A stretch of DNA of 61,819 bases from positions 1 through 61,819 of the forward strand of contig JAHFED010000037.1 of NCBI GenBank assembly GCA_023248635.1, given 5' to 3'. The notes beneath the pieces are model-generated. The model ran no database searches and had not been told where the DNA came from. It saw only the letters and a program-made list of their open reading frames with translations. Position numbers and translations under genes: made by a program. This DNA comes from Myxococcales bacterium. GTDB lineage: Bacteria > Myxococcota > UBA727 > VGSZ01. Positions 1 to 61,819 of the stretch are shown here, piece after piece (within the stretch, counting starts at the first letter, position 1; each line of letters opens with the position of its first letter).

Positions 1-2
1 CG

Positions 3-814
<812 letters not shown>

Positions 815-815
<1 letters not shown>

Positions 816-1276
816 TGACACAGCGACAATCCATCGAGATCTTGCTCGTGGAGGACAATCCGGGCGACGTCGACTTGACGTTGAAGGCGCTCAAGACCGG
901 CCGGGTGAAGAACAACATCAGCGTCGTCGGCGATGGCGAGCAGGCGATGGCCTTCCTGCGTCGCACCGCGCACCGAGCCGAAGCGCCGCGGCCGGATCTT
1001 ATTTTTCTCGACCTTAATTTACCAAAAATGGACGGGAAAGAGGTGTTGGCCTCGATCAAAGCAGACCCCGAGCTTCGAGATATTCCCGTCGTCGTTCTGA
1101 CGTCATCGGCCGAGGAACGGGACATCATCGAAAGCTATCGACTCCAGGCGAACTGCTACGTCACAAAACCGGTGGATCTTGAACAATTTCTATCCGTCGT
1201 ACGATCCATCGAGAACTTCTGGTTGGAGGTCGTGAAGTTGCCAACCTCTGGGCCGCCCGGTCGGGGGACGACATGA
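815..1276 (+). CDS. Single-domain response regulator, Rcp1-like
   Basis: A 153-residue stand-alone receiver domain without an output domain. The acidic pair is E13-D14 (LLVEDNPGD), the phospho-acceptor is D66 ([11 protein letters not shown]), the switch Ser/Thr lies in VLTSS and the conserved Lys is K118 (YVTKPV). The start at 815 was chosen because it overlaps the kinase stop as TGATG and gives a family-typical N-terminus. The family usually takes phosphate from phytochrome-like or PAS kinases and passes it on by protein contact. The next gene starts in its stop codon (ATGA), so all three signalling genes are probably one translationally coupled unit. Confidence 0.93.
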
Positions 1277-3171
1277 AAGAGTTCATCCACGTGCTCCTCG
1301 TCGAGGACGACGCCATGTGGGTCACGCTCTTTCGGCGAACGCTCGCCAAAGCCAGCGTCGGGCGCTTCGAGGTCGACGCCGTCGACCGAATGTCGACGGC
1401 GGTACAGCGGATTGAAGGGGGCGACATCGACGTTATCGTGCTCGACCTGGCCCTCCCCGACAGCTTCGGCGTGGGCACCCTGAAGACCATGCGCCAGGCT
1501 GCCCCCACCATCCCCATCGTCGTGCTCACTGGGCAAGACGACGACCGTGTCGGGCTGCAAGCGCTGAACGAGGGAGCGCATGACTACCTCGTCAAAGGCG
1601 AGGACCGCGCCATGGCGCGCTCGCTGCTGTTCGCGGTCGAGCGTCGACGCCTGCAAGAGGCGCTGCGACGACGCGATGCCCTCCTCGCCGAAGCGGAGCA
1701 GATCGCACAGTTGGGCAGCTACGAATGGGACATCGCCGCCGACCAGGTCACCTGGTCTGACGAGCTCTTTCGGATCTTTGGCGTCGACAAGAGCGGCTTC
1801 AAGCCGACGTACCAGGGATTTCTCGATGCCATCCATCCCGATGACCGCGAGCGCGTCGATCAGAACGTGCAAGCTTCGCTGCGATCCAGGCAACCCTCGG
1901 AGTTCGAGCACCGCATCGTTCGCGGCGGCGAGGTGCGCACGCTCCACGCCCGCGGGCGGGTCGTCGTCGACGACGCGGGCCGTCCCACCCGCCTGACCGG
2001 CACGGGCCAAGACGTCACCGAGCGCAAGAAGCTCGAGGAAAAGCTGCTGCTCGCTGGTCGCATGAGCTCGGTCGGAACGCTCGCCGCCGGCGTGGCCCAT
2101 GAAATCAACAACCCCCTGGCCTACGTCGTCGCCAACCTCGAATTCGTCGGCCGGGAGCTCAGAGCGGGTGCCGCTGGCTCTCCCCCGGGGTTGAGCGATG
2201 TGCTGGAGGCGCTCGACGAAGCCCAGCACGGAGCGGACCGCATCCGCCGCATCGTCTCTGGCGTGAAGACCTTCTCGCGCGCCGACGAAGAGCGCCGCGT
2301 CCCCGTCGAAGTCAAACCCGTGATCGAGCTCTCGATCCAGTTGGTCGAGTCCCAGATTCGCCACCGCGCCAGCCTCGTGCGGGAGTACGGCCCCACCCCC
2401 CTCGTCGACGCCGACGAATCGCGGCTGTCCCAGGTCTTCGTCAACCTGCTTATCAACGCCGCCCAGGCCATCACCGACCGCAAGAGCGACGACCCTGAGA
2501 TCCGCATCGTGACATCGACGGACGATCATGGCTGCGCGATCATCGAGGTGCGTGACAACGGCCCGGGGATCGCAGAGGCCAACCGCTCGCGCATCTTCGA
2601 TCCTTTCTTCACAACCAAAGCGGTGGGCGTCGGCACCGGGTTGGGACTGTCTATTTGCCACGGCATCGTGACCACTCATGGCGGCGAAATCACCTTCGAG
2701 ACGGTCTCCGGCCTCGGAACGAGCTTCCGGGTGATGCTGCCTCCTGCGCGTCTCGACGGCGCCCCCCGCGTGGCCGAGCGCGCGATCGTGCGGGTCCCCG
2801 GTGGACGCCGCGGCCGCGTGCTCGTCGTCGACGATGAACCCATGGTGGTCTCGGCCATCCGTCGCATCCTGGGCGGCGACCACGAGATCACCGCCGCCAG
2901 CAACGGCGTCGAAGCCATGGAACGCTTCTTGGCCGGCGAGCGCTTCGACGTCGTCTTGTGCGACGTCATGATGCCGGTGATGGACGGCATTCAGCTTTAC
3001 GACAAGATCGCGCAGTTCGCACCCGATCAAGCAGACAAAATTGTCTTCATTACCGGTGGTGCTTATACACCTCCGGCTCGAGCCTTCTTGGACCGCATGC
3101 CGCACCCGCGCACTGAGAAGCCTTTCAACGCCGCGAACCTGCGAGGTCTCGTCCGGCGCCTGGTGCGTTGA
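1273..3171 (+). CDS. Hybrid histidine kinase (REC-PAS-HisKA-HATPase-REC)
   Basis: A 632-residue soluble hybrid kinase with no membrane segment. The N-terminal receiver (1-120) has acidic residues in LLVEDDAMW and acceptor D58. A PAS_3-like domain (about 145-255) is followed by HisKA with H276 in [14 protein letters not shown], an ATPase domain ([25 protein letters not shown]) and a C-terminal receiver (about 515-632) with D564 in [11 protein letters not shown]. An intrinsic input receiver suggests it is fed by the upstream kinase/regulator pair, making a phosphorelay; that link is inferred from coupling only. Its stop abuts the stop of the convergent proS gene with no gap. Confidence 0.92.
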
Positions 3172-4953
3172 TCAGACCGCAGCGTCGTCGGCGGCTTTGC
3201 GGGCATCGGCGAGCAGGCCGTTGACCAGCGCGGCGACGACGTGAACCGCTTCGTTGATCGGCACTTTTCGCAGCTGCTCTTTGGTCTCGCTGCGCAGCTT
3301 CACCTCGACGACGCCCTCTTTCAGTGACTTGCCGCCGACAGCGAGGCGCACGGGGTTGCCGATCAAGTCGTTGTCCTTGAACTTCACGCCAGGTCGCTCG
3401 TCGCGGTCGTCGAAGAGCACTTCGATGCCCAGTCCCTCGAGCGCGCCTTCAAGCTTCTCGGCCAAGTCCATGGTCTCTTTGTCTACGCCCAGGGCCACCA
3501 GCGACACGTGGAAGGGCGCGATGGGAGCCGGCCAGCGGATGCCGTCGTCGTCGTGGTTTTGTTCGATGGCCGCGGCCGCCGTGCGGGTGACGCCGATGCC
3601 GTAGCAGCCCATGACATAGGGGTGCTCGGCCTTGTCTTCGCCCTGGAAGGTGGCCTTCATCGCCGTCGAGTACTTGGTGCCGAGGAAGAACACGTGCCCC
3701 ACCTCGATGCCGCGGGCCGCCTGGTAGACGTCGCTGTTCTTGCCGCAGCGATCGCCGGCCTTGGCCGTGGTGAGGTCGGCCAGGCAGTCATCCGCGACGA
3801 TGAGGTCGCGCCCCCAGGCCACCTGCACGTGGTGCTTGTCCCAGGCGTTGGCGCCGCAGACGAGTCCTGCGAGCCCCTTCACGCCGTGATCGACCGCGAG
3901 CATGACGCTCGGGTGTGAGGCCTGAGCGGCCGGGAGGTTCAAGGGACCGACGAACCCCGGCTTCAAGCCGGCGGCCTTGGCTTCTTCGTCGAGCAGCAGC
4001 CGCACGTCTTTGGCCCCGAGCACCTTCTTGAGCTTGACCTCGTTGATGTCGCGGTCCCCCAAGCACATGGCCAAGACCGGCTTGCCGTCGACGTCGAAGA
4101 GCACGCCTTTCAAGACGCGAGCGGGCGGGACGCCCAGGAAGGCGGCGACTTCTTCGATGGTTTTTTTCTTCGGTGTGTCGACGACGCTGCAGGGCAACTC
4201 GGGCTTTTCGTTGTGCTCAGCAGCTGCGACGGGCGCCAGCTCGACGTTGGCGGCGTAGGTCGGCTTGCCCGCGGCGTCGACGGTGAAGACGATGGCGTCT
4301 TCACCGCTGTCGGCCAGCACCTGGAACTCGTGGCTGCGGTTGCCGCCGATGCTGCCCGTGTCAGCCTCGACCGCGCGGAAGCGCAATCCACAACGAGAAA
4401 ATATGCGTGTATAGGCGCGGAACATATTGTCGTATTCCTTGTGCGCGTCGGCGTCGTCGACGTGAAAGGAATACGCGTCTTTCATCACGAATTCTCGTCC
4501 ACGCATGATGCCAAAACGCGGGCGCACCTCGTCGCGGAACTTGGTCTGAATCTGATAGAGATTCAGCGGAAGCTGTTTGTAGCTCTTCACCTCGTCACGC
4601 ACGAGCGCCGTGATCACTTCTTCGTGAGTGGGTCCAATAACGAAATCGTTCCCTTTTCGATCCTTGAAGCGCAGAAGCTCGGCCCCATATTGCTCCCAAC
4701 GCCCAGACTCTTGCCAGAGCTCGGCGGGCTGCACCGCCGGCATCGTCAGCTCCTGGGCGCCGGCGCGGTTGAGCTCTTCGCGAATGATGTTGGCGACCTT
4801 GGTGAAGGTGCGCTGCGCCAGGGGCAGGTAGGTGTAGATGCCCGCCGAGAGCTTGCGCACATAGCCCGCGCGCAGCATGAGGCGGTGGCTGACGACGACG
4901 GCGTCGGCGGGGGTTTCCTTGAGGGTGGGGGCGAGCAGCTTTGAGTAACGCAT
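3172..4953 (-). CDS. proS: Prolyl-tRNA synthetase (class II, bacterial type with INS editing domain)
   Basis: Charges tRNA-Pro in the cytoplasm. The 593 residues show class II motif 1, motif 2 (TKFRDEVRPRFGIMRGREF) and motif 3 (GCYGIGVTR). A YbaK-like editing insertion that hydrolyses mischarged Ala-tRNA-Pro lies at about 225-405 (GVPPARVLKGVLF, GDRDINEVKLKK). The C-terminal anticodon domain contains DDRDERPGVKF. Length is close to the usual ~570. It lies 49 bp downstream of the multicopper oxidase on the same strand and could be read through from it. The stretch 4380-4700 is visibly richer in A/T than the rest of the gene. Unmistakable family match. Confidence 0.97.
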   Translation of the reverse strand: MRYSKLLAPTLKETPADAVVVSHRLMLRAGYVRKLSAGIYTYLPLAQRTFTKVANIIREELNRAGAQELTMPAVQPAELWQESGRWEQYGAELLRFKDRKGNDFVIGPTHEEVITALVRDEVKSYKQLPLNLYQIQTKFRDEVRPRFGIMRGREFVMKDAYSFHVDDADAHKEYDNMFRAYTRIFSRCGLRFRAVEADTGSIGGNRSHEFQVLADSGEDAIVFTVDAAGKPTYAANVELAPVAAAEHNEKPELPCSVVDTPKKKTIEEVAAFLGVPPARVLKGVLFDVDGKPVLAMCLGDRDINEVKLKKVLGAKDVRLLLDEEAKAAGLKPGFVGPLNLPAAQASHPSVMLAVDHGVKGLAGLVCGANAWDKHHVQVAWGRDLIVADDCLADLTTAKAGDRCGKNSDVYQAARGIEVGHVFFLGTKYSTAMKATFQGEDKAEHPYVMGCYGIGVTRTAAAAIEQNHDDDGIRWPAPIAPFHVSLVALGVDKETMDLAEKLEGALEGLGIEVLFDDRDERPGVKFKDNDLIGNPVRLAVGGKSLKEGVVEVKLRSETKEQLRKVPINEAVHVVAALVNGLLADARKAADDAAV

Positions 4954-5002
4954 GGGCAGCGCTCTAGCCGTTGCGCCCTCGGGAGGGAACCAATCCCGGT
5001 CG

Positions 5003-6448
5003 CTACATGTCGTGGCCCGACGAAGGCTCGACCATCACCATGCTCATCATCCCGTTCTCTTCGTGCTCGAGGATGTGGCAGTGGATCATCCACATCCCCG
5101 GGTTGTCGAAGCGGGTGGCGATGCGCATGCGCTGTTGGCCCCGCAGGAGGGTCGTGTCGCGCCAGCCCGTGTCGTCGACGGCCTCACCCGTGCGCGACAC
5201 CACCTGGAAGAACTGGCCGTGCAAGTGAAAGGGATGCTCCATGCCGAGTCGGTTGACGACCTCGATGATCTGCAGCTCGCCCTGGGGGACGGTCCAGTCC
5301 TCATGCTCGGGCCAGGCGAAGTCGTTGACGGTGAACTCGATGCCGCCGGGAACGTTCGCGCCCGAGAGGGTCAGCGTGTGCGTGGCCGGCCCGTCATCGA
5401 GGAGCGCCAGGGTCGGATTCGCCGTGTGTCCGGCGCGGCTGCTCGTCTCGAGCGTGGCATCGAGCTCAACCTCCGCCAGCGGAACTTCAATCTCGACGAC
5501 GTCATCGTTGTCGTCGAGCGCCAGCACCACCGACGACAGCGAAGCGCTGGTGCTGCCTTCGGCCAGCCTCACCTCGAGCTCGGCGCGCGCCCCCACGGGC
5601 AGCTCGATCTCTTCTTTGGGGCTGCAGGCAATCTGTGGCCACAACCCGCCGTCGGCGCCGATCTGGCGGACCGACAGACCCGGAAAGCGCAGGATCATGG
5701 TGCGGGCGTTGGCGGTGTTGACGATGCGCCAGCGCTCGACCTGCCCCGGCGCAAACGAGAGCGTCGCCACCGCATCGCTGCCGTTGGTCAGCAAGGCATT
5801 GCCGAAGCGACCGTGCATGTCCTCCATCATGTTGACACCAAAGGGCGCGATGTCGCCGTCGTCGTCGAGAGAGATGTCGTCGACGACGAAGGCGCGGTCG
5901 GCGTCGACGTCTGGCGCGTCTGCTTCCCGCTCGTGCACCACGAACATGCCGTAGAGGCCGCGCTCGATCTGCACGTTGGTGCGAACGTGGGGATGAAACC
6001 AGAAGGTCCCAGCGTCGGGGGCGATGAAGTGGTAGGTGAAGGTCTCGCCAGGGGCGACGGCCCGCATCTCTCCCTCGACGACGCCGTCCATTTCATTGGG
6101 AACCCGCATGCCGTGCCAGTGGATGGTGGTGGGCTCGGCGAGCTCATTGGTGAAGACGATGGTGACGTCGTCGCCGACCCGGGCTTGCAGCAGCGGACCT
6201 GGCACCGTTGCGTTGAAGGTCCAGGCCTGCACAGGCGCGGCATTGGTCACGAGCTCCGCATCGGCAGCGCGCGCGGAGAGGGTGTAGGCCACAGCGTCGA
6301 TCGCCGGGTCTTCATCCTCGATGGGAGCAAGGCCCTCGACCCGAGGCAGGGCGTCGTCGGGCAGGGGCGGTGCTTCGATGGACGGGGGCTGAAGACAGGC
6401 TCCAGCTCCGACCACGAGGGCAACGACGGGCACACATCGGCAAAGCAT
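5003..6448 (-). CDS. Multicopper oxidase, lipoprotein
   Basis: A 481-residue exported copper oxidase of the CueO/laccase type. The start at 6448 has a GGAGG box about 7 nt upstream and gives a short signal peptide ending in a lipobox (VVGAGAC). All four copper-motif blocks are visible: TIHWHGMRVP, FWFHPHVRTNVQ, HPFHLHGQFF and MIHCHILEHEENGMM; the last carries the T1 Cys and His ligands and a trailing Met. Family members oxidise Cu(I), Fe(II), Mn(II) or phenols; the substrate here cannot be told. No Met-rich copper-sensing insertion is obvious. It is divergent from the SpoIID-domain gene across about 80 bp. Confidence 0.93.
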   Translation of the reverse strand: MLCRCVPVVALVVGAGACLQPPSIEAPPLPDDALPRVEGLAPIEDEDPAIDAVAYTLSARAADAELVTNAAPVQAWTFNATVPGPLLQARVGDDVTIVFTNELAEPTTIHWHGMRVPNEMDGVVEGEMRAVAPGETFTYHFIAPDAGTFWFHPHVRTNVQIERGLYGMFVVHEREADAPDVDADRAFVVDDISLDDDGDIAPFGVNMMEDMHGRFGNALLTNGSDAVATLSFAPGQVERWRIVNTANARTMILRFPGLSVRQIGADGGLWPQIACSPKEEIELPVGARAELEVRLAEGSTSASLSSVVLALDDNDDVVEIEVPLAEVELDATLETSSRAGHTANPTLALLDDGPATHTLTLSGANVPGGIEFTVNDFAWPEHEDWTVPQGELQIIEVVNRLGMEHPFHLHGQFFQVVSRTGEAVDDTGWRDTTLLRGQQRMRIATRFDNPGMWMIHCHILEHEENGMMSMVMVEPSSGHDM

Positions 6449-6529
6449 GAATCCTCCGGAGGCGTGCTCATGGCAAAACAGCCGGCTGGCGCAATCCACT
6501 TCCCCGGGTCCACCGCATAGGCTGGCGCG

Positions 6530-7627
6530 GTGTTTGCGTTTCTCATCATCGTCGCCAGCCTCCCGCTGATCCCCGCTGAGGAGCCGGTCGAGATGGTTCG
6601 CATCGCGGTGGGTCGCTTCCCTGACCTCGTCGTCGAAGGCGAGGGGCTCAGCCTCAACGGAGCGGGAGCCGCGTCATCGTCGTCGCTGTCGAAGGTGCGC
6701 TTTGGGGCCGGCAAGAGCGGCTTGGTGATCGATGGCAAGGCCGCCGACGCCGCCGTCGTCGTCGTGCGCGCGCCCCTGCTGAAGCTCGCGGGTCACAGTT
6801 ACCGGGGAATCCTCGAGGTCCGCTACCAGCTCTACGACAAGAAGCCCGAGCTGCTGGTCGTGCACCCGCTGGACCTCGAGACCTATGTAGCGGGCATCGT
6901 CAGCTCCGAGCTGCCGCGCGGGTGGCCCTTGGCGAGCTACCAGGCCCAGGCCGTCGCCGCTCGCACCTTTGCCATCACTCAGAAAATGCGACGCATCGAT
7001 TTGCCATACCATATGGAAAGCACCGTGCTCGATCAAGTGTACGGAGGCGTCGAACGCGAGCACGCGCTGGCGCAGCAGGCCCAAGAAAGCACCCGCGGGC
7101 AGATCCTGAGCTTTCGTCGTCATCCGGCGCAGACCTACTTTCATGCCGCCTGCGGTGGACGCACCGAGAGCGCCAAAGAGGGCTGGGGGGCGGCCCTGCC
7201 CTATCTGCCGGGTTCTGCTTGTCATCATTGCGACGACGCTCCGCGGTTTCATTGGACAGTAAATATCGCCCGCGCCAACGTCGACCGGGCCTTCATGCGC
7301 TTGGCCAAAGGCCCGATCACCTCGATCAAGATCACCGAGACGACGGCGTCTGCGAGGGCCAAGACCGTGGAGCTGCGCACCGCCGCTGGGACGACGACCA
7401 TCACCGGCGCAGACTTTCGCCGCCTTTTGGGATGGAACGTCGTGTGGTCCACGCAGATCGACAAGCTCGAGCTGACGTCGACGACGCTGGCTCTGGCCGG
7501 ACGGGGCTCGGGGCACGGGGTGGGTCTGTGCCAGTGGGGTGCGCGGGGTGCGGCTCTGGGAGGAGCCACCTACCAGCAGATTCTGGCGAGCTACTACCCA
7601 AATGCCCGGCTCGCACGCCTCTATTGA
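6530..7627 (+). CDS. SpoIID/LytB-domain protein (putative peptidoglycan lytic transglycosylase)
   Basis: 365 residues from a GTG start, with a short hydrophobic N-terminus ending near residue 16 that fits export. The SpoIID domain is clear: ETYVAGIVSSELP carrying the presumed catalytic Glu (E127), AYQAQAV-like helix with AARTFA, the conserved Cys block HAACGGRTES and the C-terminal GRGSGHGVGLCQWGA. SpoIID enzymes cleave glycan strands lacking stem peptides. In Gram-negative bacteria they are usually linked to cell-wall remodelling rather than sporulation. A second SpoIID-domain gene lies at 25876. The next gene follows after 32 bp. Confidence 0.88.
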   Translation: MFAFLIIVASLPLIPAEEPVEMVRIAVGRFPDLVVEGEGLSLNGAGAASSSSLSKVRFGAGKSGLVIDGKAADAAVVVVRAPLLKLAGHSYRGILEVRYQLYDKKPELLVVHPLDLETYVAGIVSSELPRGWPLASYQAQAVAARTFAITQKMRRIDLPYHMESTVLDQVYGGVEREHALAQQAQESTRGQILSFRRHPAQTYFHAACGGRTESAKEGWGAALPYLPGSACHHCDDAPRFHWTVNIARANVDRAFMRLAKGPITSIKITETTASARAKTVELRTAAGTTTITGADFRRLLGWNVVWSTQIDKLELTSTTLALAGRGSGHGVGLCQWGARGAALGGATYQQILASYYPNARLARLY

Positions 7628-7659
7628 CGACGACGAACTCGGAGCAAAAGCCCAGGGCC

Positions 7660-9570
7660 ATGCGCGCCGCCCCGCTCCTGTTGCTCTGTCTCGCATGCAC
7701 CACGCCGACGCCCAGCACGAAAACGACGACGACGGCGATGACGACGACGAAGGCTGAACCGATCTTCTCCGCCAAACCGTCGACCTCGGGCCTCACCATC
7801 GTCCACATTGGCGACAGCGAGGCGGGCTTGCTCGGAGACTTGGGTGAGGGCACCGGCGGCATCGCCAAGACCCGCGCCATCATCGAGGCCCTGGTGAAGC
7901 GCGCGCCAGGCTCGTCGGTCGTGGTCCACGCCGGCGACAGCCTCGTGCCCGCACCCGAGCTCTCTCTCGAGCTGCCGCGGGCGTCGGGCGGCACGCGCAG
8001 TGCGCTGCTCAGCGGCAATGATCGTCTGGGCCTGCAAGCCGCCGCGCTGGGGAACCACGAGTTCGATCTCGGTGAGAGCTTCACCGCCGACGTCATCAAG
8101 GGGGCCGCCTTTCCCTACGTGTCGTCGACGCTGCTGGTGCCGGCTGGACCGCTGCAGCCCCTGGTCGTCGACGACGTCACCCCCTGGCTGCACGATCCCG
8201 CCACCCGCGGACACCTCGTGCGCCGCGGCAAGCTCTGCACCGGCACCATTGCGGGCGGCACCTGCGAAGGCGGCGTCGTCGGCGTCGTCGGCACCAGCCC
8301 GGAGGATCTGAAGCTCCTGAGCCGTGGCGCCCAGCACGTCTCGGTGCCGGCGGACACGGCGGCGACGCGCGATGCCCTCCAAGTGCACGTCGACGCGCTC
8401 CGGGCCGAGGGGATCTCGGTCATCGTGCTGCTCTCGCACCGACAGGGCGTCGAGCGCGACCTCGCGCTCATCGACGCTGGCCTCGTGGGCGTCGACATCA
8501 TCGTCTCGGGGGGCGGCGAGAACCTGCTCGCCTCGGCCAAACACCGCCTGCGCCACGGCGCCACGCGCGATGCCCTGTGCAAGGTCGTCGGCGAGCCCTG
8601 CTTTCCCATCGCCCGGCGCGCGCGCGATGGCGCCGCTGTCCTCGTCACCGCCACCGACGGCGACCTGAAGACCGTGGGAGGCCTGACGGTCAGCTTCGAC
8701 GACGACGGACACCTCACCGGCGTGGACCAGTCCTCGCGGCCCTGGCCCGTCGACGAAGAGAGCCTGCTCGAGCTGCGCGCCACCGTCGACAAAGAGACTC
8801 TCTCTTTCGAGCTGCAGGTCAGAGATGCCCTCTTGCCTTTGGCCAAGGTCGTCGGGCACAGCGCGGTCTTCCTCGACGGCACCCGCGAGCAGGTGCGCAA
8901 CCTCGAGACCAACCTCGGCGATCTCTCCGCCGACGCCATCTTGCAGGCCGCCGCCGGCGCCCGACCCGACGTCGTCGCCGCCTTTCGCAATGGTGGAGGC
9001 ATTCGGGCCTCGATTCCCGGGCCCGAGGTGACCCTGCTCGATGTGCGCAGCGCCCTGCGCTTCGATTCCGCCGTCGTCGTCGTCGATCTGAGCCACCGCG
9101 ATCTCTGGCGCACCCTCGAAGCCGCCCTCATCGGCGCCGGCAACAAGGGCAACGGGCGCGGGAACTTTCCGCAGGTCAGCGCCGGAGTCGAGCTCGAGTA
9201 CCGCACTGGCGGCAGCGATCAGCAGCAGTCCCTGCGCGAGGGCAAGGTCGAGGGCGTCGCCTGCGAGGGGACCCGCGTGAAAAGGCTCGTGGTGCACCGC
9301 GGCAAGGACCAAGTCGTCGTCGTCGACGGCGGCACCCTGCCCACGCCCGATGCCCTCATCAGCATCGCCACCATCGACTATCTGGCCCAAGGCGGCGACG
9401 GCTGGTTCCCGACCCAGGCCCTGAAGCTGCAGAAAACGACGTCGACGGAGCAGAGCGCGTTCATGGCCTTGCTCGCCGACGCCAAAGCCCAAGCGCAAAG
9501 CCTGGCCAACCACCACCGCACCACCGCCGTGGATGAGGTGGCCACCGCCGCGTGTCCTGGGTCGCCCTGA
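7660..9570 (+). CDS. 5'-nucleotidase/metallophosphatase lipoprotein (UshA-like)
   Basis: 636 residues. The start at 7660 gives a short signal sequence with a lipobox (LLLLCLAC) followed by a Thr-rich linker. The N-terminal metallophosphatase domain shows VHIGDSEAG, VVHAGDSLV, ALGNHEFDLG and LLSHRQGVERD for the two-metal centre. The C-terminal 5_nucleotid_C domain has NLGDLSADAI and AFRNGGGIR. The family dephosphorylates extracytoplasmic nucleotides to nucleosides, which fits the two nucleoside deaminase genes downstream. A weak AGGG precedes the start. The 3' side runs into a 32-bp hairpin array, so coupling to cdd is uncertain. Confidence 0.9.
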   Translation: MRAAPLLLLCLACTTPTPSTKTTTTAMTTTKAEPIFSAKPSTSGLTIVHIGDSEAGLLGDLGEGTGGIAKTRAIIEALVKRAPGSSVVVHAGDSLVPAPELSLELPRASGGTRSALLSGNDRLGLQAAALGNHEFDLGESFTADVIKGAAFPYVSSTLLVPAGPLQPLVVDDVTPWLHDPATRGHLVRRGKLCTGTIAGGTCEGGVVGVVGTSPEDLKLLSRGAQHVSVPADTAATRDALQVHVDALRAEGISVIVLLSHRQGVERDLALIDAGLVGVDIIVSGGGENLLASAKHRLRHGATRDALCKVVGEPCFPIARRARDGAAVLVTATDGDLKTVGGLTVSFDDDGHLTGVDQSSRPWPVDEESLLELRATVDKETLSFELQVRDALLPLAKVVGHSAVFLDGTREQVRNLETNLGDLSADAILQAAAGARPDVVAAFRNGGGIRASIPGPEVTLLDVRSALRFDSAVVVVDLSHRDLWRTLEAALIGAGNKGNGRGNFPQVSAGVELEYRTGGSDQQQSLREGKVEGVACEGTRVKRLVVHRGKDQVVVVDGGTLPTPDALISIATIDYLAQGGDGWFPTQALKLQKTTSTEQSAFMALLADAKAQAQSLANHHRTTAVDEVATAACPGSP

Positions 9571-9588
9571 CGTCTGCTGCGCCAGCCC

Positions 9589-9861
9589 CTGAAGCACCAA
9601 CACTTCTGGCGCCCGGCGCCTGAAGCTTCAACACTTCTGGCGCGCCAGCGCCAGAAGCTTCAACACTTCTGGCGCGCCAGCGCCTGAAGCTTCAACACTT
9701 CTGGCGCGCCAGCGCCTGAAGCTCCAACACTTCTGGCGCGCCAGCACCTGAAGCTCCAACACTTCTGGCGCGCCAGCGCCTGAAGCTTCAACACTTCTGG
9801 CGCGCCAGCGCCTGAAGCTTCAACACTTCTGGCGCGCCAGCGCCTGAAGCTTCAACACTTC
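9589..9861. repeat. Family A: tandem array of a 32-bp hairpin repeat, about 8.5 units
   Basis: Units begin near 9589, 9620, 9652, 9684, 9716, 9748, 9780, 9812 and 9844, so the period is 32 bp (31 for the first). Each holds the palindromes tgaagcttca and ctggcgcgccag. The arms gcgcc-t-gaag and cttc-t-ggcgc pair across an 8-nt loop; in the 9652 unit the 10-bp stem is perfect. There are no variable spacers, so it is not a CRISPR array. It fills the gap between the 5'-nucleotidase and cytidine deaminase genes and ends about 25 bp before the chosen cdd start. Confidence 0.95.
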
Positions 9862-9886
9862 GCTGCACTTCTTGTACTGTGCCGCC

Positions 9887-10327
9887 GTGCTTTCACCCGA
9901 CGACGACAAGCTCATCGCCCGCGCTCTCTCGATGCGCACCCGCGCCTATGCGCCCTACTCACGCTTCACCGTCGGCTGCGCCCTGCTCTGCGACGACGGT
10001 GAGATCGTCGAGGGCTGCAACGTCGAAAACGCCAGCTACGGGCTGTGCATCTGCGCCGAGCGCACCGCCGTCGTCGCCGCCGTCGCTGGTGGGCGACAGC
10101 GCTTCACGCGCATCGCGGTGGCCACGGGATCGAGCCCGCCCGCAGCGCCCTGTGGCATGTGTCGGCAGTTCCTGGCCGAATTCCTCGACGCCGACAAAGA
10201 CCTGGTGGTGCTGCTGGCCAACGATGCTGGCGAGAAGGTCGAGACCACCTTGCGCACCCTCTTTCCCGGCGTCTTCGACAAGGCCCAGCTCGCGAGCGGC
10301 CAACGTGGCGAAGGGGGCCCGGCGTGA
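9887..10327 (+). CDS. cdd: Cytidine deaminase
   Basis: Zinc enzyme converting cytidine and deoxycytidine to uridine forms in pyrimidine salvage. 146 residues from GTG 9887, near the usual ~130-150. The motifs are standard: AYAPYSRFTVGCAL, NVENASYGLCICAER with the CAE zinc/catalytic motif, and PCGMCRQFL with the two zinc cysteines. A TTG at 9872 in the same frame would add five residues; GTG 9887 gives a better family N-terminus (MLSPDDDKLIARAL). Its stop overlaps the next start as GTGA. The C-terminal dozen residues are Gly/Arg-rich and probably lineage-specific. Confidence 0.94.
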   Translation: MLSPDDDKLIARALSMRTRAYAPYSRFTVGCALLCDDGEIVEGCNVENASYGLCICAERTAVVAAVAGGRQRFTRIAVATGSSPPAAPCGMCRQFLAEFLDADKDLVVLLANDAGEKVETTLRTLFPGVFDKAQLASGQRGEGGPA

Positions 10328-11688
10328 ACGCTCATCCCCATCCCGTGTTGTTGCAGGGCGGAACGGTGGTCACCGTCGACGTCGACGACCGCGTCTTTTC
10401 CGGCGACGTTCTGATTGAAGGTGGGCGCATCACGGCCCTCGGCGCGGGGCTCAAAGTCGCGCCCGGCACCCGTGTCGTCGACGTCAGCGGCTGCATCGTG
10501 AGCCCCGGCTTCGTGCAGGCCCACGTGCATCTTTGTCAGGTGCTCTTTCGCGGTTTCGCCGAGGAGCTGCCGCTGCTGCCCTGGTTGAAGGAGCGCATCT
10601 GGCCTCTCGAGGCCGCCCACTCCCCGAGCACCCTCGGGGCCTCGGCGCGTTTGGGGATCGCCGAGCTGCTGCTCGGAGGCACCACGGCAATCCTCGACAT
10701 GGGCACGGTCAACCACCACGACGCCGTCTTCGACGCCGCCGCCGCCCTCGGCATCCGCATGACCTCGGGCAAGGCCATGATGGACAAAGTGGGACAAAGC
10801 GCCCTGGATGAAAGCACCGCAGCGTCGTTGTCGTCGTCGAATGCCCTGGCCGATCGCTTTCACCGCAGCGCCAGCGATCGCTTGCACTACGCCTTTGCCC
10901 CCCGCTTCATCCTCTCGTGCAGCGATGAGCTGCTGCGCGCCACCCTGATCGAAGCCCGCGCGCGGGGCTGCCTGGTGCACACCCACGCCAGCGAGAACCC
11001 CGGCGAAGTCGACGCCGTCAAGGCGGCCACCGGTACCGACAACATCACCGCCCTGCACCAGCGTGGCGTCTCCGGCGTCGACGTCGTCCTCGCCCACTGC
11101 GTGCATCTCTCGCCGGGCGAGCGCGCCCTGCTGAAGAGCACCCAGACGCGGGTGGTCCATTGCCCCTCGGGCAACCTCAAGCTGGCCAGCGGCACCGCAC
11201 CCATCACGGAGCTGCTCGGCGACGGCGTCGTCGTCGGCCTCGGCGCCGATGGGGCGCCCTGCAACAACCGCATGAGCGCGTTTTCCGAGATGCGGCTCGC
11301 GGCCTTGCTGCAGAAGCCCCTGCACGGTGCCGACGCCCTGCCCGCGCGCGTGGCCCTCCGCATGGCGACCATGGGTTCCGCTTCCGTGCTCGGTCGGGCC
11401 GACGAGATTGGATCCCTCGAGGTCGGCAAGCGCGCCGACGTCGTCGTCACCGGCCTGGCACGTCCCCATCTCCGCCCCATCAGCGATCCCGTGGCCACGC
11501 TGGTGTACGCAGCCGAAGCCGGCGACGTCGTCCACGTCTTCGTCGACGGCCACCAGCTGGTGCGCGATCGACGGCTGCTGCGCACCGATCTGGCCACCAT
11601 CCTCGACGACGCCGAGCTCGCCGCCACGGAGCTGCTCGCACGAGCGGGTCTGTCGTCGCTGCGAACGTCCATGGCGGTCCCGCCCTGA
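10324..11688 (+). CDS. Amidohydrolase, MTA/SAH (5'-deoxyadenosine) deaminase-like
   Basis: 454 residues from a GTG overlapping the cdd stop. Metal-dependent hydrolase of the TrzN/SsnA/MtaD group: metal pair in QAHVHLC, DLPLLP-like EELPLLPWLKERIWPLE, HASENPGE, AHCVHLSPGE and GLGADGAPCNN. The PWLKERIWPLE segment is typical of methylthioadenosine/S-adenosylhomocysteine deaminases. Guanine or 8-oxoguanine deaminases share the fold, so the substrate is uncertain. Tight coupling with cdd and the upstream 5'-nucleotidase supports a nucleoside deamination role. Cytoplasmic, no signal peptide. Confidence 0.83.
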   Translation: MNAHPHPVLLQGGTVVTVDVDDRVFSGDVLIEGGRITALGAGLKVAPGTRVVDVSGCIVSPGFVQAHVHLCQVLFRGFAEELPLLPWLKERIWPLEAAHSPSTLGASARLGIAELLLGGTTAILDMGTVNHHDAVFDAAAALGIRMTSGKAMMDKVGQSALDESTAASLSSSNALADRFHRSASDRLHYAFAPRFILSCSDELLRATLIEARARGCLVHTHASENPGEVDAVKAATGTDNITALHQRGVSGVDVVLAHCVHLSPGERALLKSTQTRVVHCPSGNLKLASGTAPITELLGDGVVVGLGADGAPCNNRMSAFSEMRLAALLQKPLHGADALPARVALRMATMGSASVLGRADEIGSLEVGKRADVVVTGLARPHLRPISDPVATLVYAAEAGDVVHVFVDGHQLVRDRRLLRTDLATILDDAELAATELLARAGLSSLRTSMAVPP

Positions 11689-11803
11689 CAGGCGGCGCGA
11701 CCTCCGCTTGTGGGCGCATGTAGGCGGCTTCGGCGTCGCGCGCTGGACCCGGCGCCGCTGATCCCCTTGTCGCCTCGGCCCCGACACGGCATCAGCGAGA
11801 CCA

Positions 11804-13096
11804 ATGTCGTCGAACCGCGGAACCCGCTTCGGCAAATACACGCTGCTGAACCGCATCGCCGTCGGCGGCATGGCTGAGGTGTTCCTCGCGCGCCAGGAAG
11901 GTCTCGAAGGCTTCGAGAAGACCATCTGCATCAAGCGCATCCGGCCTCACCTCTCGAGCCAGCCCAACTTCGTGCGGATGTTCCTCAACGAGGCCAAGCT
12001 CGCCGCACAGTTGAACCATCCGAACGTCGTGCAGATCTATGACCTGGGTCGAGTGAACGACAGCTACTTCATTGCGATGGAATATATCTCCGGCCGCGAC
12101 ATGAGTCGCATCATTCCGAAGGCGGAAAAAGCCGGCATCCCCTTTCCAATGATTTATGCCCTCCGCATCGCATCCAACGTCTGCGAGGGCCTCTACTATG
12201 CCCACACCAAAGGCGACGCCTACGGCAACCCGCTCAACGTGGTGCACCGCGACATCACCCCCGAGAACATCCTGGTGTCCTTCAACGGCACCGTGAAGAT
12301 CGTCGACTTCGGCATCGCCAAAGCCAACACCCAGCTCGAGCAGACACGAGCCGGCGAGATCAAGGGCAAGCTCTCGTACATGAGCCCCGAGCAGTGCATG
12401 GGGCACCCCCTCGACGCCCGCTCGGACATCTTCTCCTTCGGCTCGGTCATCTATGAGTGGGTCACCGGCTACAAGCTCTTCACTGGCGAAAATGAGATGG
12501 CCATCTTGAAGTCGATCATCGACGGCAAGATCTATCCACCGTCATATTTTAAGGAGGATGTTCCCGAAGCCGTCGAACGCATCCTCATGAAGTCCCTCGA
12601 TAAAGACAAGAACAAGCGATACCAATCCGCTTGGGAGATGCAGTTCGACATCGACACCTATCTGGCGTCGTCGGAGTTCACGCCCTCGAACATCCACCTC
12701 TCGAACTTCTTGAAGCAGATCTTCGGCGACGAGATCGAGCGCGAAAAAGAGCTGCTCCTCAAGCACAAAGAAGAATCCGAACGCACGGCGCGTCCCAAAG
12801 ACGCCAGCGAAGAAGAAGTGCTCGAGCTCGAAGAGGTGGGGGGCCGAGCGCTCACGGACAGCATGCTGCGCAAAGACAGTGGCTCCGAGCTCTCGATGGA
12901 GGACACCGCCAACGGCAAGAAGGGGAGCGGCGTGCAGCCACTCCCCCGGAAAAAGAAGAACGGTGACGCCTCCGAGCTGCGCATCAAGCTCTCCCTCGAC
13001 GAAGTCGACGCGCTGAAGCGGGTGGCCGAGAGGCACAAGATTTCCGTCGAACAGCTCACCCGCGAGCTGCTCAAGAGCCACCTCAAGTTCCTCTGA
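11804..13096 (+). CDS. Serine/threonine protein kinase with ribbon-helix-helix-like C-terminus
   Basis: 430 residues. Hanks-type kinase domain at about 11-275: glycine loop IAVGGMAEVF, catalytic Lys K44, Glu E63, HRD at 148-150 (VVHRDITPENIL), DFG at 168-170 and SYMSPEQ. No membrane segment is seen, unlike many bacterial receptors of this class. A charged linker (about 300-385) leads to a C-terminal stretch from ELRIKLSLDEVDALKRVAER to VEQLTRELLKSHL that has the spacing of a CopG/ribbon-helix-helix fold. That fold call is tentative; it might mediate DNA binding or dimerisation. The next gene follows after 41 bp. Confidence 0.9.
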   Translation: MSSNRGTRFGKYTLLNRIAVGGMAEVFLARQEGLEGFEKTICIKRIRPHLSSQPNFVRMFLNEAKLAAQLNHPNVVQIYDLGRVNDSYFIAMEYISGRDMSRIIPKAEKAGIPFPMIYALRIASNVCEGLYYAHTKGDAYGNPLNVVHRDITPENILVSFNGTVKIVDFGIAKANTQLEQTRAGEIKGKLSYMSPEQCMGHPLDARSDIFSFGSVIYEWVTGYKLFTGENEMAILKSIIDGKIYPPSYFKEDVPEAVERILMKSLDKDKNKRYQSAWEMQFDIDTYLASSEFTPSNIHLSNFLKQIFGDEIEREKELLLKHKEESERTARPKDASEEEVLELEEVGGRALTDSMLRKDSGSELSMEDTANGKKGSGVQPLPRKKKNGDASELRIKLSLDEVDALKRVAERHKISVEQLTRELLKSHLKFL

Positions 13097-13137
13097 CCTG
13101 ACGTCGCTGCCGCGAGGTCATCGCGCTAAGGTGAGGC

Positions 13138-14475
13138 ATGACCGAACCGAAGCCGCCGCCGGCACCGCTGGATCTCGATTCCTTCTTGACCGCCGTCGAA
13201 GCACCCCAGGCTCTGGCGGTCCCCGCCGCCATCGACCTCGCTGTGCCGCCTCCAGCTCCAGCCGCTCCCAAGGCCCCTGCGGCGACACTGGCCATCGAAG
13301 CCACCTTCCCGCTGCTGCCCTTGCCCGCAGGGGCTGTCCCGCCGGCCTATGCCAAGTCCATCGATCCGACGGGGCCGGCCGCCAACCGCATGATGGCCGC
13401 GCGGGCCATGGTCCCCATCCCGCCCGCGGCTCTGGTGCCCATCATCTACCAGCTGATCATGGACCCCGAGCCGAAGATCGCCGCCGCGGCCTTCAAGACC
13501 TTCCGCTCCCTCGACGAGAAGCTCGTGGGACCCGCCCTCACCGATGCCCTGCCCCCCCAGGTGCTCGAGGCCCTGGCCCACGTCTTGGTCGCGCGCTTCG
13601 AGCTCCTCGAGCGGGTGCTGCTGATCAAGTCGACGCCGGACTCCGCCTTCGTCTGGCTCGCCCAACACGCCGAAGACGCCAAGGTCATCAACGTCGTCGT
13701 CGAAAACCAGCAGCGCATCATGCGCACCAACGACATCGTGCGGGGACTGAAGAAGAACCCCAAGGTGCTGCGCTCCGACCTCGACAAAGCCATCGACTTC
13801 ATGGTGCGCGAGGGCGTGTTCCTCGACGACGTCCAAGAGTTCGAAGACGCCTTCTTGCGCCTCGGCAAAGCCGAGATGCTGACCGTGCTCAAGAACGTGC
13901 GGGTGACCGAGGAGCACCTCTCCGAACGCGAGCGGCAGAAGGCCAAAGAGCTCGGCATGAGCGCCGACGACTTCATGATGTCGGGCTCCGAGAGTCTCAC
14001 CGATGAAGAACGCGAGGCCATGCTCGACGAGCTGGTGGCCGACGAAGGCGAGGGCGTCGTCGAGACGGACTTCAGCAAGATGCCGTTCATGAAGCTGCCC
14101 ATCCCCATCCAAATCAAGATGGCGATGACGGGTCCCCACGACAAAGCCATCGAAGGCCTGAACAGCTCCAACCGCGTCGTCGCCGGCTCGGCCATTCGCA
14201 ATCCGAAGATCAAAGAGAACGACGTCATCAAAATCTCGCGCAGCAAGACCATGCACGAAGACGTCATCCGCTATATTTGCAACAACGGTGACTGGACCAA
14301 GTCCTACGTCATAAAACTCAGTCTCATTCAGAACCCGAAGACGCCGCCGACCCTCGTCAGCCGATGGTTGCCTTTGATGCGGGCGTCAGATCTCAAGGGA
14401 CTCTCGAAGTCGAAGCAGGTGCCATCCAATGTACAGATGATGGCCAAGCGGTTGCTGGGTGCACGCGAGCCTTAG
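13138..14475 (+). CDS. Uncharacterised protein with Pro/Ala-rich N-terminus and helical-repeat-like body
   Basis: 445 residues, family not recognised. The first ~70 residues are rich in Pro and Ala and probably disordered. The rest is predicted helical from its pattern, with recurring phrases such as IAAAAFKTF, VVAGSAIRNPKIKENDV and SLIQNPKTPPTLV. These are spaced like HEAT-type or DUF2336-like repeats that tally neighbouring segments. There is no signal peptide or membrane segment. AAGGTGAGG lies just upstream of the ATG. It follows the kinase gene at 41 bp and could act in the same pathway, but this is inference from position only. The stop codon TAG forms part of a hairpin. Confidence 0.8.
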   Translation: MTEPKPPPAPLDLDSFLTAVEAPQALAVPAAIDLAVPPPAPAAPKAPAATLAIEATFPLLPLPAGAVPPAYAKSIDPTGPAANRMMAARAMVPIPPAALVPIIYQLIMDPEPKIAAAAFKTFRSLDEKLVGPALTDALPPQVLEALAHVLVARFELLERVLLIKSTPDSAFVWLAQHAEDAKVINVVVENQQRIMRTNDIVRGLKKNPKVLRSDLDKAIDFMVREGVFLDDVQEFEDAFLRLGKAEMLTVLKNVRVTEEHLSERERQKAKELGMSADDFMMSGSESLTDEEREAMLDELVADEGEGVVETDFSKMPFMKLPIPIQIKMAMTGPHDKAIEGLNSSNRVVAGSAIRNPKIKENDVIKISRSKTMHEDVIRYICNNGDWTKSYVIKLSLIQNPKTPPTLVSRWLPLMRASDLKGLSKSKQVPSNVQMMAKRLLGAREP

Positions 14476-14517
14476 CAGGCTGAGGCGGAAACCCTGTTTC
14501 CGTCGACGAGCTGCTAG
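14472..14517. terminator. Hairpin between convergent genes, likely bidirectional terminator
   Basis: An outer stem TAGCAG/CTGCTA encloses an inner 7-bp stem CGGAAAC-cct-GTTTCCG. It begins at the stop codon of the 13138 gene and ends 3 bp before the yhbY stop, filling the whole convergent gap. There is no clear U tract. The outer arm resembles the ends of the repeat at 38351-38504, so it could be a short relic of that element. Confidence 0.55.
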
Positions 14518-14519
14518 CT

Positions 14520-14840
14520 TCAGGCCTTCGGCGGCTTGGGTTCCTTGGGCAAGACGATGGTCGGTTCTTCACGACGTCGTCGGTAGAGGATCGCGACCTT
14601 GCCCCGCCGCTCGACCAGCGCCGAGGCGGTCTTTGCAGCCATGGCCAGGGCTTCGTCGTCGAGGGATTCCTTTTCTTCCGTCGCCAACCGCACCTTGATC
14701 AGCTCGTGGATGGTCAGCGCGCTGTCGGTCTCTTTGACCACCGACTCGGTGATGCCCTTGCGACCGAGCAGGATCACGGGCTTCTGCTCGTGGGCGAGGG
14801 CCTTCAAGAATGCCACCTGTCTCGAGGTCAACACGGCCAT
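14520..14840 (-). CDS. yhbY: YhbY/CRM-family RNA-binding protein
   Basis: 106 residues of the CRS1-YhbY domain, associated with pre-50S ribosomal particles in bacteria. The KH-like fold signature is LTSRQVAFLKALAH then VILLGRKGITESVV (the GxxG-type loop) and HELIKVRLA. The C-terminus ends in a basic and Pro-rich tail. The ATG at 14840 overlaps the stop of the preceding lipoprotein gene as TGATG; a GTG at 14843 is an alternative. It sits last in a three-gene minus-strand unit with two lipoproteins, an odd set of partners. Confidence 0.93.
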   Translation of the reverse strand: MAVLTSRQVAFLKALAHEQKPVILLGRKGITESVVKETDSALTIHELIKVRLATEEKESLDDEALAMAAKTASALVERRGKVAILYRRRREEPTIVLPKEPKPPKA

Positions 14841-15562
14841 CACCCACCCCCCGCATCAGCGACCGGAGCTTCGACACCGACCAAAGTGCAGGCGTCAACG
14901 TCGCCTTGGCCGAAGCGATCGAAATTGCATTCGCCGATGCGCTCGGGGAGCAGCTCGGCATTGAACTCGATCGCCAGCTTGCCCTCGAGGGCCGCGTCTT
15001 CGTCGTCGTCGGCTTCGACCTCGATGGTGATCGTGCCGGCGAGCGAAGGCGCGGTTTCGTCGACGGCGAAGCTGGTGGTCACCTCGGTACCGGGACGCGC
15101 GATGAGCTCGGGGTAGTTGGCGTCGTCGACGGCGCGCTCGCGCAAGGTGATGAGGGTACTCGTCACGAAGGGGAGCACCTCGGGCGGCAGTCCCTGCTCC
15201 GGCAAGGAAGCAATGTCGTCGCCCGGCCGCAGCGCCTCACCGCGCCGCACCGTGATCGAGAGCTGGTCGCCGCGGCTGATGTCGTCGACGAGGGCGGTGC
15301 GCTCTCCGGCAGGCAAGGCGCCGAAGTCGACGGCGGGATCAAAGACCGGCTCGAAAAACTCCAGGTGAAGCTCGGTGGCGTCGGTGACGCGCTCGACGCG
15401 CTCGAAGGAGCCATCGCCCTGGTCCTGAAAAGACGTGGCATCGAGCCAGACAGCGACTGTGCCGGTGCAGCGCAGCACCCGTTCGCCGAGCGTGCCAGTG
15501 ACGTGCACATCGCCGCAGCCGGCAAGCAGCGCGACGACGACGACGACGACTTGGCCTCTCAT
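14840..15562 (-). CDS. Putative lipoprotein, unknown function
   Basis: 240 residues. The start at 15562 follows a strong GGAGGAG box and gives a signal peptide of repeated Val with lipobox LLAGCG. The body is acidic and shows no recognised family; it looks beta-rich with phrases such as TELHLEFFEPV and AGTITIEVEADDDEDA. Four Cys are seen in the mature part, two of them near the C-terminus. It is coupled to the upstream lipoprotein gene (ATGA) and to yhbY (TGATG). Probably exported and membrane-anchored. Confidence 0.8.
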   Translation of the reverse strand: MRGQVVVVVVALLAGCGDVHVTGTLGERVLRCTGTVAVWLDATSFQDQGDGSFERVERVTDATELHLEFFEPVFDPAVDFGALPAGERTALVDDISRGDQLSITVRRGEALRPGDDIASLPEQGLPPEVLPFVTSTLITLRERAVDDANYPELIARPGTEVTTSFAVDETAPSLAGTITIEVEADDDEDAALEGKLAIEFNAELLPERIGECNFDRFGQGDVDACTLVGVEAPVADAGGG

Positions 15563-16107
15563 CGCTCCTCCGAGGGGGCCGTGTCCGTCGCCGGCACCGC
15601 CGACACCAAGATGGCACGCAGCTGCTGGCCGGCCATGAACCCGAGGTCGCGCACGACGGAACCGGCGTCTGTGCCCTGGGCGCTGACCCGCAGGATCTCG
15701 TGCAGCCCCCGCTGGATGCGCAGGCTGCCGATCAAGGTCGTCCCGACGCGCGAGAGTGTGGCGGCCGCCAAGAGCGAGGCGGTCTTGAAGCGCTCCTGCT
15801 CGACCTCGGGGCAGGGCATCTGCACGCAAGCCGCCACCTCGGCGCGCACACTGAGCACGTCGACGACGGGGACGCCGCTGGTGTGCACCAGGGCATCGCG
15901 CAGGCGTCCCGTGAGATCGGTGATGTCGAAGCCGGGGGCATCGATGCCTTGCAGCGCCAGCGTCGGCGCCCGGTCGAGGGGCGGCGCTTTGGCAAAGAGC
16001 CGCGCTTTGCCTTCGGCGTCGTCGTCTTTTCGCGCCGGGTTGCTCGAGGCGCAGCCAACCCCGACGATGGCAACCATGGCGAAGGCGAGGGCGAGGCGCA
16101 GAGACAT
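15559..16107 (-). CDS. Putative lipoprotein, TolB/PBP-activator-like
   Basis: 182 residues starting MSLRLALAFAMV with lipobox VGVGCAS. Segments such as ITDLTGRLRDALVHTSGVPVV then VRAEVAACVQ and RVGTTLIGSLRIQRG resemble the small N-terminal-domain fold of TolB-like or regulator-type lipoproteins seen in Myxococcota. The match is by pattern only. First gene of a coupled three-gene minus-strand unit. Its ATG shares bases with the ATG of the divergent gene at 16106, so the two start codons overlap on opposite strands. Confidence 0.75.
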   Translation of the reverse strand: MSLRLALAFAMVAIVGVGCASSNPARKDDDAEGKARLFAKAPPLDRAPTLALQGIDAPGFDITDLTGRLRDALVHTSGVPVVDVLSVRAEVAACVQMPCPEVEQERFKTASLLAAATLSRVGTTLIGSLRIQRGLHEILRVSAQGTDAGSVVRDLGFMAGQQLRAILVSAVPATDTAPSEER

Positions 16108-16822
16108 GCCGGCAGCGTCGGCTGCGTTGGTGATTGGGTCAACCCTGCTTTGTTGCTGCGTGGGGACAGCACCCATCGCCACCCCCTGCACCATCCCCAC
16201 CAGCATCGGCGCCGACGTCGTCGTCGTTGGCGCTGGCTCCTTCGTCGTCGACGCGCTTCCCGCGGCCACGGCGCGGCTGGCTGCGTTCGGACTGCGGCTG
16301 GCGGTGCCAAGCACCATCGTCATCGACGACGACGTCTCCTCTTTCGTGGCGGCCACGGGTCAGACCACGCCCACCCGCAGAGCCTGGAGCACCTGGAACA
16401 CGGTGCACCTGCTGCCGCCGTCGACCTGGGCCGACAACACGCCGGCCGCCGCCGACAAGAGGATCGCCCACGAGCTTTGTCATCTGGCCCTCTGGCAGGC
16501 GCTGGGCACCAAAGCCCAGGCCGAAGCCGCTCACCTGCCCCGCTTCGTCGTCGAGGGCGTGTGCTCGGTGGTCGCTGACCAGGGCAGCAGCCGCCTCCCC
16601 AAAGATCAGGTCCTGGCCCTGCTCCAGACCGGTCGTCGCCTCGACTTCGACGACGACAGCGCCTTCGCCTACGGGCTCGCGCACCACGTGTTTGCCGCCC
16701 TGCTCGCCTGCCGCGGGCCCCGAGAGCTGCAGCGGATCGTCGACGTCGTCGCCGCCGGAGCTGCGGTGCAGGAGGCCCTGGGCTCCTCTCCCTCCCGCTG
16801 GCTCGAGGAGGGGTGCCCTTGA
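16106..16822 (+). CDS. Putative secreted zinc metallopeptidase-like protein (HExxH)
   Basis: 238 residues from ATG 16106, or 230 from GTG 16130; the shorter form gives a plain hydrophobic/Cys signal region (STLLCCCVG). The motif HELCHLALW at about residue 122 is followed by a Glu in RFVVEGVCSVV, the HExxH...E arrangement of MA-clan (gluzincin) peptidases. No specific family is recognised. If ATG 16106 is real its start overlaps that of the divergent lipoprotein gene. The length and the isolated position say little about its substrate. Catalytic activity is inferred from the motif alone. Confidence 0.7.
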   Translation: MPAASAALVIGSTLLCCCVGTAPIATPCTIPTSIGADVVVVGAGSFVVDALPAATARLAAFGLRLAVPSTIVIDDDVSSFVAATGQTTPTRRAWSTWNTVHLLPPSTWADNTPAAADKRIAHELCHLALWQALGTKAQAEAAHLPRFVVEGVCSVVADQGSSRLPKDQVLALLQTGRRLDFDDDSAFAYGLAHHVFAALLACRGPRELQRIVDVVAAGAAVQEALGSSPSRWLEEGCP

Positions 16823-16933
16823 GCGGCATCTCTTCGCTTTGGGTCTCTTGTCCCTGACTGGAAGCGGGCAGTCGCAGAGAAGCGACCCTGCGCGACGGGT
16901 GCTGCGGCGGCCCAAGCCCTGTAAGGTGAGCCT

Positions 16934-17536
16934 ATGACATTGCTTCCCTGGCGCATCGTCGCCCTCGTCGTCGTCGGTGCCGCTCCCTCCCTCGCCGCGC
17001 CAGCGGTGTTCTTGAACGGTGTCAACATCGACGGCGTCACCGGGCAGACCTTCGACGCCTGCTCGGTGACCATCGACGACAAAGGCAACATCTACATCCT
17101 GGCCAAGGGCTACGAGGTGCAGTCCAGCGCGCCCAAGCCCAACACGAAGATGGCCGAGGCCGACGCTCCCCCCGAGCCGGTCACCAAGCGTTTTTTTCTG
17201 GTCAGTGAACAAAACGTCACCGGCATGAGCCAGTATGACATCGACGTCTTCATCAACTCGACCTGGATCAAGCGTTTGGGCGCCGATGAGCCGCAGGTGG
17301 TGCTCGAGATCTCCAAGCACCTGCACAAGGGCAAAAACAGCGTGCATTTCATGGCGACCAAGAACTTGAAGGAGGCGCGCAAGAGCACCGCCGCTGCGCA
17401 CTACGTCAAGATCCACGTCGGCGAAGGCAACATGGGGGGCAACAACGTCATGCTCGAGGAGAGCCTCATCGAATACACGCGCACCGCCGCAGAGATGCAG
17501 AAGTTCGACGACGACTTCGTGATCATGGGGCGCTGA
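16934..17536 (+). CDS. Exported protein of unknown function
   Basis: 200 residues with a signal peptide (PWRIVALVVVGAAPSLAA, probable cleavage after ALAA-like SLAA). The mature part has a carboxypeptidase-regulatory-like beta segment early on (VNIDGVTGQTF, KGNIYILAKGY), then an amphipathic region (FINSTWIKRLGADEPQVVLE) and an HFMATKNL segment. No family name can be given. AAGGTGAG precedes the ATG. It is followed without any gap by the 17537 gene (TGA then GTG), so the two are surely co-expressed. A role at the cell envelope is inferred from the signal peptide only. Confidence 0.8.
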   Translation: MTLLPWRIVALVVVGAAPSLAAPAVFLNGVNIDGVTGQTFDACSVTIDDKGNIYILAKGYEVQSSAPKPNTKMAEADAPPEPVTKRFFLVSEQNVTGMSQYDIDVFINSTWIKRLGADEPQVVLEISKHLHKGKNSVHFMATKNLKEARKSTAAAHYVKIHVGEGNMGGNNVMLEESLIEYTRTAAEMQKFDDDFVIMGR

Positions 17537-18028
17537 GTGTTCAGCCCCCTCCCCGGACAGCTGGCGCTGGGCATCAAAGCCGAAAACGTCATCGCCGTCA
17601 TCGAGTCCATCAACACGCCCAACATCTCCATCGCCGAGCTCGGCACCGAGCCCGCCAAGGCCTATCTGGTGGGATGCCTCACCCCCGCCGGCGGCGCCGC
17701 CATCTTCTGCTATCTCCTTTTACTCGATACGAATCGGCCAGTGATATACATCTCAAATCCACCAGAAGTAACCCTTGAGGAGTATCCACAGTTGGAATCG
17801 GAGTCGATCCATTTCGTCGAGAGCATGGGCTTTCTGCTCGACAACCTGAACTTCCGCGCGCGCCCCCCCGCAGCGCAGCAGGTGCTCGTCGACACCCTGC
17901 CCTTTTTCCGCGAGCAGCAAGCGCGCAGACCCGGCTCCCTGCCTTCGTCGCCGGCGGGCATGGTCTTGCCTCCAGAGGCCATCCCTCCCGAGCGCCAGGC
18001 CCTCGCGCGCTTCCTCGCTTCGTTCTGA
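17537..18028 (+). CDS. Uncharacterised cytoplasmic protein
   Basis: 163 residues from a GTG immediately after the preceding stop. No signal peptide or membrane helix. The first two thirds form a compact acidic domain (KAENVIAVIESINTPNI, LEEYPQLESESIHFVESMGF); the C-terminal third is Pro-rich. About 17700-17800 uses A/T-richer codons than its neighbours. Function unknown; coupling to the exported 200-residue protein is the only lead. Confidence 0.78.
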   Translation: MFSPLPGQLALGIKAENVIAVIESINTPNISIAELGTEPAKAYLVGCLTPAGGAAIFCYLLLLDTNRPVIYISNPPEVTLEEYPQLESESIHFVESMGFLLDNLNFRARPPAAQQVLVDTLPFFREQQARRPGSLPSSPAGMVLPPEAIPPERQALARFLASF

Positions 18029-18239
18029 TCTGGACAGCGCGCTCGCCATCTTGCTGGCTGCTGATGGAGCCCAGGAGGCCATCGCCGTCGTCGTGGTCTT
18101 GGGTTCGCAGGCCGCGGGGGCCAGGCAGGGCGGCCCATCCCACGCCCTGGGCTCAGCGCCGCTGACCTGGCTCGAGTTGGCGCTGGGCGCTGCCCATCGT
18201 CATCGCCCCCCTCCTGCTGTGGCGGCGTCACGCCGATCT

Positions 18240-18335
18240 CATCCCGCGTCCGCTTGATGTTCGACCGCCAGAAGAGCATCCCCGACGGCGATGAACGAGA
18301 CCGCTCCGCGGTCGAAGTTCAGCGAGATCGGGGAT
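18240..18335 (-). repeat. Family C repeat, compact copy
   Basis: Read on the minus strand this copy has the palindromic head atccccga...tcggggat and then the tail end gaacatcaagcgga-cgcgggatg, with the middle of the 139-bp tail missing compared with 36656-37150. It overlaps the 3' end of the glycosyltransferase gene and supplies its last codons (DPRSR) and stop codon. The stretch 18029-18239 before it holds no gene I can support. Confidence 0.85.
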
Positions 18336-19671
18336 CACGCCCTTTCTCTGGCTGAGCGGCACCGGCCTCCTGATCGTGGGCCTGGGCTCCCTTGATGAAG
18401 CGCCAGCCCGAGAGCCAAGCCAGCACAGCGCCGGCGACGACGACGACGCGGGGCCAGAGCGCCTCGTGCCACACCCCAGTCGCTGCCCGAGCGAAGTCCG
18501 ACTGGTGCAAGAGAGGCAGCAGGGCAGCGAAGGTCCACAACCCACGCCTCAAAGCGCGTGACGACGTCAACGCCGCCGGAACCACCAGCCACAGCCCGTA
18601 CCAGGGGTGCAGCGTCGGCGTGAGCAGCAGCCAGGTCAGCAGCACGATGCCCACGCCCCCGGCGAGATCCGTGGCAGGCCAGCGACGACGCACCTGCACC
18701 ACGACGACGACGGCGGCGACGAAGGCCACGACTTTTCCGCCCAGCGTCGGGTCGAGCAGCACAGGCTGGTCCACGACGACGGCATCGCCCAGCGCCACCA
18801 CGGGCACCCCTGCGGCCTCGACGAGCAACCCGCGGGAGGAGACGTGGGCGTGCACGTAGACCCCCTCGGGCAGAGCCAACGCAAACGGGGCCTCGAGCAG
18901 CGCAAAGCCGATCGGATGGGCCCGCCAACGAGTTCCATAGGCGAGCAAGCCCGGCGGAACGACGACGCCAGCCAGCAAATGGGGGACGGCGACGACGACA
19001 GCGGCGGCGAGGGCGACCACCCGCGCCCGCGCCGGCAGCAAGGGCAAGAGCAGCAGCGCCACGGGCTTCACATGCACCAAGAGTCCCAGCGCCAGTCCGG
19101 CAAGCAGGCTGCCGCCGCCGACGACGACGGCCAGGAGGGGGAGTGCAGCGCCGTCGAGGTGGGCTTCGAGACCAGACTCAAAGAGCACCAGCGGTTGGCC
19201 AGCGATCAGCAGCGCCCCCCAGGCGAAGCTCTGCTGTTTCAGATCAAGATGGCGCGTCTTGGAGCCTTGATGTTCAAGACGCTGGCGCGTCTCGAAAGCC
19301 CGCCGCCACAACCAGGCGACGACGGCCACGACGCCTCCCAACAAAAGCACGCGCAACGGCAGGAGAGGCGCGCCGATGGCGTCTCCCACGGCCGTGGTGC
19401 CGAGCAAGAGCAGCTCCGCACCGGGCAGGTAGGCCGCCGGTACGTCGCGATGCTCGACCCGGGCCGAAGTGCCGTCGTCGGGCCAGGGTGTGCGCACACC
19501 CGAAAGCTCCCGCGGGGCGGCGCGGTAGGGCGTCGCAAGCCCGCTGCGCTGCGCCCGCCCCTCGTGGATGTACCGGAAGGTATCGGTCGACACAAACGGC
19601 CCCACCAGCAAGAGCGCTGCCTGCAGCCCCAGGCAGAGCACCGTGAGCCAGCCCAGCAGTCGTCGACCCAT
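18319..19671 (-). CDS. Multi-pass membrane glycosyltransferase (GT-C, DUF2029/GT87-like)
   Basis: 450 residues with about ten hydrophobic segments. GT-C features are visible: an acidic loop after the first helix (STDTFRYIHEGRAQ), a large polar loop with PWPDDG, and the late HPWYGLWLV segment typical of polyprenyl-phosphate-mannose-dependent enzymes. Such proteins move mannose or related sugars from lipid carriers on the outer face of the inner membrane. The start at 19671 is preceded by AAGGGA; a GTG at 19695 is possible. The C-terminus was altered by a family C repeat. Acceptor unknown. Confidence 0.8.
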   Translation of the reverse strand: MGRRLLGWLTVLCLGLQAALLLVGPFVSTDTFRYIHEGRAQRSGLATPYRAAPRELSGVRTPWPDDGTSARVEHRDVPAAYLPGAELLLLGTTAVGDAIGAPLLPLRVLLLGGVVAVVAWLWRRAFETRQRLEHQGSKTRHLDLKQQSFAWGALLIAGQPLVLFESGLEAHLDGAALPLLAVVVGGGSLLAGLALGLLVHVKPVALLLLPLLPARARVVALAAAVVVAVPHLLAGVVVPPGLLAYGTRWRAHPIGFALLEAPFALALPEGVYVHAHVSSRGLLVEAAGVPVVALGDAVVVDQPVLLDPTLGGKVVAFVAAVVVVVQVRRRWPATDLAGGVGIVLLTWLLLTPTLHPWYGLWLVVPAALTSSRALRRGLWTFAALLPLLHQSDFARAATGVWHEALWPRVVVVAGAVLAWLSGWRFIKGAQAHDQEAGAAQPEKGRDPRSR

Positions 19672-19860
19672 CGCTTCGGGTCCCTTCTTGGTGACTGCCC
19701 GCTTCCGCTCCCTCAGAAGCGACCCGAAGCGAGCAGAGGATCGGGAAGCACACCGAACCCTACAGCGCCTGCGTCGCCCAGGTGCTTTGCCCGGGCGGGC
19801 CCCTCGCTTCACCTTGACCCGACAACCAGCGGCGAAAAAAATCCGGCTAGAGTCGCCGGC

Positions 19861-20652
19861 ATGCTGCGCGTCTCCTCCGCTTTCTCACTCACGGCCTTCG
19901 TGACCTTGGTCGGCGCCGCACTCTTTTTCCCCGCGGTGGCCCAGCCGAGGCAGGAGAACCAAAGCGGCATCCGCGGGCGGGTCATCATCGCCGCCGAGCT
20001 GTTGGGCGCGACCGACTGGCCCCTCACCGACTGGCCCGCCGCCGCCGAGCGCGCCAAAGCGCTGGCCACGGCGGGCTACGTGCGCCGACCCCAGGGCCGT
20101 GCGCTGCTGACGATGACCGAGCCCGCGCCAGACATCTCGATCGTCGTCCAAGGCGAGTCCGTCCCCGCCGACGATGTGCCTCCCAAGACCCTGGTGATCG
20201 AAGGCATGCGCTTTGTGCCCAGCGAGGTGCTGCTGCCGCGCAGCGGGAAAAAGCTCAAGCTCGAAAACAAACAGGGCGTGGCGGTGACGGTTCTCGACGA
20301 AGCGGGGAAGGCGGTGCACGAGATCGCCGCCGGAGAGACCTGGGAAATGACCCCGAGCCTCGGGCTGCACTCGGTCTCGCTCAAGGGAATGCCCTATGCC
20401 ACCGCCACCATCCTCGTCCTGCGCAACGGGCGTTTCTTGGTCCTCAACGAAACGGGAGAGCTGAAACCCCTCGCGCTGACCGGCGACGACTACCTGCTGA
20501 GCTTCTATTTTGGTGCCGAGGCCAAGACGACGACGAAGCTGAAGCTGGCCAGCGGCGGTCAGCTCTTCATCGACGCCACCATCTCGGCCAACCGGGTGGT
20601 CGACGTCAATGTGGTCGATGCCTCGGTTCGCTTCGACGTGCCCCCCGAGTAG
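19861..20652 (+). CDS. Exported protein with cupredoxin-like domain
   Basis: 263 residues, signal peptide about 1-28 ending AVAQP. Residues about 105-185 follow a plastocyanin-like beta pattern (KTLVIEGMRFVPSEVLL, GKKLKLENKQGVAVTVLDE, GLHSVSLKGMP), but the Cys/Met copper ligands of true cupredoxins are not seen. Copper binding is therefore doubtful and a structural or regulatory-domain role more likely. The C-terminal segment is beta-rich. A 68-bp gap precedes the MXAN_5187-like gene on the same strand. No named family is claimed. Confidence 0.75.
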   Translation: MLRVSSAFSLTAFVTLVGAALFFPAVAQPRQENQSGIRGRVIIAAELLGATDWPLTDWPAAAERAKALATAGYVRRPQGRALLTMTEPAPDISIVVQGESVPADDVPPKTLVIEGMRFVPSEVLLPRSGKKLKLENKQGVAVTVLDEAGKAVHEIAAGETWEMTPSLGLHSVSLKGMPYATATILVLRNGRFLVLNETGELKPLALTGDDYLLSFYFGAEAKTTTKLKLASGGQLFIDATISANRVVDVNVVDASVRFDVPPE

Positions 20653-20720
20653 CGTGACCGGTCTGGTTTGCAGAGAGAGCGGAGCCTTGCGTAGGGTCGC
20701 CAGCTGAGAGAAGGACGCTC

Positions 20721-22688
20721 ATGCCCCAGTGGTTGCGGTACGTGTTGTTGGTCGTGCTCGTCCCCCTCGCCGGGGTGCTCGGCTTGGTGGGTGCGACCGG
20801 CATCATGCACCCCGTGGTGATGGCGCCCTACGAGGCCGCAGAGGTGAGCTCCACCGCCGCCGCCGTCGGGGCCGTCGCCCGCTTCGCCAGCGCCACCGTC
20901 GACGCCGCCGCCGCCGCCTCGTCTGACCCCGCCGTCCGCGCCGCGTTGAAGCAAAAACAGGCGACCTTGAGCACCGAAGCCGAAGCAGGGCTCTTGGCCA
21001 AGGCCGGCAGCTTCGGGGCTCCCTCCTTCGCGCTCTTGGTGGGAGCCGATGGTGGCGTCATCGCCAAGGCCGGCCGCAAGTCCAGCCTGCCGTCGTCGCT
21101 GGCCGGTTTCCCCGCCGTCGCTGAGAGCCTGACGGGCATCGCGCGTGACGGTTTGTGGGTGCAAGATGGCAAGCCGGTCCACGTCGCCGCCGCCGGCATC
21201 TGGGATGGCAACGCCATCGTCGGCTCCGTGCTCTTGGGGTGGCCATGGGACGAAGATCAGGCCGAAGGGAACGCTGGCGAGCCCACCCTGATCGACCGGT
21301 TGCGGCCCATCGCCATGACCGAGTTCTTCATCATCGGCCGGGAGAAGGCAGCAGTGTTCGGCAAGGCGACCAAGGACGCCCCGAACACCGCGCTGCTGGC
21401 GGGCGCGAGCAGCTTCGGCGATCCAACCAAGCTCTACGGTGCTCTGCCGATCATGGTGAAGGACGCCCGCGGCGCCACCGACGGCGAGGCCCACGCCTTT
21501 CGCTATGGCATGGGCCAAACGGCGCTCTATCCAAGCGACCCCAGCTTCGTCATCGCCACGCTGATCGATCGCGACCCCGCCTACACCGGACTGGCCTCGC
21601 TGCAGGCTGGCATCATCGTCTTGGTGTTCCTGCTGATGACCCTTGTCCTTGTGATCGTGATCTCGACGAAGAACGCTTTTGATGGACCCCTCGAGATCAT
21701 GATCGAGCACCTGAGTCAGTGGCAGCAGGGCAAGAACGTCGGAAACCTGCCGGAGGCGGGCCTCAGTGGCACTGCACGCGGCGGCGCGAAAATTCCGCCG
21801 CAGTTTCTGCGCCTCAGCAAGCAGATCAACAGCTTGCTGCAGGGCATGCCGGCCACGCGGCCAGGGGCTTCGCTGTCGACGGGCTCACCGCCGCTGTCGA
21901 GCCCCACGTTCGATGGAGGGGGAGCCGAGCCGGCGCAGCCCTTCGCCGAGCCACGGCCGCGCGCGCCGACGGCAATCCCTCCGCCGCCGGCCGCGTTTCA
22001 GCAAGCACGTGCCTTCACGCCGCAGCCGCAGCCGCAGCAAGCCAACGGCAATGGCTCCGCAGGCGCGAGCGGTGGCCTCAAGGGCCTCTTCGACGACGGC
22101 CCCGACCCCCTTGCCCCCTTCCGGGTCCCGTCGCGAGCCATGCCCGTGCCGGCGCCGGCGGCGCCTCCAGCTGCGCCCCCGCCCCCCGAGGAGCCGGAAG
22201 AGCCGTCGGCCATGAACCCCGAAGCGACTGTGATGTTCCAGGTGCCGGCGGAGCTGCTCGAAGCCTCCCAGGCCGATGCCAGAAGGCCAGAAGCGCGAGA
22301 TGCCGCGGCCTCAAGCCGGGCGGCCAATTCTCTGCAGAAGACGGCCCCCGGTGGATTTCCGCACCAGCTGCCGGAGCCTGCGGCCAACGTCGACGACAAC
22401 CGCACGGTGGTGGCCCAGGTGCCCCAAGAGCTCCTCGCGCAGGTCGCGCCGAAGAACGACATCGGCGCCGCCGACGGCGCTCATTACAAAGAGGTGTACG
22501 AGAAGTTCGTGCAGAGTCGCATCGAGTGCGGCGAAGACACCTCCGACCTCAGCTACGAGCGCTTCGTGGCCAAGCTGTTGAAGAACCGCGCGCAGATCGT
22601 GGAGAAGCACAAGGCCAAGTCGGTGCGCTTCCAGGTCTACGTGAAGGACGGCAAAGCAGCGTTGCGCGCGCTCCCCGTCCGCGACTGA
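20721..22688 (+). CDS. MXAN_5187-like membrane protein with extracytoplasmic sensor-like domain
   Basis: 655 residues. A membrane helix at about 7-29, an extracytoplasmic region (30-290) with a Cache-like look (FALLVGADGGVIAKAGR), a second helix (IIVLVFLLMTLVLVIVIS) and a HAMP-like stretch (PLEIMIEHLSQWQQG). Then a long Pro/Ala-rich linker carries two similar phrases, TVMFQVPAELL and TVVAQVPQELL. The C-terminal ~75 residues (YKEVYEKFVQSRIECGEDT then YERFVAKLLKNR) match my memory of the MXAN_5187 C-terminal domain of Myxococcus. There is no kinase or methyl-accepting module, so its output is unknown. Confidence 0.8.
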   Translation: MPQWLRYVLLVVLVPLAGVLGLVGATGIMHPVVMAPYEAAEVSSTAAAVGAVARFASATVDAAAAASSDPAVRAALKQKQATLSTEAEAGLLAKAGSFGAPSFALLVGADGGVIAKAGRKSSLPSSLAGFPAVAESLTGIARDGLWVQDGKPVHVAAAGIWDGNAIVGSVLLGWPWDEDQAEGNAGEPTLIDRLRPIAMTEFFIIGREKAAVFGKATKDAPNTALLAGASSFGDPTKLYGALPIMVKDARGATDGEAHAFRYGMGQTALYPSDPSFVIATLIDRDPAYTGLASLQAGIIVLVFLLMTLVLVIVISTKNAFDGPLEIMIEHLSQWQQGKNVGNLPEAGLSGTARGGAKIPPQFLRLSKQINSLLQGMPATRPGASLSTGSPPLSSPTFDGGGAEPAQPFAEPRPRAPTAIPPPPAAFQQARAFTPQPQPQQANGNGSAGASGGLKGLFDDGPDPLAPFRVPSRAMPVPAPAAPPAAPPPPEEPEEPSAMNPEATVMFQVPAELLEASQADARRPEARDAAASSRAANSLQKTAPGGFPHQLPEPAANVDDNRTVVAQVPQELLAQVAPKNDIGAADGAHYKEVYEKFVQSRIECGEDTSDLSYERFVAKLLKNRAQIVEKHKAKSVRFQVYVKDGKAALRALPVRD

Positions 22689-22743
22689 TCCCCGGTCCAT
22701 AGTGATGGCGCACCCGCTTTCTTGCCCTCAGGCCGGGCAGCCC

Positions 22744-23040
22744 ATGGGCCGCCAGCCTTCGGCCCCCAAGCTGCATCGGCCGCCCTGCGCGCCGATTCTG
22801 GCTCCGCTGCCGCTCTTCGCCGTCGTCGTCGCCCTCTTGGCCGGAGGGAGCTGCGACGAGCCCTGCTGCCAGGACAACGCCGACTGCGTCGACGGCGCCC
22901 GCTGCTTCGAGGGCACTTGCTCCTTGCGCTGCGAGGCCGACAGCATGTGCGACGAAGGACAGACCTGTTCGGCGGCGGGGGTGTGCCGCGAGATCAACCC
23001 CGTCCTCACGCTCGCGCGCTGCCAAGACGGAGGCGGCTGA
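22744..23040 (+). CDS. Small Cys-rich lipoprotein
   Basis: About 98 residues from ATG 22744; ATG 22705 or GTG 22702 would lengthen the N-terminus. A hydrophobic signal ends in lipobox LLAGGSC. The mature part has ten or more Cys in short spacing (DEPCCQDNADC, RCFEGTCSLRCE, CDEGQTCSAAGVC), like the disulfide-rich Dickkopf/EGF-like modules common in myxobacterial lipoproteins. Its stop overlaps the next start (TGATG). Function unknown. Confidence 0.7.
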   Translation: MGRQPSAPKLHRPPCAPILAPLPLFAVVVALLAGGSCDEPCCQDNADCVDGARCFEGTCSLRCEADSMCDEGQTCSAAGVCREINPVLTLARCQDGGG

Positions 23041-24614
23041 TGGCTCCTGCTCCTCTCCCCAAGCCGGGGTCTCAGGCCGCGCGCGCGCTGTGGGACCGCT
23101 TGCGCGGCGCCCTCGATCTGCCGCGCACCATCGTCGTGCTCGAGGGCGCCCTCGATCGAAAGACCCTCGACGAGCAGCTGCAGAAAGCCAGCCGCGGCGC
23201 CTTGGGAAGGGTGAGCGCGCTGTCGAGGGCGGAGGTGGTGGCGCGCCTGAGCGACCAGTTCCACGGCAATGAAGACACGGCCACAGCCTTGATGAAGGAC
23301 CTCGACAAGAGCTGCCACAAGGAGCGGCACATCGTCGGCAGCATCGAAGAGAGTGCGCTGGGCGAACGGCTGCAGAGCTACCGCGCCCTCGATTTCCGCC
23401 GCGAACGTGCTCGCTTGGTCTGGGCACTCCTGCGGGATGGGCGCGAGGCGCATTTCGCTGCCGCCATCGGGGTGCTCGACGAGGCCTTCGCCCAACTTGC
23501 GCAAAAGCAGGACGTCGACGACGCGCTGGTGCAACTGTCGGCTCCGGAGACCGCCGCCGTCGGCGACGAGGTCGTCGGCGTGATCCAGCAGCGCCTCTCG
23601 GGCTACGAGGCCGCCCTGCAACAGCAGCAGCAAGAGCTGCGCAAGGAGGTCGTGCAGAAAGAGAGCGTCGAGCGCGAGCGCGCGGAGCTGGTGGCCCGAC
23701 TCGGCACGCGCGAGAAGGCGCTGCGCGAAGAGGAGGCGCTGCGACGTGGGACGCTGAGCGAGCTCTCCCGCGCCCAGGAAACCGTGAGCGCGCTGCAACA
23801 AGAGCTCAAGCAGGCCAGCCCCGAGGAGCACCGCTCCGTCGTCGCCGCCGCCCACGAGGAGAACCTGCGGCTGCGCGAGCGCGTGCGATCCCTCGAACGC
23901 GCGGCCGAGCACGCCGGGCGCGCCGTCGAGCTCGAGGAAGCCCGACAACGCCAGCAACAAGAGGCGGTACAAGCAGCCGCCGATCAGCAACGCCGCCTGG
24001 ACGACGTCGACGAACAGCTGCGCATTTTGCAAGCCCGCGAACGGGCGGCCTTGCACCGCGTCGAAGAGCTGCGTGAGCAACTGCGCGACGCCCGGCAACA
24101 GCTCGCCCGCGGACCCCAGGTCCCCGCCGCCAACATCAACCGCGTCGGCGTCTTCGTCGACGACGCCAACCTGTCCGCCTCGGCCCGACGGGATCTGGGC
24201 CACCGGGTCGACTACCGCCTCTTGCTCGAGGCCTTGATCGATGGACGGCCCAAGGGCTGCGCCGTCGCCTTCGTCGTCGAATACCCTGACACCGCCGGCA
24301 AGCATGGCGCCTTCGTGCACAGCCTGCGTCAGCAGGGCTGGGACGTGCGCGAGAAGCGGGTGAAAGTGCGCAGCGACGGTTCACGCAAAGCCGATTGGGA
24401 CATGGGAATGGCCATGGAGATCCTCGACGCCATCGACGACGTCGACGTCGTGGTCCTGGGCTCTGGCGACGGCGACTTCTTGCCGCTGGTGAAGCGCCTG
24501 CAACGCCTGCGCAAGCGGGTCGAGGTCGCCGCTTTTCGCGCCAGCACCGACGAAGCCCTCATCGCCGCCGCCGACGCCTTTTGCGGGCTCGATGGGCGCT
24601 TCCGGCTGCCATGA
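23040..24614 (+). CDS. Coiled-coil protein with C-terminal NYN (LabA/DUF88) nuclease-like domain
   Basis: 524 residues, no signal or membrane segment. The N-terminal ~200 residues are a charged helical domain I do not recognise. About 200-360 is a long Gln/Glu/Arg-rich coiled coil. From about 364 comes an NYN domain of the PIN-like fold: RVGVFVDDANLSASAR, GRPKGCAVAFVVEYPD, KADWDMGMAMEIL and VVLGSGDGDFLPLV, which hold the acidic metal-binding residues. NYN proteins are RNA nucleases or RNA-binding. The long coiled coil suggests assembly or tethering. Coupled on both sides (TGATG, ATGA). Confidence 0.85.
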   Translation: MAPAPLPKPGSQAARALWDRLRGALDLPRTIVVLEGALDRKTLDEQLQKASRGALGRVSALSRAEVVARLSDQFHGNEDTATALMKDLDKSCHKERHIVGSIEESALGERLQSYRALDFRRERARLVWALLRDGREAHFAAAIGVLDEAFAQLAQKQDVDDALVQLSAPETAAVGDEVVGVIQQRLSGYEAALQQQQQELRKEVVQKESVERERAELVARLGTREKALREEEALRRGTLSELSRAQETVSALQQELKQASPEEHRSVVAAAHEENLRLRERVRSLERAAEHAGRAVELEEARQRQQQEAVQAAADQQRRLDDVDEQLRILQARERAALHRVEELREQLRDARQQLARGPQVPAANINRVGVFVDDANLSASARRDLGHRVDYRLLLEALIDGRPKGCAVAFVVEYPDTAGKHGAFVHSLRQQGWDVREKRVKVRSDGSRKADWDMGMAMEILDAIDDVDVVVLGSGDGDFLPLVKRLQRLRKRVEVAAFRASTDEALIAAADAFCGLDGRFRLP

Positions 24615-25879
24615 GCACCCTCATGTCCCTGCGTTGCTTGGATCGGTGCACCGACGAGCGCTTCGACTTGTTTCGACCTTTGTTTGCTTGCCCCCGCTGC
24701 GGCGGACTGGTCGACGTCGACGTCGACATCGCGGCCCTGCCGGCGCGGGTGAACAAGCAACACCGCGGGGTCTGGTCTTTCAAAGACTGGACAGCCCCCG
24801 ACCTCGACGACGAAGACATCACGACCCTCGGCGAAGGCGACGGCGCGCTCGTGACCCTGCAGGGTGCGGGCGACGCTTTCGTCTATGACTGCGGACGGCA
24901 GCCTACGGGGTCGTTCAAGGACCTCGGCATGACGGTGTTGGTCAGCTTCGCGCGGGCCATGCGCCGACGAGGACAAGCCATCGAAGTGCTGCTGTGCGCA
25001 TCGACCGGCGACACCTCAGCGGCGCTGGCTGCCTATGGCGCGCGCGCGGGCATTCCCGTCGCGGTGCTCGTGCCCCGCGGCAAGGTCAGCGACGTGCAGC
25101 TGGTGCAGCCCCTCGCCCACGGTGCGCGCGTCATCGCCGTCGACGGCGACTTCGACGCCTGCATGCGCGTCGTGCAGCAGCTGGCGGCGCGACCGGGCGT
25201 GTACCTCGCGAACTCCAAGAACCCGCTGCGCCTGCTGGGACAAGCCACCGTGGCCTTCGACGTCGTCGAACAGCTCAGACGTGCGCCGGACTTCGTCTTT
25301 GTCCCCTCGGGGAACCTGGGCAACGTCGCCGCCCTCTTTCACGGCTTTTCCCTGCTGCTGAAAAAGGGCGTGACCACCCAGATGCCGCGCTTGGTGGCCT
25401 GCCAGGTCGACGCCGCCAACCCCCTGTTCGTGTCGGCGTCGTCGGACTTTGCTCCTCCCCTGGCTCAAGCGGCGGGCGAGACCCACGCCACCGCCATCCG
25501 CATCGGCAATCCCGTGAGCTTTCCCCGCGCGCGGCAGGCGCTCCTGCAGAGCAAGGGCCTGGTGACGTCGTCGTCGGAGGCTGCGCTGCTGCAGGCGATG
25601 GCAGCGGCGGATCGGCAGGGCTTGTTCGTTTGTCCGCAGACCGCGGTGGCGCTGGATGGTCTGGCCCAGCTGCGGACCCGCGGCGTCGTCGACGAAGGCG
25701 CCCTCAGCATCGTCATCGCCACCGCCTCGGGCTTGAAGTTCGCGGCGCAAAAGGCCGTGTTTCACGCGGGTTCCACGGTGCTCGGCGACCTGCCCCTGTC
25801 GGCGTCGACGTCGTCGCTGCGCAACCCGATCCGCACCGCCGACGCCAACGCTGACGCCGTGTGGGCCGCCATCTCATGA
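24611..25879 (+). CDS. thrC: Threonine synthase
   Basis: PLP enzyme converting O-phosphohomoserine to threonine. 422 residues, in the range of the short thrC type. A Cys pair near the N-terminus (LRCLDRCTDER, FACPRCGGL) suggests a zinc-ribbon-like cap as in many threonine synthases. The PLP Lys lies in PTGSFKDLGM, the phosphate-binding loop in PSGNLGNVAALF and a Ser/Thr-rich CASTGDTSAAL motif aids catalysis. It starts inside the stop of the NYN gene (ATGA), and its own stop overlaps the next start. No homoserine kinase or thrA neighbour is present. Confidence 0.92.
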   Translation: MSTLMSLRCLDRCTDERFDLFRPLFACPRCGGLVDVDVDIAALPARVNKQHRGVWSFKDWTAPDLDDEDITTLGEGDGALVTLQGAGDAFVYDCGRQPTGSFKDLGMTVLVSFARAMRRRGQAIEVLLCASTGDTSAALAAYGARAGIPVAVLVPRGKVSDVQLVQPLAHGARVIAVDGDFDACMRVVQQLAARPGVYLANSKNPLRLLGQATVAFDVVEQLRRAPDFVFVPSGNLGNVAALFHGFSLLLKKGVTTQMPRLVACQVDAANPLFVSASSDFAPPLAQAAGETHATAIRIGNPVSFPRARQALLQSKGLVTSSSEAALLQAMAAADRQGLFVCPQTAVALDGLAQLRTRGVVDEGALSIVIATASGLKFAAQKAVFHAGSTVLGDLPLSASTSSLRNPIRTADANADAVWAAIS

Positions 25880-27528
25880 ACGCAGCGCTCGCGCTGGTCC
25901 TCGCGCTGTCGAGCTCGGTCCTCGACGATCTCTACGGCAACCGCTTGCTTTTTCAGGAGGACGGCCGCCCCTTGGTGCCGGTGGGCATGATGCAGGGCCA
26001 GCGGCGTGTGGTGCTGCGGGCGCCCGGCGGGCTCATCGTCGACGTCGGCGACAAGCGGCTCGAGATCCCGAGCGACACGCCCATCGTCATCGACCGCAAG
26101 AGCGGTGCCCCAGCGCTGACCCGCGAAATCCTCGTGGTCGAAACCCTCGAGGGCGACGAGCGATCCACCCGCCGGGCCCGCATCGAACATTGGATGAAGC
26201 GCGGCGTCGACGCCAAGGCCTACGACGTCGGCGGCGTCTACGGCGTCAAGGGCACCGTCGTCGACAACCGCGCCGTGCTCATCGCTGCTGCCACGGTGCC
26301 AGCCGAGCTGTTGGACGTGAGACCCGTTCCGCTCGAATGGCTCGACGCCCCGCCAACCGCGGTGATCCAGGTGAACGCGCCGACGGCGATCGAGGAGGGC
26401 GGCCTGGTCCGCATTCGCGCGCGCGACGGCGCCTCGGTCATCGTCGAACAAGTCGAGCACGGCGTCGGTTACGCCGACCACGGCTTCGAAGATCGGCTCC
26501 TGCGCGGCGAGATCTTGATCGTGCCCGACAAACATGGGCTGCTCGCCGTCGTCAACGTCGTCGACGAAAACGACATGGTGGCTGGGGTGTTGCCCTCGGA
26601 GATGTTCGCGTCGGCACCGCTGGAGGCCTTGAAGGCGCAGGCCGTCACCGCGCGCGGCGAGCTCTTCGCAAAGATCGGACGTCGTCACTTCGCCGATCCC
26701 TTCTTGGTGTGCTCGGAGCAGCACTGTCAGGTGTACCGCGGCCAATCCGCCGAGAACCCGCGCACCAACGAAGCCGCGCGCCTCACCGCTGGCGAGCTGG
26801 CCTTCCTCGACGGCCACGTCGTCGACAGCGTGTACTCGGCCTGCTGCGGGGGCCACACCGAGCCCGCCGACGTCGTCTGGGACCGACCCAAGAAGAAGGA
26901 GCTGATGGGCCGACCCGATGCTCCGGACCCGACGTCGTCGACGCCGCTGCCCACCTGGTTGCATCCGGAATTGGCCGAGGGCTTCTTCTCCCTCAAGGTG
27001 GTGCACGAGCGGGTCGAGAGTGGGCCTGTGATCGTCAGCGATCTCTCGACCGAGGTCGAGGTGCGCTCCTTCCTCGACAAAGGGCGGGAGAGCGCGTGGT
27101 GCGGTCGCAGCTCCTTGAACCAGAAAGGAAGTGCCTGGCGCTGGGAGCGTCGCTTCGAAAAAGCCGAGCTCGACCAGGCCTTCGCGGACCTCGGCGTCGG
27201 CGACGTCGTGCGCATCGTCGTGCAAGAGCGCGGACCCGGCGGCCGTTTGCGGGCGCTGCGCGTCGACGGCACCACCGGCAGCGCGCGGGTGTTGCGCGAG
27301 CTGCCGGTGCGCAAGCGCTTGAACAACCTGCGCTCAGGCCTCTTCGTCATCGACGAAGAACGAGATGAGCTGGGCCGGTTGGTGGCGGTGACCCTCAAGG
27401 GCGCGGGCTTTGGTCACGGCTCCGGCATGTGCCAGCAGGGTGCTATCGGCATGGCCGAAGCGGGTGCAACCTACAAAGACATCCTGGGCCACTACTACAA
27501 CGGCGCCGTCGTGAAGCGCGTGTTCTGA
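25876..27528 (+). CDS. SpoIID-domain protein with long N-terminal region
   Basis: 550 residues; the start at 25876 overlaps the thrC stop (ATGA), with a short hydrophobic N-terminus. The first ~215 residues are an uncharacterised beta-rich region that precedes the SpoIID domain. The domain shows AGVLPSEMFASAPLEALKAQ with presumed catalytic E242, then AVTARGELFAK, the Cys block SACCGGHTEPAD and FGHGSGMCQQGAIGMAEAG. Compared with the paralogue at 6530 it is ~185 residues longer, mostly N-terminal. Likely an exported peptidoglycan-cleaving or -binding protein. Export is inferred from the weak signal-like N-terminus. Confidence 0.86.
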   Translation: MNAALALVLALSSSVLDDLYGNRLLFQEDGRPLVPVGMMQGQRRVVLRAPGGLIVDVGDKRLEIPSDTPIVIDRKSGAPALTREILVVETLEGDERSTRRARIEHWMKRGVDAKAYDVGGVYGVKGTVVDNRAVLIAAATVPAELLDVRPVPLEWLDAPPTAVIQVNAPTAIEEGGLVRIRARDGASVIVEQVEHGVGYADHGFEDRLLRGEILIVPDKHGLLAVVNVVDENDMVAGVLPSEMFASAPLEALKAQAVTARGELFAKIGRRHFADPFLVCSEQHCQVYRGQSAENPRTNEAARLTAGELAFLDGHVVDSVYSACCGGHTEPADVVWDRPKKKELMGRPDAPDPTSSTPLPTWLHPELAEGFFSLKVVHERVESGPVIVSDLSTEVEVRSFLDKGRESAWCGRSSLNQKGSAWRWERRFEKAELDQAFADLGVGDVVRIVVQERGPGGRLRALRVDGTTGSARVLRELPVRKRLNNLRSGLFVIDEERDELGRLVAVTLKGAGFGHGSGMCQQGAIGMAEAGATYKDILGHYYNGAVVKRVF

Positions 27529-27549
27529 CTGTGTGATTGCGAGGGTTGC

Positions 27550-28959
27550 ATGCGTGTCGTCGTCGTCGTCTTGCTCCTGTCGGCCTCGGCTTGCGTTCAC
27601 ACGCAGGACAACCGCACGCTGATCACCGCCGGCGAGCGACCCGCGGTGCTGGTCGTGCGCGACGCGCGGGTGTTCACCGCCACCAGCCACGAGGCCCTCG
27701 AACACCACGACGTCGTCGTAGCCGACGGAAAAATCCAAGCGCTGCGCCCCACCGGAGAGGCCCTCCCGGCCGGCGCCGTCGTCGTCGAAGGAGCCGGCCG
27801 CACGCTCATGCCCGGCCTCGTCGACGCCCACGCCCACGCCTTCGTGATCGCCGCCCCGCCGTGGTTTCTCGTGTGGCCCGAGCCCGAGCACGTGCTGCAA
27901 GAGCTGCTCTATGCGGGGACCACGACCTACCACGACATGTGCGCGCCACTCGACGACGTCATCGCGCTGCGCGGGCGCATCGAGCGCGGTGAAGTCTTGG
28001 GTCCGCGCATGTTCCCCGCGGGGCCGATGCTGACCGCTCCCGAGGGCTATCCGGTCAGCCTGACCTCGAAGATCCTGCCCTGGCTCTTTGCCTGGTCATC
28101 GCGACGCACCCACTCCCGCGAGCTCGGCGATCCCACAGCCGCCGCCGCCGTCGTCGACGACTTCGCCGCCCACGGCGTCGCGCTCATCAAGGTCGTGGTG
28201 GCAGCGACGCCGGATGGTACCCCGGTGCTTGCTCCTGCTGTGCTCGACGCGATCGTCAAGGCCGCCCATGGCCACGGATTGAAGGTCGCCGCCCACATCG
28301 ACACCGCCGACAACGCCCTCTACGCGGCCCGCCATGGCGTCGATCTTCTCGTTCATGGCGTGCACTCCACCGAGCTCACCGCCGAGCAGGCCGCAGAGCT
28401 GGCATCGCTGAAAGTCATGGTGGCGCCGACGCTGCTGACCTTTGAACGCATCGACCAGCTCGGGCGCCAACAGGTGGTGTTCTCGAAGCTTGAGCAGGAG
28501 TCCATCGCGCCCAATGTCCAACACGCGATGACGCACATGCCGGAGGGCTACACCCTCGACGAGGGACTGATGAGCTGGATGGTGCACCTCAGCGAGCACC
28601 GCGATGCCCGGCTGGTTCAAAACACCAAGCGCATGTTCGACGCCGGCATTCCGATCCTCGTTGGCACTGACGGCCAAGGCAGCGACGGCAGCTTTCCTGC
28701 CGGCATCCACCTCGAGATGCGCATGTTGGTCCAAGCAGGGGTTCCCAACGCCGACGTGTTGTTGGGCGCGACCTCCGGGGGTGCTCGCATGCTGCTCGAC
28801 CATCCGAGCTTCGGCACCATCGAGGTCGGCAAAGACGCCGACCTGCTGCTGGTCGAGGGCAACCCGCTCGAGGACATGAGCGCGACGGAGAGAATCGTGA
28901 CCTTGGTTCAAGGCGGCCGCATCCTGCAGCGTGTGCCGCCGACGACGACGGCGCGCTGA
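27550..28959 (+). CDS. Amidohydrolase-family lipoprotein (imidazolonepropionase/prolidase-like)
   Basis: 469 residues. Signal with lipobox LLLSASAC, so probably anchored in the envelope. The amidohydrolase barrel has the metal pair PGLVDAHAHAF, a carboxylated-Lys candidate in HGVALIKVVVAATPD, His ligands in KVAAHIDTADNA and LLVHGVHS, and the Asp of LVGTDGQGSDG. Such exported amidohydrolases include dipeptidases and organophosphate or lactone hydrolases; substrate is not predictable. It starts 21 bp after the SpoIID gene and may be transcribed with it. Usual family length ~400-450. Confidence 0.88.
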   Translation: MRVVVVVLLLSASACVHTQDNRTLITAGERPAVLVVRDARVFTATSHEALEHHDVVVADGKIQALRPTGEALPAGAVVVEGAGRTLMPGLVDAHAHAFVIAAPPWFLVWPEPEHVLQELLYAGTTTYHDMCAPLDDVIALRGRIERGEVLGPRMFPAGPMLTAPEGYPVSLTSKILPWLFAWSSRRTHSRELGDPTAAAAVVDDFAAHGVALIKVVVAATPDGTPVLAPAVLDAIVKAAHGHGLKVAAHIDTADNALYAARHGVDLLVHGVHSTELTAEQAAELASLKVMVAPTLLTFERIDQLGRQQVVFSKLEQESIAPNVQHAMTHMPEGYTLDEGLMSWMVHLSEHRDARLVQNTKRMFDAGIPILVGTDGQGSDGSFPAGIHLEMRMLVQAGVPNADVLLGATSGGARMLLDHPSFGTIEVGKDADLLLVEGNPLEDMSATERIVTLVQGGRILQRVPPTTTAR

Positions 28960-28999
28960 TTGGTCCCTCTTGGGACGCGGAAGCGGGCCGCGCGACCGA

Positions 29000-29248
29000 T
29001 CACTCGCTGAGAGACAACCAGCTGAGATGGGCACGGGTCTTGGCAAAGCGAGCGGCGATCCCGACGACGCCGGGTTCGTTGGCGATGCGGGCGAGCAACT
29101 CGAGGGCCTTGTCGTCGGCCATCTCCACACCGAGACCGAGCTTGTCGGCGGCGACGTCGACGGTCGCGATCGCGCGGGGCAACCCGAGGATCCTGGAGAG
29201 CATCACGGCCAGCTCGGATCGGCTTCGCACAACCACCTCGCGAGGCAT
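29000..29248 (-). CDS. Small conserved-looking protein, unknown
   Basis: 82 residues starting MPREVVVRSRSELAVML; upstream in-frame starts exist. The phrase AVMLSRILGLPRAIATVDV followed by LARIANEPGVVGIAARFAK has a regular helix/strand pattern and reads as a real small domain rather than noise. No family recognised. It is the only minus-strand gene between 19671 and 46258 and lies just before the family B repeat block. Confidence 0.5.
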   Translation of the reverse strand: MPREVVVRSRSELAVMLSRILGLPRAIATVDVAADKLGLGVEMADDKALELLARIANEPGVVGIAARFAKTRAHLSWLSLSE

Positions 29249-29387
29249 GGTGTCAGTCGGCGCCAGATCGCCCCGCGTCACCGGACACACAGCAAAACGC
29301 CTCAGGACGATCCACCGTGAGAGCGAACACGAGAGCAGTCAAGGGCTGCTGGTTCAAGGCGCTGGGGCCAACCAGAGATCCCCGCGG

Positions 29388-29580
29388 GAATTCACCGACA
29401 GCGCTTCGCGTGTCGGTGAATTGTCTGCAGGTTCATCGCCTGGCGGCGATGAATTCACCGACAGCGCTTCGCGTGTCGGTGAATTGTCTGCAGGTTCATC
29501 GCCTGGCGGCGATGAATTCACCGACAGCGCTGCGCTGTCGGTGAATTGTCTACAGGTTCATCGCCTGGCGGCGATGAATT
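29388..29580. repeat. Family B palindromic repeat, three tandem ~63-bp units
   Basis: Units start at gaattc 29388, 29451 and 29514. Each has a 12-bp perfect stem aattcaccgaca/tgtcggtgaatt around gcgcttcgcg, followed by a second short palindrome atcgcctggcggcgat. The period is 63 bp, or 21 codons (the last unit 62), and the plus strand stays open through the first two units, reading EFTDSASRVGELSAGSSPGGD. The block ends about 35 bp before the lytic transglycosylase start. Related copies lie at 45413-45570 and 45835-45964. Confidence 0.95.
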
Positions 29581-29614
29581 CGTTCCCTGTGAGCGCGGGC
29601 ACTACCCTCAGGGC

Positions 29615-30265
29615 ATGGTGCGGCTCGCCCTGCTTCTCCTGCTCACGTCGACGCCGGCGGCTGCTGGGGCATCGCTGTGGATTTGGTTCGACGACGACGG
29701 CACGCCCACCATCTCCGATCGACGCGACGACCCGCGCGCTGAGCCCTATCGCATTGGCACCTTGGAGGAGATCGCCCTGCGCCAGCAGAACACGCCGCAC
29801 CTGGGCTTGGGCCAAAGCGATCTCGTCGTCGAGGACACCAGCCCCCAGCCACGCCTGAAAACGCCACGCGTGCCCAAAGACGTGTTCGGACTGGTGAGCG
29901 AGATGGCCACCCGCCACAAGGTGCCCCGCGCCTTCCTCTTGGCCGTCGTCGCCGTCGAGAGCGGCTTTCGCAAAGACGCGCTGTCGCGGGTGGGCGCCCA
30001 GGGGCTGATGCAGTTGATGCCGGCCACGGCCGCCGATCTCCAAGTCGATCCCGAAGACCCGCGGCAAAACGTCGACGGCGGCGCTCGCTACCTAGCTTGG
30101 CTGCTGAAGTACTTCGGCGACGAGCGGCTGGCGCTCGCGGCCTACAATGCGGGTCCGGGACGCGTGAAACGAGCGGGCAACCAGGTGCCCGACATCAAGG
30201 AAACCAAGCACTACGTCGACAACGTCCGGGCGTTGCGCGATGCCTTCGTCGCCGCCGGCATGTAG
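29615..30265 (+). CDS. Lytic transglycosylase (SLT domain), exported
   Basis: 216 residues; start at 29615 gives a signal peptide (LALLLLLTSTPAAAGA). A short DUF4124-like segment follows (SLWIWFDDDGTPTISDR). The SLT domain covers about 90-210: catalytic Glu in LLAVVAVESGFRKDA, then GAQGLMQLMPATAADL and LAAYNAGPGRVKR. It cleaves the glycan strands of peptidoglycan, leaving anhydro-muramyl ends. An in-frame start at 29546 inside the family B repeat exists but would place repeat-coded residues before the signal peptide. Confidence 0.93.
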   Translation: MVRLALLLLLTSTPAAAGASLWIWFDDDGTPTISDRRDDPRAEPYRIGTLEEIALRQQNTPHLGLGQSDLVVEDTSPQPRLKTPRVPKDVFGLVSEMATRHKVPRAFLLAVVAVESGFRKDALSRVGAQGLMQLMPATAADLQVDPEDPRQNVDGGARYLAWLLKYFGDERLALAAYNAGPGRVKRAGNQVPDIKETKHYVDNVRALRDAFVAAGM

Positions 30266-30510
30266 GGCGCAGCGGCGCCGGCCTGTGGTTCGCCCCCATC
30301 GACGGCCGCCCCCAAGACCCTGCCACGGCAGTGACGACGACGCGCGCCGTGTAGGGCAAGGTCGCATCCACCTGTCGACGGAGCGTGATCGCGCGTCGCC
30401 GGGCGCATGCGGCCGTTAGTGTGCGTCTCATGAACGCTGTCGACGGCACCTGCCTTGCTCGACGAGCACTGCACGCGCGCTGGATCGTGCGTGACAGCAA
30501 CGGAGTTTCC

Positions 30511-32784
30511 ATGCGCTTTGCTCTTCTTGTCTCCCTCTCATTCGTCGTCGTCGCTGGCTGCGATGCCCCCCCTGCTGGCGAGGGCGAGGGCGATAACGCT
30601 GTGGCCGAAGGAGAAGGCGAGGGCGAGGGCGAGGGCGAAGGCGAGGGCGAGGGTGAGGGCGGCGAAGGGGAAGGCGAGGTCGTCGAAGGCTTCGACGTCA
30701 CTCTCGATGTCACCAACCTCGAGCCCAGCCTGCAGACCAGCTTCCGCCACTTCGAGGCCACCGACTGCGAGGTGACCGAGGGCTGCGTCGACGTCGCCGG
30801 CAACCGCGCTTTGCTCTCGGTCGAGCTGGTGCTGCGCAACGCCGGCACCGTCTCGGTGGCCGGGACGACGACGGCGCCGGCGAGCTGCGGCGATCCCCAG
30901 CTCGTCGGCCTGGTGAGCGCGCGGCTGGTCGACGACGCCGGTACCGTCGCGATCGAGCAGGAGCTCGACATCGCAGCCTTCGGCGACGTCGCCTCGGGCA
31001 GCTCGATCGTGCTCTCGACGGGGCCCTGTGCGCTGCTCGACATCACTGACGTGACGCCGGGCGATTACACGCTGGAGTTCGTCATCAACAGCGCGCTGCT
31101 GGGGGCGGACGTGCGGCCCGACAACGACGTCGTGTCGACCCGCTTGGTCGTCGTGCAGGGTCTGCCCTGCGCCGACACCGCGAACATCTGCGGCGGGGCG
31201 TGCTGCCCGCAGAACACCGCCTGCGACCTCGAAAACGGCGGCTGCCAGCTGCCGGATCTGTCGGTCAACGAACAAGCTCTCTTCGACACCATGCAGGTGG
31301 TCGAGCGCAACTTCGCGGGCGACTCCTGCGAAATCGAAGAGGGCTGCGTCGACGCCGCCGGCGACCGGCGCGTGCTGCGCTTCTCGACGACCACGCCGAA
31401 CAAGGGCAACGCCGATTTGGTGATGGGCCGGCCCCTCGACCGCCCCGAGCTCTTCACCTTCTCGACCTGCCACGGGCATTTCCATTTCGACCAATACGCC
31501 GACTACCGGCTGCTCGACGTCGACGGGAACATCGTGGCGACGGGCCACAAGCAGGCCTTCTGCTTGATCGATCTCCAGCGTCTCGACGATGAGTTTCCCG
31601 ACGCACGCCGCCAGCCCCAGTTCGGTTGCAGCAACAACGGCACCATCCCGCAGGGGATCTCCAAGGGCTGGGCCGACACGTACAACTCGGAGCTTCCTTG
31701 CCAGTGGGTCGACATCACCGGTGTTCCCGAGGGCAATTACACCCTCGAAGTGCACGTGAACCCGCAGCACATCTTTCCCGAGCTCAACCTCATGAACAAC
31801 GTCGCGCGGGTGCCGGTGTTCGTGCCCGCCGATCCCAACCGCTGCCAGCCGACGTCGGAAACCGAGATCTGCCACAACGGCCGCGACGACAACTGCGACG
31901 GCAACGCCGACGAAGGTTGCGCTCCCATCACCGACGCTGACGCCTGCAACAACGGCTTCACCATCGACGGCAGCGGCCTGGTGCTCGGCGAGATCGTCGA
32001 AGGCAACACCAGCGACTCCGCTCCTTCGTGCGGGGCCTCGGGAGGCGGCGAGTTCGTCGTGCACTACAACGTCGCCGCCGACGGCATCGTTTATCTCTCG
32101 ACCTATGGCAGCGAGATCGACACGACCTTGTCGATCTTTCGCGGCGCCGATTGCCAACCCAGCGACGAGCAGTTTTGCAGCGACGACGGCTGCGTCGACG
32201 ACGGCGGCAACGGGGGCGCGCACTTCTTGGGATCGGTCACGGGTGCGGCCTATACCGCTGTGGTCAAGGCCAAGAATCCCGGCGACGTCGGACGGGTGCA
32301 GCTGAAGATCCAACACGCGGGCTGCAACACCGCGCGCTTGCTGGCCAACCCCGGCGACAGCGCCGACGTCACCAGCGACGTCTCGGCCGAAGGTGTGCGG
32401 GATACGACGGCGCCGACCTGCCTCGATGGCTGCGACACGGGGGGCCGAGACGAGATGTGGTACTTCGCGACCTGTCCGACCTCGACGGACATCCGCCTCA
32501 CCACCTGTGGACCTGGCGTCGCCGAAGGAGAGGTCCCCCCCGCCAGCGACCAGACCTTCTTCGACAGCTTGCTCGAGCTGCGCGAGGGCGGCTGCCTGGG
32601 TCCTCCGGTGCGCAACGCCTGCGACGACGACGTGCGCGGCGGGCAGATCCGCTGCTCGGAGCTCCAGCTGAACCTCGAGGGCAACGGCGCCGGCGACGGT
32701 TTGTGGTTCGCCCTCGTCGACGGCTGCGGACCCCAGGATCCGCCCAACGCCAATGGTGGCTACGAGCTGCACCTCGAGCAGTAG
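30511..32784 (+). CDS. Lysyl oxidase-like lipoprotein with duplicated LOX module
   Basis: 757 residues; lipobox VVVAGC (C17), then a Glu-Gly linker (about 24-55). Two related modules follow. The first (about 60-210) keeps TDCEVTEGCVDVAGN and DITDVTPGDYTLEFVIN but lacks the copper histidines. The second (about 260-435) has all lysyl oxidase hallmarks: copper site TCHGHFHF (H321, H323, H325), K347 in GHKQAFC and Y391 in ADTYNS, the pair that forms the LTQ cofactor in animal enzymes, and CQWVDITGVPEGNYTLEVHV. A MopE-like metal motif (GRDDNCDGNADEGC) and two PPC-like beta domains end the protein. Cell-surface amine oxidation is inferred. Confidence 0.88.
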   Translation: MRFALLVSLSFVVVAGCDAPPAGEGEGDNAVAEGEGEGEGEGEGEGEGEGGEGEGEVVEGFDVTLDVTNLEPSLQTSFRHFEATDCEVTEGCVDVAGNRALLSVELVLRNAGTVSVAGTTTAPASCGDPQLVGLVSARLVDDAGTVAIEQELDIAAFGDVASGSSIVLSTGPCALLDITDVTPGDYTLEFVINSALLGADVRPDNDVVSTRLVVVQGLPCADTANICGGACCPQNTACDLENGGCQLPDLSVNEQALFDTMQVVERNFAGDSCEIEEGCVDAAGDRRVLRFSTTTPNKGNADLVMGRPLDRPELFTFSTCHGHFHFDQYADYRLLDVDGNIVATGHKQAFCLIDLQRLDDEFPDARRQPQFGCSNNGTIPQGISKGWADTYNSELPCQWVDITGVPEGNYTLEVHVNPQHIFPELNLMNNVARVPVFVPADPNRCQPTSETEICHNGRDDNCDGNADEGCAPITDADACNNGFTIDGSGLVLGEIVEGNTSDSAPSCGASGGGEFVVHYNVAADGIVYLSTYGSEIDTTLSIFRGADCQPSDEQFCSDDGCVDDGGNGGAHFLGSVTGAAYTAVVKAKNPGDVGRVQLKIQHAGCNTARLLANPGDSADVTSDVSAEGVRDTTAPTCLDGCDTGGRDEMWYFATCPTSTDIRLTTCGPGVAEGEVPPASDQTFFDSLLELREGGCLGPPVRNACDDDVRGGQIRCSELQLNLEGNGAGDGLWFALVDGCGPQDPPNANGGYELHLEQ

Positions 32785-32894
32785 CAGCGTTTGACTTGTC
32801 CTAGGCGGGCGCCGCCCTACTCCCTGTGGTTGCCCCAGGCGCCCGGTTGCGGAGAGCTTGACGCTGGCATCGTCGTCGACGAAGACCTGAGGCC

Positions 32895-34130
32895 ATGACG
32901 GTCCTCGTCACCTGTGGACACACCCGCGCCGGCCTCGCTGCAGTGCGCGCTTTGGGAAGAGCCCACGTCGCCGTCGCTGTGGGAGCGCCGACGCGGCCGG
33001 CCCTGGCGCTGTGGTCGCGCTACGCCACGTCGACGCTGTTGCTGCCCGATGCCGAACAAGAGGCCCGCCGCTTCGCCGCCGCCGTCGCCGACGAAGTCTC
33101 GGGGCGCGGCGCCGTCTGTGCGTTGGCCTGCACCGATGGAGCGCTGTGGGCCCTCTCGCGTTGGCGCGAGGCCCTGCCCCAGACCGCGCAGGCCGCGCTG
33201 CCCCCGCACGAGGCAGTGGTCTTCTCCCTCGATCGCCAGGCGCTGCACGATCGCGCCCAGGCCTTGGGGCTGCCCTGCTTGCCCACCGCGCGCATCACCC
33301 GCGCCGACGACGTCGAACGGGTGCTGCTGCAACTGCAGCACAGCGTGGCGGCGTCGGCGGCGTCGCGCTTTACGGCCTTGGTGCGCCCGCTGGTGCCTTG
33401 GGTCGAGCGCGAAGACGGCACGCGGCGGGTGGCGGCGGCCCTTCCGGTGGAGTCCATCGGCGCGTTGCGGCGCCTGCTCTACGAGCGCGAAGACCTGTCG
33501 CACGGCTGCCTCATCGAGCCGCGACCCGCGGGCACCTACCTGGGCTACGGCGCCGTCGTCGACGACGGCCGCGTGGTGGCCGAGACTTTTCAAGAGCGGC
33601 TGCGCGAACGGGGCGACTTGTCGGGGGTGTCGACCTTGGCCCGCACCATCCCCGTCGACGACCATGTGCGTCGGGTGGGGCGTTCGTTGCTCGAGGGCTT
33701 GTCCTTTCGCGGGCCCGCCCTGGTCGAGCTCTTTCGCGGCGCCGACGACGTCGTCCGGCTGGTAAACCTGATTCCGCGCATGTGGGGATCGATAGGGCTG
33801 TCGATCCAGGCCGGCGTCAACGTGCCTCTGCTGATGCTGCGGCAGGCGCGAGGAGAGCGCCTCCACGGCGGCGTCGTCGCTGCTCCCGGTCAGGTGTGGC
33901 GCTGGGTGGTCGGAGATCTCGAGGTGCTGGCCCAGCGCGCAGGGCGTTTGATGTCGCGGGTCGAGGGGCGCGGTGTGATCCGGGGGCGGGCCGAGGGGCT
34001 CAAGGAGCTGCTCGACGTGCGCGACCTGCTGCGGGCTCGGCCCGATGTCCTCGACGTCGACGACCCCCTGCCGGCGGCCCTGGAGCTGTCCCAGCGGGTC
34101 GAAGAGGTGCGGGCGGCCGGTCGCTATTGA
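32895..34130 (+). CDS. ATP-grasp domain protein (carboligase-like)
   Basis: 411 residues, no signal peptide. A Rossmann-like N-terminal domain (VLVTCGHTRAGLAAVRALGR) precedes an ATP-grasp fold: SLDRQALHDRAQALGLPCLP, HGCLIEPRPAGTYLGYGAVV and PALVELFRGADDVVRLVNLIPR. This layout is seen in ATP-grasp ligases that act on peptides, carbamoyl groups or lipid-linked substrates. A late amphipathic stretch is basic. The true substrate is unknown and the gene stands alone, between the lysyl oxidase gene and thrS, so context gives no help. Confidence 0.72.
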   Translation: MTVLVTCGHTRAGLAAVRALGRAHVAVAVGAPTRPALALWSRYATSTLLLPDAEQEARRFAAAVADEVSGRGAVCALACTDGALWALSRWREALPQTAQAALPPHEAVVFSLDRQALHDRAQALGLPCLPTARITRADDVERVLLQLQHSVAASAASRFTALVRPLVPWVEREDGTRRVAAALPVESIGALRRLLYEREDLSHGCLIEPRPAGTYLGYGAVVDDGRVVAETFQERLRERGDLSGVSTLARTIPVDDHVRRVGRSLLEGLSFRGPALVELFRGADDVVRLVNLIPRMWGSIGLSIQAGVNVPLLMLRQARGERLHGGVVAAPGQVWRWVVGDLEVLAQRAGRLMSRVEGRGVIRGRAEGLKELLDVRDLLRARPDVLDVDDPLPAALELSQRVEEVRAAGRY

Positions 34131-34144
34131 CGGCATCGTGAACA

Positions 34145-34172
34145 GACTTCAAGACGCCAGCGTCTTGAAGTC
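34145..34172. terminator. Perfect 13-bp stem hairpin after the ATP-grasp gene
   Basis: gacttcaagacgc-ca-gcgtcttgaagtc is a perfect inverted repeat 14 nt after the stop, followed by caacactt, a phrase also found in the family A array. A shorter related hairpin (cgtcttgaa/cttcaagacg) lies at 39489-39516. It may end transcription before thrS, though no long U run follows, or be a single copy of a dispersed hairpin. Confidence 0.6.
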
Positions 34173-34256
34173 CAACACTTTGCACTTCCGACGTCGACGT
34201 GGTTTGGCCATCACACGCCCCCGGCCCTCGTATGGCCGACGACGTTGGAGTCCCAC

Positions 34257-36500
34257 ATGTCGATTCAGATCACCCTTCCCGATGGCAACACCCGCGAGCT
34301 GCCCGACGGCGCCACCGCTGCCGACCTTGCTTTGAGCATCTCGCCGCGGCTCGCCGAGGTGGTGGTGACCGCCAAGGTCGACGGCGTCGTGCAGGACCTG
34401 CGGGTGCCGCTCAAGACCGGCCAGAAGGTCGAGCTGTTGAAGGTCGACACTCCCGAAGGGCGTGACACTCTCAATCACTCCGCCGAACACATTCTGGCCA
34501 CTGCTGCCTGCCGGGTCTTTCCGGGAATCAAAGTATGCATGGGTCCCAAGACCCATGGCGAAGAATTCTATTACGACTTCGACGCCGGCCGTTCGTTTGG
34601 ACCGGAGGACCTCGAGAAGATCGAGGCCGAGATGCGCAAAATCATCGAGGCCAAGGTTCCATTCGAGCTGCGACAGGTGTCCAAAAAAGAGGCGGTCACC
34701 ATCTTTGATGAGAAGGGACAGAACAACGAATACAAGCAAGAAATCTTGTCCTGGATCCCCGAAGACGACGTCACCCTCTACACCAATGCCGAATTCGTCG
34801 ACTTGTGCCGGGGTCCCCACTTGCCCCACGCGGGCTTCATCAAGGGGCTCAAGCTCCTGACCGCGTCGGGTGCCTATTGGCGGGCGGACGCGACCAAGCA
34901 GCCGCTGCAGCGGATCAAGGGCATCGCTTTTCCCAAGAAAGAAGAGCTCGACAAGCACCTGCACCGCGTCGAGGAGGCCAAGAAGCGCGACCACCGCAAA
35001 ATCGGCAGGGAGCTCGAGCTCTTCATCGTCTCCGAGCGCTACGACGATCACAGCTACACCGAAGACCAGGAGATCGACCTGTACGTCGGCGTCGAAGCGG
35101 ACGCCCCCACCGATCGGCGCATCGTCGAGCGAGTGCTCGCCGCCGCCCGCGAGAGCTTTCCCGACCGCAAGATCCGCCAGACCGTCAAGCTCGGACCAGC
35201 ACCGGCCCCCAGCAAGGCCGATGTCGACGTCCGCGTGCGCGGTCAGATGACCCTCGAGCAGCGCAAGGCCCTCGAAGGCATCCTCGTCCTCGACAGCACC
35301 CACGGCGTCTCGGTGAAGCTCAACGTCACCGTCGAGCCCCATTACACCGAAGACATCGGCCCTGGGCTGGTCATGTGGCTGCCGAAGGGCGGACGCTTGC
35401 GCACCATTATCGAAGAGCAGTGGCGCAAGATGCACTTCGAAGCCGGATATGATATCGTCTATTCTCCGCACATCGCAAAGACTGACTTGTGGAAGGTTTC
35501 CGGCCACTGGGACTTCTACCGTGAGGGCATGTTCAGCCCCATGTCCGTCGACGGCCACGACTACGTCTGCAAGCCCATGAACTGCCCCTTTCACTGCTTG
35601 ATGGTGAAGAGCCGCGCGCGCAGCTACCGCGAGTTCCCGATGAGGCTGGCGGAGCTTGGCACCGTCTACCGCTACGAGCTCGCTGGCGTGATGCACGGCC
35701 TGATGCGTGTGCGAGGCTTCACCCAAGACGACGCCCACCTCTTCTGCCGCTGGGACCAGGTCGAGGAGGAGATCGATCGGGTCATGGCTTTCATCTTGCG
35801 CGTGCTCAAAACCTTTGGATTCAAGACCTTTGAAGTGAATCTCTCTACCCGTCCTGAAAAGTACGTTGGAAGGCTCGAGGATTGGACCAAGGCCGAGGCC
35901 TACCTCGAAGCCGCCATCAAGCGCGTCGGCCTGCCCTACCAAATCGACGTCGGCGGCGGCGCCTTCTACGGTCCGAAGATCGACATCAAGCTCACCGATT
36001 GCCTCGAGCGCAAATGGCAGTGCTCGACCTTGCAGCTGGACTTCAACAACCCCGAGCGCTTCAACCTCGAGTTCGTCAACGCCAAGGGCGAAAAGGAGCA
36101 GCCCGTGATGCTGCACCGGGCTTTGCTGGGATCCGTCGAGCGCTTCATCGGCATCCTCGTCGAGGAGCACGCCGGCGCTTTCCCGGCCTGGCTCTCGCCC
36201 GAGCAGGTGCGCGTCATCACCGTATCCGACAAGCACAACGAGCACGGCCAGCACACCGCCAACGCCCTCCTCGCTGCCGGCCTGCGGGCCACCTTCTCGG
36301 CCTCGTCTGACAAGCTCGGCGCCAAGATCAGAAATGCGCAGCTCGAGAAAGTGCCCCTGATGCTCGTCGTCGGCGACAAAGAAGTCGAAGGCGGCGGTGC
36401 CACCGTGCGCATGCGCGATGGGTCCGACAAAGGCTTCATGGGCAGAGATACGCTGGTGGGATTTCTCCAGGAGCAATGCGCGGTGCCCGTCGTCGATTAA
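34257..36500 (+). CDS. thrS: Threonyl-tRNA synthetase with ~105-residue insertion
   Basis: 747 residues against the usual ~640. The start at 34257 follows GGAG by 6 nt. Domains: TGS (1-62), editing domain with H74, H78 (NHSAEH), C184 and H188 (CRGPH), then the class II core with GHWDFYREGMF, KPMNCPFHC, RVRGFTQDDAHLFC and GGGAFYGPKIDI, and the anticodon domain (from about 645). The extra residues, about 261-366 (codons 35037-35354), lie between GRELELFIVSE and GPGLVMWLPKG, at the junction of editing and catalytic parts. They look like a small alpha/beta domain. Head of the translation cluster, but infC does not follow. Confidence 0.96.
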   Translation: MSIQITLPDGNTRELPDGATAADLALSISPRLAEVVVTAKVDGVVQDLRVPLKTGQKVELLKVDTPEGRDTLNHSAEHILATAACRVFPGIKVCMGPKTHGEEFYYDFDAGRSFGPEDLEKIEAEMRKIIEAKVPFELRQVSKKEAVTIFDEKGQNNEYKQEILSWIPEDDVTLYTNAEFVDLCRGPHLPHAGFIKGLKLLTASGAYWRADATKQPLQRIKGIAFPKKEELDKHLHRVEEAKKRDHRKIGRELELFIVSERYDDHSYTEDQEIDLYVGVEADAPTDRRIVERVLAAARESFPDRKIRQTVKLGPAPAPSKADVDVRVRGQMTLEQRKALEGILVLDSTHGVSVKLNVTVEPHYTEDIGPGLVMWLPKGGRLRTIIEEQWRKMHFEAGYDIVYSPHIAKTDLWKVSGHWDFYREGMFSPMSVDGHDYVCKPMNCPFHCLMVKSRARSYREFPMRLAELGTVYRYELAGVMHGLMRVRGFTQDDAHLFCRWDQVEEEIDRVMAFILRVLKTFGFKTFEVNLSTRPEKYVGRLEDWTKAEAYLEAAIKRVGLPYQIDVGGGAFYGPKIDIKLTDCLERKWQCSTLQLDFNNPERFNLEFVNAKGEKEQPVMLHRALLGSVERFIGILVEEHAGAFPAWLSPEQVRVITVSDKHNEHGQHTANALLAAGLRATFSASSDKLGAKIRNAQLEKVPLMLVVGDKEVEGGGATVRMRDGSDKGFMGRDTLVGFLQEQCAVPVVD

Positions 36501-36539
36501 TCCCAGAGATCAGTTGAATCTGCATCTTCGGGAGCGGAG

Positions 36540-36655
36540 CGACCACGGATGGGGAGGGCCCCGTCGGCGACTTGCTCGACGACGGGAGGGGGGCAGCCCC
36601 TTGAAACACAATCCCTGGATTCAGGTGAATGCAAACTCAACAGAACCCAGGGATT
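36540..36655 (+). repeat. Family D multi-hairpin repeat, copy 1
   Basis: Nearly identical, in the opposite orientation, to 61701-61819. The right part folds as aatccctgg...ccagggatt; the left part has cccgtcg/cgacggg arms and a gggg-cagcccc hairpin. It begins about 40 bp after the thrS stop and is joined directly to the head of a family C repeat. Confidence 0.9.
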
Positions 36656-37150
36656 GTCCCCGATCTCGGGGAACTTCGACCGCGGAGCGGTCTCGTTCAT
36701 CTCCGTCGGGGATGCTCTTCTGGGAGGTCTGGTGCAGAGCTCCCCCCGCGCCGGCGGAGCCGGACGCGGGGCCCCCCACCAACTCCGCGTTCCGCGGGCG
36801 CGCTTCACGCGCATCATCCCGCGTCTTTCCCAGCTCGGAACGCGGTCGAACATCAAGCGGACGCGGGATGATGCAGACCTCCCCCCACGCCGGCGGAGCC
36901 GGACGCGGGCCCCCCCACCAACTCCGCGTTCCGCGGGCGCGCTGCACGCGCATTATCCCGCGTCTTTCCCAGCTCGGAACGCGGTCGAACATCAAGCGGA
37001 CGCGGGATGATGCAGACCTCCCCCCACGCCGGCGGAGCCGGACGCGGGCCCCCCCACCAACTCTCCGCGTTCCGCGGGCGCGCTTCACGCGCATCATCCC
37101 GCGTCCTTCCCAGCTCGGAACGCGGTCGAACATCAAGCGGACCCGGGATT
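36656..37150 (+). repeat. Family C repeat: palindromic head plus three 139-bp tandem units
   Basis: The head (to about 36720) pairs tccccga with tcgggga around gaccg/cggtc. Three tail units follow, with ccggcggagccgg beginning at 36751, 36890 and 37029, so the period is 139 bp. Each tail has an 11-bp stem catcccgcgtc/gacgcgggatg around a ~38-nt loop, slightly changed in the second and last units. With family D this fills the 680-bp gap between thrS and the next gene; no protein gene is supported there. Confidence 0.93.
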
Positions 37151-37179
37151 AGGCCGCCCGCTTCGTGCTAGAGGCGACC

Positions 37180-38337
37180 ATGCTCGCCCTCGCTCTGGCC
37201 TTCGTCGTCGCCGCCGAACCCCCGCGGCTCATCGTCTTGAACCCCGTCGCTGCCGCTGATCTCGCGGGCGGTATCGAGCTGGCGCGCACCCTGGGCGAGA
37301 TGGCAGGGACCGCGGCCGTCGACGTCGGCGGCTTCGCGGTGCTGAGCGAGTCCGATCTGAAGAGCGCCCTGGACTTCGAGGCCAACCGTCAGCTCATGGG
37401 CTGCAGCGAGGGCAGCTGCCTGGCCGAGATTGCCGAAGGCGTCGACGCCCGCTTCGTGATTTCCGGGCGCGTGTCGCCCTTGGGGACGACGACGGTCATC
37501 TACCTCTCCCTGTTCGATCGCGACAAAACCGCGGCGGTGAAGAAGACCCAAACGGTGCTCTCGACCCTCTCGCAGGCGCCGGCGGCCGTGGGGGAAGCTG
37601 TGGCCTCCCTGCTGGGTGCGGCTCGCAGTGCGCTCGCCAACAAACCCCTGGGAACCAAGGTCGCCGGCGTCGAATTCGTCGACGTCGCGGCATCGAATCT
37701 TCCGATGGACGATCGCCTCGTGCCCGTGCCGGCCTTTGCGATTGCGCGCACCGAGACGACGGTGGAGCAGTACCAGTCCTGTGTGAAAGCGGGCGCTTGC
37801 ACCGTCCCCGATCGTTCTGTGTCCCCCTCGTGCAACGGCGCCGACAAAGCGCAGCACCCGGTGAATTGCTTAACCTGGATGCAGGCGCGCGATTTCTGCC
37901 GCTTCCTTGGCGGCCGCCTGCCGGAGTCCGTGGAGTGGCGCGCGGCTGCCCGGGGGGGCAGGAACGTGACCTATCCGTGGGGCGATGCTCCCCCCGACCG
38001 CACCCGCGTGAACTACTGCGACAAGAATTGCCCATCAGTGCTCACGACTCAGGAGCTGTCGATCTGGCGTGAGAACAGGTGGATCGACGACGGCGCCGAC
38101 GACGGCTTTGCCGCCACCGCCCCTGTGGGTTCGTTTGGAGCTGGCAACAACGCGTTGGGCCTCGTCGACCTTGCGGGCAATGTTTATGAGATGTGCGCCA
38201 ACGACCAAGATGTCGGGACCAAGGTCATGCACGGTGGCAGTTACGCGTTCACTCCGCCCTGGATGCGCATTGATGCGGTGAACCGCACCCGGGTGACGGC
38301 GGCGAGCCCCTTCGTCGGGTTCCGCTGCGTCCGCTGA
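37180..38337 (+). CDS. TolB-like N-terminal domain fused to FGE-sulfatase (SUMF1) domain
   Basis: 385 residues from ATG 37180 with GAGG upstream. A signal peptide (MLALALAFVVAAEP) is followed by a domain (about 15-150) like the small-molecule/TolB-N regions of myxobacterial proteins (FAVLSESDLKSAL, VDARFVISGRVS). Residues about 165-385 form a formylglycine-generating-enzyme-like fold: AIARTETTVEQYQSCV, PVNCLTWMQARDFCRFLGGRLP, WGDAPPDRTRVNYCD and HGGSYAF then FVGFRCVR. In these non-sulfatase members the fold often binds or modifies other targets. It occupies the place where infC is normally found. Confidence 0.85.
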   Translation: MLALALAFVVAAEPPRLIVLNPVAAADLAGGIELARTLGEMAGTAAVDVGGFAVLSESDLKSALDFEANRQLMGCSEGSCLAEIAEGVDARFVISGRVSPLGTTTVIYLSLFDRDKTAAVKKTQTVLSTLSQAPAAVGEAVASLLGAARSALANKPLGTKVAGVEFVDVAASNLPMDDRLVPVPAFAIARTETTVEQYQSCVKAGACTVPDRSVSPSCNGADKAQHPVNCLTWMQARDFCRFLGGRLPESVEWRAAARGGRNVTYPWGDAPPDRTRVNYCDKNCPSVLTTQELSIWRENRWIDDGADDGFAATAPVGSFGAGNNALGLVDLAGNVYEMCANDQDVGTKVMHGGSYAFTPPWMRIDAVNRTRVTAASPFVGFRCVR

Positions 38338-38350
38338 GCGTGCCGCCACG

Positions 38351-38504
38351 TTAGCAGGGTGCGGAAAAACTCCGTTTTTCGCACCCTGCTGTACTTCCGG
38401 AGGGTCTGTCCCAGACCCTCCCTCGTCGAGGCGAAGCCTCGACGAGCCTCCCTCCCAAGGACGCGTCTTCTGCCTCAAAACTGCGTTTTTCAGCAGCCTG
38501 TTAG
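38351..38504. mobile_element. Family E: MITE-like element with imperfect terminal inverted repeats
   Basis: About 154 bp, no coding capacity. Left end ttagcagggtgcggaaaaac and, on the other strand, right end ctaacaggctgctgaaaaac match at roughly three quarters of ~27 positions. Inside are three strong hairpins: agcagggtgcg...cgcaccctgct, ggagggtctg-tc-cagaccctcc and ctcgtcgaggc-gaa-gcctcgacgag. The tag/tta edges could be a target duplication. The rest of the gap (38505-38709) before rpmI has short GC hairpins but no gene. Confidence 0.65.
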
Positions 38505-38709
38505 GGCGGATTGCGGGCCCAAAGACAAGACGAGTTTTGGTCATGATGGCCCTTCGGGCGCTGTACTGCTGACGCTGGCGGGCTCCGCCCCCGCGAAGTC
38601 GCCAAGCTCCAGCACGTCGCCGTCGGCTGCTTCCCACTTGCGTCTGGCCAGCGCTCGGCTAGACGAGACCTCCCCTCAGAGATCGTCGAGAGACGTCGGA
38701 GCCGAAGCC

Positions 38710-38931
38710 GTGGCGAAGAATTTCAAGAAGAAGCCCAAGATGAAGACCAACCGCTCAGCGGCCAAGCGCTTCAGCGTGACGGGGACGGGTCTCATCAAGT
38801 TTGGCGCCAAGGGCCACCGCCACTGCCTCAGCAACAAGAGCCGCAAGCACAACCGCGCCCTCAAGAAGGTCCGCTACATGAACAAGGGCGACTCGGCCCG
38901 CGTGGCGCGCCAGATCCCCTATCTCTTCTGA
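38710..38931 (+). CDS. rpmI: 50S ribosomal protein L35
   Basis: 73 residues. Family core PKMKTNRSAAKRFSVTGTG, AKGHRHCLSNKSRKHNR. The GTG at 38710 has GGAG eight bases upstream and was preferred; an ATG at 38740 would start directly at MKTNRS and lose the basic KNFKKKPK lead. The frame is open far upstream but that region is a repeat and non-coding in look. In most bacteria rpmI follows infC; here the preceding gene is FGE-like. rplT follows after 117 bp, which is wider than normal. Confidence 0.95.
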   Translation: MAKNFKKKPKMKTNRSAAKRFSVTGTGLIKFGAKGHRHCLSNKSRKHNRALKKVRYMNKGDSARVARQIPYLF

Positions 38932-39048
38932 AGCCGACCCTGGGACGCAGCGCGGTCGCCGTCGACTGGATGCGCCCAAGGTCCTGATGTCGATCGTTTT
39001 TTCATTGGTTTCTTGGGACCCGCGGGTCTCGTTCACCGGAGTCGGAAC

Positions 39049-39396
39049 ATGGCCAGGGTCAAAGGCGGACCAAAGACGCGCCGCCGTCACAAGCGCATTC
39101 TGAAGATGGCGAAGGGCTACTACGGCTCGCGCCGGACAATGTTCTACATCGCCAACGAGACGGTCGAGCGCGCGCTCCAATACGCGTTCCGTGATCGCAA
39201 AGTGAAGAAGCGGGATTTCCGCAAGCTCTGGATCCAGCGCATCAACGCCGCAGTCCGTCCCCATGGGCTGAGCTACAGCGCGTTCATCGACAAGCTGAAG
39301 AAGAACAACGTCGCTCTCGATCGCCGCGTGCTCTCCAAGCTTGCGAACGTCGATCCGGCGGGCTTCGACGCCGTCGTCGCGCTCGTCAAGGGCTGA
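39049..39396 (+). CDS. rplT: 50S ribosomal protein L20
   Basis: 115 residues starting MARVKGGPKTRRRHKRILK, with GGAG nine bases before the ATG. Other family blocks are GYYGSRRTMFYIANE, RDFRKLWIQRINAA and GLSYSAFIDKLKKNN. It binds 23S rRNA early in assembly and represses the rpmI-rplT operon in several bacteria. A strong terminator follows, so rplT seems to end the first half of the cluster. Confidence 0.97.
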   Translation: MARVKGGPKTRRRHKRILKMAKGYYGSRRTMFYIANETVERALQYAFRDRKVKKRDFRKLWIQRINAAVRPHGLSYSAFIDKLKKNNVALDRRVLSKLANVDPAGFDAVVALVKG

Positions 39397-39416
39397 GCTC
39401 CAGCACCACAGCTGAG

Positions 39417-39465
39417 GAAAACACGGATCGGTTCGTCGTCGACGAAGCGATCCGTGTTTTTTTTA
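39417..39465 (+). terminator. Rho-independent terminator after rplT
   Basis: aacacggatcg-gttcg pairs with gaagcgatccgtgtt and is followed directly by a run of eight or more T. It lies 21 bp after the rplT stop and is the clearest intrinsic terminator in the window. It separates rpmI-rplT from pheST. Confidence 0.93.
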
Positions 39466-39524
39466 CGTTGGCCTTCACGACGCGCCCGCGTCTTGAACCG
39501 TCAGAACTTCAAGACGAGTCCCTT

Positions 39525-39895
39525 CCTCATCCCCGATCTCGCTGAACTTCGTTCACCGAGGTCGGAGATGTTCTTCCTGGAGGGTCTGATCCCCGATCTC
39601 GTTGAACTTCGACCGCGGACCGGTCTCGTTCATCTCCGTCGGGGATGCCCTTCTGGGAGGTCTGGTGCAGACCTCCCCCCGCGCCGGCGGAGCCGGACGC
39701 GGGGCCCCCCACCAACTCCGCGTTCCGCGGGCGCGCTTCACGCGCATCATCCCGCGTCTTCCCATCTCGGAACGCGGTCGAACATCAAGCGGACGCGGGA
39801 TGATGCAGACCCTCCCCACGCCGGCGAAGCCGGACGGTGGGGCCCCACCCAACTCCGCTTCGCGCGCGCTCCCCGCGCCTGAGCGAACTTCAACT
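39525..39895 (+). repeat. Family C repeats between rplT and pheS
   Basis: A degenerate head at about 39529-39590 (catccccgatctcgctgaac) is followed by a second head at 39590-39650 and about one and a half tail units with ccggcggagccgg and cgcgggatgatg. The last tail has diverged. A short inverted repeat of the family A hairpin type lies just before, at 39489-39516. The stretch 39896-40009 holds only the pheS leader; no gene is seen in 39466-40009. Confidence 0.88.
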
Positions 39896-40009
39896 GGACT
39901 TGGGATCAGTGCTCGCGGGACGTACGGCAGACGCGGGTTTCGTCGACGTCGAAGACAGGGTACGAGGTGCCTCCTGTCCTGTCCTGTCCTGCCTGCTCGG
40001 AGCGTGTGC

Positions 40010-41098
40010 GTGACCCTTGCCGAGATCGAGACCCTGCTCGTTCAAAGCTTCGCCGAAGCCAAGGCCGCACTGGGGTCTGCCAGCACCCCTGCGGAGCTCG
40101 AGGCCGCCCGCGTGCAGTTTCTGGGACAGAAGGGATTCATCCAGACCGCGAAAAAATCCGTCGGCCAGCTGAAGGACGTCGCCGACAAGAAGGCGGCGGG
40201 CAAGCTGTGCAACGACAAAGACCGGGAGCTGCAAGAGGCTTTTCAGCAAAGCGCGACCCAGCTCGAAGAGAGGGCGCGCGAAGCTGAGCTGGCCACGCGC
40301 CTCGACGTCACCCTGCCGGGACGCCGGGCCCGCCGTGGCCACCGCCACCCTCTGTCGGCGACGTGTGATGACATACTCGCGGTGCTCTCTGGCCTGGGCT
40401 TTCAACCCGCTGAGGGGCCCGAGGTCGAGCACGACTTCTACAATTTCGAAGCCCTCAACATGCCGAAGGACCACCCCGCCCGCGACATGCAGGACACCTT
40501 CTATGTGCAAACGAGCGAAGGCGAAGGCGACGTCGTCTTGCGCACCCACACGAGCCCGGTGCAGGCGCGCACCATGTTGGCGGCGGGCAAGCCTCCGATC
40601 CGCATCTCTTGCCACGGCCGCGTCTACCGCAAGGACGAGGACACGACCCACAGCCCGATGTTCCACCAGATCAAAGGTCTGTACGTCGACAAAGACGTCA
40701 CGTTCGCCGACCTCAAGGGCACCCTGCAGCTCTTCGCCGAACGCATCTTCGTCGCCGGCACGCGGGTGCGTCTGCGGCCGAGCTTTTTCCCGTTCACCGA
40801 GCCCAGCGTCGAAGTCGACATCTCCTGCTTCGCCTGCGGCGGGCTTGGACAGGGCGGAACCTCGACCAACGACGAGGGCCGCTGTCGGCTGTGCAAGGCC
40901 ACGGGCTTCATCGAGATCATGGGCGCGGGCATGGTCGATCCCGAGGTCTTCAAGGCGTGCAAGCTCGATCCCGATCAGGTCTCCGGCTTCGCCTTCGGCA
41001 TCGGCGTCGAACGGGTCGCGATGCTGCGATACGGCATTTCGGACATCCGTCTTTTGTATGAAAATGATGAGCGATTTCTGGCCCAATTTCCATCATAG
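40010..41098 (+). CDS. pheS: Phenylalanyl-tRNA synthetase alpha subunit
   Basis: 362 residues. GTG 40010 was chosen because GGAG lies seven bases upstream; GTG 40004 would be too close. The N-terminal coiled coil (1-90) is followed by the class II core with VEHDFYNFEALNMP, HTSPVQARTML, GRVYRKDEDTTHSPMFHQ and FAFGIGVERVAMLRYGI. The segment CFACGGLGQGG...CRLCKATG forms a Cys4 knob as in many bacterial PheS. It pairs with PheT as an (alpha-beta)2 enzyme. Confidence 0.97.
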   Translation: MTLAEIETLLVQSFAEAKAALGSASTPAELEAARVQFLGQKGFIQTAKKSVGQLKDVADKKAAGKLCNDKDRELQEAFQQSATQLEERAREAELATRLDVTLPGRRARRGHRHPLSATCDDILAVLSGLGFQPAEGPEVEHDFYNFEALNMPKDHPARDMQDTFYVQTSEGEGDVVLRTHTSPVQARTMLAAGKPPIRISCHGRVYRKDEDTTHSPMFHQIKGLYVDKDVTFADLKGTLQLFAERIFVAGTRVRLRPSFFPFTEPSVEVDISCFACGGLGQGGTSTNDEGRCRLCKATGFIEIMGAGMVDPEVFKACKLDPDQVSGFAFGIGVERVAMLRYGISDIRLLYENDERFLAQFPS

Positions 41099-41185
41099 GG
41101 CAACGGCGGCGTCGACGTCGTCCCGCTCTTGTTTCTCGATCTCGTGCGGCCTGTGAAGGCAAAAGAACGTAACCAGGGGTGTTGA

Positions 41186-43777
41186 ATGCAGGTCAGCGGG
41201 AAGTGGCTCGCCGAGCTCGTGGACCTGCCCAAGGACACCACGCCTCAACAGATCGCCGACAAGCTGACGGCCGCTGGGCTCGAGGTCGAGGCCGTCACCG
41301 ATCTCAGCGCCGCGCTGAAGGGCGTCATCGTCGCCCGCGTGCTGGCATGCGTTGCCCACCCCGGCGCGGACAAGCTCAAGCTCTGCAAGGTCGATGGCGG
41401 GAGCGCCACCCCCGATGGTGCCGTCGACGTCGTCTGCGGCGCAGCCAACGTCTTCGCTGGCGCCTTGGTGTGCTTCGCCACCCCAGGCACCGTGCTGCCC
41501 GGCGGCAAGTCCATCGCCGTGGCCACGGTTCGCGGCGTGACCAGCCACGGAATGCTCTGCTCCGCCAGCGAGCTCGGACTCACCTCGAGCGCAACCCCGG
41601 CGTCGGATCCGAGCTCAGACGGCTTGGTGCTGCTTCCGGAGGGCGACGGTTTCTCCATCGGCGCCCCCGCGAGCATGGCCATCGGCCGTGACGACGTCGT
41701 CTATACCATCGGGGTCACCCCCAACCGGCCCGACGCCCTCTCCCACCTCGGCGTGGCCCGCGAGCTCGCCGCGGCCTTTCGCTCCCGCTTGAAGGCCCAG
41801 GCGCCGACCTGCGCCGAGCGCGGCGGACCCATCGACACCCTCGCCACCGTGACCATCGAAGACGTCGACGGATGCCCGCGCTACGCCTGCCGCGTCATCG
41901 AAGACGTCGTCGTTGGACGGTCCCCTCGTCACATTCAGGCCCGACTCGCTGCCGTCGGCATCCGCAGCATCAACAACATCGTCGACGTCACCAATCTGGT
42001 GATGATGGAGCGCGGCATTCCCCTGCACGCTTTCGACCTCGACAAGATCGCCAAACAGGGGACGCGGGCGGCCATCGTGGTGCGCGACGCGCGTCCGGGC
42101 GAACTGCTCGTCACCCTCGATGGCAAAGAGCGCTTGCTCGTCGAAGGCGACGTCGTCATCGCCGACACCGCCGGCGAAGGAAGGGCCATTGCGCTCGGTG
42201 GGGTCATGGGCGGACGCGACACCGAGGTCACCCCGACCACGACGCGCATTCTGCTCGAATCGGCGCACTTCAACGCGGCTCGGGTGCGGCGCACGGCGCG
42301 ACGCCTCGATCTGCACTCCGAGGCCAGCCACCGCTTCGAAAGGGGGGCCGATCCCAATGGCGTGTTGCAGTCCCTCGACCGCGCCGCGGCGCTGGTCGCC
42401 GAATTCTCCGCGATCGTGATGCGCGAGGTCTCTGGCAAAGAACCCAAAGGTCGCGTGGCCCGCGGCGTCATCGACAGCTACCCGAAAAAGATTGCGCCCG
42501 TCCTCGTCACCTTGAGGCCGCGGCGTGCCGCCCAACTCCTGGGCGTGCCGCCCAAGCTCGTCGATGAGACCAGCGCCTCCAAGCTGCTCCTGTCTTTGGG
42601 CCTCGAGGTCGAGGGGCGTGAGGCCGAAGCCATCCGCTTTCGCGTGCCCACCTTTCGGCCCGACCTCACCCGCGAGGTCGATCTCATCGAAGAGCTGCTG
42701 CGGCTGCTCGGCATGGACCTAATCCCCGCCACCCTGCCTACGCGATCCGGCGAGAACGAGAGCGTGCTCTTCGATGCGCGCCGCCACCGCGCCTTGTTGC
42801 TGGGACGACGTGCCCTGGCCGCATCTGGCTACGACGAAGCCGTCAACCTGGCCTTTGCCTCACCCGCTGACATCGCGGCTTTTGGCGCCACCGACGACGT
42901 CATCCGCCTCAAGAATCCTCTGGGCGAGGAGCGCAGCTTGCTGCGTCGCTCGTTGTTGCCGGGGCTCGTGCAAAACGTTGCGCTCAACCACCGCCGCGGC
43001 ATCAGCGACGTGCGCTTGTACGAAGCCGGCGTCGTCTTTCTCGGTCGCAATCCAGAGGGCCGGACGCCGCGCCCCAACTCGCCCGCGGGCCCCACCGGCG
43101 CCGACGCCTTCGCCATCGAGCGCCCGCGTCTCGCCGGCATCGCCACCGGTTCCCGCTCGCCCTCCACCTTCGATCACAAAGCGGAGGCCTTGGACTTCTT
43201 CGACGTCAAAGGTCACCTCGAGGATCTGCTGGGCACGCTCGGCGCGACGGGCGTGTCGATGAGCGCTTTCGAGGGGCCTGAGGCACCCGTGTTCCTGCAC
43301 CCCCGCGCCGCCGCCCGCTTGAGCGTCGCCACCGACGCCGGCGCAGAGGTGTGCGGCTTGGTCGGTGAGCTTCATCCCGATCTCGCTGGCCGCTGGGGAC
43401 TGAAAAACCGCGCCGTCGTCTTCGACCTCGACACCGACGTGCTGGCCAGAGCCACGCGCTCGTTGATCGCTGCCCGCCCCCTGCCCCGCTTTCCCGCCGT
43501 GCGCCGCGACTTTGCCCTCGTCGTCGACGAGCGCGTGCCCGCCGCCGTCTTGCAGCGCGGTTTCGCCGACAACGCCGCCGTCGCCGGACTGCTCGAACAG
43601 GTCGAGATCTTCGACGTCTACCAGGGCAAGGGCGTGCCCCCCGGCAAGAAATCCGTCGCCGTCGGCGTCACGCTGCGCGCCGAAGATCGCACCCTCACCG
43701 ACGTCGACGTACAGCGTCTCCAAGATGCGCTGGTGGCCGGGGCCAAGGACCTGGGTGCCGAGGTGCGCGCGGGATGA
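41186..43777 (+). CDS. pheT: Phenylalanyl-tRNA synthetase beta subunit
   Basis: 863 residues; AGGGG upstream of ATG 41186. Domains: B1 with MQVSGKWLAELVDLP, tRNA-binding EMAP-like domain (about 45-155; AHPGADKLKLCKVDGG), B3/B4 editing domain (INNIVDVTNLVMMERGIPLH), B5 (LLGVPPKLV) and the C-terminal ferredoxin-fold anticodon domain (LPRFPAVRRDFALVVDE). Length is a little over the typical ~800. The 87-bp gap after pheS has no terminator. The next gene overlaps its stop (ATGA). Confidence 0.97.
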   Translation: MQVSGKWLAELVDLPKDTTPQQIADKLTAAGLEVEAVTDLSAALKGVIVARVLACVAHPGADKLKLCKVDGGSATPDGAVDVVCGAANVFAGALVCFATPGTVLPGGKSIAVATVRGVTSHGMLCSASELGLTSSATPASDPSSDGLVLLPEGDGFSIGAPASMAIGRDDVVYTIGVTPNRPDALSHLGVARELAAAFRSRLKAQAPTCAERGGPIDTLATVTIEDVDGCPRYACRVIEDVVVGRSPRHIQARLAAVGIRSINNIVDVTNLVMMERGIPLHAFDLDKIAKQGTRAAIVVRDARPGELLVTLDGKERLLVEGDVVIADTAGEGRAIALGGVMGGRDTEVTPTTTRILLESAHFNAARVRRTARRLDLHSEASHRFERGADPNGVLQSLDRAAALVAEFSAIVMREVSGKEPKGRVARGVIDSYPKKIAPVLVTLRPRRAAQLLGVPPKLVDETSASKLLLSLGLEVEGREAEAIRFRVPTFRPDLTREVDLIEELLRLLGMDLIPATLPTRSGENESVLFDARRHRALLLGRRALAASGYDEAVNLAFASPADIAAFGATDDVIRLKNPLGEERSLLRRSLLPGLVQNVALNHRRGISDVRLYEAGVVFLGRNPEGRTPRPNSPAGPTGADAFAIERPRLAGIATGSRSPSTFDHKAEALDFFDVKGHLEDLLGTLGATGVSMSAFEGPEAPVFLHPRAAARLSVATDAGAEVCGLVGELHPDLAGRWGLKNRAVVFDLDTDVLARATRSLIAARPLPRFPAVRRDFALVVDERVPAAVLQRGFADNAAVAGLLEQVEIFDVYQGKGVPPGKKSVAVGVTLRAEDRTLTDVDVQRLQDALVAGAKDLGAEVRAG

Positions 43778-44328
43778 GCGGGACGCCCGAAGCTTTCGTC
43801 GTGCAGCCCTACCGGTTGTCGAGCAAAGACGTTCGCCTCCTGACGCCGTTGCCGGCGCCACGGGCCCGTGGCCTCACCCTGCTTTCCATCCTCGCGTTGG
43901 TGTCGGCGCCCTTTTCCATCCCCACTTTTGGTCTGGGGGTCGGTCTCGGCGGCTTTTTGATCGTGGCCGCGCTGGTGTTGAACCGCCGGGGTTTCCGCGC
44001 GCGAGGGCCGTTGATCGCAGGCATCGTCTCCGTCGTCGTCGGCTGCGGCTCGGCGGGCGCCTGCGGCTGGTTCGTTTTGCGCACCGCGGAGGTGACGGGC
44101 CGCGACGAGCTGCGCCAGGATCGCGTGGAGGACCTCTTCGATCGCGCCTTTGAAGAGAGCGAAGAGGCCCCCAGCGGCCGGTCGCCGCATCCACCCCGGC
44201 CGCCCGCCAGTTCCCCAGGCCGGCCGGCGAACTCTCCAAGCGATCCACCCGCGGCAACGCGTGACGAGGGGGTGGCTCCCGATGCACACTCCCCACCGAC
44301 CCGCGGCCCAGCGGAGGAGCGTCGATGA
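43774..44328 (+). CDS. Small membrane protein with two TM segments (DUF4190-like)
   Basis: 184 residues; its ATG overlaps the pheT stop and its stop overlaps the ihfA start. Two or three hydrophobic segments (LTLLSILALVSAPFSIPTF, GLGGFLIVAALVL, LIAGIVSVVVGCG) resemble DUF4190-type small membrane domains. A charged stretch and a long Pro/Ser tail follow. The usual cluster has ihfA directly after pheT, so this gene is an addition. Function unknown; tight coupling implies stable co-expression. Confidence 0.8.
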   Translation: MSGTPEAFVVQPYRLSSKDVRLLTPLPAPRARGLTLLSILALVSAPFSIPTFGLGVGLGGFLIVAALVLNRRGFRARGPLIAGIVSVVVGCGSAGACGWFVLRTAEVTGRDELRQDRVEDLFDRAFEESEEAPSGRSPHPPRPPASSPGRPANSPSDPPAATRDEGVAPDAHSPPTRGPAEERR

Positions 44329-44693
44329 GCACCACCCGCACGATCACCAAGGCTGACCTCGTCGAGTCCGTCCACACCAAGGTGGGGTTTTCCAAGAAGG
44401 AATCCTCCGAGGTCGTCGAGCGGGTCTTCGAGACCATGAAGTCCACCCTCGAAAGCGGCGACGGGCTGAAGATCTCCGGCTTTGGCAAGTTCGACGTCCG
44501 CCGCAAAAACGCGCGGCGCGGGCGCAACCCCAAGACCGAGCAGGGCCTGATCATCCCTGAGCGCACCGTCGTCACCTTCAAGGCGAGCCAGGTCTTGAAG
44601 GCCGCCGTCGCTGGTGACGCGACCACCGCCGATGCGCCAGATGACGGCGACGCCAACGGCGCCACGAACATCCGGGGCACTGGCACCGGATGA
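44325..44693 (+). CDS. ihfA: Integration host factor alpha subunit
   Basis: 122 residues of the HU/IHF fold: ITKADLVESVHTKVGFSKKE, LESGDGLKISGFGKFDVR and the DNA arm ARRGRNPKTEQGLIIPERTV, with VVTFKASQVLK closing the core. A 30-residue acidic and Gly/Thr tail follows the normal end, which is unusual for IHF. It sits between the membrane-protein gene and the MerR gene with ATGA overlaps on both sides. The pheT-side location supports ihfA over hup. Confidence 0.93.
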   Translation: MSTTRTITKADLVESVHTKVGFSKKESSEVVERVFETMKSTLESGDGLKISGFGKFDVRRKNARRGRNPKTEQGLIIPERTVVTFKASQVLKAAVAGDATTADAPDDGDANGATNIRGTGTG

Positions 44694-45685
44694 GCGAAGA
44701 GATCACCAAGGCCAAGGGCCAACGCACCGCCGTCGTCGACGTCAGCCTTCCGCCTGCCAACGCACGGGGGCAGCGATCCGGGCTTCCTTCGGCTCTGCCC
44801 ACGCCCGGCGGCAGTCGGCTCTCCATCGTCTTGCCCGAGCGCAAGTACTTCAAGATCGGCGAAGTCGCTGAGCTCGTCGGCGTCGAACCGCATGTGCTCC
44901 GTTATTGGGAGACCCAGTTTTCCCAGCTGCGACCCCACAAGGCGCGCAGCGGCCACCGCCTCTACCGTCGACGCGAAGTCGAGACCCTCCTCGTCATCAA
45001 AGACCTGCTGCACATCCAGCGCTTCACCATCGCTGGGGCTCGGCAGGCGCTGCGCCAACAGGGAACGACGTCGTTGTTGCCCTCTCTCTTGCCTTCGCTG
45101 GTGCCCTCGCCGGCGGACAGCGTCCTTCCCCAACTGCGCGCGACGCCGGCGTTGAGCGCTCAAGCTTCACCCGCCGCCGCCCGTCCCAGTGGCGAGCGGG
45201 TTCCACCGCTGCAGCCGACCGTCGCCGACGACGCCCAGGACGATGACGAGCTCGAGTTCCATCTGGCCGACCCGCTGCAACGACGGGACGAGATCGAGCT
45301 CGACATCGAGGCCCGCGACGGCGACGACCTGGACGAAGCCCTCTCGGAGCAGCTCAGCACCCAGCTGGCCGGGCGACGTGTCAGCCGCGTCGACGTCATC
45401 GCCGGCAGCCCTGAATTCACCGACAGCGCTTCGCGTGTCCGTGAATTCACCGACAGCGCTTCGCGTGTCCGTGAATTGTCTCCAGGTTCATCGCCTGGCG
45501 GCGATGAATTCTCTGCCCTCCGGCCGGGCGGCCAATTGTCTAAGGGTGCATCGCCTGGCGGCGATGAGTTGCTACGCAGCTCCATCTCTCGCTCCGGGCT
45601 GCGAGCGCGAGAACCGGTGCGCGCCCTGCTTCAAGAAGCCGTCCGCGAGCTCGAGGCGGTGGTCTTCAAGCTCAAGCGGTCGTGA
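44690..45685 (+). CDS. MerR-family regulator with repeat-derived insertion
   Basis: 331 residues. A Pro-rich N-terminal ~50 residues precede a MerR helix-turn-helix: YFKIGEVAELVGVEPHVLRYWETQF, RLYRRREVETLLVI. This is the regulator normally found after ihfA. The middle is acidic, and residues about 242-294 are translated family B repeat (EFTDSASRVREFTDSASRV, SPGSSPGGDE). The reading frame continues to a C-terminal helix, PVRALLQEAVRELEAVVFKL, that is typical of the family end. The insertion thus added about 53 residues without breaking the gene. Ligand unknown. Confidence 0.9.
   Translation: MSEEITKAKGQRTAVVDVSLPPANARGQRSGLPSALPTPGGSRLSIVLPERKYFKIGEVAELVGVEPHVLRYWETQFSQLRPHKARSGHRLYRRREVETLLVIKDLLHIQRFTIAGARQALRQQGTTSLLPSLLPSLVPSPADSVLPQLRATPALSAQASPAAARPSGERVPPLQPTVADDAQDDDELEFHLADPLQRRDEIELDIEARDGDDLDEALSEQLSTQLAGRRVSRVDVIAGSPEFTDSASRVREFTDSASRVRELSPGSSPGGDEFSALRPGGQLSKGASPGGDELLRSSISRSGLRAREPVRALLQEAVRELEAVVFKLKRS
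45413..45570. repeat. Family B repeat inserted in frame within the MerR gene
   Basis: 158 bp of gaattcaccgacagcgcttc-type units: two short head units, one full unit, and a diverged unit with ggccaattgtctaagg then atcgcctggcggcgat. Same orientation as the 29388 block. No stop codon in the frame used by the gene. Confidence 0.95.
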
Positions 45686-45689
45686 GTGG

Positions 45690-46170
45690 ATGAAGCCTCT
45701 TTTTTGCGCGATCCTGTTGTGTCTTGGCGGGGCGATTTCCTGCTCGCACAATGAACCAAGCGATCCCCCCATCACCGCACGGCCAACGATCGAGATCCAG
45801 TTGCTGCAGGGAGCATGGGCGCCGGGCCCGACGAGAATTCATCGCCGCCAGGCGATGAACCTGGAGACAATTCACCGACACGCGAAGCGCTGTCGGTGAA
45901 TTCATCGCCGCCAGGCGATGGACGTGTAGACAATTCACCGACACGCAACGCGTGTCGGTGAATTTCGTCTACGCCTTCTCCGGCGACGAAGCCCTGCTCG
46001 AGGGGCGCGATGCCCGCTACCGCGGGAGCGTCGACGACGATCTCCTCATCATTCGCGACGGTGACGGCCGAGAGGAGCTGCGGACGATCATTGTGAGCCT
46101 GACGACGACGGCGCTGACGCTGCGCGATCCCTCGAGCGGTCACACGGCGGTGTTCATCCACCCGAACTGA
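45690..46170 (+). pseudogene. Lipocalin-like lipoprotein gene split by a family B repeat
   Basis: The 5' part encodes a lipobox signal (CLGGAISC) and EIQLLQGAW, the typical opening of lipocalin-like domains. Translation from the ATG meets a stop at 45897 inside the repeat. The rest of the domain (VYAFSGDEALLEGRD, DLLIIRDGDG, TTALTLRDPSSGHT) lies in another frame from 45965 to 46170. Taking out 45835-45964 (130 bp) joins the parts into one 116-residue frame. The 3' piece can still be opened from GTG 45952, but would lack a signal. So either broken or making fragments. Confidence 0.85.
45835..45964. repeat. Family B repeat, inverted copy inside the lipocalin-like gene
   Basis: Two units (63 and 62 bp) plus a flanking gaatt, in the opposite orientation to the 29388 and 45413 copies. 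Each begins gaattcatcgccgccaggcg and holds the caattcaccgacacg...tgtcggtgaatt stem. 130 bp shifts the frame by one, unlike the MerR copy. Confidence 0.93.
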
Positions 46171-46257
46171 CCCTCTTGGGATCAACCGCCGAGAGGTCAG
46201 AACAGTGCGCTTGCTTCGCTTGCCATTTCCACCCTTGGAAGAGGCATCGTCCAGGAT

Positions 46258-47556
46258 TCACACAGCAGAGTTTGACTCATTGAGGCGTCGTTCCAGACGA
46301 TCGAGACCCGCGTTGCCGGCGCCGCCCAAAGAGACGCGGGCTTGCAAGCTGCCGTCGACGTCGCGGCCTCCGAGGGTCGGGATCTCAGCGGCGGCTTGGC
46401 GGTAAGCGTCGCGAAAGGGCAGCCCGGCGACGACGAGCTCGAGGGCGCGGTCGGTGGCGAAGAGATCGGGGGTGATCGCTGCGCGCAAGGCCACGGCGTC
46501 GAATTCCACGCCGTCGAGGAGAGCCGGGATCAAGGCCAGTCCTTGCAGCGCGCGGGGGAAGGCCCGCAGCACCGGGGCTTTGGTGGCCTGCAGATCGCGG
46601 TGGTAGCTCGACGGCAACGAGAGCACGGCCTGGGTTTCGGCCAGGGCCCCTTCGACGACGGCGGGCAAGGCGCGCAGCAGCTCGACGACGTCGGGGTTGC
46701 GCTTGTTGGGCATCAACGAGCTCCCCGTCGTGAAGCGATCGGGCAAGCGCGCAAAGCCGAATTCGGCCGTGACGAAGAGGGAGAGGTCCCAAGCCAGACG
46801 GCGCACGTCGAGGGTCGCGAGGTGCAGCGCCTGCAAGGCAAAGAGCTCCAGCTTGCCCCGCGAATTCTGGGCGGCCTGCGGTGACACGACAACGTCGGCG
46901 AAGCCCAAGGCCGCGCTCACGCCCTCGCGATCGAGCGGCAACGACACGCCGAAGCCGGCGCCCGTTCCCAGCGGGTTGCGGTCGACGACGACGAGGGCCG
47001 CCTGCGCCGCGTCGCGCGAGTCCAGGAATCCCTCGACATGGCCGAGGAAAAAGGCCTGCAGCGTCGTGGGCATGGCCCGCTGCAAGTGCGTATAGCCCGG
47101 CATCGCCGTAGCACCCGTGGTGCGCGCCCGCTCGAGCGCCGAGCGAGCGGCCGAGCTGGTGACGTCGACGACGGCCCGCAGCTGCTCCTTCAGCCACAGG
47201 CGCAAGGCGACCAGCACCTGATCGTTGCGCGAGCGCGCGGTGTGCACCTTCTTGCCGACGTCGCCGGCCTCCTGCACCAAGAAAGTCTCGATGGCGGTGT
47301 GGCCGTCTTCGTAGCGCTCGTCGACGACGAAGCGGCCGTCGGCGAAGCGCGCCTGCAGCTCGGTGAGCAAGGTCGTCAGTTGGGTGGCTTCGGCGCCGCT
47401 GAGCACCCCGATGCGCGCCAAGCCGAGCACGTGAGCGCTGGTGGCTTCGACGTCGAAAGGAAAGAGCTGGCGATCGGCCACGACGTCGTCACCGGCGCAG
47501 AATCTCTGCACGATGACGTCGACGTCTTTGCCCTTGTCCCACAGCGGCGTGCTCAC
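46258..47556 (-). CDS. argH: Argininosuccinate lyase
   Basis: 432 residues, slightly short of the usual ~460. Splits argininosuccinate into arginine and fumarate. Fumarase/aspartase superfamily motifs: VHTARSRNDQVLVALRL, MPGYTHLQRAMP and the signature GSSLMPNKRNPD. The GTG start overlaps the argC stop as GTGA. Last gene of the minus-strand arginine operon; the upstream genes for carbamoylation and argininosuccinate synthesis are not in the window. Confidence 0.95.
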   Translation of the reverse strand: MSTPLWDKGKDVDVIVQRFCAGDDVVADRQLFPFDVEATSAHVLGLARIGVLSGAEATQLTTLLTELQARFADGRFVVDERYEDGHTAIETFLVQEAGDVGKKVHTARSRNDQVLVALRLWLKEQLRAVVDVTSSAARSALERARTTGATAMPGYTHLQRAMPTTLQAFFLGHVEGFLDSRDAAQAALVVVDRNPLGTGAGFGVSLPLDREGVSAALGFADVVVSPQAAQNSRGKLELFALQALHLATLDVRRLAWDLSLFVTAEFGFARLPDRFTTGSSLMPNKRNPDVVELLRALPAVVEGALAETQAVLSLPSSYHRDLQATKAPVLRAFPRALQGLALIPALLDGVEFDAVALRAAITPDLFATDRALELVVAGLPFRDAYRQAAAEIPTLGGRDVDGSLQARVSLGGAGNAGLDRLERRLNESNSAV

Positions 47557-48479
47557 GATGGCTCCTTGGGTGTCAGCGCGATCCCCGCCAGCTCGGGCAA
47601 TCCCAGACCCAGATGCAGGTTCTGCAAGGCCTGCGACGCTGCACCCTTCAGAAGGTTGTCGAGGGTCGCGACGACGACGAGACGCTTGCCATCGACCCGC
47701 AGCCCCCCAATCTGCACCGAGTGTCTGCCGACGGCGTCTTTCACCAGCGGTTCTTCGTCGACCACGCGCACGAGCGGGTCGTGTTGGTAGCGGCTGCGCA
47801 GCCGATCGCCCGCCTCTGCCAGCGACACGGACTGCTTGAGGTCCACGGCGATGGTGCAGCTGATGCCGCGAAAGAACGAGGCGACGTGAGGCAAAAAGCG
47901 GACGTCGACGCCGGCTTGGGCTCTCATCTCTTTTTCTTGGGTATGCCCGATCAAGTCATAGGGCATCAGGTTGTCATGCAAGAGCGCAGCGTCATTCCTC
48001 TTCGACGGCGAGGACCCGGCCCCGCTATATCCGGAAATCCCGAACACATGGGCTCGATCTACAATGTCGTGAAACGGCAAGAGCGCGAGCTGGGCCGCGG
48101 TGCTGTAGCAGCCGGGATTGGCGATGCGCTTGCTTCCCTGCAGGCGCGCGCGCTCTTTCTCGACCAGCCCATAGCGCCACATCGGATCGAAGCGCCAATC
48201 GGCGGAGAGGTCGACGACGACGACGTCACTGCCCAGGGCCTGTACCCAGGCGGCGGACTGTCCGTTTTGCAGACCCAACACCACCCCGTCGAGAGCTCGG
48301 GCGACGAGGGTGCTGGGGGAAAGATCCACGAGCGTGTGGCCTGCGAGGGTGCGGCCTGGCGCCCCTTGAGAGACGACGACGTCGACGACGCAGGTCTCGT
48401 CTGCGTCCAACAGGGTGAGCAGCTCCTGGCCGACGAAGCCGCGGGCTCCCACCAGACCGATGCGTTTGGGGGCGCTCAC
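47553..48479 (-). CDS. argC: N-acetyl-gamma-glutamyl-phosphate reductase
   Basis: 308 residues from GTG 48479, which overlaps the upstream stop. NADPH-binding loop IGLVGARGFVGQELL; active-site Cys in RIANPGCYSTAAQLAL; GISGYSGAGSSPSKR and the C-terminal LLKGAASQALQN. It reduces N-acetylglutamyl phosphate to the semialdehyde. About 47930-48070 has A/T-richer codons than the rest. Translationally coupled to the kinase/synthase before it and argH after it. Confidence 0.95.
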   Translation of the reverse strand: MSAPKRIGLVGARGFVGQELLTLLDADETCVVDVVVSQGAPGRTLAGHTLVDLSPSTLVARALDGVVLGLQNGQSAAWVQALGSDVVVVDLSADWRFDPMWRYGLVEKERARLQGSKRIANPGCYSTAAQLALLPFHDIVDRAHVFGISGYSGAGSSPSKRNDAALLHDNLMPYDLIGHTQEKEMRAQAGVDVRFLPHVASFFRGISCTIAVDLKQSVSLAEAGDRLRSRYQHDPLVRVVDEEPLVKDAVGRHSVQIGGLRVDGKRLVVVATLDNLLKGAASQALQNLHLGLGLPELAGIALTPKEPS

Positions 48480-49810
48480 GGTTGCACGCCGACGGCGTGC
48501 ACTTTCAGGGTCGCTGGCATCGCCAATGCCAGATCGATGCAGCTCTTGATCTCGGCGTGGTCGGAGAGGCCACACCAGAACACACACCATTTGTCTGATT
48601 TGAAGCAACCGTCGGAACGCGCGAAATACCAGCTATTCACCTCATTATCGATGCGAGAGCGCCAGAACAGCTTCTCGTTCTCTTGGGTGATGCGCTGCCA
48701 GAGGGAGCCGCCGACGCCGTCGCCTTGGGCTTCGGTCGTCACCGCGAACTTATCGAGGTAGGGAATGCCATCCTCGAGGGTCAAGATTGCGGTGGCTCGA
48801 TATGAATCCGCAAGATAAATGCGGAAGAAGGGTTTCTTCTCAAAATAGTCAGCATGCAGCTTGCGCCCGAAGCTGTCCTCGAGCAGGCCCCGCAGTCGTT
48901 CGAGATCCAACTTCTTGAAGTCGGGGTGGCAGCGCACCCGCTCGCCCAAGCGCACCAAAGTTCCGGCCCCTTTGTGCGTGAAGAGCTCACGCGTGAGGTT
49001 CTCGGGCGAGGCCACCGCCACCGATGAGCTGCGCGGCAGCCCCTGCAACATGGCGTGGATCTCGCTCAGCTTGTTCTTCGTCGACGACGACAGCCAGGGC
49101 TGGGCCAGCAGTCCCTCGTAGTCTTCCTCGAGGTTGATGGCCGAGAGGATCTGGCCGTCTTCGCCGCGAATGCCGTCGTCGGGTGACAGGAACACCACCT
49201 TGAAAGGCTGTAGGGCGAGGGCGAGCTTGTGCGCCGCTGCGTCGGCGTTGATGTTGAGCACCTGCCCGCTGGCTGTTTCGGCGAGGGAGGCGAGCACGGG
49301 GATCTGCTCGGCGCTGATGCTGGCCTCGATGGCGTCGACGTCGACCCCAACGACCCGGCCCACGTAGCCAAGGCGGCCATCTTCGATCTTCTCGGCGATG
49401 AACACGCCGGTCGGAATGGGTCGGGCCCGCGTGCCGATGGCCTCCAGCGCCCCCACGATGCGCAGGTTTTCTTTTTGGAAGACCTTGCGGGCGAGAGCTA
49501 TCGACGCCTCGCTCACCACGCGCTCGCCCCGATCGTTTGTCGACGAAACACCTGCTTGTTGTTCGGCCGCCAACAGCTGAGGGCCAGCACCGTGAATCAC
49601 CACGGGAGTCAACCCAACTTTATCTAGAAATGCGATGGATCCGACCAGGGCATCGAGCTCGGTGTCGACGACGCCACCGGACACCTTGATCACCGCAAAG
49701 CGCTTCTCTTCGACGGAAGAAAACAAGCGTAAATACTGTTCGACCTCCTTCTTGCTGCCGAGATTCTTCAGCAATCGAACGATGAGATCTTCGGTGGAAT
49801 CGGGCTTCAT
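48476..49810 (-). CDS. Bifunctional N-acetylglutamate kinase/synthase (NAGS-K type)
   Basis: 444 residues. The N-terminal ~285 residues form an amino acid kinase domain (FAVIKVSGGVV, LTPVVIHGAGPQL, GQVLNINADAAAHKLALAL). The C-terminal ~150 residues are a GNAT domain of the vertebrate-like NAGS type (YLADSYRATAILTLEDGIPYL, KFAVTTEAQGDGVGGSLWQR). This fusion, known from Xanthomonas and relatives, can make both the first and second arginine-pathway steps; the vertebrate form has lost kinase activity. GlyGly of the kinase motif is intact, so kinase activity is plausible. Both ends overlap neighbours by four bases. Confidence 0.9.
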   Translation of the reverse strand: MKPDSTEDLIVRLLKNLGSKKEVEQYLRLFSSVEEKRFAVIKVSGGVVDTELDALVGSIAFLDKVGLTPVVIHGAGPQLLAAEQQAGVSSTNDRGERVVSEASIALARKVFQKENLRIVGALEAIGTRARPIPTGVFIAEKIEDGRLGYVGRVVGVDVDAIEASISAEQIPVLASLAETASGQVLNINADAAAHKLALALQPFKVVFLSPDDGIRGEDGQILSAINLEEDYEGLLAQPWLSSSTKNKLSEIHAMLQGLPRSSSVAVASPENLTRELFTHKGAGTLVRLGERVRCHPDFKKLDLERLRGLLEDSFGRKLHADYFEKKPFFRIYLADSYRATAILTLEDGIPYLDKFAVTTEAQGDGVGGSLWQRITQENEKLFWRSRIDNEVNSWYFARSDGCFKSDKWCVFWCGLSDHAEIKSCIDLALAMPATLKVHAVGVQP

Positions 49811-50934
49811 GGCGTGCGGGCCCCCGACAAGATGCGGCCATAGCTGGCAGCCACGGCATTGAGCTGCCGAAGCGCGACCCATTCGCCAGCGGTGTGGGCT
49901 TGGGCGATGTCGCCCGGGCCAAAGACCAAGACGTCGGCGCCGGCGGCGGAGAAGAAGGCGGCCTCGGTGAAGAAGTCGACGTCGTCGCCGACTTCGAGTC
50001 CGAGGCTGTCGGCTCTTTCTCGGCTGCGCGCGCGGGCTTCGTCGACGGTGCGATCGCTGCGACGCGCGGGCAAGGCGGGGGCCAAGAACCCGCGTTGCTG
50101 CGTCGTCGTCGGATCGGCCAGGGCGCAGAGGGCGTCGAGGACCTCGCTGGCGTCGTAGACGGCCTCGGGCCGCACCCCCAGGCGCAGCAGGCAGCTGCTC
50201 GCGATCATGTTGGCCTTGGTGCCGCCCTCGATGCGGCCCAGGTTCAAACGAATGGCGTTGTCGGTGCTGGCCGCATGGTCCAACGCGCGCACGCAGAAAC
50301 GCGCACAGCGAGAGATGGCGCTGTCGTCGAGGGCTCGTTTTTGGGACGCGTGGCCGGCCACGCCGTTGAAGCACAGCGTCGCAGTGCCGATGCCGCGGTG
50401 GGCGAGCACGGCCTGGGCGAGAGTGGGCTCGGCAACCAGCACGGGGCGACGCCGCACGTCGTGCCTTTCGAGAAAAGTGCGCACGCACAGCGACGATCCT
50501 GCCTCTTCGTCCGACGTCAACAGCAAGGCCGCCGACGTCGCTCCTCGACCGGGCGCGGTGTGCTCCTCAGCCCCCGGCACGGCCGCCAACCAGCAGGCCA
50601 GCGCTCCTTTGATGTCGCACGCGCCCAATCCGGTGGCCTTGTCGTCGTCGACGACGAGGGCGAAGGGATCCCCCGTCCAGCCCGGATCGAGGGGCACGGT
50701 GTCGATGTGCACGTTGACGAGGGGCACCCGATGACCCGGGCCATCGTCGTCGCCGCGACGGGCATAGAGCCAGCGACAGCCGTCACCGAGGTCTTCGATC
50801 TCGACGACGAAGTCGCCCGGCAGCGCGCGCCGCACGTGGGCAAACAGGGCGTCGATGCCGCCGCCGCCGCGGGGGGGGTTGCGGGTGTCGCAGGCCACCA
50901 GGGCCCGCAAGTGATCGAGGACCCGTTGGCGCAT
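49807..50934 (-). CDS. argE: N-acetylornithine (or N-acetylcitrulline) deacetylase
   Basis: 375 residues of the M20 metallopeptidase family. Metal ligands in VNVHIDTVPLD, GACDIKGALA, TSDEEAGS, and the dimer-domain His in FNGVAGHASQK. It hydrolyses the acetyl group from an arginine-pathway intermediate. The gene order argE, kinase/synthase, argC, argH matches that recalled for Xanthomonas, where the enzyme prefers acetylcitrulline. The substrate here is therefore open. Start 50934 overlaps the upstream phosphatase stop (TGATG). Confidence 0.9.
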   Translation of the reverse strand: MRQRVLDHLRALVACDTRNPPRGGGGIDALFAHVRRALPGDFVVEIEDLGDGCRWLYARRGDDDGPGHRVPLVNVHIDTVPLDPGWTGDPFALVVDDDKATGLGACDIKGALACWLAAVPGAEEHTAPGRGATSAALLLTSDEEAGSSLCVRTFLERHDVRRRPVLVAEPTLAQAVLAHRGIGTATLCFNGVAGHASQKRALDDSAISRCARFCVRALDHAASTDNAIRLNLGRIEGGTKANMIASSCLLRLGVRPEAVYDASEVLDALCALADPTTTQQRGFLAPALPARRSDRTVDEARARSRERADSLGLEVGDDVDFFTEAAFFSAAGADVLVFGPGDIAQAHTAGEWVALRQLNAVAASYGRILSGARTP

Positions 50935-51410
50935 CAGTACGCAAGCTCGACGAGACCGGCATCGGGACCCACGAGGAACAGGCGACCGAACTGATCGTCT
51001 TTGATCACCACCTCGGTCTTCACACCCACGCCCCGAAGGATCTCTGGAACCGTATCGGAATGGCCAACGACGACGACGACGGCGTCTTTGGGCAGGGCCT
51101 TGAGCTTGTCGAGCAACGCCTTGGTGTCGCCGGCGGCGACCACGGAGGCGGTGAGCCCCTTGGCTTCGATCAGCGGCGCGGCCGTTTGCGCGGTGCGCTT
51201 GCGATCGGAAACGAAGATGTGGGTGACGCCGGCGTTGCGCAGCAGGCGTGCCAGGGCGAGGGCCCGATCCTGCCCCGTGACCGAGAGGGGAGAATCCGGA
51301 TCCGTCGGCGACGCCTTCTCTGCATGGCGCAGCACGAACAGGGCTTTGTGGGCGAGGGCCGCATCGGCGCCGACGAGGGAGAGCACAAGGAGGAAGGCAA
51401 AGCGGATCAT
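50934..51410 (-). CDS. Exported histidine phosphatase (SixA/PGM-like)
   Basis: 158 residues; signal peptide MIRFAFLLVLSLVGADAALA. Histidine phosphatase core: LFVLRHAEKASP with the catalytic RH, VSDRKRTAQTA and VVVVGHSDTVPEIL. Small secreted members remove phosphate from sugars or other metabolites. It is the first gene of the arginine operon and overlaps argE by one base. Link to arginine synthesis is positional only. Confidence 0.9.
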   Translation of the reverse strand: MIRFAFLLVLSLVGADAALAHKALFVLRHAEKASPTDPDSPLSVTGQDRALALARLLRNAGVTHIFVSDRKRTAQTAAPLIEAKGLTASVVAAGDTKALLDKLKALPKDAVVVVVGHSDTVPEILRGVGVKTEVVIKDDQFGRLFLVGPDAGLVELAY

Positions 51411-51576
51411 GGCGCTCGATAGCCCATTTGGCCGTCAGGCCCGAGGCCCAAAAACCGCGCCCGCAAAGGGCCCCTGCGGCGGGTCGACGGCGTCGGCCGA
51501 GAAGGACTTTGAGCGCCCGGGGCGCCATGATGATGCGCTCGGCATGCGCCGCACACCGCAGCGGTTGGGAGAGCGC

Positions 51577-52791
51577 ATGTCGGGATTGGCCATCGGACAA
51601 ACCCTGTTCCCCCTCGCGATCATCGGCCTCGCGCTCTTCATCGCGTCGAACCTCTTGCGCGCTGGCTTTCCCGGCGCTTGGCAACGTTGGGTACGCCGCG
51701 GCGTCGTCGTCGCCGTGGGCGTCGCGGTGGTCGGCTTCGTCGCCTGGGCGCTGCTGCGCGTTTGGATGCCCCACTCTGCTCCCTCGGGCGTGGCCATGAC
51801 CTTGACGTCGACGGTCTTTGCTTCGTCGATGGTGCTCGCCTTGACCGCCGTCGTCTGGGGGCCCCTCGCTCTGGCCACTCGACGGCGCGAGGTCGATCCC
51901 CGCCGGCGCGCCTTCTTGCGCAACGCGACAGGATCTCTGCCCATGGCCGCCGTCGCCACGGGTCCGGTGGGCGCCGTCGCTGCTTCGACGCGCCCGGTGC
52001 TGACCGAGCTTGAGCTCAAGAGTCGCAGCGTGCCCGCGGCTCTCGATGGGCTCACCGTCTTGCAGCTCACCGATGTGCACCTGGGCGTGTTCATTCACGA
52101 GGACCAGTTCCAGGCCGTCGTCGACCTCGTGCGCGCTCGCGGCGTGGTCCCCGATCTCGTGGTGCTCACGGGCGACATCGCCGACGACTACAGCCAGCTG
52201 CCGAGCGCGCTGGCCAAGCTGGCCGTCTTGGCGCCGCCCTTGGGGACCTTCGCCACCCTCGGCAACCACGAGATCTACCGAGGCCGCGAGCAGGCCCAGC
52301 GCATCTACCAAGATGCTGGCATTCGCTTTCTCTGCAACGACGGCGTGCTGCTCGAGAAAAACGGCGCCCGGCTGTGGCTCGCTGGCGCCGACGACCCCGG
52401 CCGTGGCCTCGATGGACCCGCTGCCTTCTTGGCCCGCAGCGTCGATCGCGCTTTGGCCCAATGTCCCGACGATCTGCGCTGCCGCATCTTGCTCAGCCAT
52501 CGACCCCGCGGCTTTGTGCGGGCGCGCGAGCACGGGGTCACCTTGACCTTGTCGGGACACACCCACGGCGCGCAGATGGCGGCCTTTGGTCGTTCGCTGC
52601 TGGCGCCGTTGTGGCCCGAGAGCTTCTTGCTCGGCCACTACCAACACGAGCACACGCGGGGCCGCTGCCACCTCTACACCTCGGCGGGCCTGGGCCACTG
52701 GATGCCCTTTCGCTTGAACTGTCCGACCGAGGTCGCGCTGGTGACCTTGCGCACAGACAACGCCGACGACCCCAAGGCCTCCGTCACCTGA
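51577..52791 (+). CDS. Membrane-anchored metallophosphoesterase (YkuE-like)
   Basis: 404 residues; GGGAGAG lies just before ATG 51577, though ATG 51544 is possible. Three N-terminal hydrophobic segments (to about 110) lead to a Tat-like RRRAFLRNATGSLP and a metallophosphoesterase domain: QLTDVHLGVFI, VLTGDIADDY, TLGNHEIYRG, LSHRPRGF and LSGHTHGAQ. YkuE-type enzymes act on lipid-linked phosphodiesters or related substrates at the membrane. The gene is divergent from the arginine operon. Confidence 0.88.
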   Translation: MSGLAIGQTLFPLAIIGLALFIASNLLRAGFPGAWQRWVRRGVVVAVGVAVVGFVAWALLRVWMPHSAPSGVAMTLTSTVFASSMVLALTAVVWGPLALATRRREVDPRRRAFLRNATGSLPMAAVATGPVGAVAASTRPVLTELELKSRSVPAALDGLTVLQLTDVHLGVFIHEDQFQAVVDLVRARGVVPDLVVLTGDIADDYSQLPSALAKLAVLAPPLGTFATLGNHEIYRGREQAQRIYQDAGIRFLCNDGVLLEKNGARLWLAGADDPGRGLDGPAAFLARSVDRALAQCPDDLRCRILLSHRPRGFVRAREHGVTLTLSGHTHGAQMAAFGRSLLAPLWPESFLLGHYQHEHTRGRCHLYTSAGLGHWMPFRLNCPTEVALVTLRTDNADDPKASVT

Positions 52792-52846
52792 CCGATGCGG
52801 CTACACAGGCGCAGCCGTCGTCGTCGCCACGGTCTATGGTGCGCGC

Positions 52847-53827
52847 ATGTGTGCACTCTCCCTTCGCGCTCTCCTCTGCGGCGTGGTCGTCGGCACCGCC
52901 TGCCCGGTGCCCCCACCCCAAGTCGGCGGTGAAGGCGAGGGCGAGGCGGGCGAAGGCGAAGGCGAGGGCGGCGTCGGATGCGCCGACGACGACGCCACCG
53001 GGTTTCCGGCACCCTCCAGCGGCCGCACCGATCGCATCGGCTCGGGCAGCACCTTCGACATCGCGGCCTGGAACCTCCACAATTTTCCGAGCACGCGCGG
53101 CACTGCGGCCACGGTCGCTGATGTGATCACGTCCCTCGATCTCGACCTCATCAGCGTCGAGGAGATCGCCGACGAAGACGCTTTCAACGAGCTGGTGTCC
53201 CGCCTGCCTGAGCACGAGGGCGTGTTGTCGACGGACAGCTACAGCGACGGCAGCTACCAAAAGGTCGGCTTCATCTACCGCTGCAGCCGCTTGACCCCGA
53301 CCAACGTCGCCCTGGTCTTCACCGGCGATGGCTTCAACTTTCCTCGGCCGCCGATGCAGGTGCAGTTCCACTACGACGACGGCGACAACGCCTTCGATTT
53401 CACCGCCATCTCGGTGCACTTCAAAGCCCTGGAAGACGCCGAGGCCGTCGAGCGACGGCACGAGGCCTTCATCAAGCTCGAGGCCTACGTCGACTCCCTG
53501 GTCAAGGGAAGCAGCGGCCCAGACGAGATCGTGATCCTGGGCGACTTCAACGAGCGCCTCGACCAGAGCTCCGGTGCTTCGAACTGGGCGCCCTTTCTCG
53601 ACGCCGACAAATACGTCGTGCGCACCCAGCCCCTCTCGGATCGCGGGGAGGCGAGCTTCATCTCCAACAGCAACGCCATCCTCGACCACATCGTGACCAC
53701 CCGGGCCTTCGACGACGAGGTCGGCGACGGCACCACCCTCATTCCCCGGGTCGACGGCGACATCGCCCACTACCGCGACGACGTCAGCGATCACCGACCG
53801 GTGGCTTTGATCCTGCGCGGGCTGTGA
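52847..53827 (+). CDS. Endonuclease/exonuclease/phosphatase-family lipoprotein
   Basis: 326 residues. Signal with a lipobox-like GTAC, followed by a Glu-Gly linker (GGEGEGEAGEGEGEGG) like that of the 30511 lipoprotein. The EEP domain shows DIAAWNLHNF, ISVEEIADED, AISVHFKAL, VILGDFNERL and SDHRPVALIL. These give the metal and catalytic His/Asp set of DNase I/phosphodiesterase folds. Substrate might be nucleic acid or a phospholipid headgroup. Probably surface-tethered. Confidence 0.88.
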   Translation: MCALSLRALLCGVVVGTACPVPPPQVGGEGEGEAGEGEGEGGVGCADDDATGFPAPSSGRTDRIGSGSTFDIAAWNLHNFPSTRGTAATVADVITSLDLDLISVEEIADEDAFNELVSRLPEHEGVLSTDSYSDGSYQKVGFIYRCSRLTPTNVALVFTGDGFNFPRPPMQVQFHYDDGDNAFDFTAISVHFKALEDAEAVERRHEAFIKLEAYVDSLVKGSSGPDEIVILGDFNERLDQSSGASNWAPFLDADKYVVRTQPLSDRGEASFISNSNAILDHIVTTRAFDDEVGDGTTLIPRVDGDIAHYRDDVSDHRPVALILRGL

Positions 53828-54009
53828 ACCTCCGCAGATCCTCCGCCGTATCCTGACCGATGGTTCACTCGGCCTGGTTGAGCTTTGATGCAACACCGAC
53901 GCTGAGATGCAAGCGAGACCGTTTGCCCACGGATCCAGGTCTTTGGAAGCTTCCTTCAGCGTCTTCAGTTGTTTCTGAAGCTTCAGGAAGGCAAGGTGGG
54001 ACTGAAATC

Positions 54010-55374
54010 ATGGCGACCACCGCGCACCCCCCGGGCTTGGAAACAACGACCACCACGTCGACGGCATCGCGGCTGCCCGGCTTCTACCGGCGCTCGGTCG
54101 ACGAGCGACGGCGCCTGCTTGGGCTCTCCCCAGCCGACAGCGCCCCCTTCGACGTCGACGGCGGGCTGCAGGTTCCGGTCGCCGATCAGATGATCGAAAA
54201 CGTCGTCGGCGTGCTGGGCTTGCCCCTGGGCGTGGCTTTGAACTTCATCGTCGACGGCGAAGCGGTGATCGTGCCGATGGCGGTGGAGGAGCCTTCGATC
54301 GTCGCGGCCTGCTCCCACATCGCGCGTCTCGCGGCGGCGGGCGGCGGGTTCACCACCTCGGCCGATCCGCCGATCACCGTGGGGCAAGTGCAACTGCTGC
54401 AGGTGGCCGATCTCTCCCGCGCCCAGGCGGCCATCGACGACGCGCGCGACGAGCTCATCGCCAGCGGCAACCGCTTGTGTCCGGGCCTCAAAGAGCGCGG
54501 CGGCGGCGTCGTCGACGTGCGCTGCCGCGTGCTGCCTCGCCTGCCCTCTGACGATCTCCATGGCGATCTCGACGACGGTGGGCCCATGCTGGTCGTGCAC
54601 GTCGTGCTCGAGTGTGGTGACGCGATGGGCGCCAACGCCGTCAACAGCGTCGTCGAAGGCCTCTCGGATCGCCTGGCCGAGCTGGCCCGCGGCGTGGCCT
54701 GTCTGCGCATCTTGACCAACCTCGCCGACGAACGCTGCGCGCGGGCGTCGATGCGCATTCCCTTCGCCCAACTCGGTGGTGACGACGACGATGGCGCAGC
54801 CGTGGCCCGCGGCATCGTTGATGCCTACCGCTTCGCGGCCCGCGATCCCTGGCGCGCCTGCACGCACAACAAAGGGATCATGAACGGCGTCGACGCCCTC
54901 GCCATCGCCACGGGCAACGATTGGCGCGCCCTCGAAGCTGGCGCCCACGCCTACGCCGCGCGATCGGGCCGCTACACCAGCCTCACCCGCTTCTTCGTCG
55001 ACGAGGAACAGGCGTGCCTCGTCGGCAGCATCACCCTGCCCATGGCCGTCGGCACCGTCGGCGGCGCCACCCGCGTGCACCCCACCGTGCAGGGCGCGCG
55101 CAAGTTGCTCGGCTCTTTCGCCTTGTCGACGACCAAGCTGGCCGGGTTGATGGCTGCGGTGGGCCTCGCGCAAAACACCGGCGCGCTCAAAGCGATGGTG
55201 AGCGAGGGTATTCAGCGCGGCCACATGGCCCTGCATGCACGCCAAGTGGCCCTCGCCGCCGGAGCCACCGCCGCCGAGGTCGAAGCCGTCGCCAGCGTGC
55301 TCGTCGCCAGCGGCAGCATCCGACTCGGCCGCGCCCAAGAAGCCCTGGCCACGCTGAGGTCGACCTATGAGTGA
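54010..55374 (+). CDS. mvaA: Hydroxymethylglutaryl-CoA reductase, class II
   Basis: 454 residues from ATG 54010 with AGGTGGG upstream. Class II marks: MIENVVGVLGLPLGVALNF, the catalytic Glu in EEPSIVAACSH, DAMGANAVNSVVEGL, Lys in THNKGIMNGVDALAIATGNDW and catalytic His in IQRGHMALHARQ. It reduces HMG-CoA to mevalonate, or runs backward in mevalonate degraders. The mevalonate kinase gene overlapping its end supports isoprenoid synthesis. The 53828-54009 leader holds a cttcag/ctgaag inverted repeat at about 53950-53990 that may fold. Confidence 0.94.
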   Translation: MATTAHPPGLETTTTTSTASRLPGFYRRSVDERRRLLGLSPADSAPFDVDGGLQVPVADQMIENVVGVLGLPLGVALNFIVDGEAVIVPMAVEEPSIVAACSHIARLAAAGGGFTTSADPPITVGQVQLLQVADLSRAQAAIDDARDELIASGNRLCPGLKERGGGVVDVRCRVLPRLPSDDLHGDLDDGGPMLVVHVVLECGDAMGANAVNSVVEGLSDRLAELARGVACLRILTNLADERCARASMRIPFAQLGGDDDDGAAVARGIVDAYRFAARDPWRACTHNKGIMNGVDALAIATGNDWRALEAGAHAYAARSGRYTSLTRFFVDEEQACLVGSITLPMAVGTVGGATRVHPTVQGARKLLGSFALSTTKLAGLMAAVGLAQNTGALKAMVSEGIQRGHMALHARQVALAAGATAAEVEAVASVLVASGSIRLGRAQEALATLRSTYE

Positions 55375-56374
55375 TGGCGCCCAGCAGACGACGACGCTGG
55401 GCTACGCGCCTGGCAAGGTCATCCTCTTTGGCGAGCACGCCGTCGTCGACGGACAGCCGGCCATCGCCGCCACCCTCGATCGCGGCATTCGCGTGGCCGT
55501 CTCTCGCAGCGGCGTGAATGACGGCCCGATCTTGCGATCGACCAATGCTTCGCTGCCACCGCGCTGCCGCCCCGATCCCGGCGGCGAGGGCCCCGAGCGG
55601 CTTCGCGCGGCCCTGCGCGTGGTCGTCGATCTCTGCGGTCCGCACACGCGGCAGCTGCAGTTTTCCGTCGACGGCGCCATCCCTCCTGGTGCGGGGCTCG
55701 GCTCTTCCGCGGCCTTGGCCGTCGCGCTCTTGCGCGGTGTGCACCAGTGGCAGGGTGAGCCCATCGACGACGAAACGTTGATCGAAAGGGCCTTCGCCGT
55801 CGAAAAGGTCTTTCACGGCAATCCCTCGGGCGTCGATCACACCACCATCGTGCGCGGCGGCGTGCTCGCCTACGAGAAGCCCCGCGGAGCAGCCATCGGG
55901 ACGGCGACGTCGTTGATCCTGCCCCGCCGCTTGCGTCTGGCCATCGGCGTCGCTGGCCCCCACGCCGGCACCGCCACCGCCGTCGCTGCTTTGCGCGAGC
56001 GCGCCCGCAACCACCCCGAGCACTACGCCCGCATCTTTCACGGCGTCGGCGCCCTGGCTCGCGCGGCCCGCCTGCACCTCGAAAAGGGCGAGCTGGGTGC
56101 CGTCGGGGAGCTCATGGACTTGAACCAGGGCTACTTGAACGCTCTGGGCGTCTCGACCCCCGGCATCGAGGCGCTGTGCGCCATCGCCCGCGAACGCGGG
56201 GCCCTGGGCGCGAAGCTCTCGGGGGCCGGCGGCGGCGGCGCGGTGATCGCTCTGGTCGACGACGACCCCGAGCCCGTACGCCGGGCCTTCGCTGCTGCCG
56301 GCTACACCGCCTTCACGACGACGTTGGATTCAGGACGCGTCACCGCGACGTCTGCTGCTTCGGAGGAACCATGA
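55367..56374 (+). CDS. mvk: Mevalonate kinase
   Basis: 335 residues of the GHMP kinase family, starting 8 bp before the end of mvaA. Motifs: APGKVILFGEHAVVDGQPA, IPPGAGLGSSAALAVAL (ATP loop), HGNPSGVDHTTIVRGG and KLSGAGGGGAVIAL. It phosphorylates mevalonate. The later pathway enzymes (phosphomevalonate kinase, diphosphomevalonate decarboxylase) are not in the window. Confidence 0.93.
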   Translation: MSDGAQQTTTLGYAPGKVILFGEHAVVDGQPAIAATLDRGIRVAVSRSGVNDGPILRSTNASLPPRCRPDPGGEGPERLRAALRVVVDLCGPHTRQLQFSVDGAIPPGAGLGSSAALAVALLRGVHQWQGEPIDDETLIERAFAVEKVFHGNPSGVDHTTIVRGGVLAYEKPRGAAIGTATSLILPRRLRLAIGVAGPHAGTATAVAALRERARNHPEHYARIFHGVGALARAARLHLEKGELGAVGELMDLNQGYLNALGVSTPGIEALCAIARERGALGAKLSGAGGGGAVIALVDDDPEPVRRAFAAAGYTAFTTTLDSGRVTATSAASEEP

Positions 56375-56811
56375 CCGCGCTGCACCTCATCTCTTCGCCC
56401 TCGTCGACGCTGGTGGGACCGGCGCGGGCTGCGGCTCTGCTGGGCGATCGGCCGACCCTCACCCTCTCGGCCGACGAGAACACGCCGGATTCCTGCTGCA
56501 CGGTGCGCTTGGCGCGGCACGGATCGGTCTGGCTCGGGGTCATCGCCGACAACGCCATCTTCGCCGACCGCGTGCGGATGGGCATGGTGCCGCGCTTCGT
56601 GAAAGGAGACGCCGACGTCGTCGCCGTCGCAGGCATCGCCCGGACCCGTCTGCTGGGCCGCGTCTCGGCGGCTGCCCCAGAGATCGCGGCCATCGTCGCC
56701 GGCCTGCTCGGCCCCTGGGACTCCCGCGACGCCATCGTCATCGAGATCAGCCCCCAGAGCCTGGTCGTCGTCGACGACGACAGCGCCCCCGGCTCGGTGC
56801 CGCGCACCTGA
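56371..56811 (+). CDS. Uncharacterised protein after mevalonate kinase
   Basis: 146 residues; GGAGG six bases before ATG 56371, which overlaps the mvk stop. No signal or membrane helix. Middle part VRLARHGSVWLGVIADNAIF then VRMGMVPRFVKGDADVV; it has a Cys pair (DSCC). Not recognised. Strong coupling suggests co-expression with isoprenoid genes, but the sequence gives no enzyme motif. Confidence 0.75.
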   Translation: MTALHLISSPSSTLVGPARAAALLGDRPTLTLSADENTPDSCCTVRLARHGSVWLGVIADNAIFADRVRMGMVPRFVKGDADVVAVAGIARTRLLGRVSAAAPEIAAIVAGLLGPWDSRDAIVIEISPQSLVVVDDDSAPGSVPRT

Positions 56812-56902
56812 GCGCCGGTCTGCGGCCTCCGATCGACTCCCAGCGATCCGCGAAATGGTCAGCGACCCACCCGTCGTCGCTGATCGGACAGGGGATGTGG
56901 GA

Positions 56903-57799
56903 TCAGGGCGAAGGCAGCTCGGCGCAGCGCGGGGAGCAGGTGCGTTGGTCGATGAGAGTTTCGGCCACACGATCCCCTTGGGACCAGGTCTCGGTGCGCC
57001 AAGGCGTGCCGTCCTTGTTGTATTCTTGAAATAGGCCTTCCCGTCGGCCTTTCATGTAGGGCCCTTCAAGGGCTAGTCTTCCGTTTTCATACCAGGACGA
57101 GTGTTTGCCTTCGGCGTAGCCGTCGACGTAATTTCCGTCAGATTCGAGTTGGCCATTTTCATACCAATGTCGCTCCGGTCCCTGGGCCAATCCATTCACA
57201 TAGTTGGCGTCGGATTCGATCTGCCCATTCTCGTACCACGTCGCCCAGTGGCCGTCAGCGATGCCCTCGTGATAGGATTCCACCGCCTTCTTGGACCCCG
57301 TCACGCCGGTGCTCCCGCCTTGGTCGGTCGGCGCGCCGTTGGCGTAGAACATCTCCCAGGCCCCATCTCTCATGCCCTCTTTCAAGACACCCTGTGACTC
57401 GATGCCTCCACCCCAATAATAACGAGTCCAAAGACCATTTTCGACGTCTTTATTATAAGCACCTTCTGCTTTCTTGTTGCCATTTTGATAATACTCCAAA
57501 AACTGACCGTTGCGCTGGTGCCCGGTGTACTCGGCCAGGGTCTGCACCTGACCATTTCCGTAGGACCAGGTGCGCAGATCCTTGCGCTCGTGCTGCGACA
57601 GCCAGCCCAACCCCGCGAAGCCGACGACGACGACGGCCGCCGCCACCGCGGCGCCGATGCCGTTGTGCACGCGCCGTCGACGGAACGCGGCTTCTTCGGC
57701 GGCTGTGAGCTCGCGCCCTTTGCCAGTGCCGGCTCCGGCAGAAAAGGAAGAGGCAGGCAACGTCGACGACATTCGGTCCTCCAGGGCGCTCTTGCCCAT
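56903..57799 (-). CDS. Membrane-anchored MORN_2/YwqK-type repeat protein
   Basis: 298 residues. A single membrane helix (about 47-66, [21 protein letters not shown]) is followed by about nine repeats of 20-25 residues with the pattern [32 protein letters not shown] and [13 protein letters not shown]. These are MORN variants as in YwqK-like antitoxin repeats, a solenoid for protein contact. The stretch 57000-57500 is markedly A/T-richer than neighbouring genes. ATG 57799 was used; ATG 57772 is possible. No toxin gene is adjacent, so a TA role is not claimed. Confidence 0.87.
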
Positions 57800-58064
57800 C
57801 GTAGCGCCCCCCTGCCCGGGCGGCCGCGACTCCGAGATCAGGCGCGGCTTCCTTCGGCGTGGGCCTTCCCCTTGGGACACCGCGTCGACCCTGCCGGTTC
57901 CCCGGGCGCTTCGCCTGAGCCGGCGGCGGATCCCCCTCCACTGGTTGCCGCGGTCGCTTCTGGCTGACGCCGAAGCGGGCAGCGACTGGTCCGTTGACGT
58001 CGACGGCGGAGGCCAGCAGACGGTCCTCCCACGCGCCCGTGAGGGCCCACAGCGGAGCAGCCCC

Positions 58065-59201
58065 ATGTCCGACCTGAGCCCGGAACAAAAAGACCTGCAG
58101 AAGCTCGCCTTCGAATTCGCCCGCGACGTGGTGCGGCCCAAGGCTCCCCACCACGACGAGACGGGGGAGTGGCCCGCCGACATCCTCAAGCAGGGGTGGG
58201 AGCGCGGGCTGATGAACATCCACGTGCCCGAAGACTGCGGCGGCCTCGGCCTCGGCACCTTCGAAGGCACGTTGATGGACGAGGAGATCGGCTGGGGTTG
58301 CACGGGCATCGCCACGGCCATGACGGCAAATTCCCTCGCCCAGGTGCCCGTCATCGTCGCTGGCAGCGACGCGCAGAAGAAGAAGTGGTTGGGCCGCTTC
58401 TCCGAGGCTCCCTTGCTCTGCAGCTACGCGGTCACCGAGCCGGGCGCAGGCTCCGACGTCGCCGGCATCAAGACCACGGCGCTGAAGAAGGGGGACAAGT
58501 ACCTGTGCAACGGCAGCAAGATGTGGATCACCGGCGCCGGCCACGCCGACTGGTTCTTCGTGCTCGCCAAGACCGATCCCAACGCCGGCCACAAGGGCAT
58601 GACGGGCTTCATCGTCGACGCGAAGCTGCCCGGCATCACCATCGGCAAGAAAGAAAACAACATGGGCCAGCGCTGCAGCGACACGCGCGGCGTGACCTTC
58701 GAAGACGTCGAAATTCCTGCTGACTGCTTGCTGGGCAACGAGGGCGAGGGCTTCAAGATCGCGATGCGGGCCTTCGACCACACGCGCCCGCTGGTCGCCG
58801 CCGCCGCCGTCGGCCTGGGCCGCGCCGCCCTGGAGCACGCGGTATCCTATGCAAAGGAACGCAAGGCTTTCGGCGGTCCGATCTCTCAGTTTCAGGGCAT
58901 TTCCTTTATGATCTCTGACATGGCAACGAAGGTCGAAGCCGGACGATTGCTGGTGCACAAATCGGCCCGTGAGATCGATGCCGGCCGTCGCAACACCCTC
59001 TATGCGGCCATGGCCAAGCGCTTCGCTGCCGACTCGTGCATGGAGATCGCCACCGACGCCGTGCAAGTCTTCGGCGGCAACGGCTTCAACAAGGAATACC
59101 CGGTCGAGAAGTTGATGCGCGACGCCAAGATTATGCAGATCTACGAGGGAACCTCGCAGATTCAGCGCGTCATCATTGCGCGCGAATTGTTCGCAAAATA
59201 A
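58065..59201 (+). CDS. Acyl-CoA dehydrogenase
   Basis: 378 residues, the size of short/medium-chain acyl-CoA dehydrogenases. GGAG lies eight bases before ATG 58065. FAD and substrate motifs: [45 protein letters not shown], and the catalytic Glu in [11 protein letters not shown]. It oxidises acyl-CoA to enoyl-CoA, passing electrons to ETF. Chain length is not predictable. A hairpin terminator follows. Confidence 0.94.
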
Positions 59202-59210
59202 TCCCCCTGA

Positions 59211-59243
59211 AGCCCAGCAGTTGACGTCGTCTTCTGCTGGGCT
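59211..59243 (+). terminator. Hairpin after the acyl-CoA dehydrogenase gene
   Basis: agcccagcag pairs perfectly with ctgctgggct across a 13-nt loop, 10 bp after the stop codon. It is followed by cgtctttgatttc, a weak T-rich run. Likely an intrinsic terminator. Confidence 0.75.
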
Positions 59244-59277
59244 CGTCTTTGATTTCTCTGATCATGGGGATGGCAGC

Positions 59278-59592
59278 ATGGACCTGGCAGCCGAGATCAT
59301 GGTCTTTCTCGAAGGGCCCCCGGGGCCCGGGATGCTCGAGCTGCGTGGTGATGGCAGCTGGGGCATCGACGCGAGCACCGGGGCATCGGTCGTCTTCACC
59401 CTGGGCCGGCCCACCCGAGAGGCCGTGGCCGTCGCCTACTTCTGGCGGGCCTGCGACGAGCTCTGCTCACGGGCCCCGCTCTCGCGGCGGGTGGGGGAGT
59501 CGTCGTCGGTGATCGCCAAAGTCGATGCCCGGCGGGCCGAACGCGCCCGCTCCTTCGCCGACTTCGCCTCGCGCGTCGGCCTCAAGCGCTGA
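59278..59592 (+). CDS. Small uncharacterised protein
   Basis: 104 residues from ATG 59278 with a weak GGGATGG upstream. It reads MDLAAEIMVFLEGPPGPGML then VVFTLGRPTREAVAVAYFW and a basic end (KVDARRAERARSF). Its 3' end overlaps the convergent ctaA gene by 11 bp. No family is recognised; codon pattern matches neighbours, which favours a real gene. Confidence 0.65.
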   Translation: MDLAAEIMVFLEGPPGPGMLELRGDGSWGIDASTGASVVFTLGRPTREAVAVAYFWRACDELCSRAPLSRRVGESSSVIAKVDARRAERARSFADFASRVGLKR

Positions 59593-60556
59593 GAGAACCG
59601 ACCGGATCCAGTAGCGCTTGGGGTCCGCGCGCCAACATCGCCGTCGTCGTCAAAGCGCCCAACAAGAGCGCCGCTGCCAAGAGATGAAAGACCTGCAGTG
59701 CCTTGGGGAGTCCGGCATTGGCCAGGGCCGCTCCCACAGCGATCTGCACGCCCACCAACACCACGGCAGAGGTCGCCGCCCGCGCGAGCGCCCTCTGCTC
59801 GCCCCGCTTCTTGCGCACCACGATGAAGACGGCGACGACGGCGGCGGCCACCGCCAAGGCCAAGCCCCGGTGAGCGAGATCGATGAAACCCACTTCGCCG
59901 ATCCAGGCCGCGCGCGCGAGCTCGGGTCGGTGGCGCGCAGTGTCTTCGAGAATCCCGCGCACTTGGGTGCCCAACGCCCCCTGCACGAGAGCGAGCGCCG
60001 CCGCGCCCCAAGCGAGGCGAGAGACCGCATCGGTCGTCGTGGTCTTCGTCGCCACCGCGCTGATCGCGTTCACCGTCGCGATCACCAGCAGCGATACCAC
60101 CGCGATGGCCGAGAGCAGGTGCGCCGTCACGATCCAGGGGGCGAGCTCATGAGCGACCACGCGACCGCCCAGCCAGGCCGCATAGAGCACGCCGACGAAG
60201 GCGCCGACCACCGGCCAGAGCACCCCGCGACGTCGACGGTGCGCGCGGATGGCGCTGATCAAGGTCGCGAGGATCGCAAAGCCCACCAGCATGCCGAGCA
60301 GGCGGTTGAGGAACTCGATCCAAGTCATCAGGGGATCGAAGCTCTCGACGCTCCAACCCGGCGGATAGGCGTAAGTGCCAGGCAAAGGGAGCTCATCGAT
60401 CGACGTCGGCGGCACCAACAAGCCGAAACAGCGCGGCCAATCTGGGCATCCCATGCCTGCGCCGCTGACCCGCACGATGGCCCCCACCGTGATCAGCGCG
60501 TAGGTCAACCCGATGGTGACCAGCGCGGTGCGAACAAAAGACGACGACGACGACAT
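59582..60556 (-). CDS. ctaA: Heme A synthase (CtaA/Cox15)
   Basis: 324 residues with about eight membrane helices in two related halves. Conserved heme ligands and loops: AIVRVSGAGMGCPDWPRCFG with the Cys pair region, IEFLNRLLGMLVG, VTAHLLSAIAV, IDLAHRGLALAV and QVFHLLAAALLLG. It oxidises heme O to heme A for aa3-type cytochrome oxidase. ctaB and the oxidase genes are not nearby. Divergent from the DUF4399 lipoprotein across 52 bp. Confidence 0.93.
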   Translation of the reverse strand: MSSSSSFVRTALVTIGLTYALITVGAIVRVSGAGMGCPDWPRCFGLLVPPTSIDELPLPGTYAYPPGWSVESFDPLMTWIEFLNRLLGMLVGFAILATLISAIRAHRRRRGVLWPVVGAFVGVLYAAWLGGRVVAHELAPWIVTAHLLSAIAVVSLLVIATVNAISAVATKTTTTDAVSRLAWGAAALALVQGALGTQVRGILEDTARHRPELARAAWIGEVGFIDLAHRGLALAVAAAVVAVFIVVRKKRGEQRALARAATSAVVLVGVQIAVGAALANAGLPKALQVFHLLAAALLLGALTTTAMLARGPQALLDPVGSLSA

Positions 60557-60608
60557 GACCCGAGTCTGAGCGCTCCGTTTGGCGGGGCAACCCTGTTACA
60601 AGGGTGCC

Positions 60609-61472
60609 ATGCGTCACCTTGCCTCACACCTCGCTTTGTTTTTCGTCGTCGCCGCCGCGGCCTGCCCCAGCGAGGAGGCCCCCGAGCCCGTCGTCGACGA
60701 CAAGCCTTCGGCGGCGGCGGATCCCCATGCGGGTCACGCGATGCCTGCCCCCGGCGCAGCGCCCCAGACGCCGGCGGCGACGTCGGCGCAGTCGGTCTTC
60801 TTCGTGTGGCCCCACGACGGCAGCACGGTCTTTGCGGACTTCGACGTCGCCTTCGGCGTCAATGGCATCGGCCTGCGCAAGGCGGGAGAAGATCCCCTCG
60901 ACAAGACCACCGGCCACCACCATTTGATCATCGACAGTCCCTCGATCCCCGCCGGACAAGTGGTGCCTAAGAACGACAAGTACCTGCACTTCGGCGACGC
61001 ATCGTCGACGGCGCACCTCACGCTTGCTTCGGGTCCCCACGAGATCGAGATGCAGCTCGCCGACGGAGCCCACCTCTCCTACGGCCCCGCGCTGGCGGCC
61101 AAGATGAAGCTCATCGTCAAAGAGAAGCCCGCCAAGATGGGCGTCGACTTCGCCAACCTCAAAGACGGCGACGTCGTCAAGAGCCCGGTGCTCGTGAAAT
61201 TTGCCGTCGAGGGATTCACGCTGCGCCCCGCGGGCGAAGACGTGCTCGACAAGACCAGCGGCCACCACCACCTCATCGTCGACGGAGAAGCCAGCGCTCT
61301 TGGTGCTGTCGTCGCCAAGGATGCGACCCATCTGCACTTCGGCAAAGCGGAGACCGAGACGACGCTGACCTTGGCTGCGGGACCGCACACGCTGACCTTG
61401 CAGCTCGCCGACGGCGGCCACTTCAGCTACGGGCCTTCGATGTCCAAGACCATCAAGGTCACGGTGAAATGA
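60609..61472 (+). CDS. Lipoprotein with two DUF4399 domains
   Basis: 287 residues; AGGGT before ATG 60609. Lipobox-like AAAAC after a short signal. A His/Met patch (DPHAGHAMP) is followed by two DUF4399 copies, about 75-175 and 185-285, sharing LRKAGEDPLDKTTGHHHLII and RPAGEDVLDKTSGHHHLIV, and the ends LADGAHLSYGP and LADGGHFSYGP. DUF4399 function is not established; the HHH cluster suggests metal binding. Next to heme A synthase, so a metal-linked envelope role is possible but unproven. Confidence 0.88.
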   Translation: MRHLASHLALFFVVAAAACPSEEAPEPVVDDKPSAAADPHAGHAMPAPGAAPQTPAATSAQSVFFVWPHDGSTVFADFDVAFGVNGIGLRKAGEDPLDKTTGHHHLIIDSPSIPAGQVVPKNDKYLHFGDASSTAHLTLASGPHEIEMQLADGAHLSYGPALAAKMKLIVKEKPAKMGVDFANLKDGDVVKSPVLVKFAVEGFTLRPAGEDVLDKTSGHHHLIVDGEASALGAVVAKDATHLHFGKAETETTLTLAAGPHTLTLQLADGGHFSYGPSMSKTIKVTVK

Positions 61473-61702
61473 CCGAGATCAAGGTTGCAGACCTCGTCGT
61501 GATCGAGGGCTGCGTCGGCGTCTTCCGTGTGGAGCGCTTCGTCGATCCATCGGCGACAGCCGATGGATCGGTGCCTGTGCGCCTGCGGTGTTTCTCCTAC
61601 GTCGATGGCCGTTTCGTCGTCGTCGACGCCGGCCTGGTGCACCCCTGCCCGCCCCTGACCCGCGCCGCGCCCCCTGAACCAGGGTCCGGCGGCGCGAACT
61701 AA
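61469..61702 (+). CDS. Small uncharacterised protein
   Basis: 77 residues; the ATG overlaps the preceding stop (ATGA). Reads IKVADLVVIEGCVGVFRVER then VPVRLRCFSYVDGRFVVVDA, a small beta-rich pattern like SH3-type or KOW-like domains. No family is claimed. Its stop codon TAA lies at the first bases of the family D repeat. Confidence 0.65.
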   Translation: MTEIKVADLVVIEGCVGVFRVERFVDPSATADGSVPVRLRCFSYVDGRFVVVDAGLVHPCPPLTRAAPPEPGSGGAN

Positions 61703-61819
61703 TCCCTGGATTCAGTTGAGTTTGCACTCAACTGAACCCAGGGATTGTGTTTCAAAGGGGGCTGCGCCCCCTCCCGTCGTCGAGCAAGTCGCCGACGGGG
61801 CCCTCCCCATCCGTGGTCG
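61701..61819 (-). repeat. Family D multi-hairpin repeat, copy 2, cut by window edge
   Basis: Inverted relative to 36540-36655 and identical to it over the last ~50 bp. The left part forms a 21-bp stem with one mismatch: aatccctgg-a-ttcagttgagt, loop ttgc, then actcaactgaa-c-ccagggatt. Then gggggc-tgc-gccccc and cccgtcg/cgacggg hairpins. The element may continue past the window. Confidence 0.93.

Follow-up and report, generated by a model that had tools for sequence, protein, structure and literature searches.

A palindromic array of a genome-wide, AATT-joined repeat family probably disrupts a lipoprotein-like gene in a myxobacterial genome

The locus and its palindromic array

The window analyzed here is a 61,819-nucleotide stretch of DNA (contig JAHFED010000037.1, assembly GCA_023248635.1) from a Myxococcales bacterium, and it carries on its plus strand a MerR-family gene (44690..45685). 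An ATG-initiated open reading frame with a plausible lipoprotein signal (MKPLFCAILLCLGGAISC...LLQGAWAPGPTR; 45690..45835, plus strand) begins 4 bp downstream of the MerR stop, and a second frame on the same strand (VYAFSGDEALLEGRDARYRG...VFIHPN; 45965..46170) is called as a gene. As originally described, a palindromic repeat stands between these two pieces, one running from 45690 and the other to 46170, and their frames differ. The coding signal is clear for the second half (+0.229 versus −0.014 for the next frame) and ambiguous for the first (−0.097 versus −0.099).

The repeat is an array with the structure AATT-B-AATT-A-AATT-B-AATT-A'-AATT (45836..45964, minus-strand orientation of the family), in which four palindromic modules are separated and bounded by AATT at every joint and both edges. 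From left to right it comprises a boundary AATT (45836..45839, unstranded), a probable target copy under a rule derived from excision of a hydrolase array discussed below; a 29-bp module B with the hairpin CATCGCC..GGCGATG (45840..45868, minus strand); a 26-bp module A with the palindrome CACCGACA..TGTCGGTG (45873..45898, minus strand); a second B with the variant linker GGACGTGTAGAC (45903..45931, minus strand); a 25-bp subtype, A' (45936..45960, minus strand); and the right boundary AATT (45961..45964, unstranded). The array measures 125 bp from AATT to AATT and 129 bp with both AATTs; the shorter A', a subtype also present in other arrays, makes it 125 bp rather than an in-frame 126 bp. Its reality as a repeat, claimed in the original prediction for 45835-45964, is upheld: its halves nearly duplicate each other at a spacing of 63 bp, each being built from inverted repeats, and copies occur throughout the genome. 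As single-stranded DNA, 45836-45964 folds at −54.7 kcal/mol versus −21.5 for shuffles (z = −12.2), and since this is far more stable than the shuffles the array is not chance sequence. Rfam matches to it were limited to miRNA models far below threshold.

A family dispersed across the genome

The array is one copy of a genome-wide family and no isolated insertion. The genome, a metagenome-assembled genome (MAG) of 6.53 Mb in 135 contigs and about 97% complete, holds 138 matches to the 130-bp query, the nearest of which (G000:C92:93410-93539) shows 97% identity across 130 bp and likewise measures 125 bp from AATT to AATT. Four contigs taken whole (C9, C78, C92 and C60; 840 kb) contain 18 arrays; as all four were already known to carry copies, the genome-wide extrapolation of ~140 arrays is an upper guess, and the largest contig, C9, alone extrapolates to about 65. 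Within the window a third array, A-B-A-B-A-B, lies outside called genes (29385..29580, plus strand). The same four contigs also bear further high-copy palindromic families, TTCAAGACGCTGGCGCGTCTTGAA with 66 modules and CTTTGAGCCGTGCCAACGGCTCAAAG with 35 modules in the 840 kb, along with 105- and 181-bp composite repeats.

Beyond this genome the family is sparse. Among 58 relatives, matches to the repeat were found only in the same-genus genome G001, and when GTDB species representatives were scanned by pattern the family turned up a single time, in the myxobacterial MAG CAJBHN01, on a 3,900-bp contig corresponding to G001:C338. The two G001 copies are divergent and each consists of exactly one A and one B; in one pair of the B stem both partners differ, a compensatory change (CATCGCC..GGCGATG to CATCGGC..GCCGATG) that keeps the hairpin. 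Modules also differ less within arrays than between them (0.64 versus 1.31 for A, 1.12 versus 1.83 for B), none of 2000 permutations reaching the observed likeness for either module. Together, the one-A, one-B copies of G001 and the within-array likeness suggest that A-B, as AATT-A-AATT-B-AATT, is the elementary unit and that arrays are local expansions of it. Arrays can also include a further module, C (27 bp counting its AATT), as in the MerR gene, and the outer end tetramers of arrays vary (AAAT, AACT, AGTT). In both species the last B module often ends in GATGAAAT(G), not GATGAATT (L031:4303, L032:7867, L034:14075, L011:1570).

Empty sites and the AATT boundary

Arrays that interrupt conserved genes allow their boundaries to be compared with unoccupied sites. 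An array in an alpha/beta hydrolase gene is absent from G001, G002, G003 and G005, and a 126-bp array in lipB is absent from the sister species. When the hydrolase array is cut from AATT to AATT (222 bp) with one AATT kept, the product aligns without gaps with four relatives: it reads VVRGGRSDRWSDGELRRLHEAVGAGV against FVRGGRSDRWSADEQERLRAAVADGV, and the resulting SDRWSDGELRRL equals SDRWSADEQERL of G002 in length. Insertion would thus behave as if AATT were duplicated, a reading drawn from length because AATT is not seen at the relatives' empty sites, where the hydrolase position reads GAGCAG and that of lipB CCATTTC or CCACTTC. Protein identity to the relatives is roughly 45-75% in the compared genes, which puts base-level empty sites out of reach. 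LipB retains ~20 residues more than its relatives after excision of the array (SIAALAFGPQAASSGLRARS, L033:16536-16985), which are probably a second palindromic insert.

At the level of the family, the idea that a short palindromic repeat acts as an insertion is therefore well supported by the empty lipB and hydrolase sites of the sister species. The target duplication proposed for this locus, gaatt, survives in substance as AATT, given the gapless hydrolase alignment with one AATT kept, and fails at its edge: the boundary common to both ends is AATT, the left g being flank and the right g the one with which the A hairpin ends (GGTG|AATT).

Arrays inside genes

Gene calls came from a Markov-model caller built for this analysis, used in place of a codon-only coding score that was too weak; it called 90% of the sequence as genes. 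Leaving aside arrays near contig ends, 61 could be placed: 42 fall between genes, 9 straddle the end of a gene and 10 sit wholly within genes, all of these ten translating through in frame. Pfam domains were confirmed for five of their hosts, namely lipB, the alpha/beta hydrolase, an SLT transglycosylase, a histidine kinase and the MerR-family gene of the window, while the other names given, two serine/threonine kinases, a phospholipase-D-like protein and a pseudouridine synthase, come from a reading of the sequences. The encoded peptide, whole or in part, is FTDSASRVGELS(T/P)GSSPGGDE in eight of the ten and NSSPPGDE.VDNSPTREALSVN in the other two. Modules, usually 30, 33 and 27 bp long including one AATT, are open in at least two frames and encode hydrophilic, flexible peptides (FTDSASRVGELSTGSSPGGDE; NSPTREALSVNSSPPGDEPVD). 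The AATT-to-AATT length is a multiple of three in 8/8 in-gene arrays with measurable ends versus 30/49 outside, a contrast that is partly circular, since the "inside" class itself requires an open frame.

The MerR gene is one of these ten and adjoins the locus: its A-A-B-C-B array (45414..45570, plus strand) runs in frame for 153 bp from AATT to AGTT, i.e., 51 codons, and the same-genus MerR protein lacks that stretch. An inversion between this array and the oppositely oriented one at 45836-45964 was considered and rejected, as the MerR tail runs the same way in the sister species.

A probably interrupted gene

The original prediction held that a 130-bp element lying between GACGA and TCGTC, with GAATT at both ends, had split a lipocalin-like gene that its exact removal would restore. 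Removing 130 bp does yield a continuous open frame of 116 residues that ends at the TGA at 46168-46170. Yet this excision takes both AATTs together with one flanking G, and so contradicts the target duplication proposed alongside it. Removal of 125 bp (AATT to AATT) or of 129 bp (both AATTs) does not restore the frame: the halves come into one frame only when the deleted length is 1 mod 3, and 129 is a multiple of three. Any one chosen length would restore the frame with a one-in-three chance. Moreover, removing both GAATTs at the other two sites takes 227 bp from the hydrolase and 131 bp from lipB, neither a multiple of three, whereas the frames of the relatives are intact. With its right-hand G belonging to module A and no homologue to vouch for the joined product, exact restoration by loss of a 130-bp element is very improbable.

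Nor did the joined protein find any match in Pfam, NCBIfam or PDB, lipocalin families included, or any homologue in 58 relatives, 16 genomes of the class and 195 genomes of the phylum, which leaves both "lipocalin-like" and "restored" unproven, with no homologue in support of a single lipocalin-like domain. A weak class match (E = 0.023) was rejected for overlapping a gene-like ORF on the opposite strand. Four weak phylum matches were rejected as short, partial and in frames unlike those of real genes: three (L135-L137) fall in ORFs of non-coding-like base composition and the fourth (L134) was not reproduced. The single-sequence structure model of the second half is all-strand and of low confidence (pLDDT 59). 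At the corresponding G001 locus, IHF-MerR is present and no lipoprotein lies between MerR and the next gene. The proposed search of relatives agrees in part with the refutation set out in the original prediction: no intact 116-residue homologue was recovered, although relatives bearing this insertion were likewise not seen.

The main rival to a disrupted gene is one that starts close to the array. This reading takes the array as intergenic, the first ORF as no functional gene and the second as a small gene starting in or near the array, at GTG 45952 or ATG 45815. It draws on the restriction of coding signal and gene call to the second half, on the location of most arrays outside genes and on the AATT-to-AATT excision, which joins the frame MGAGPDENFVYAFSG..., that of ATG 45815; it leaves unexplained the convincing lipoprotein signal of the first ORF, 4 bp after the MerR stop, and a second half that alone has no secretion signal. 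Overall it appears rather unlikely. Disruption of the lipoprotein gene by the array is probable, considering that translation in the lipoprotein frame (frame 0) meets a TGA within the A module, that A' makes the array 125 bp and that at least one more 1-nt change would separate the halves. Against disruption stand the absence of a homologue proving one gene and the lack of a clear coding signal in the first half.

Comparison with known palindromic elements

REP/BIME elements form mosaics of short hairpins that lie chiefly in intergenic DNA, some of them within ORFs (PMC3733652), and the present arrays, likewise mosaic, tandem and mostly intergenic, with GTAG in some B modules, could be taken as classical REP/BIME mobilized by a RAYT (Y1 tyrosine transposase). 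However, the genome, about 97% complete as it is, gave no Y1_Tnp matches; neither GTAG nor CGTC stands at either array end; variation within B is greatest in the CTAC/GTAG stretch; and AATT occupies the joints and ends. The single Y1_Tnp match in G001 has no A or B modules near it. A classical REP/BIME origin is accordingly improbable. That G001 match (G001:C19:1840-2079) is a Y1-transposase-like gene of the sister species that this genome lacks.

The closest kind is the Rickettsia palindromic element (RPE). RPEs and their Wolbachia counterparts are short palindromes found in frame in unrelated conserved genes, and also between genes, and they encode a conserved peptide (PMC10969869, PMC2229807); the present family is likewise interspersed in frame in unrelated conserved genes (lipB, hydrolase, kinases, MerR, SLT). 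The differences lie in construction: RPEs are single elements of 105-150 bp that end in CGTC (PMC3733652), whereas here AATT joins hairpin modules of 26-29 bp into variable tandem arrays, and the host is a high-GC myxobacterial MAG; the array ends are AATT or AATT-like and lack CGTC. PARCEL (palindromic amphipathic repeat coding elements), as described in PMC2996958, is also tandem palindromic DNA translated as repeats, but there the repeat is an amphipathic motif of 25 residues and its ORFs have no known function, as against the 10- and 11-residue hydrophilic units in recognizable conserved genes seen here. Bacterial MITEs (ERIC, RUP, YPAL) are non-autonomous and interspersed, with a duplication-like target and occasional in-frame fusion (PMC2229807); these features have counterparts here, of which non-autonomy and the target duplication are putative, but there is no terminal TA and no long single TIR pair, and no matching IS was found. 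The best reading is a protein-coding palindromic element similar to the RPEs of Rickettsia.

Conclusions

On balance, the insert belongs, more plausibly than not, to a protein-coding palindromic family that is or once was mobile, and here most likely disrupts a lineage-specific lipoprotein gene. Telling against this reading, beside the points already raised against disruption, are the empty sites without AATT, the varied outer tetramers, the extra LipB residues left after excision and the failure to find a mobilizing enzyme. The A-B unit would insert at AATT, duplicating those four bases, and arrays may then expand and contract by tandem duplication. Such insertions and copy-number changes would often be tolerated inside proteins because of the usual module lengths, the openness of the modules in at least two frames and the hydrophilic, flexible peptides they encode. 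At 45690-46170 the array would most likely have entered a small orphan lipoprotein gene, with at least one further 1-nt change separating the halves. As to mobilization, no transposase was found among 10 genes between neighboring arrays, and PF13546 was absent. A more tentative, though conceivable, proposal is that these lineage-specific AATT-joined modules, multiples of three and open in two frames, serve as in-frame protein lengtheners that spread without a RAYT through an undescribed AATT-targeting mechanism.

Rickettsia and Wolbachia have supplied the best-known protein-coding palindromic elements, and the present family offers a high-copy case in a large myxobacterial genome. The AATT rule supplies testable insertion boundaries, whereas the target duplication of RPEs is given as unknown (PMC2229807). 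The occurrence of such elements in lipB and in a hydrolase domain, together with the empty sites of the sister species, would show that they arise independently.
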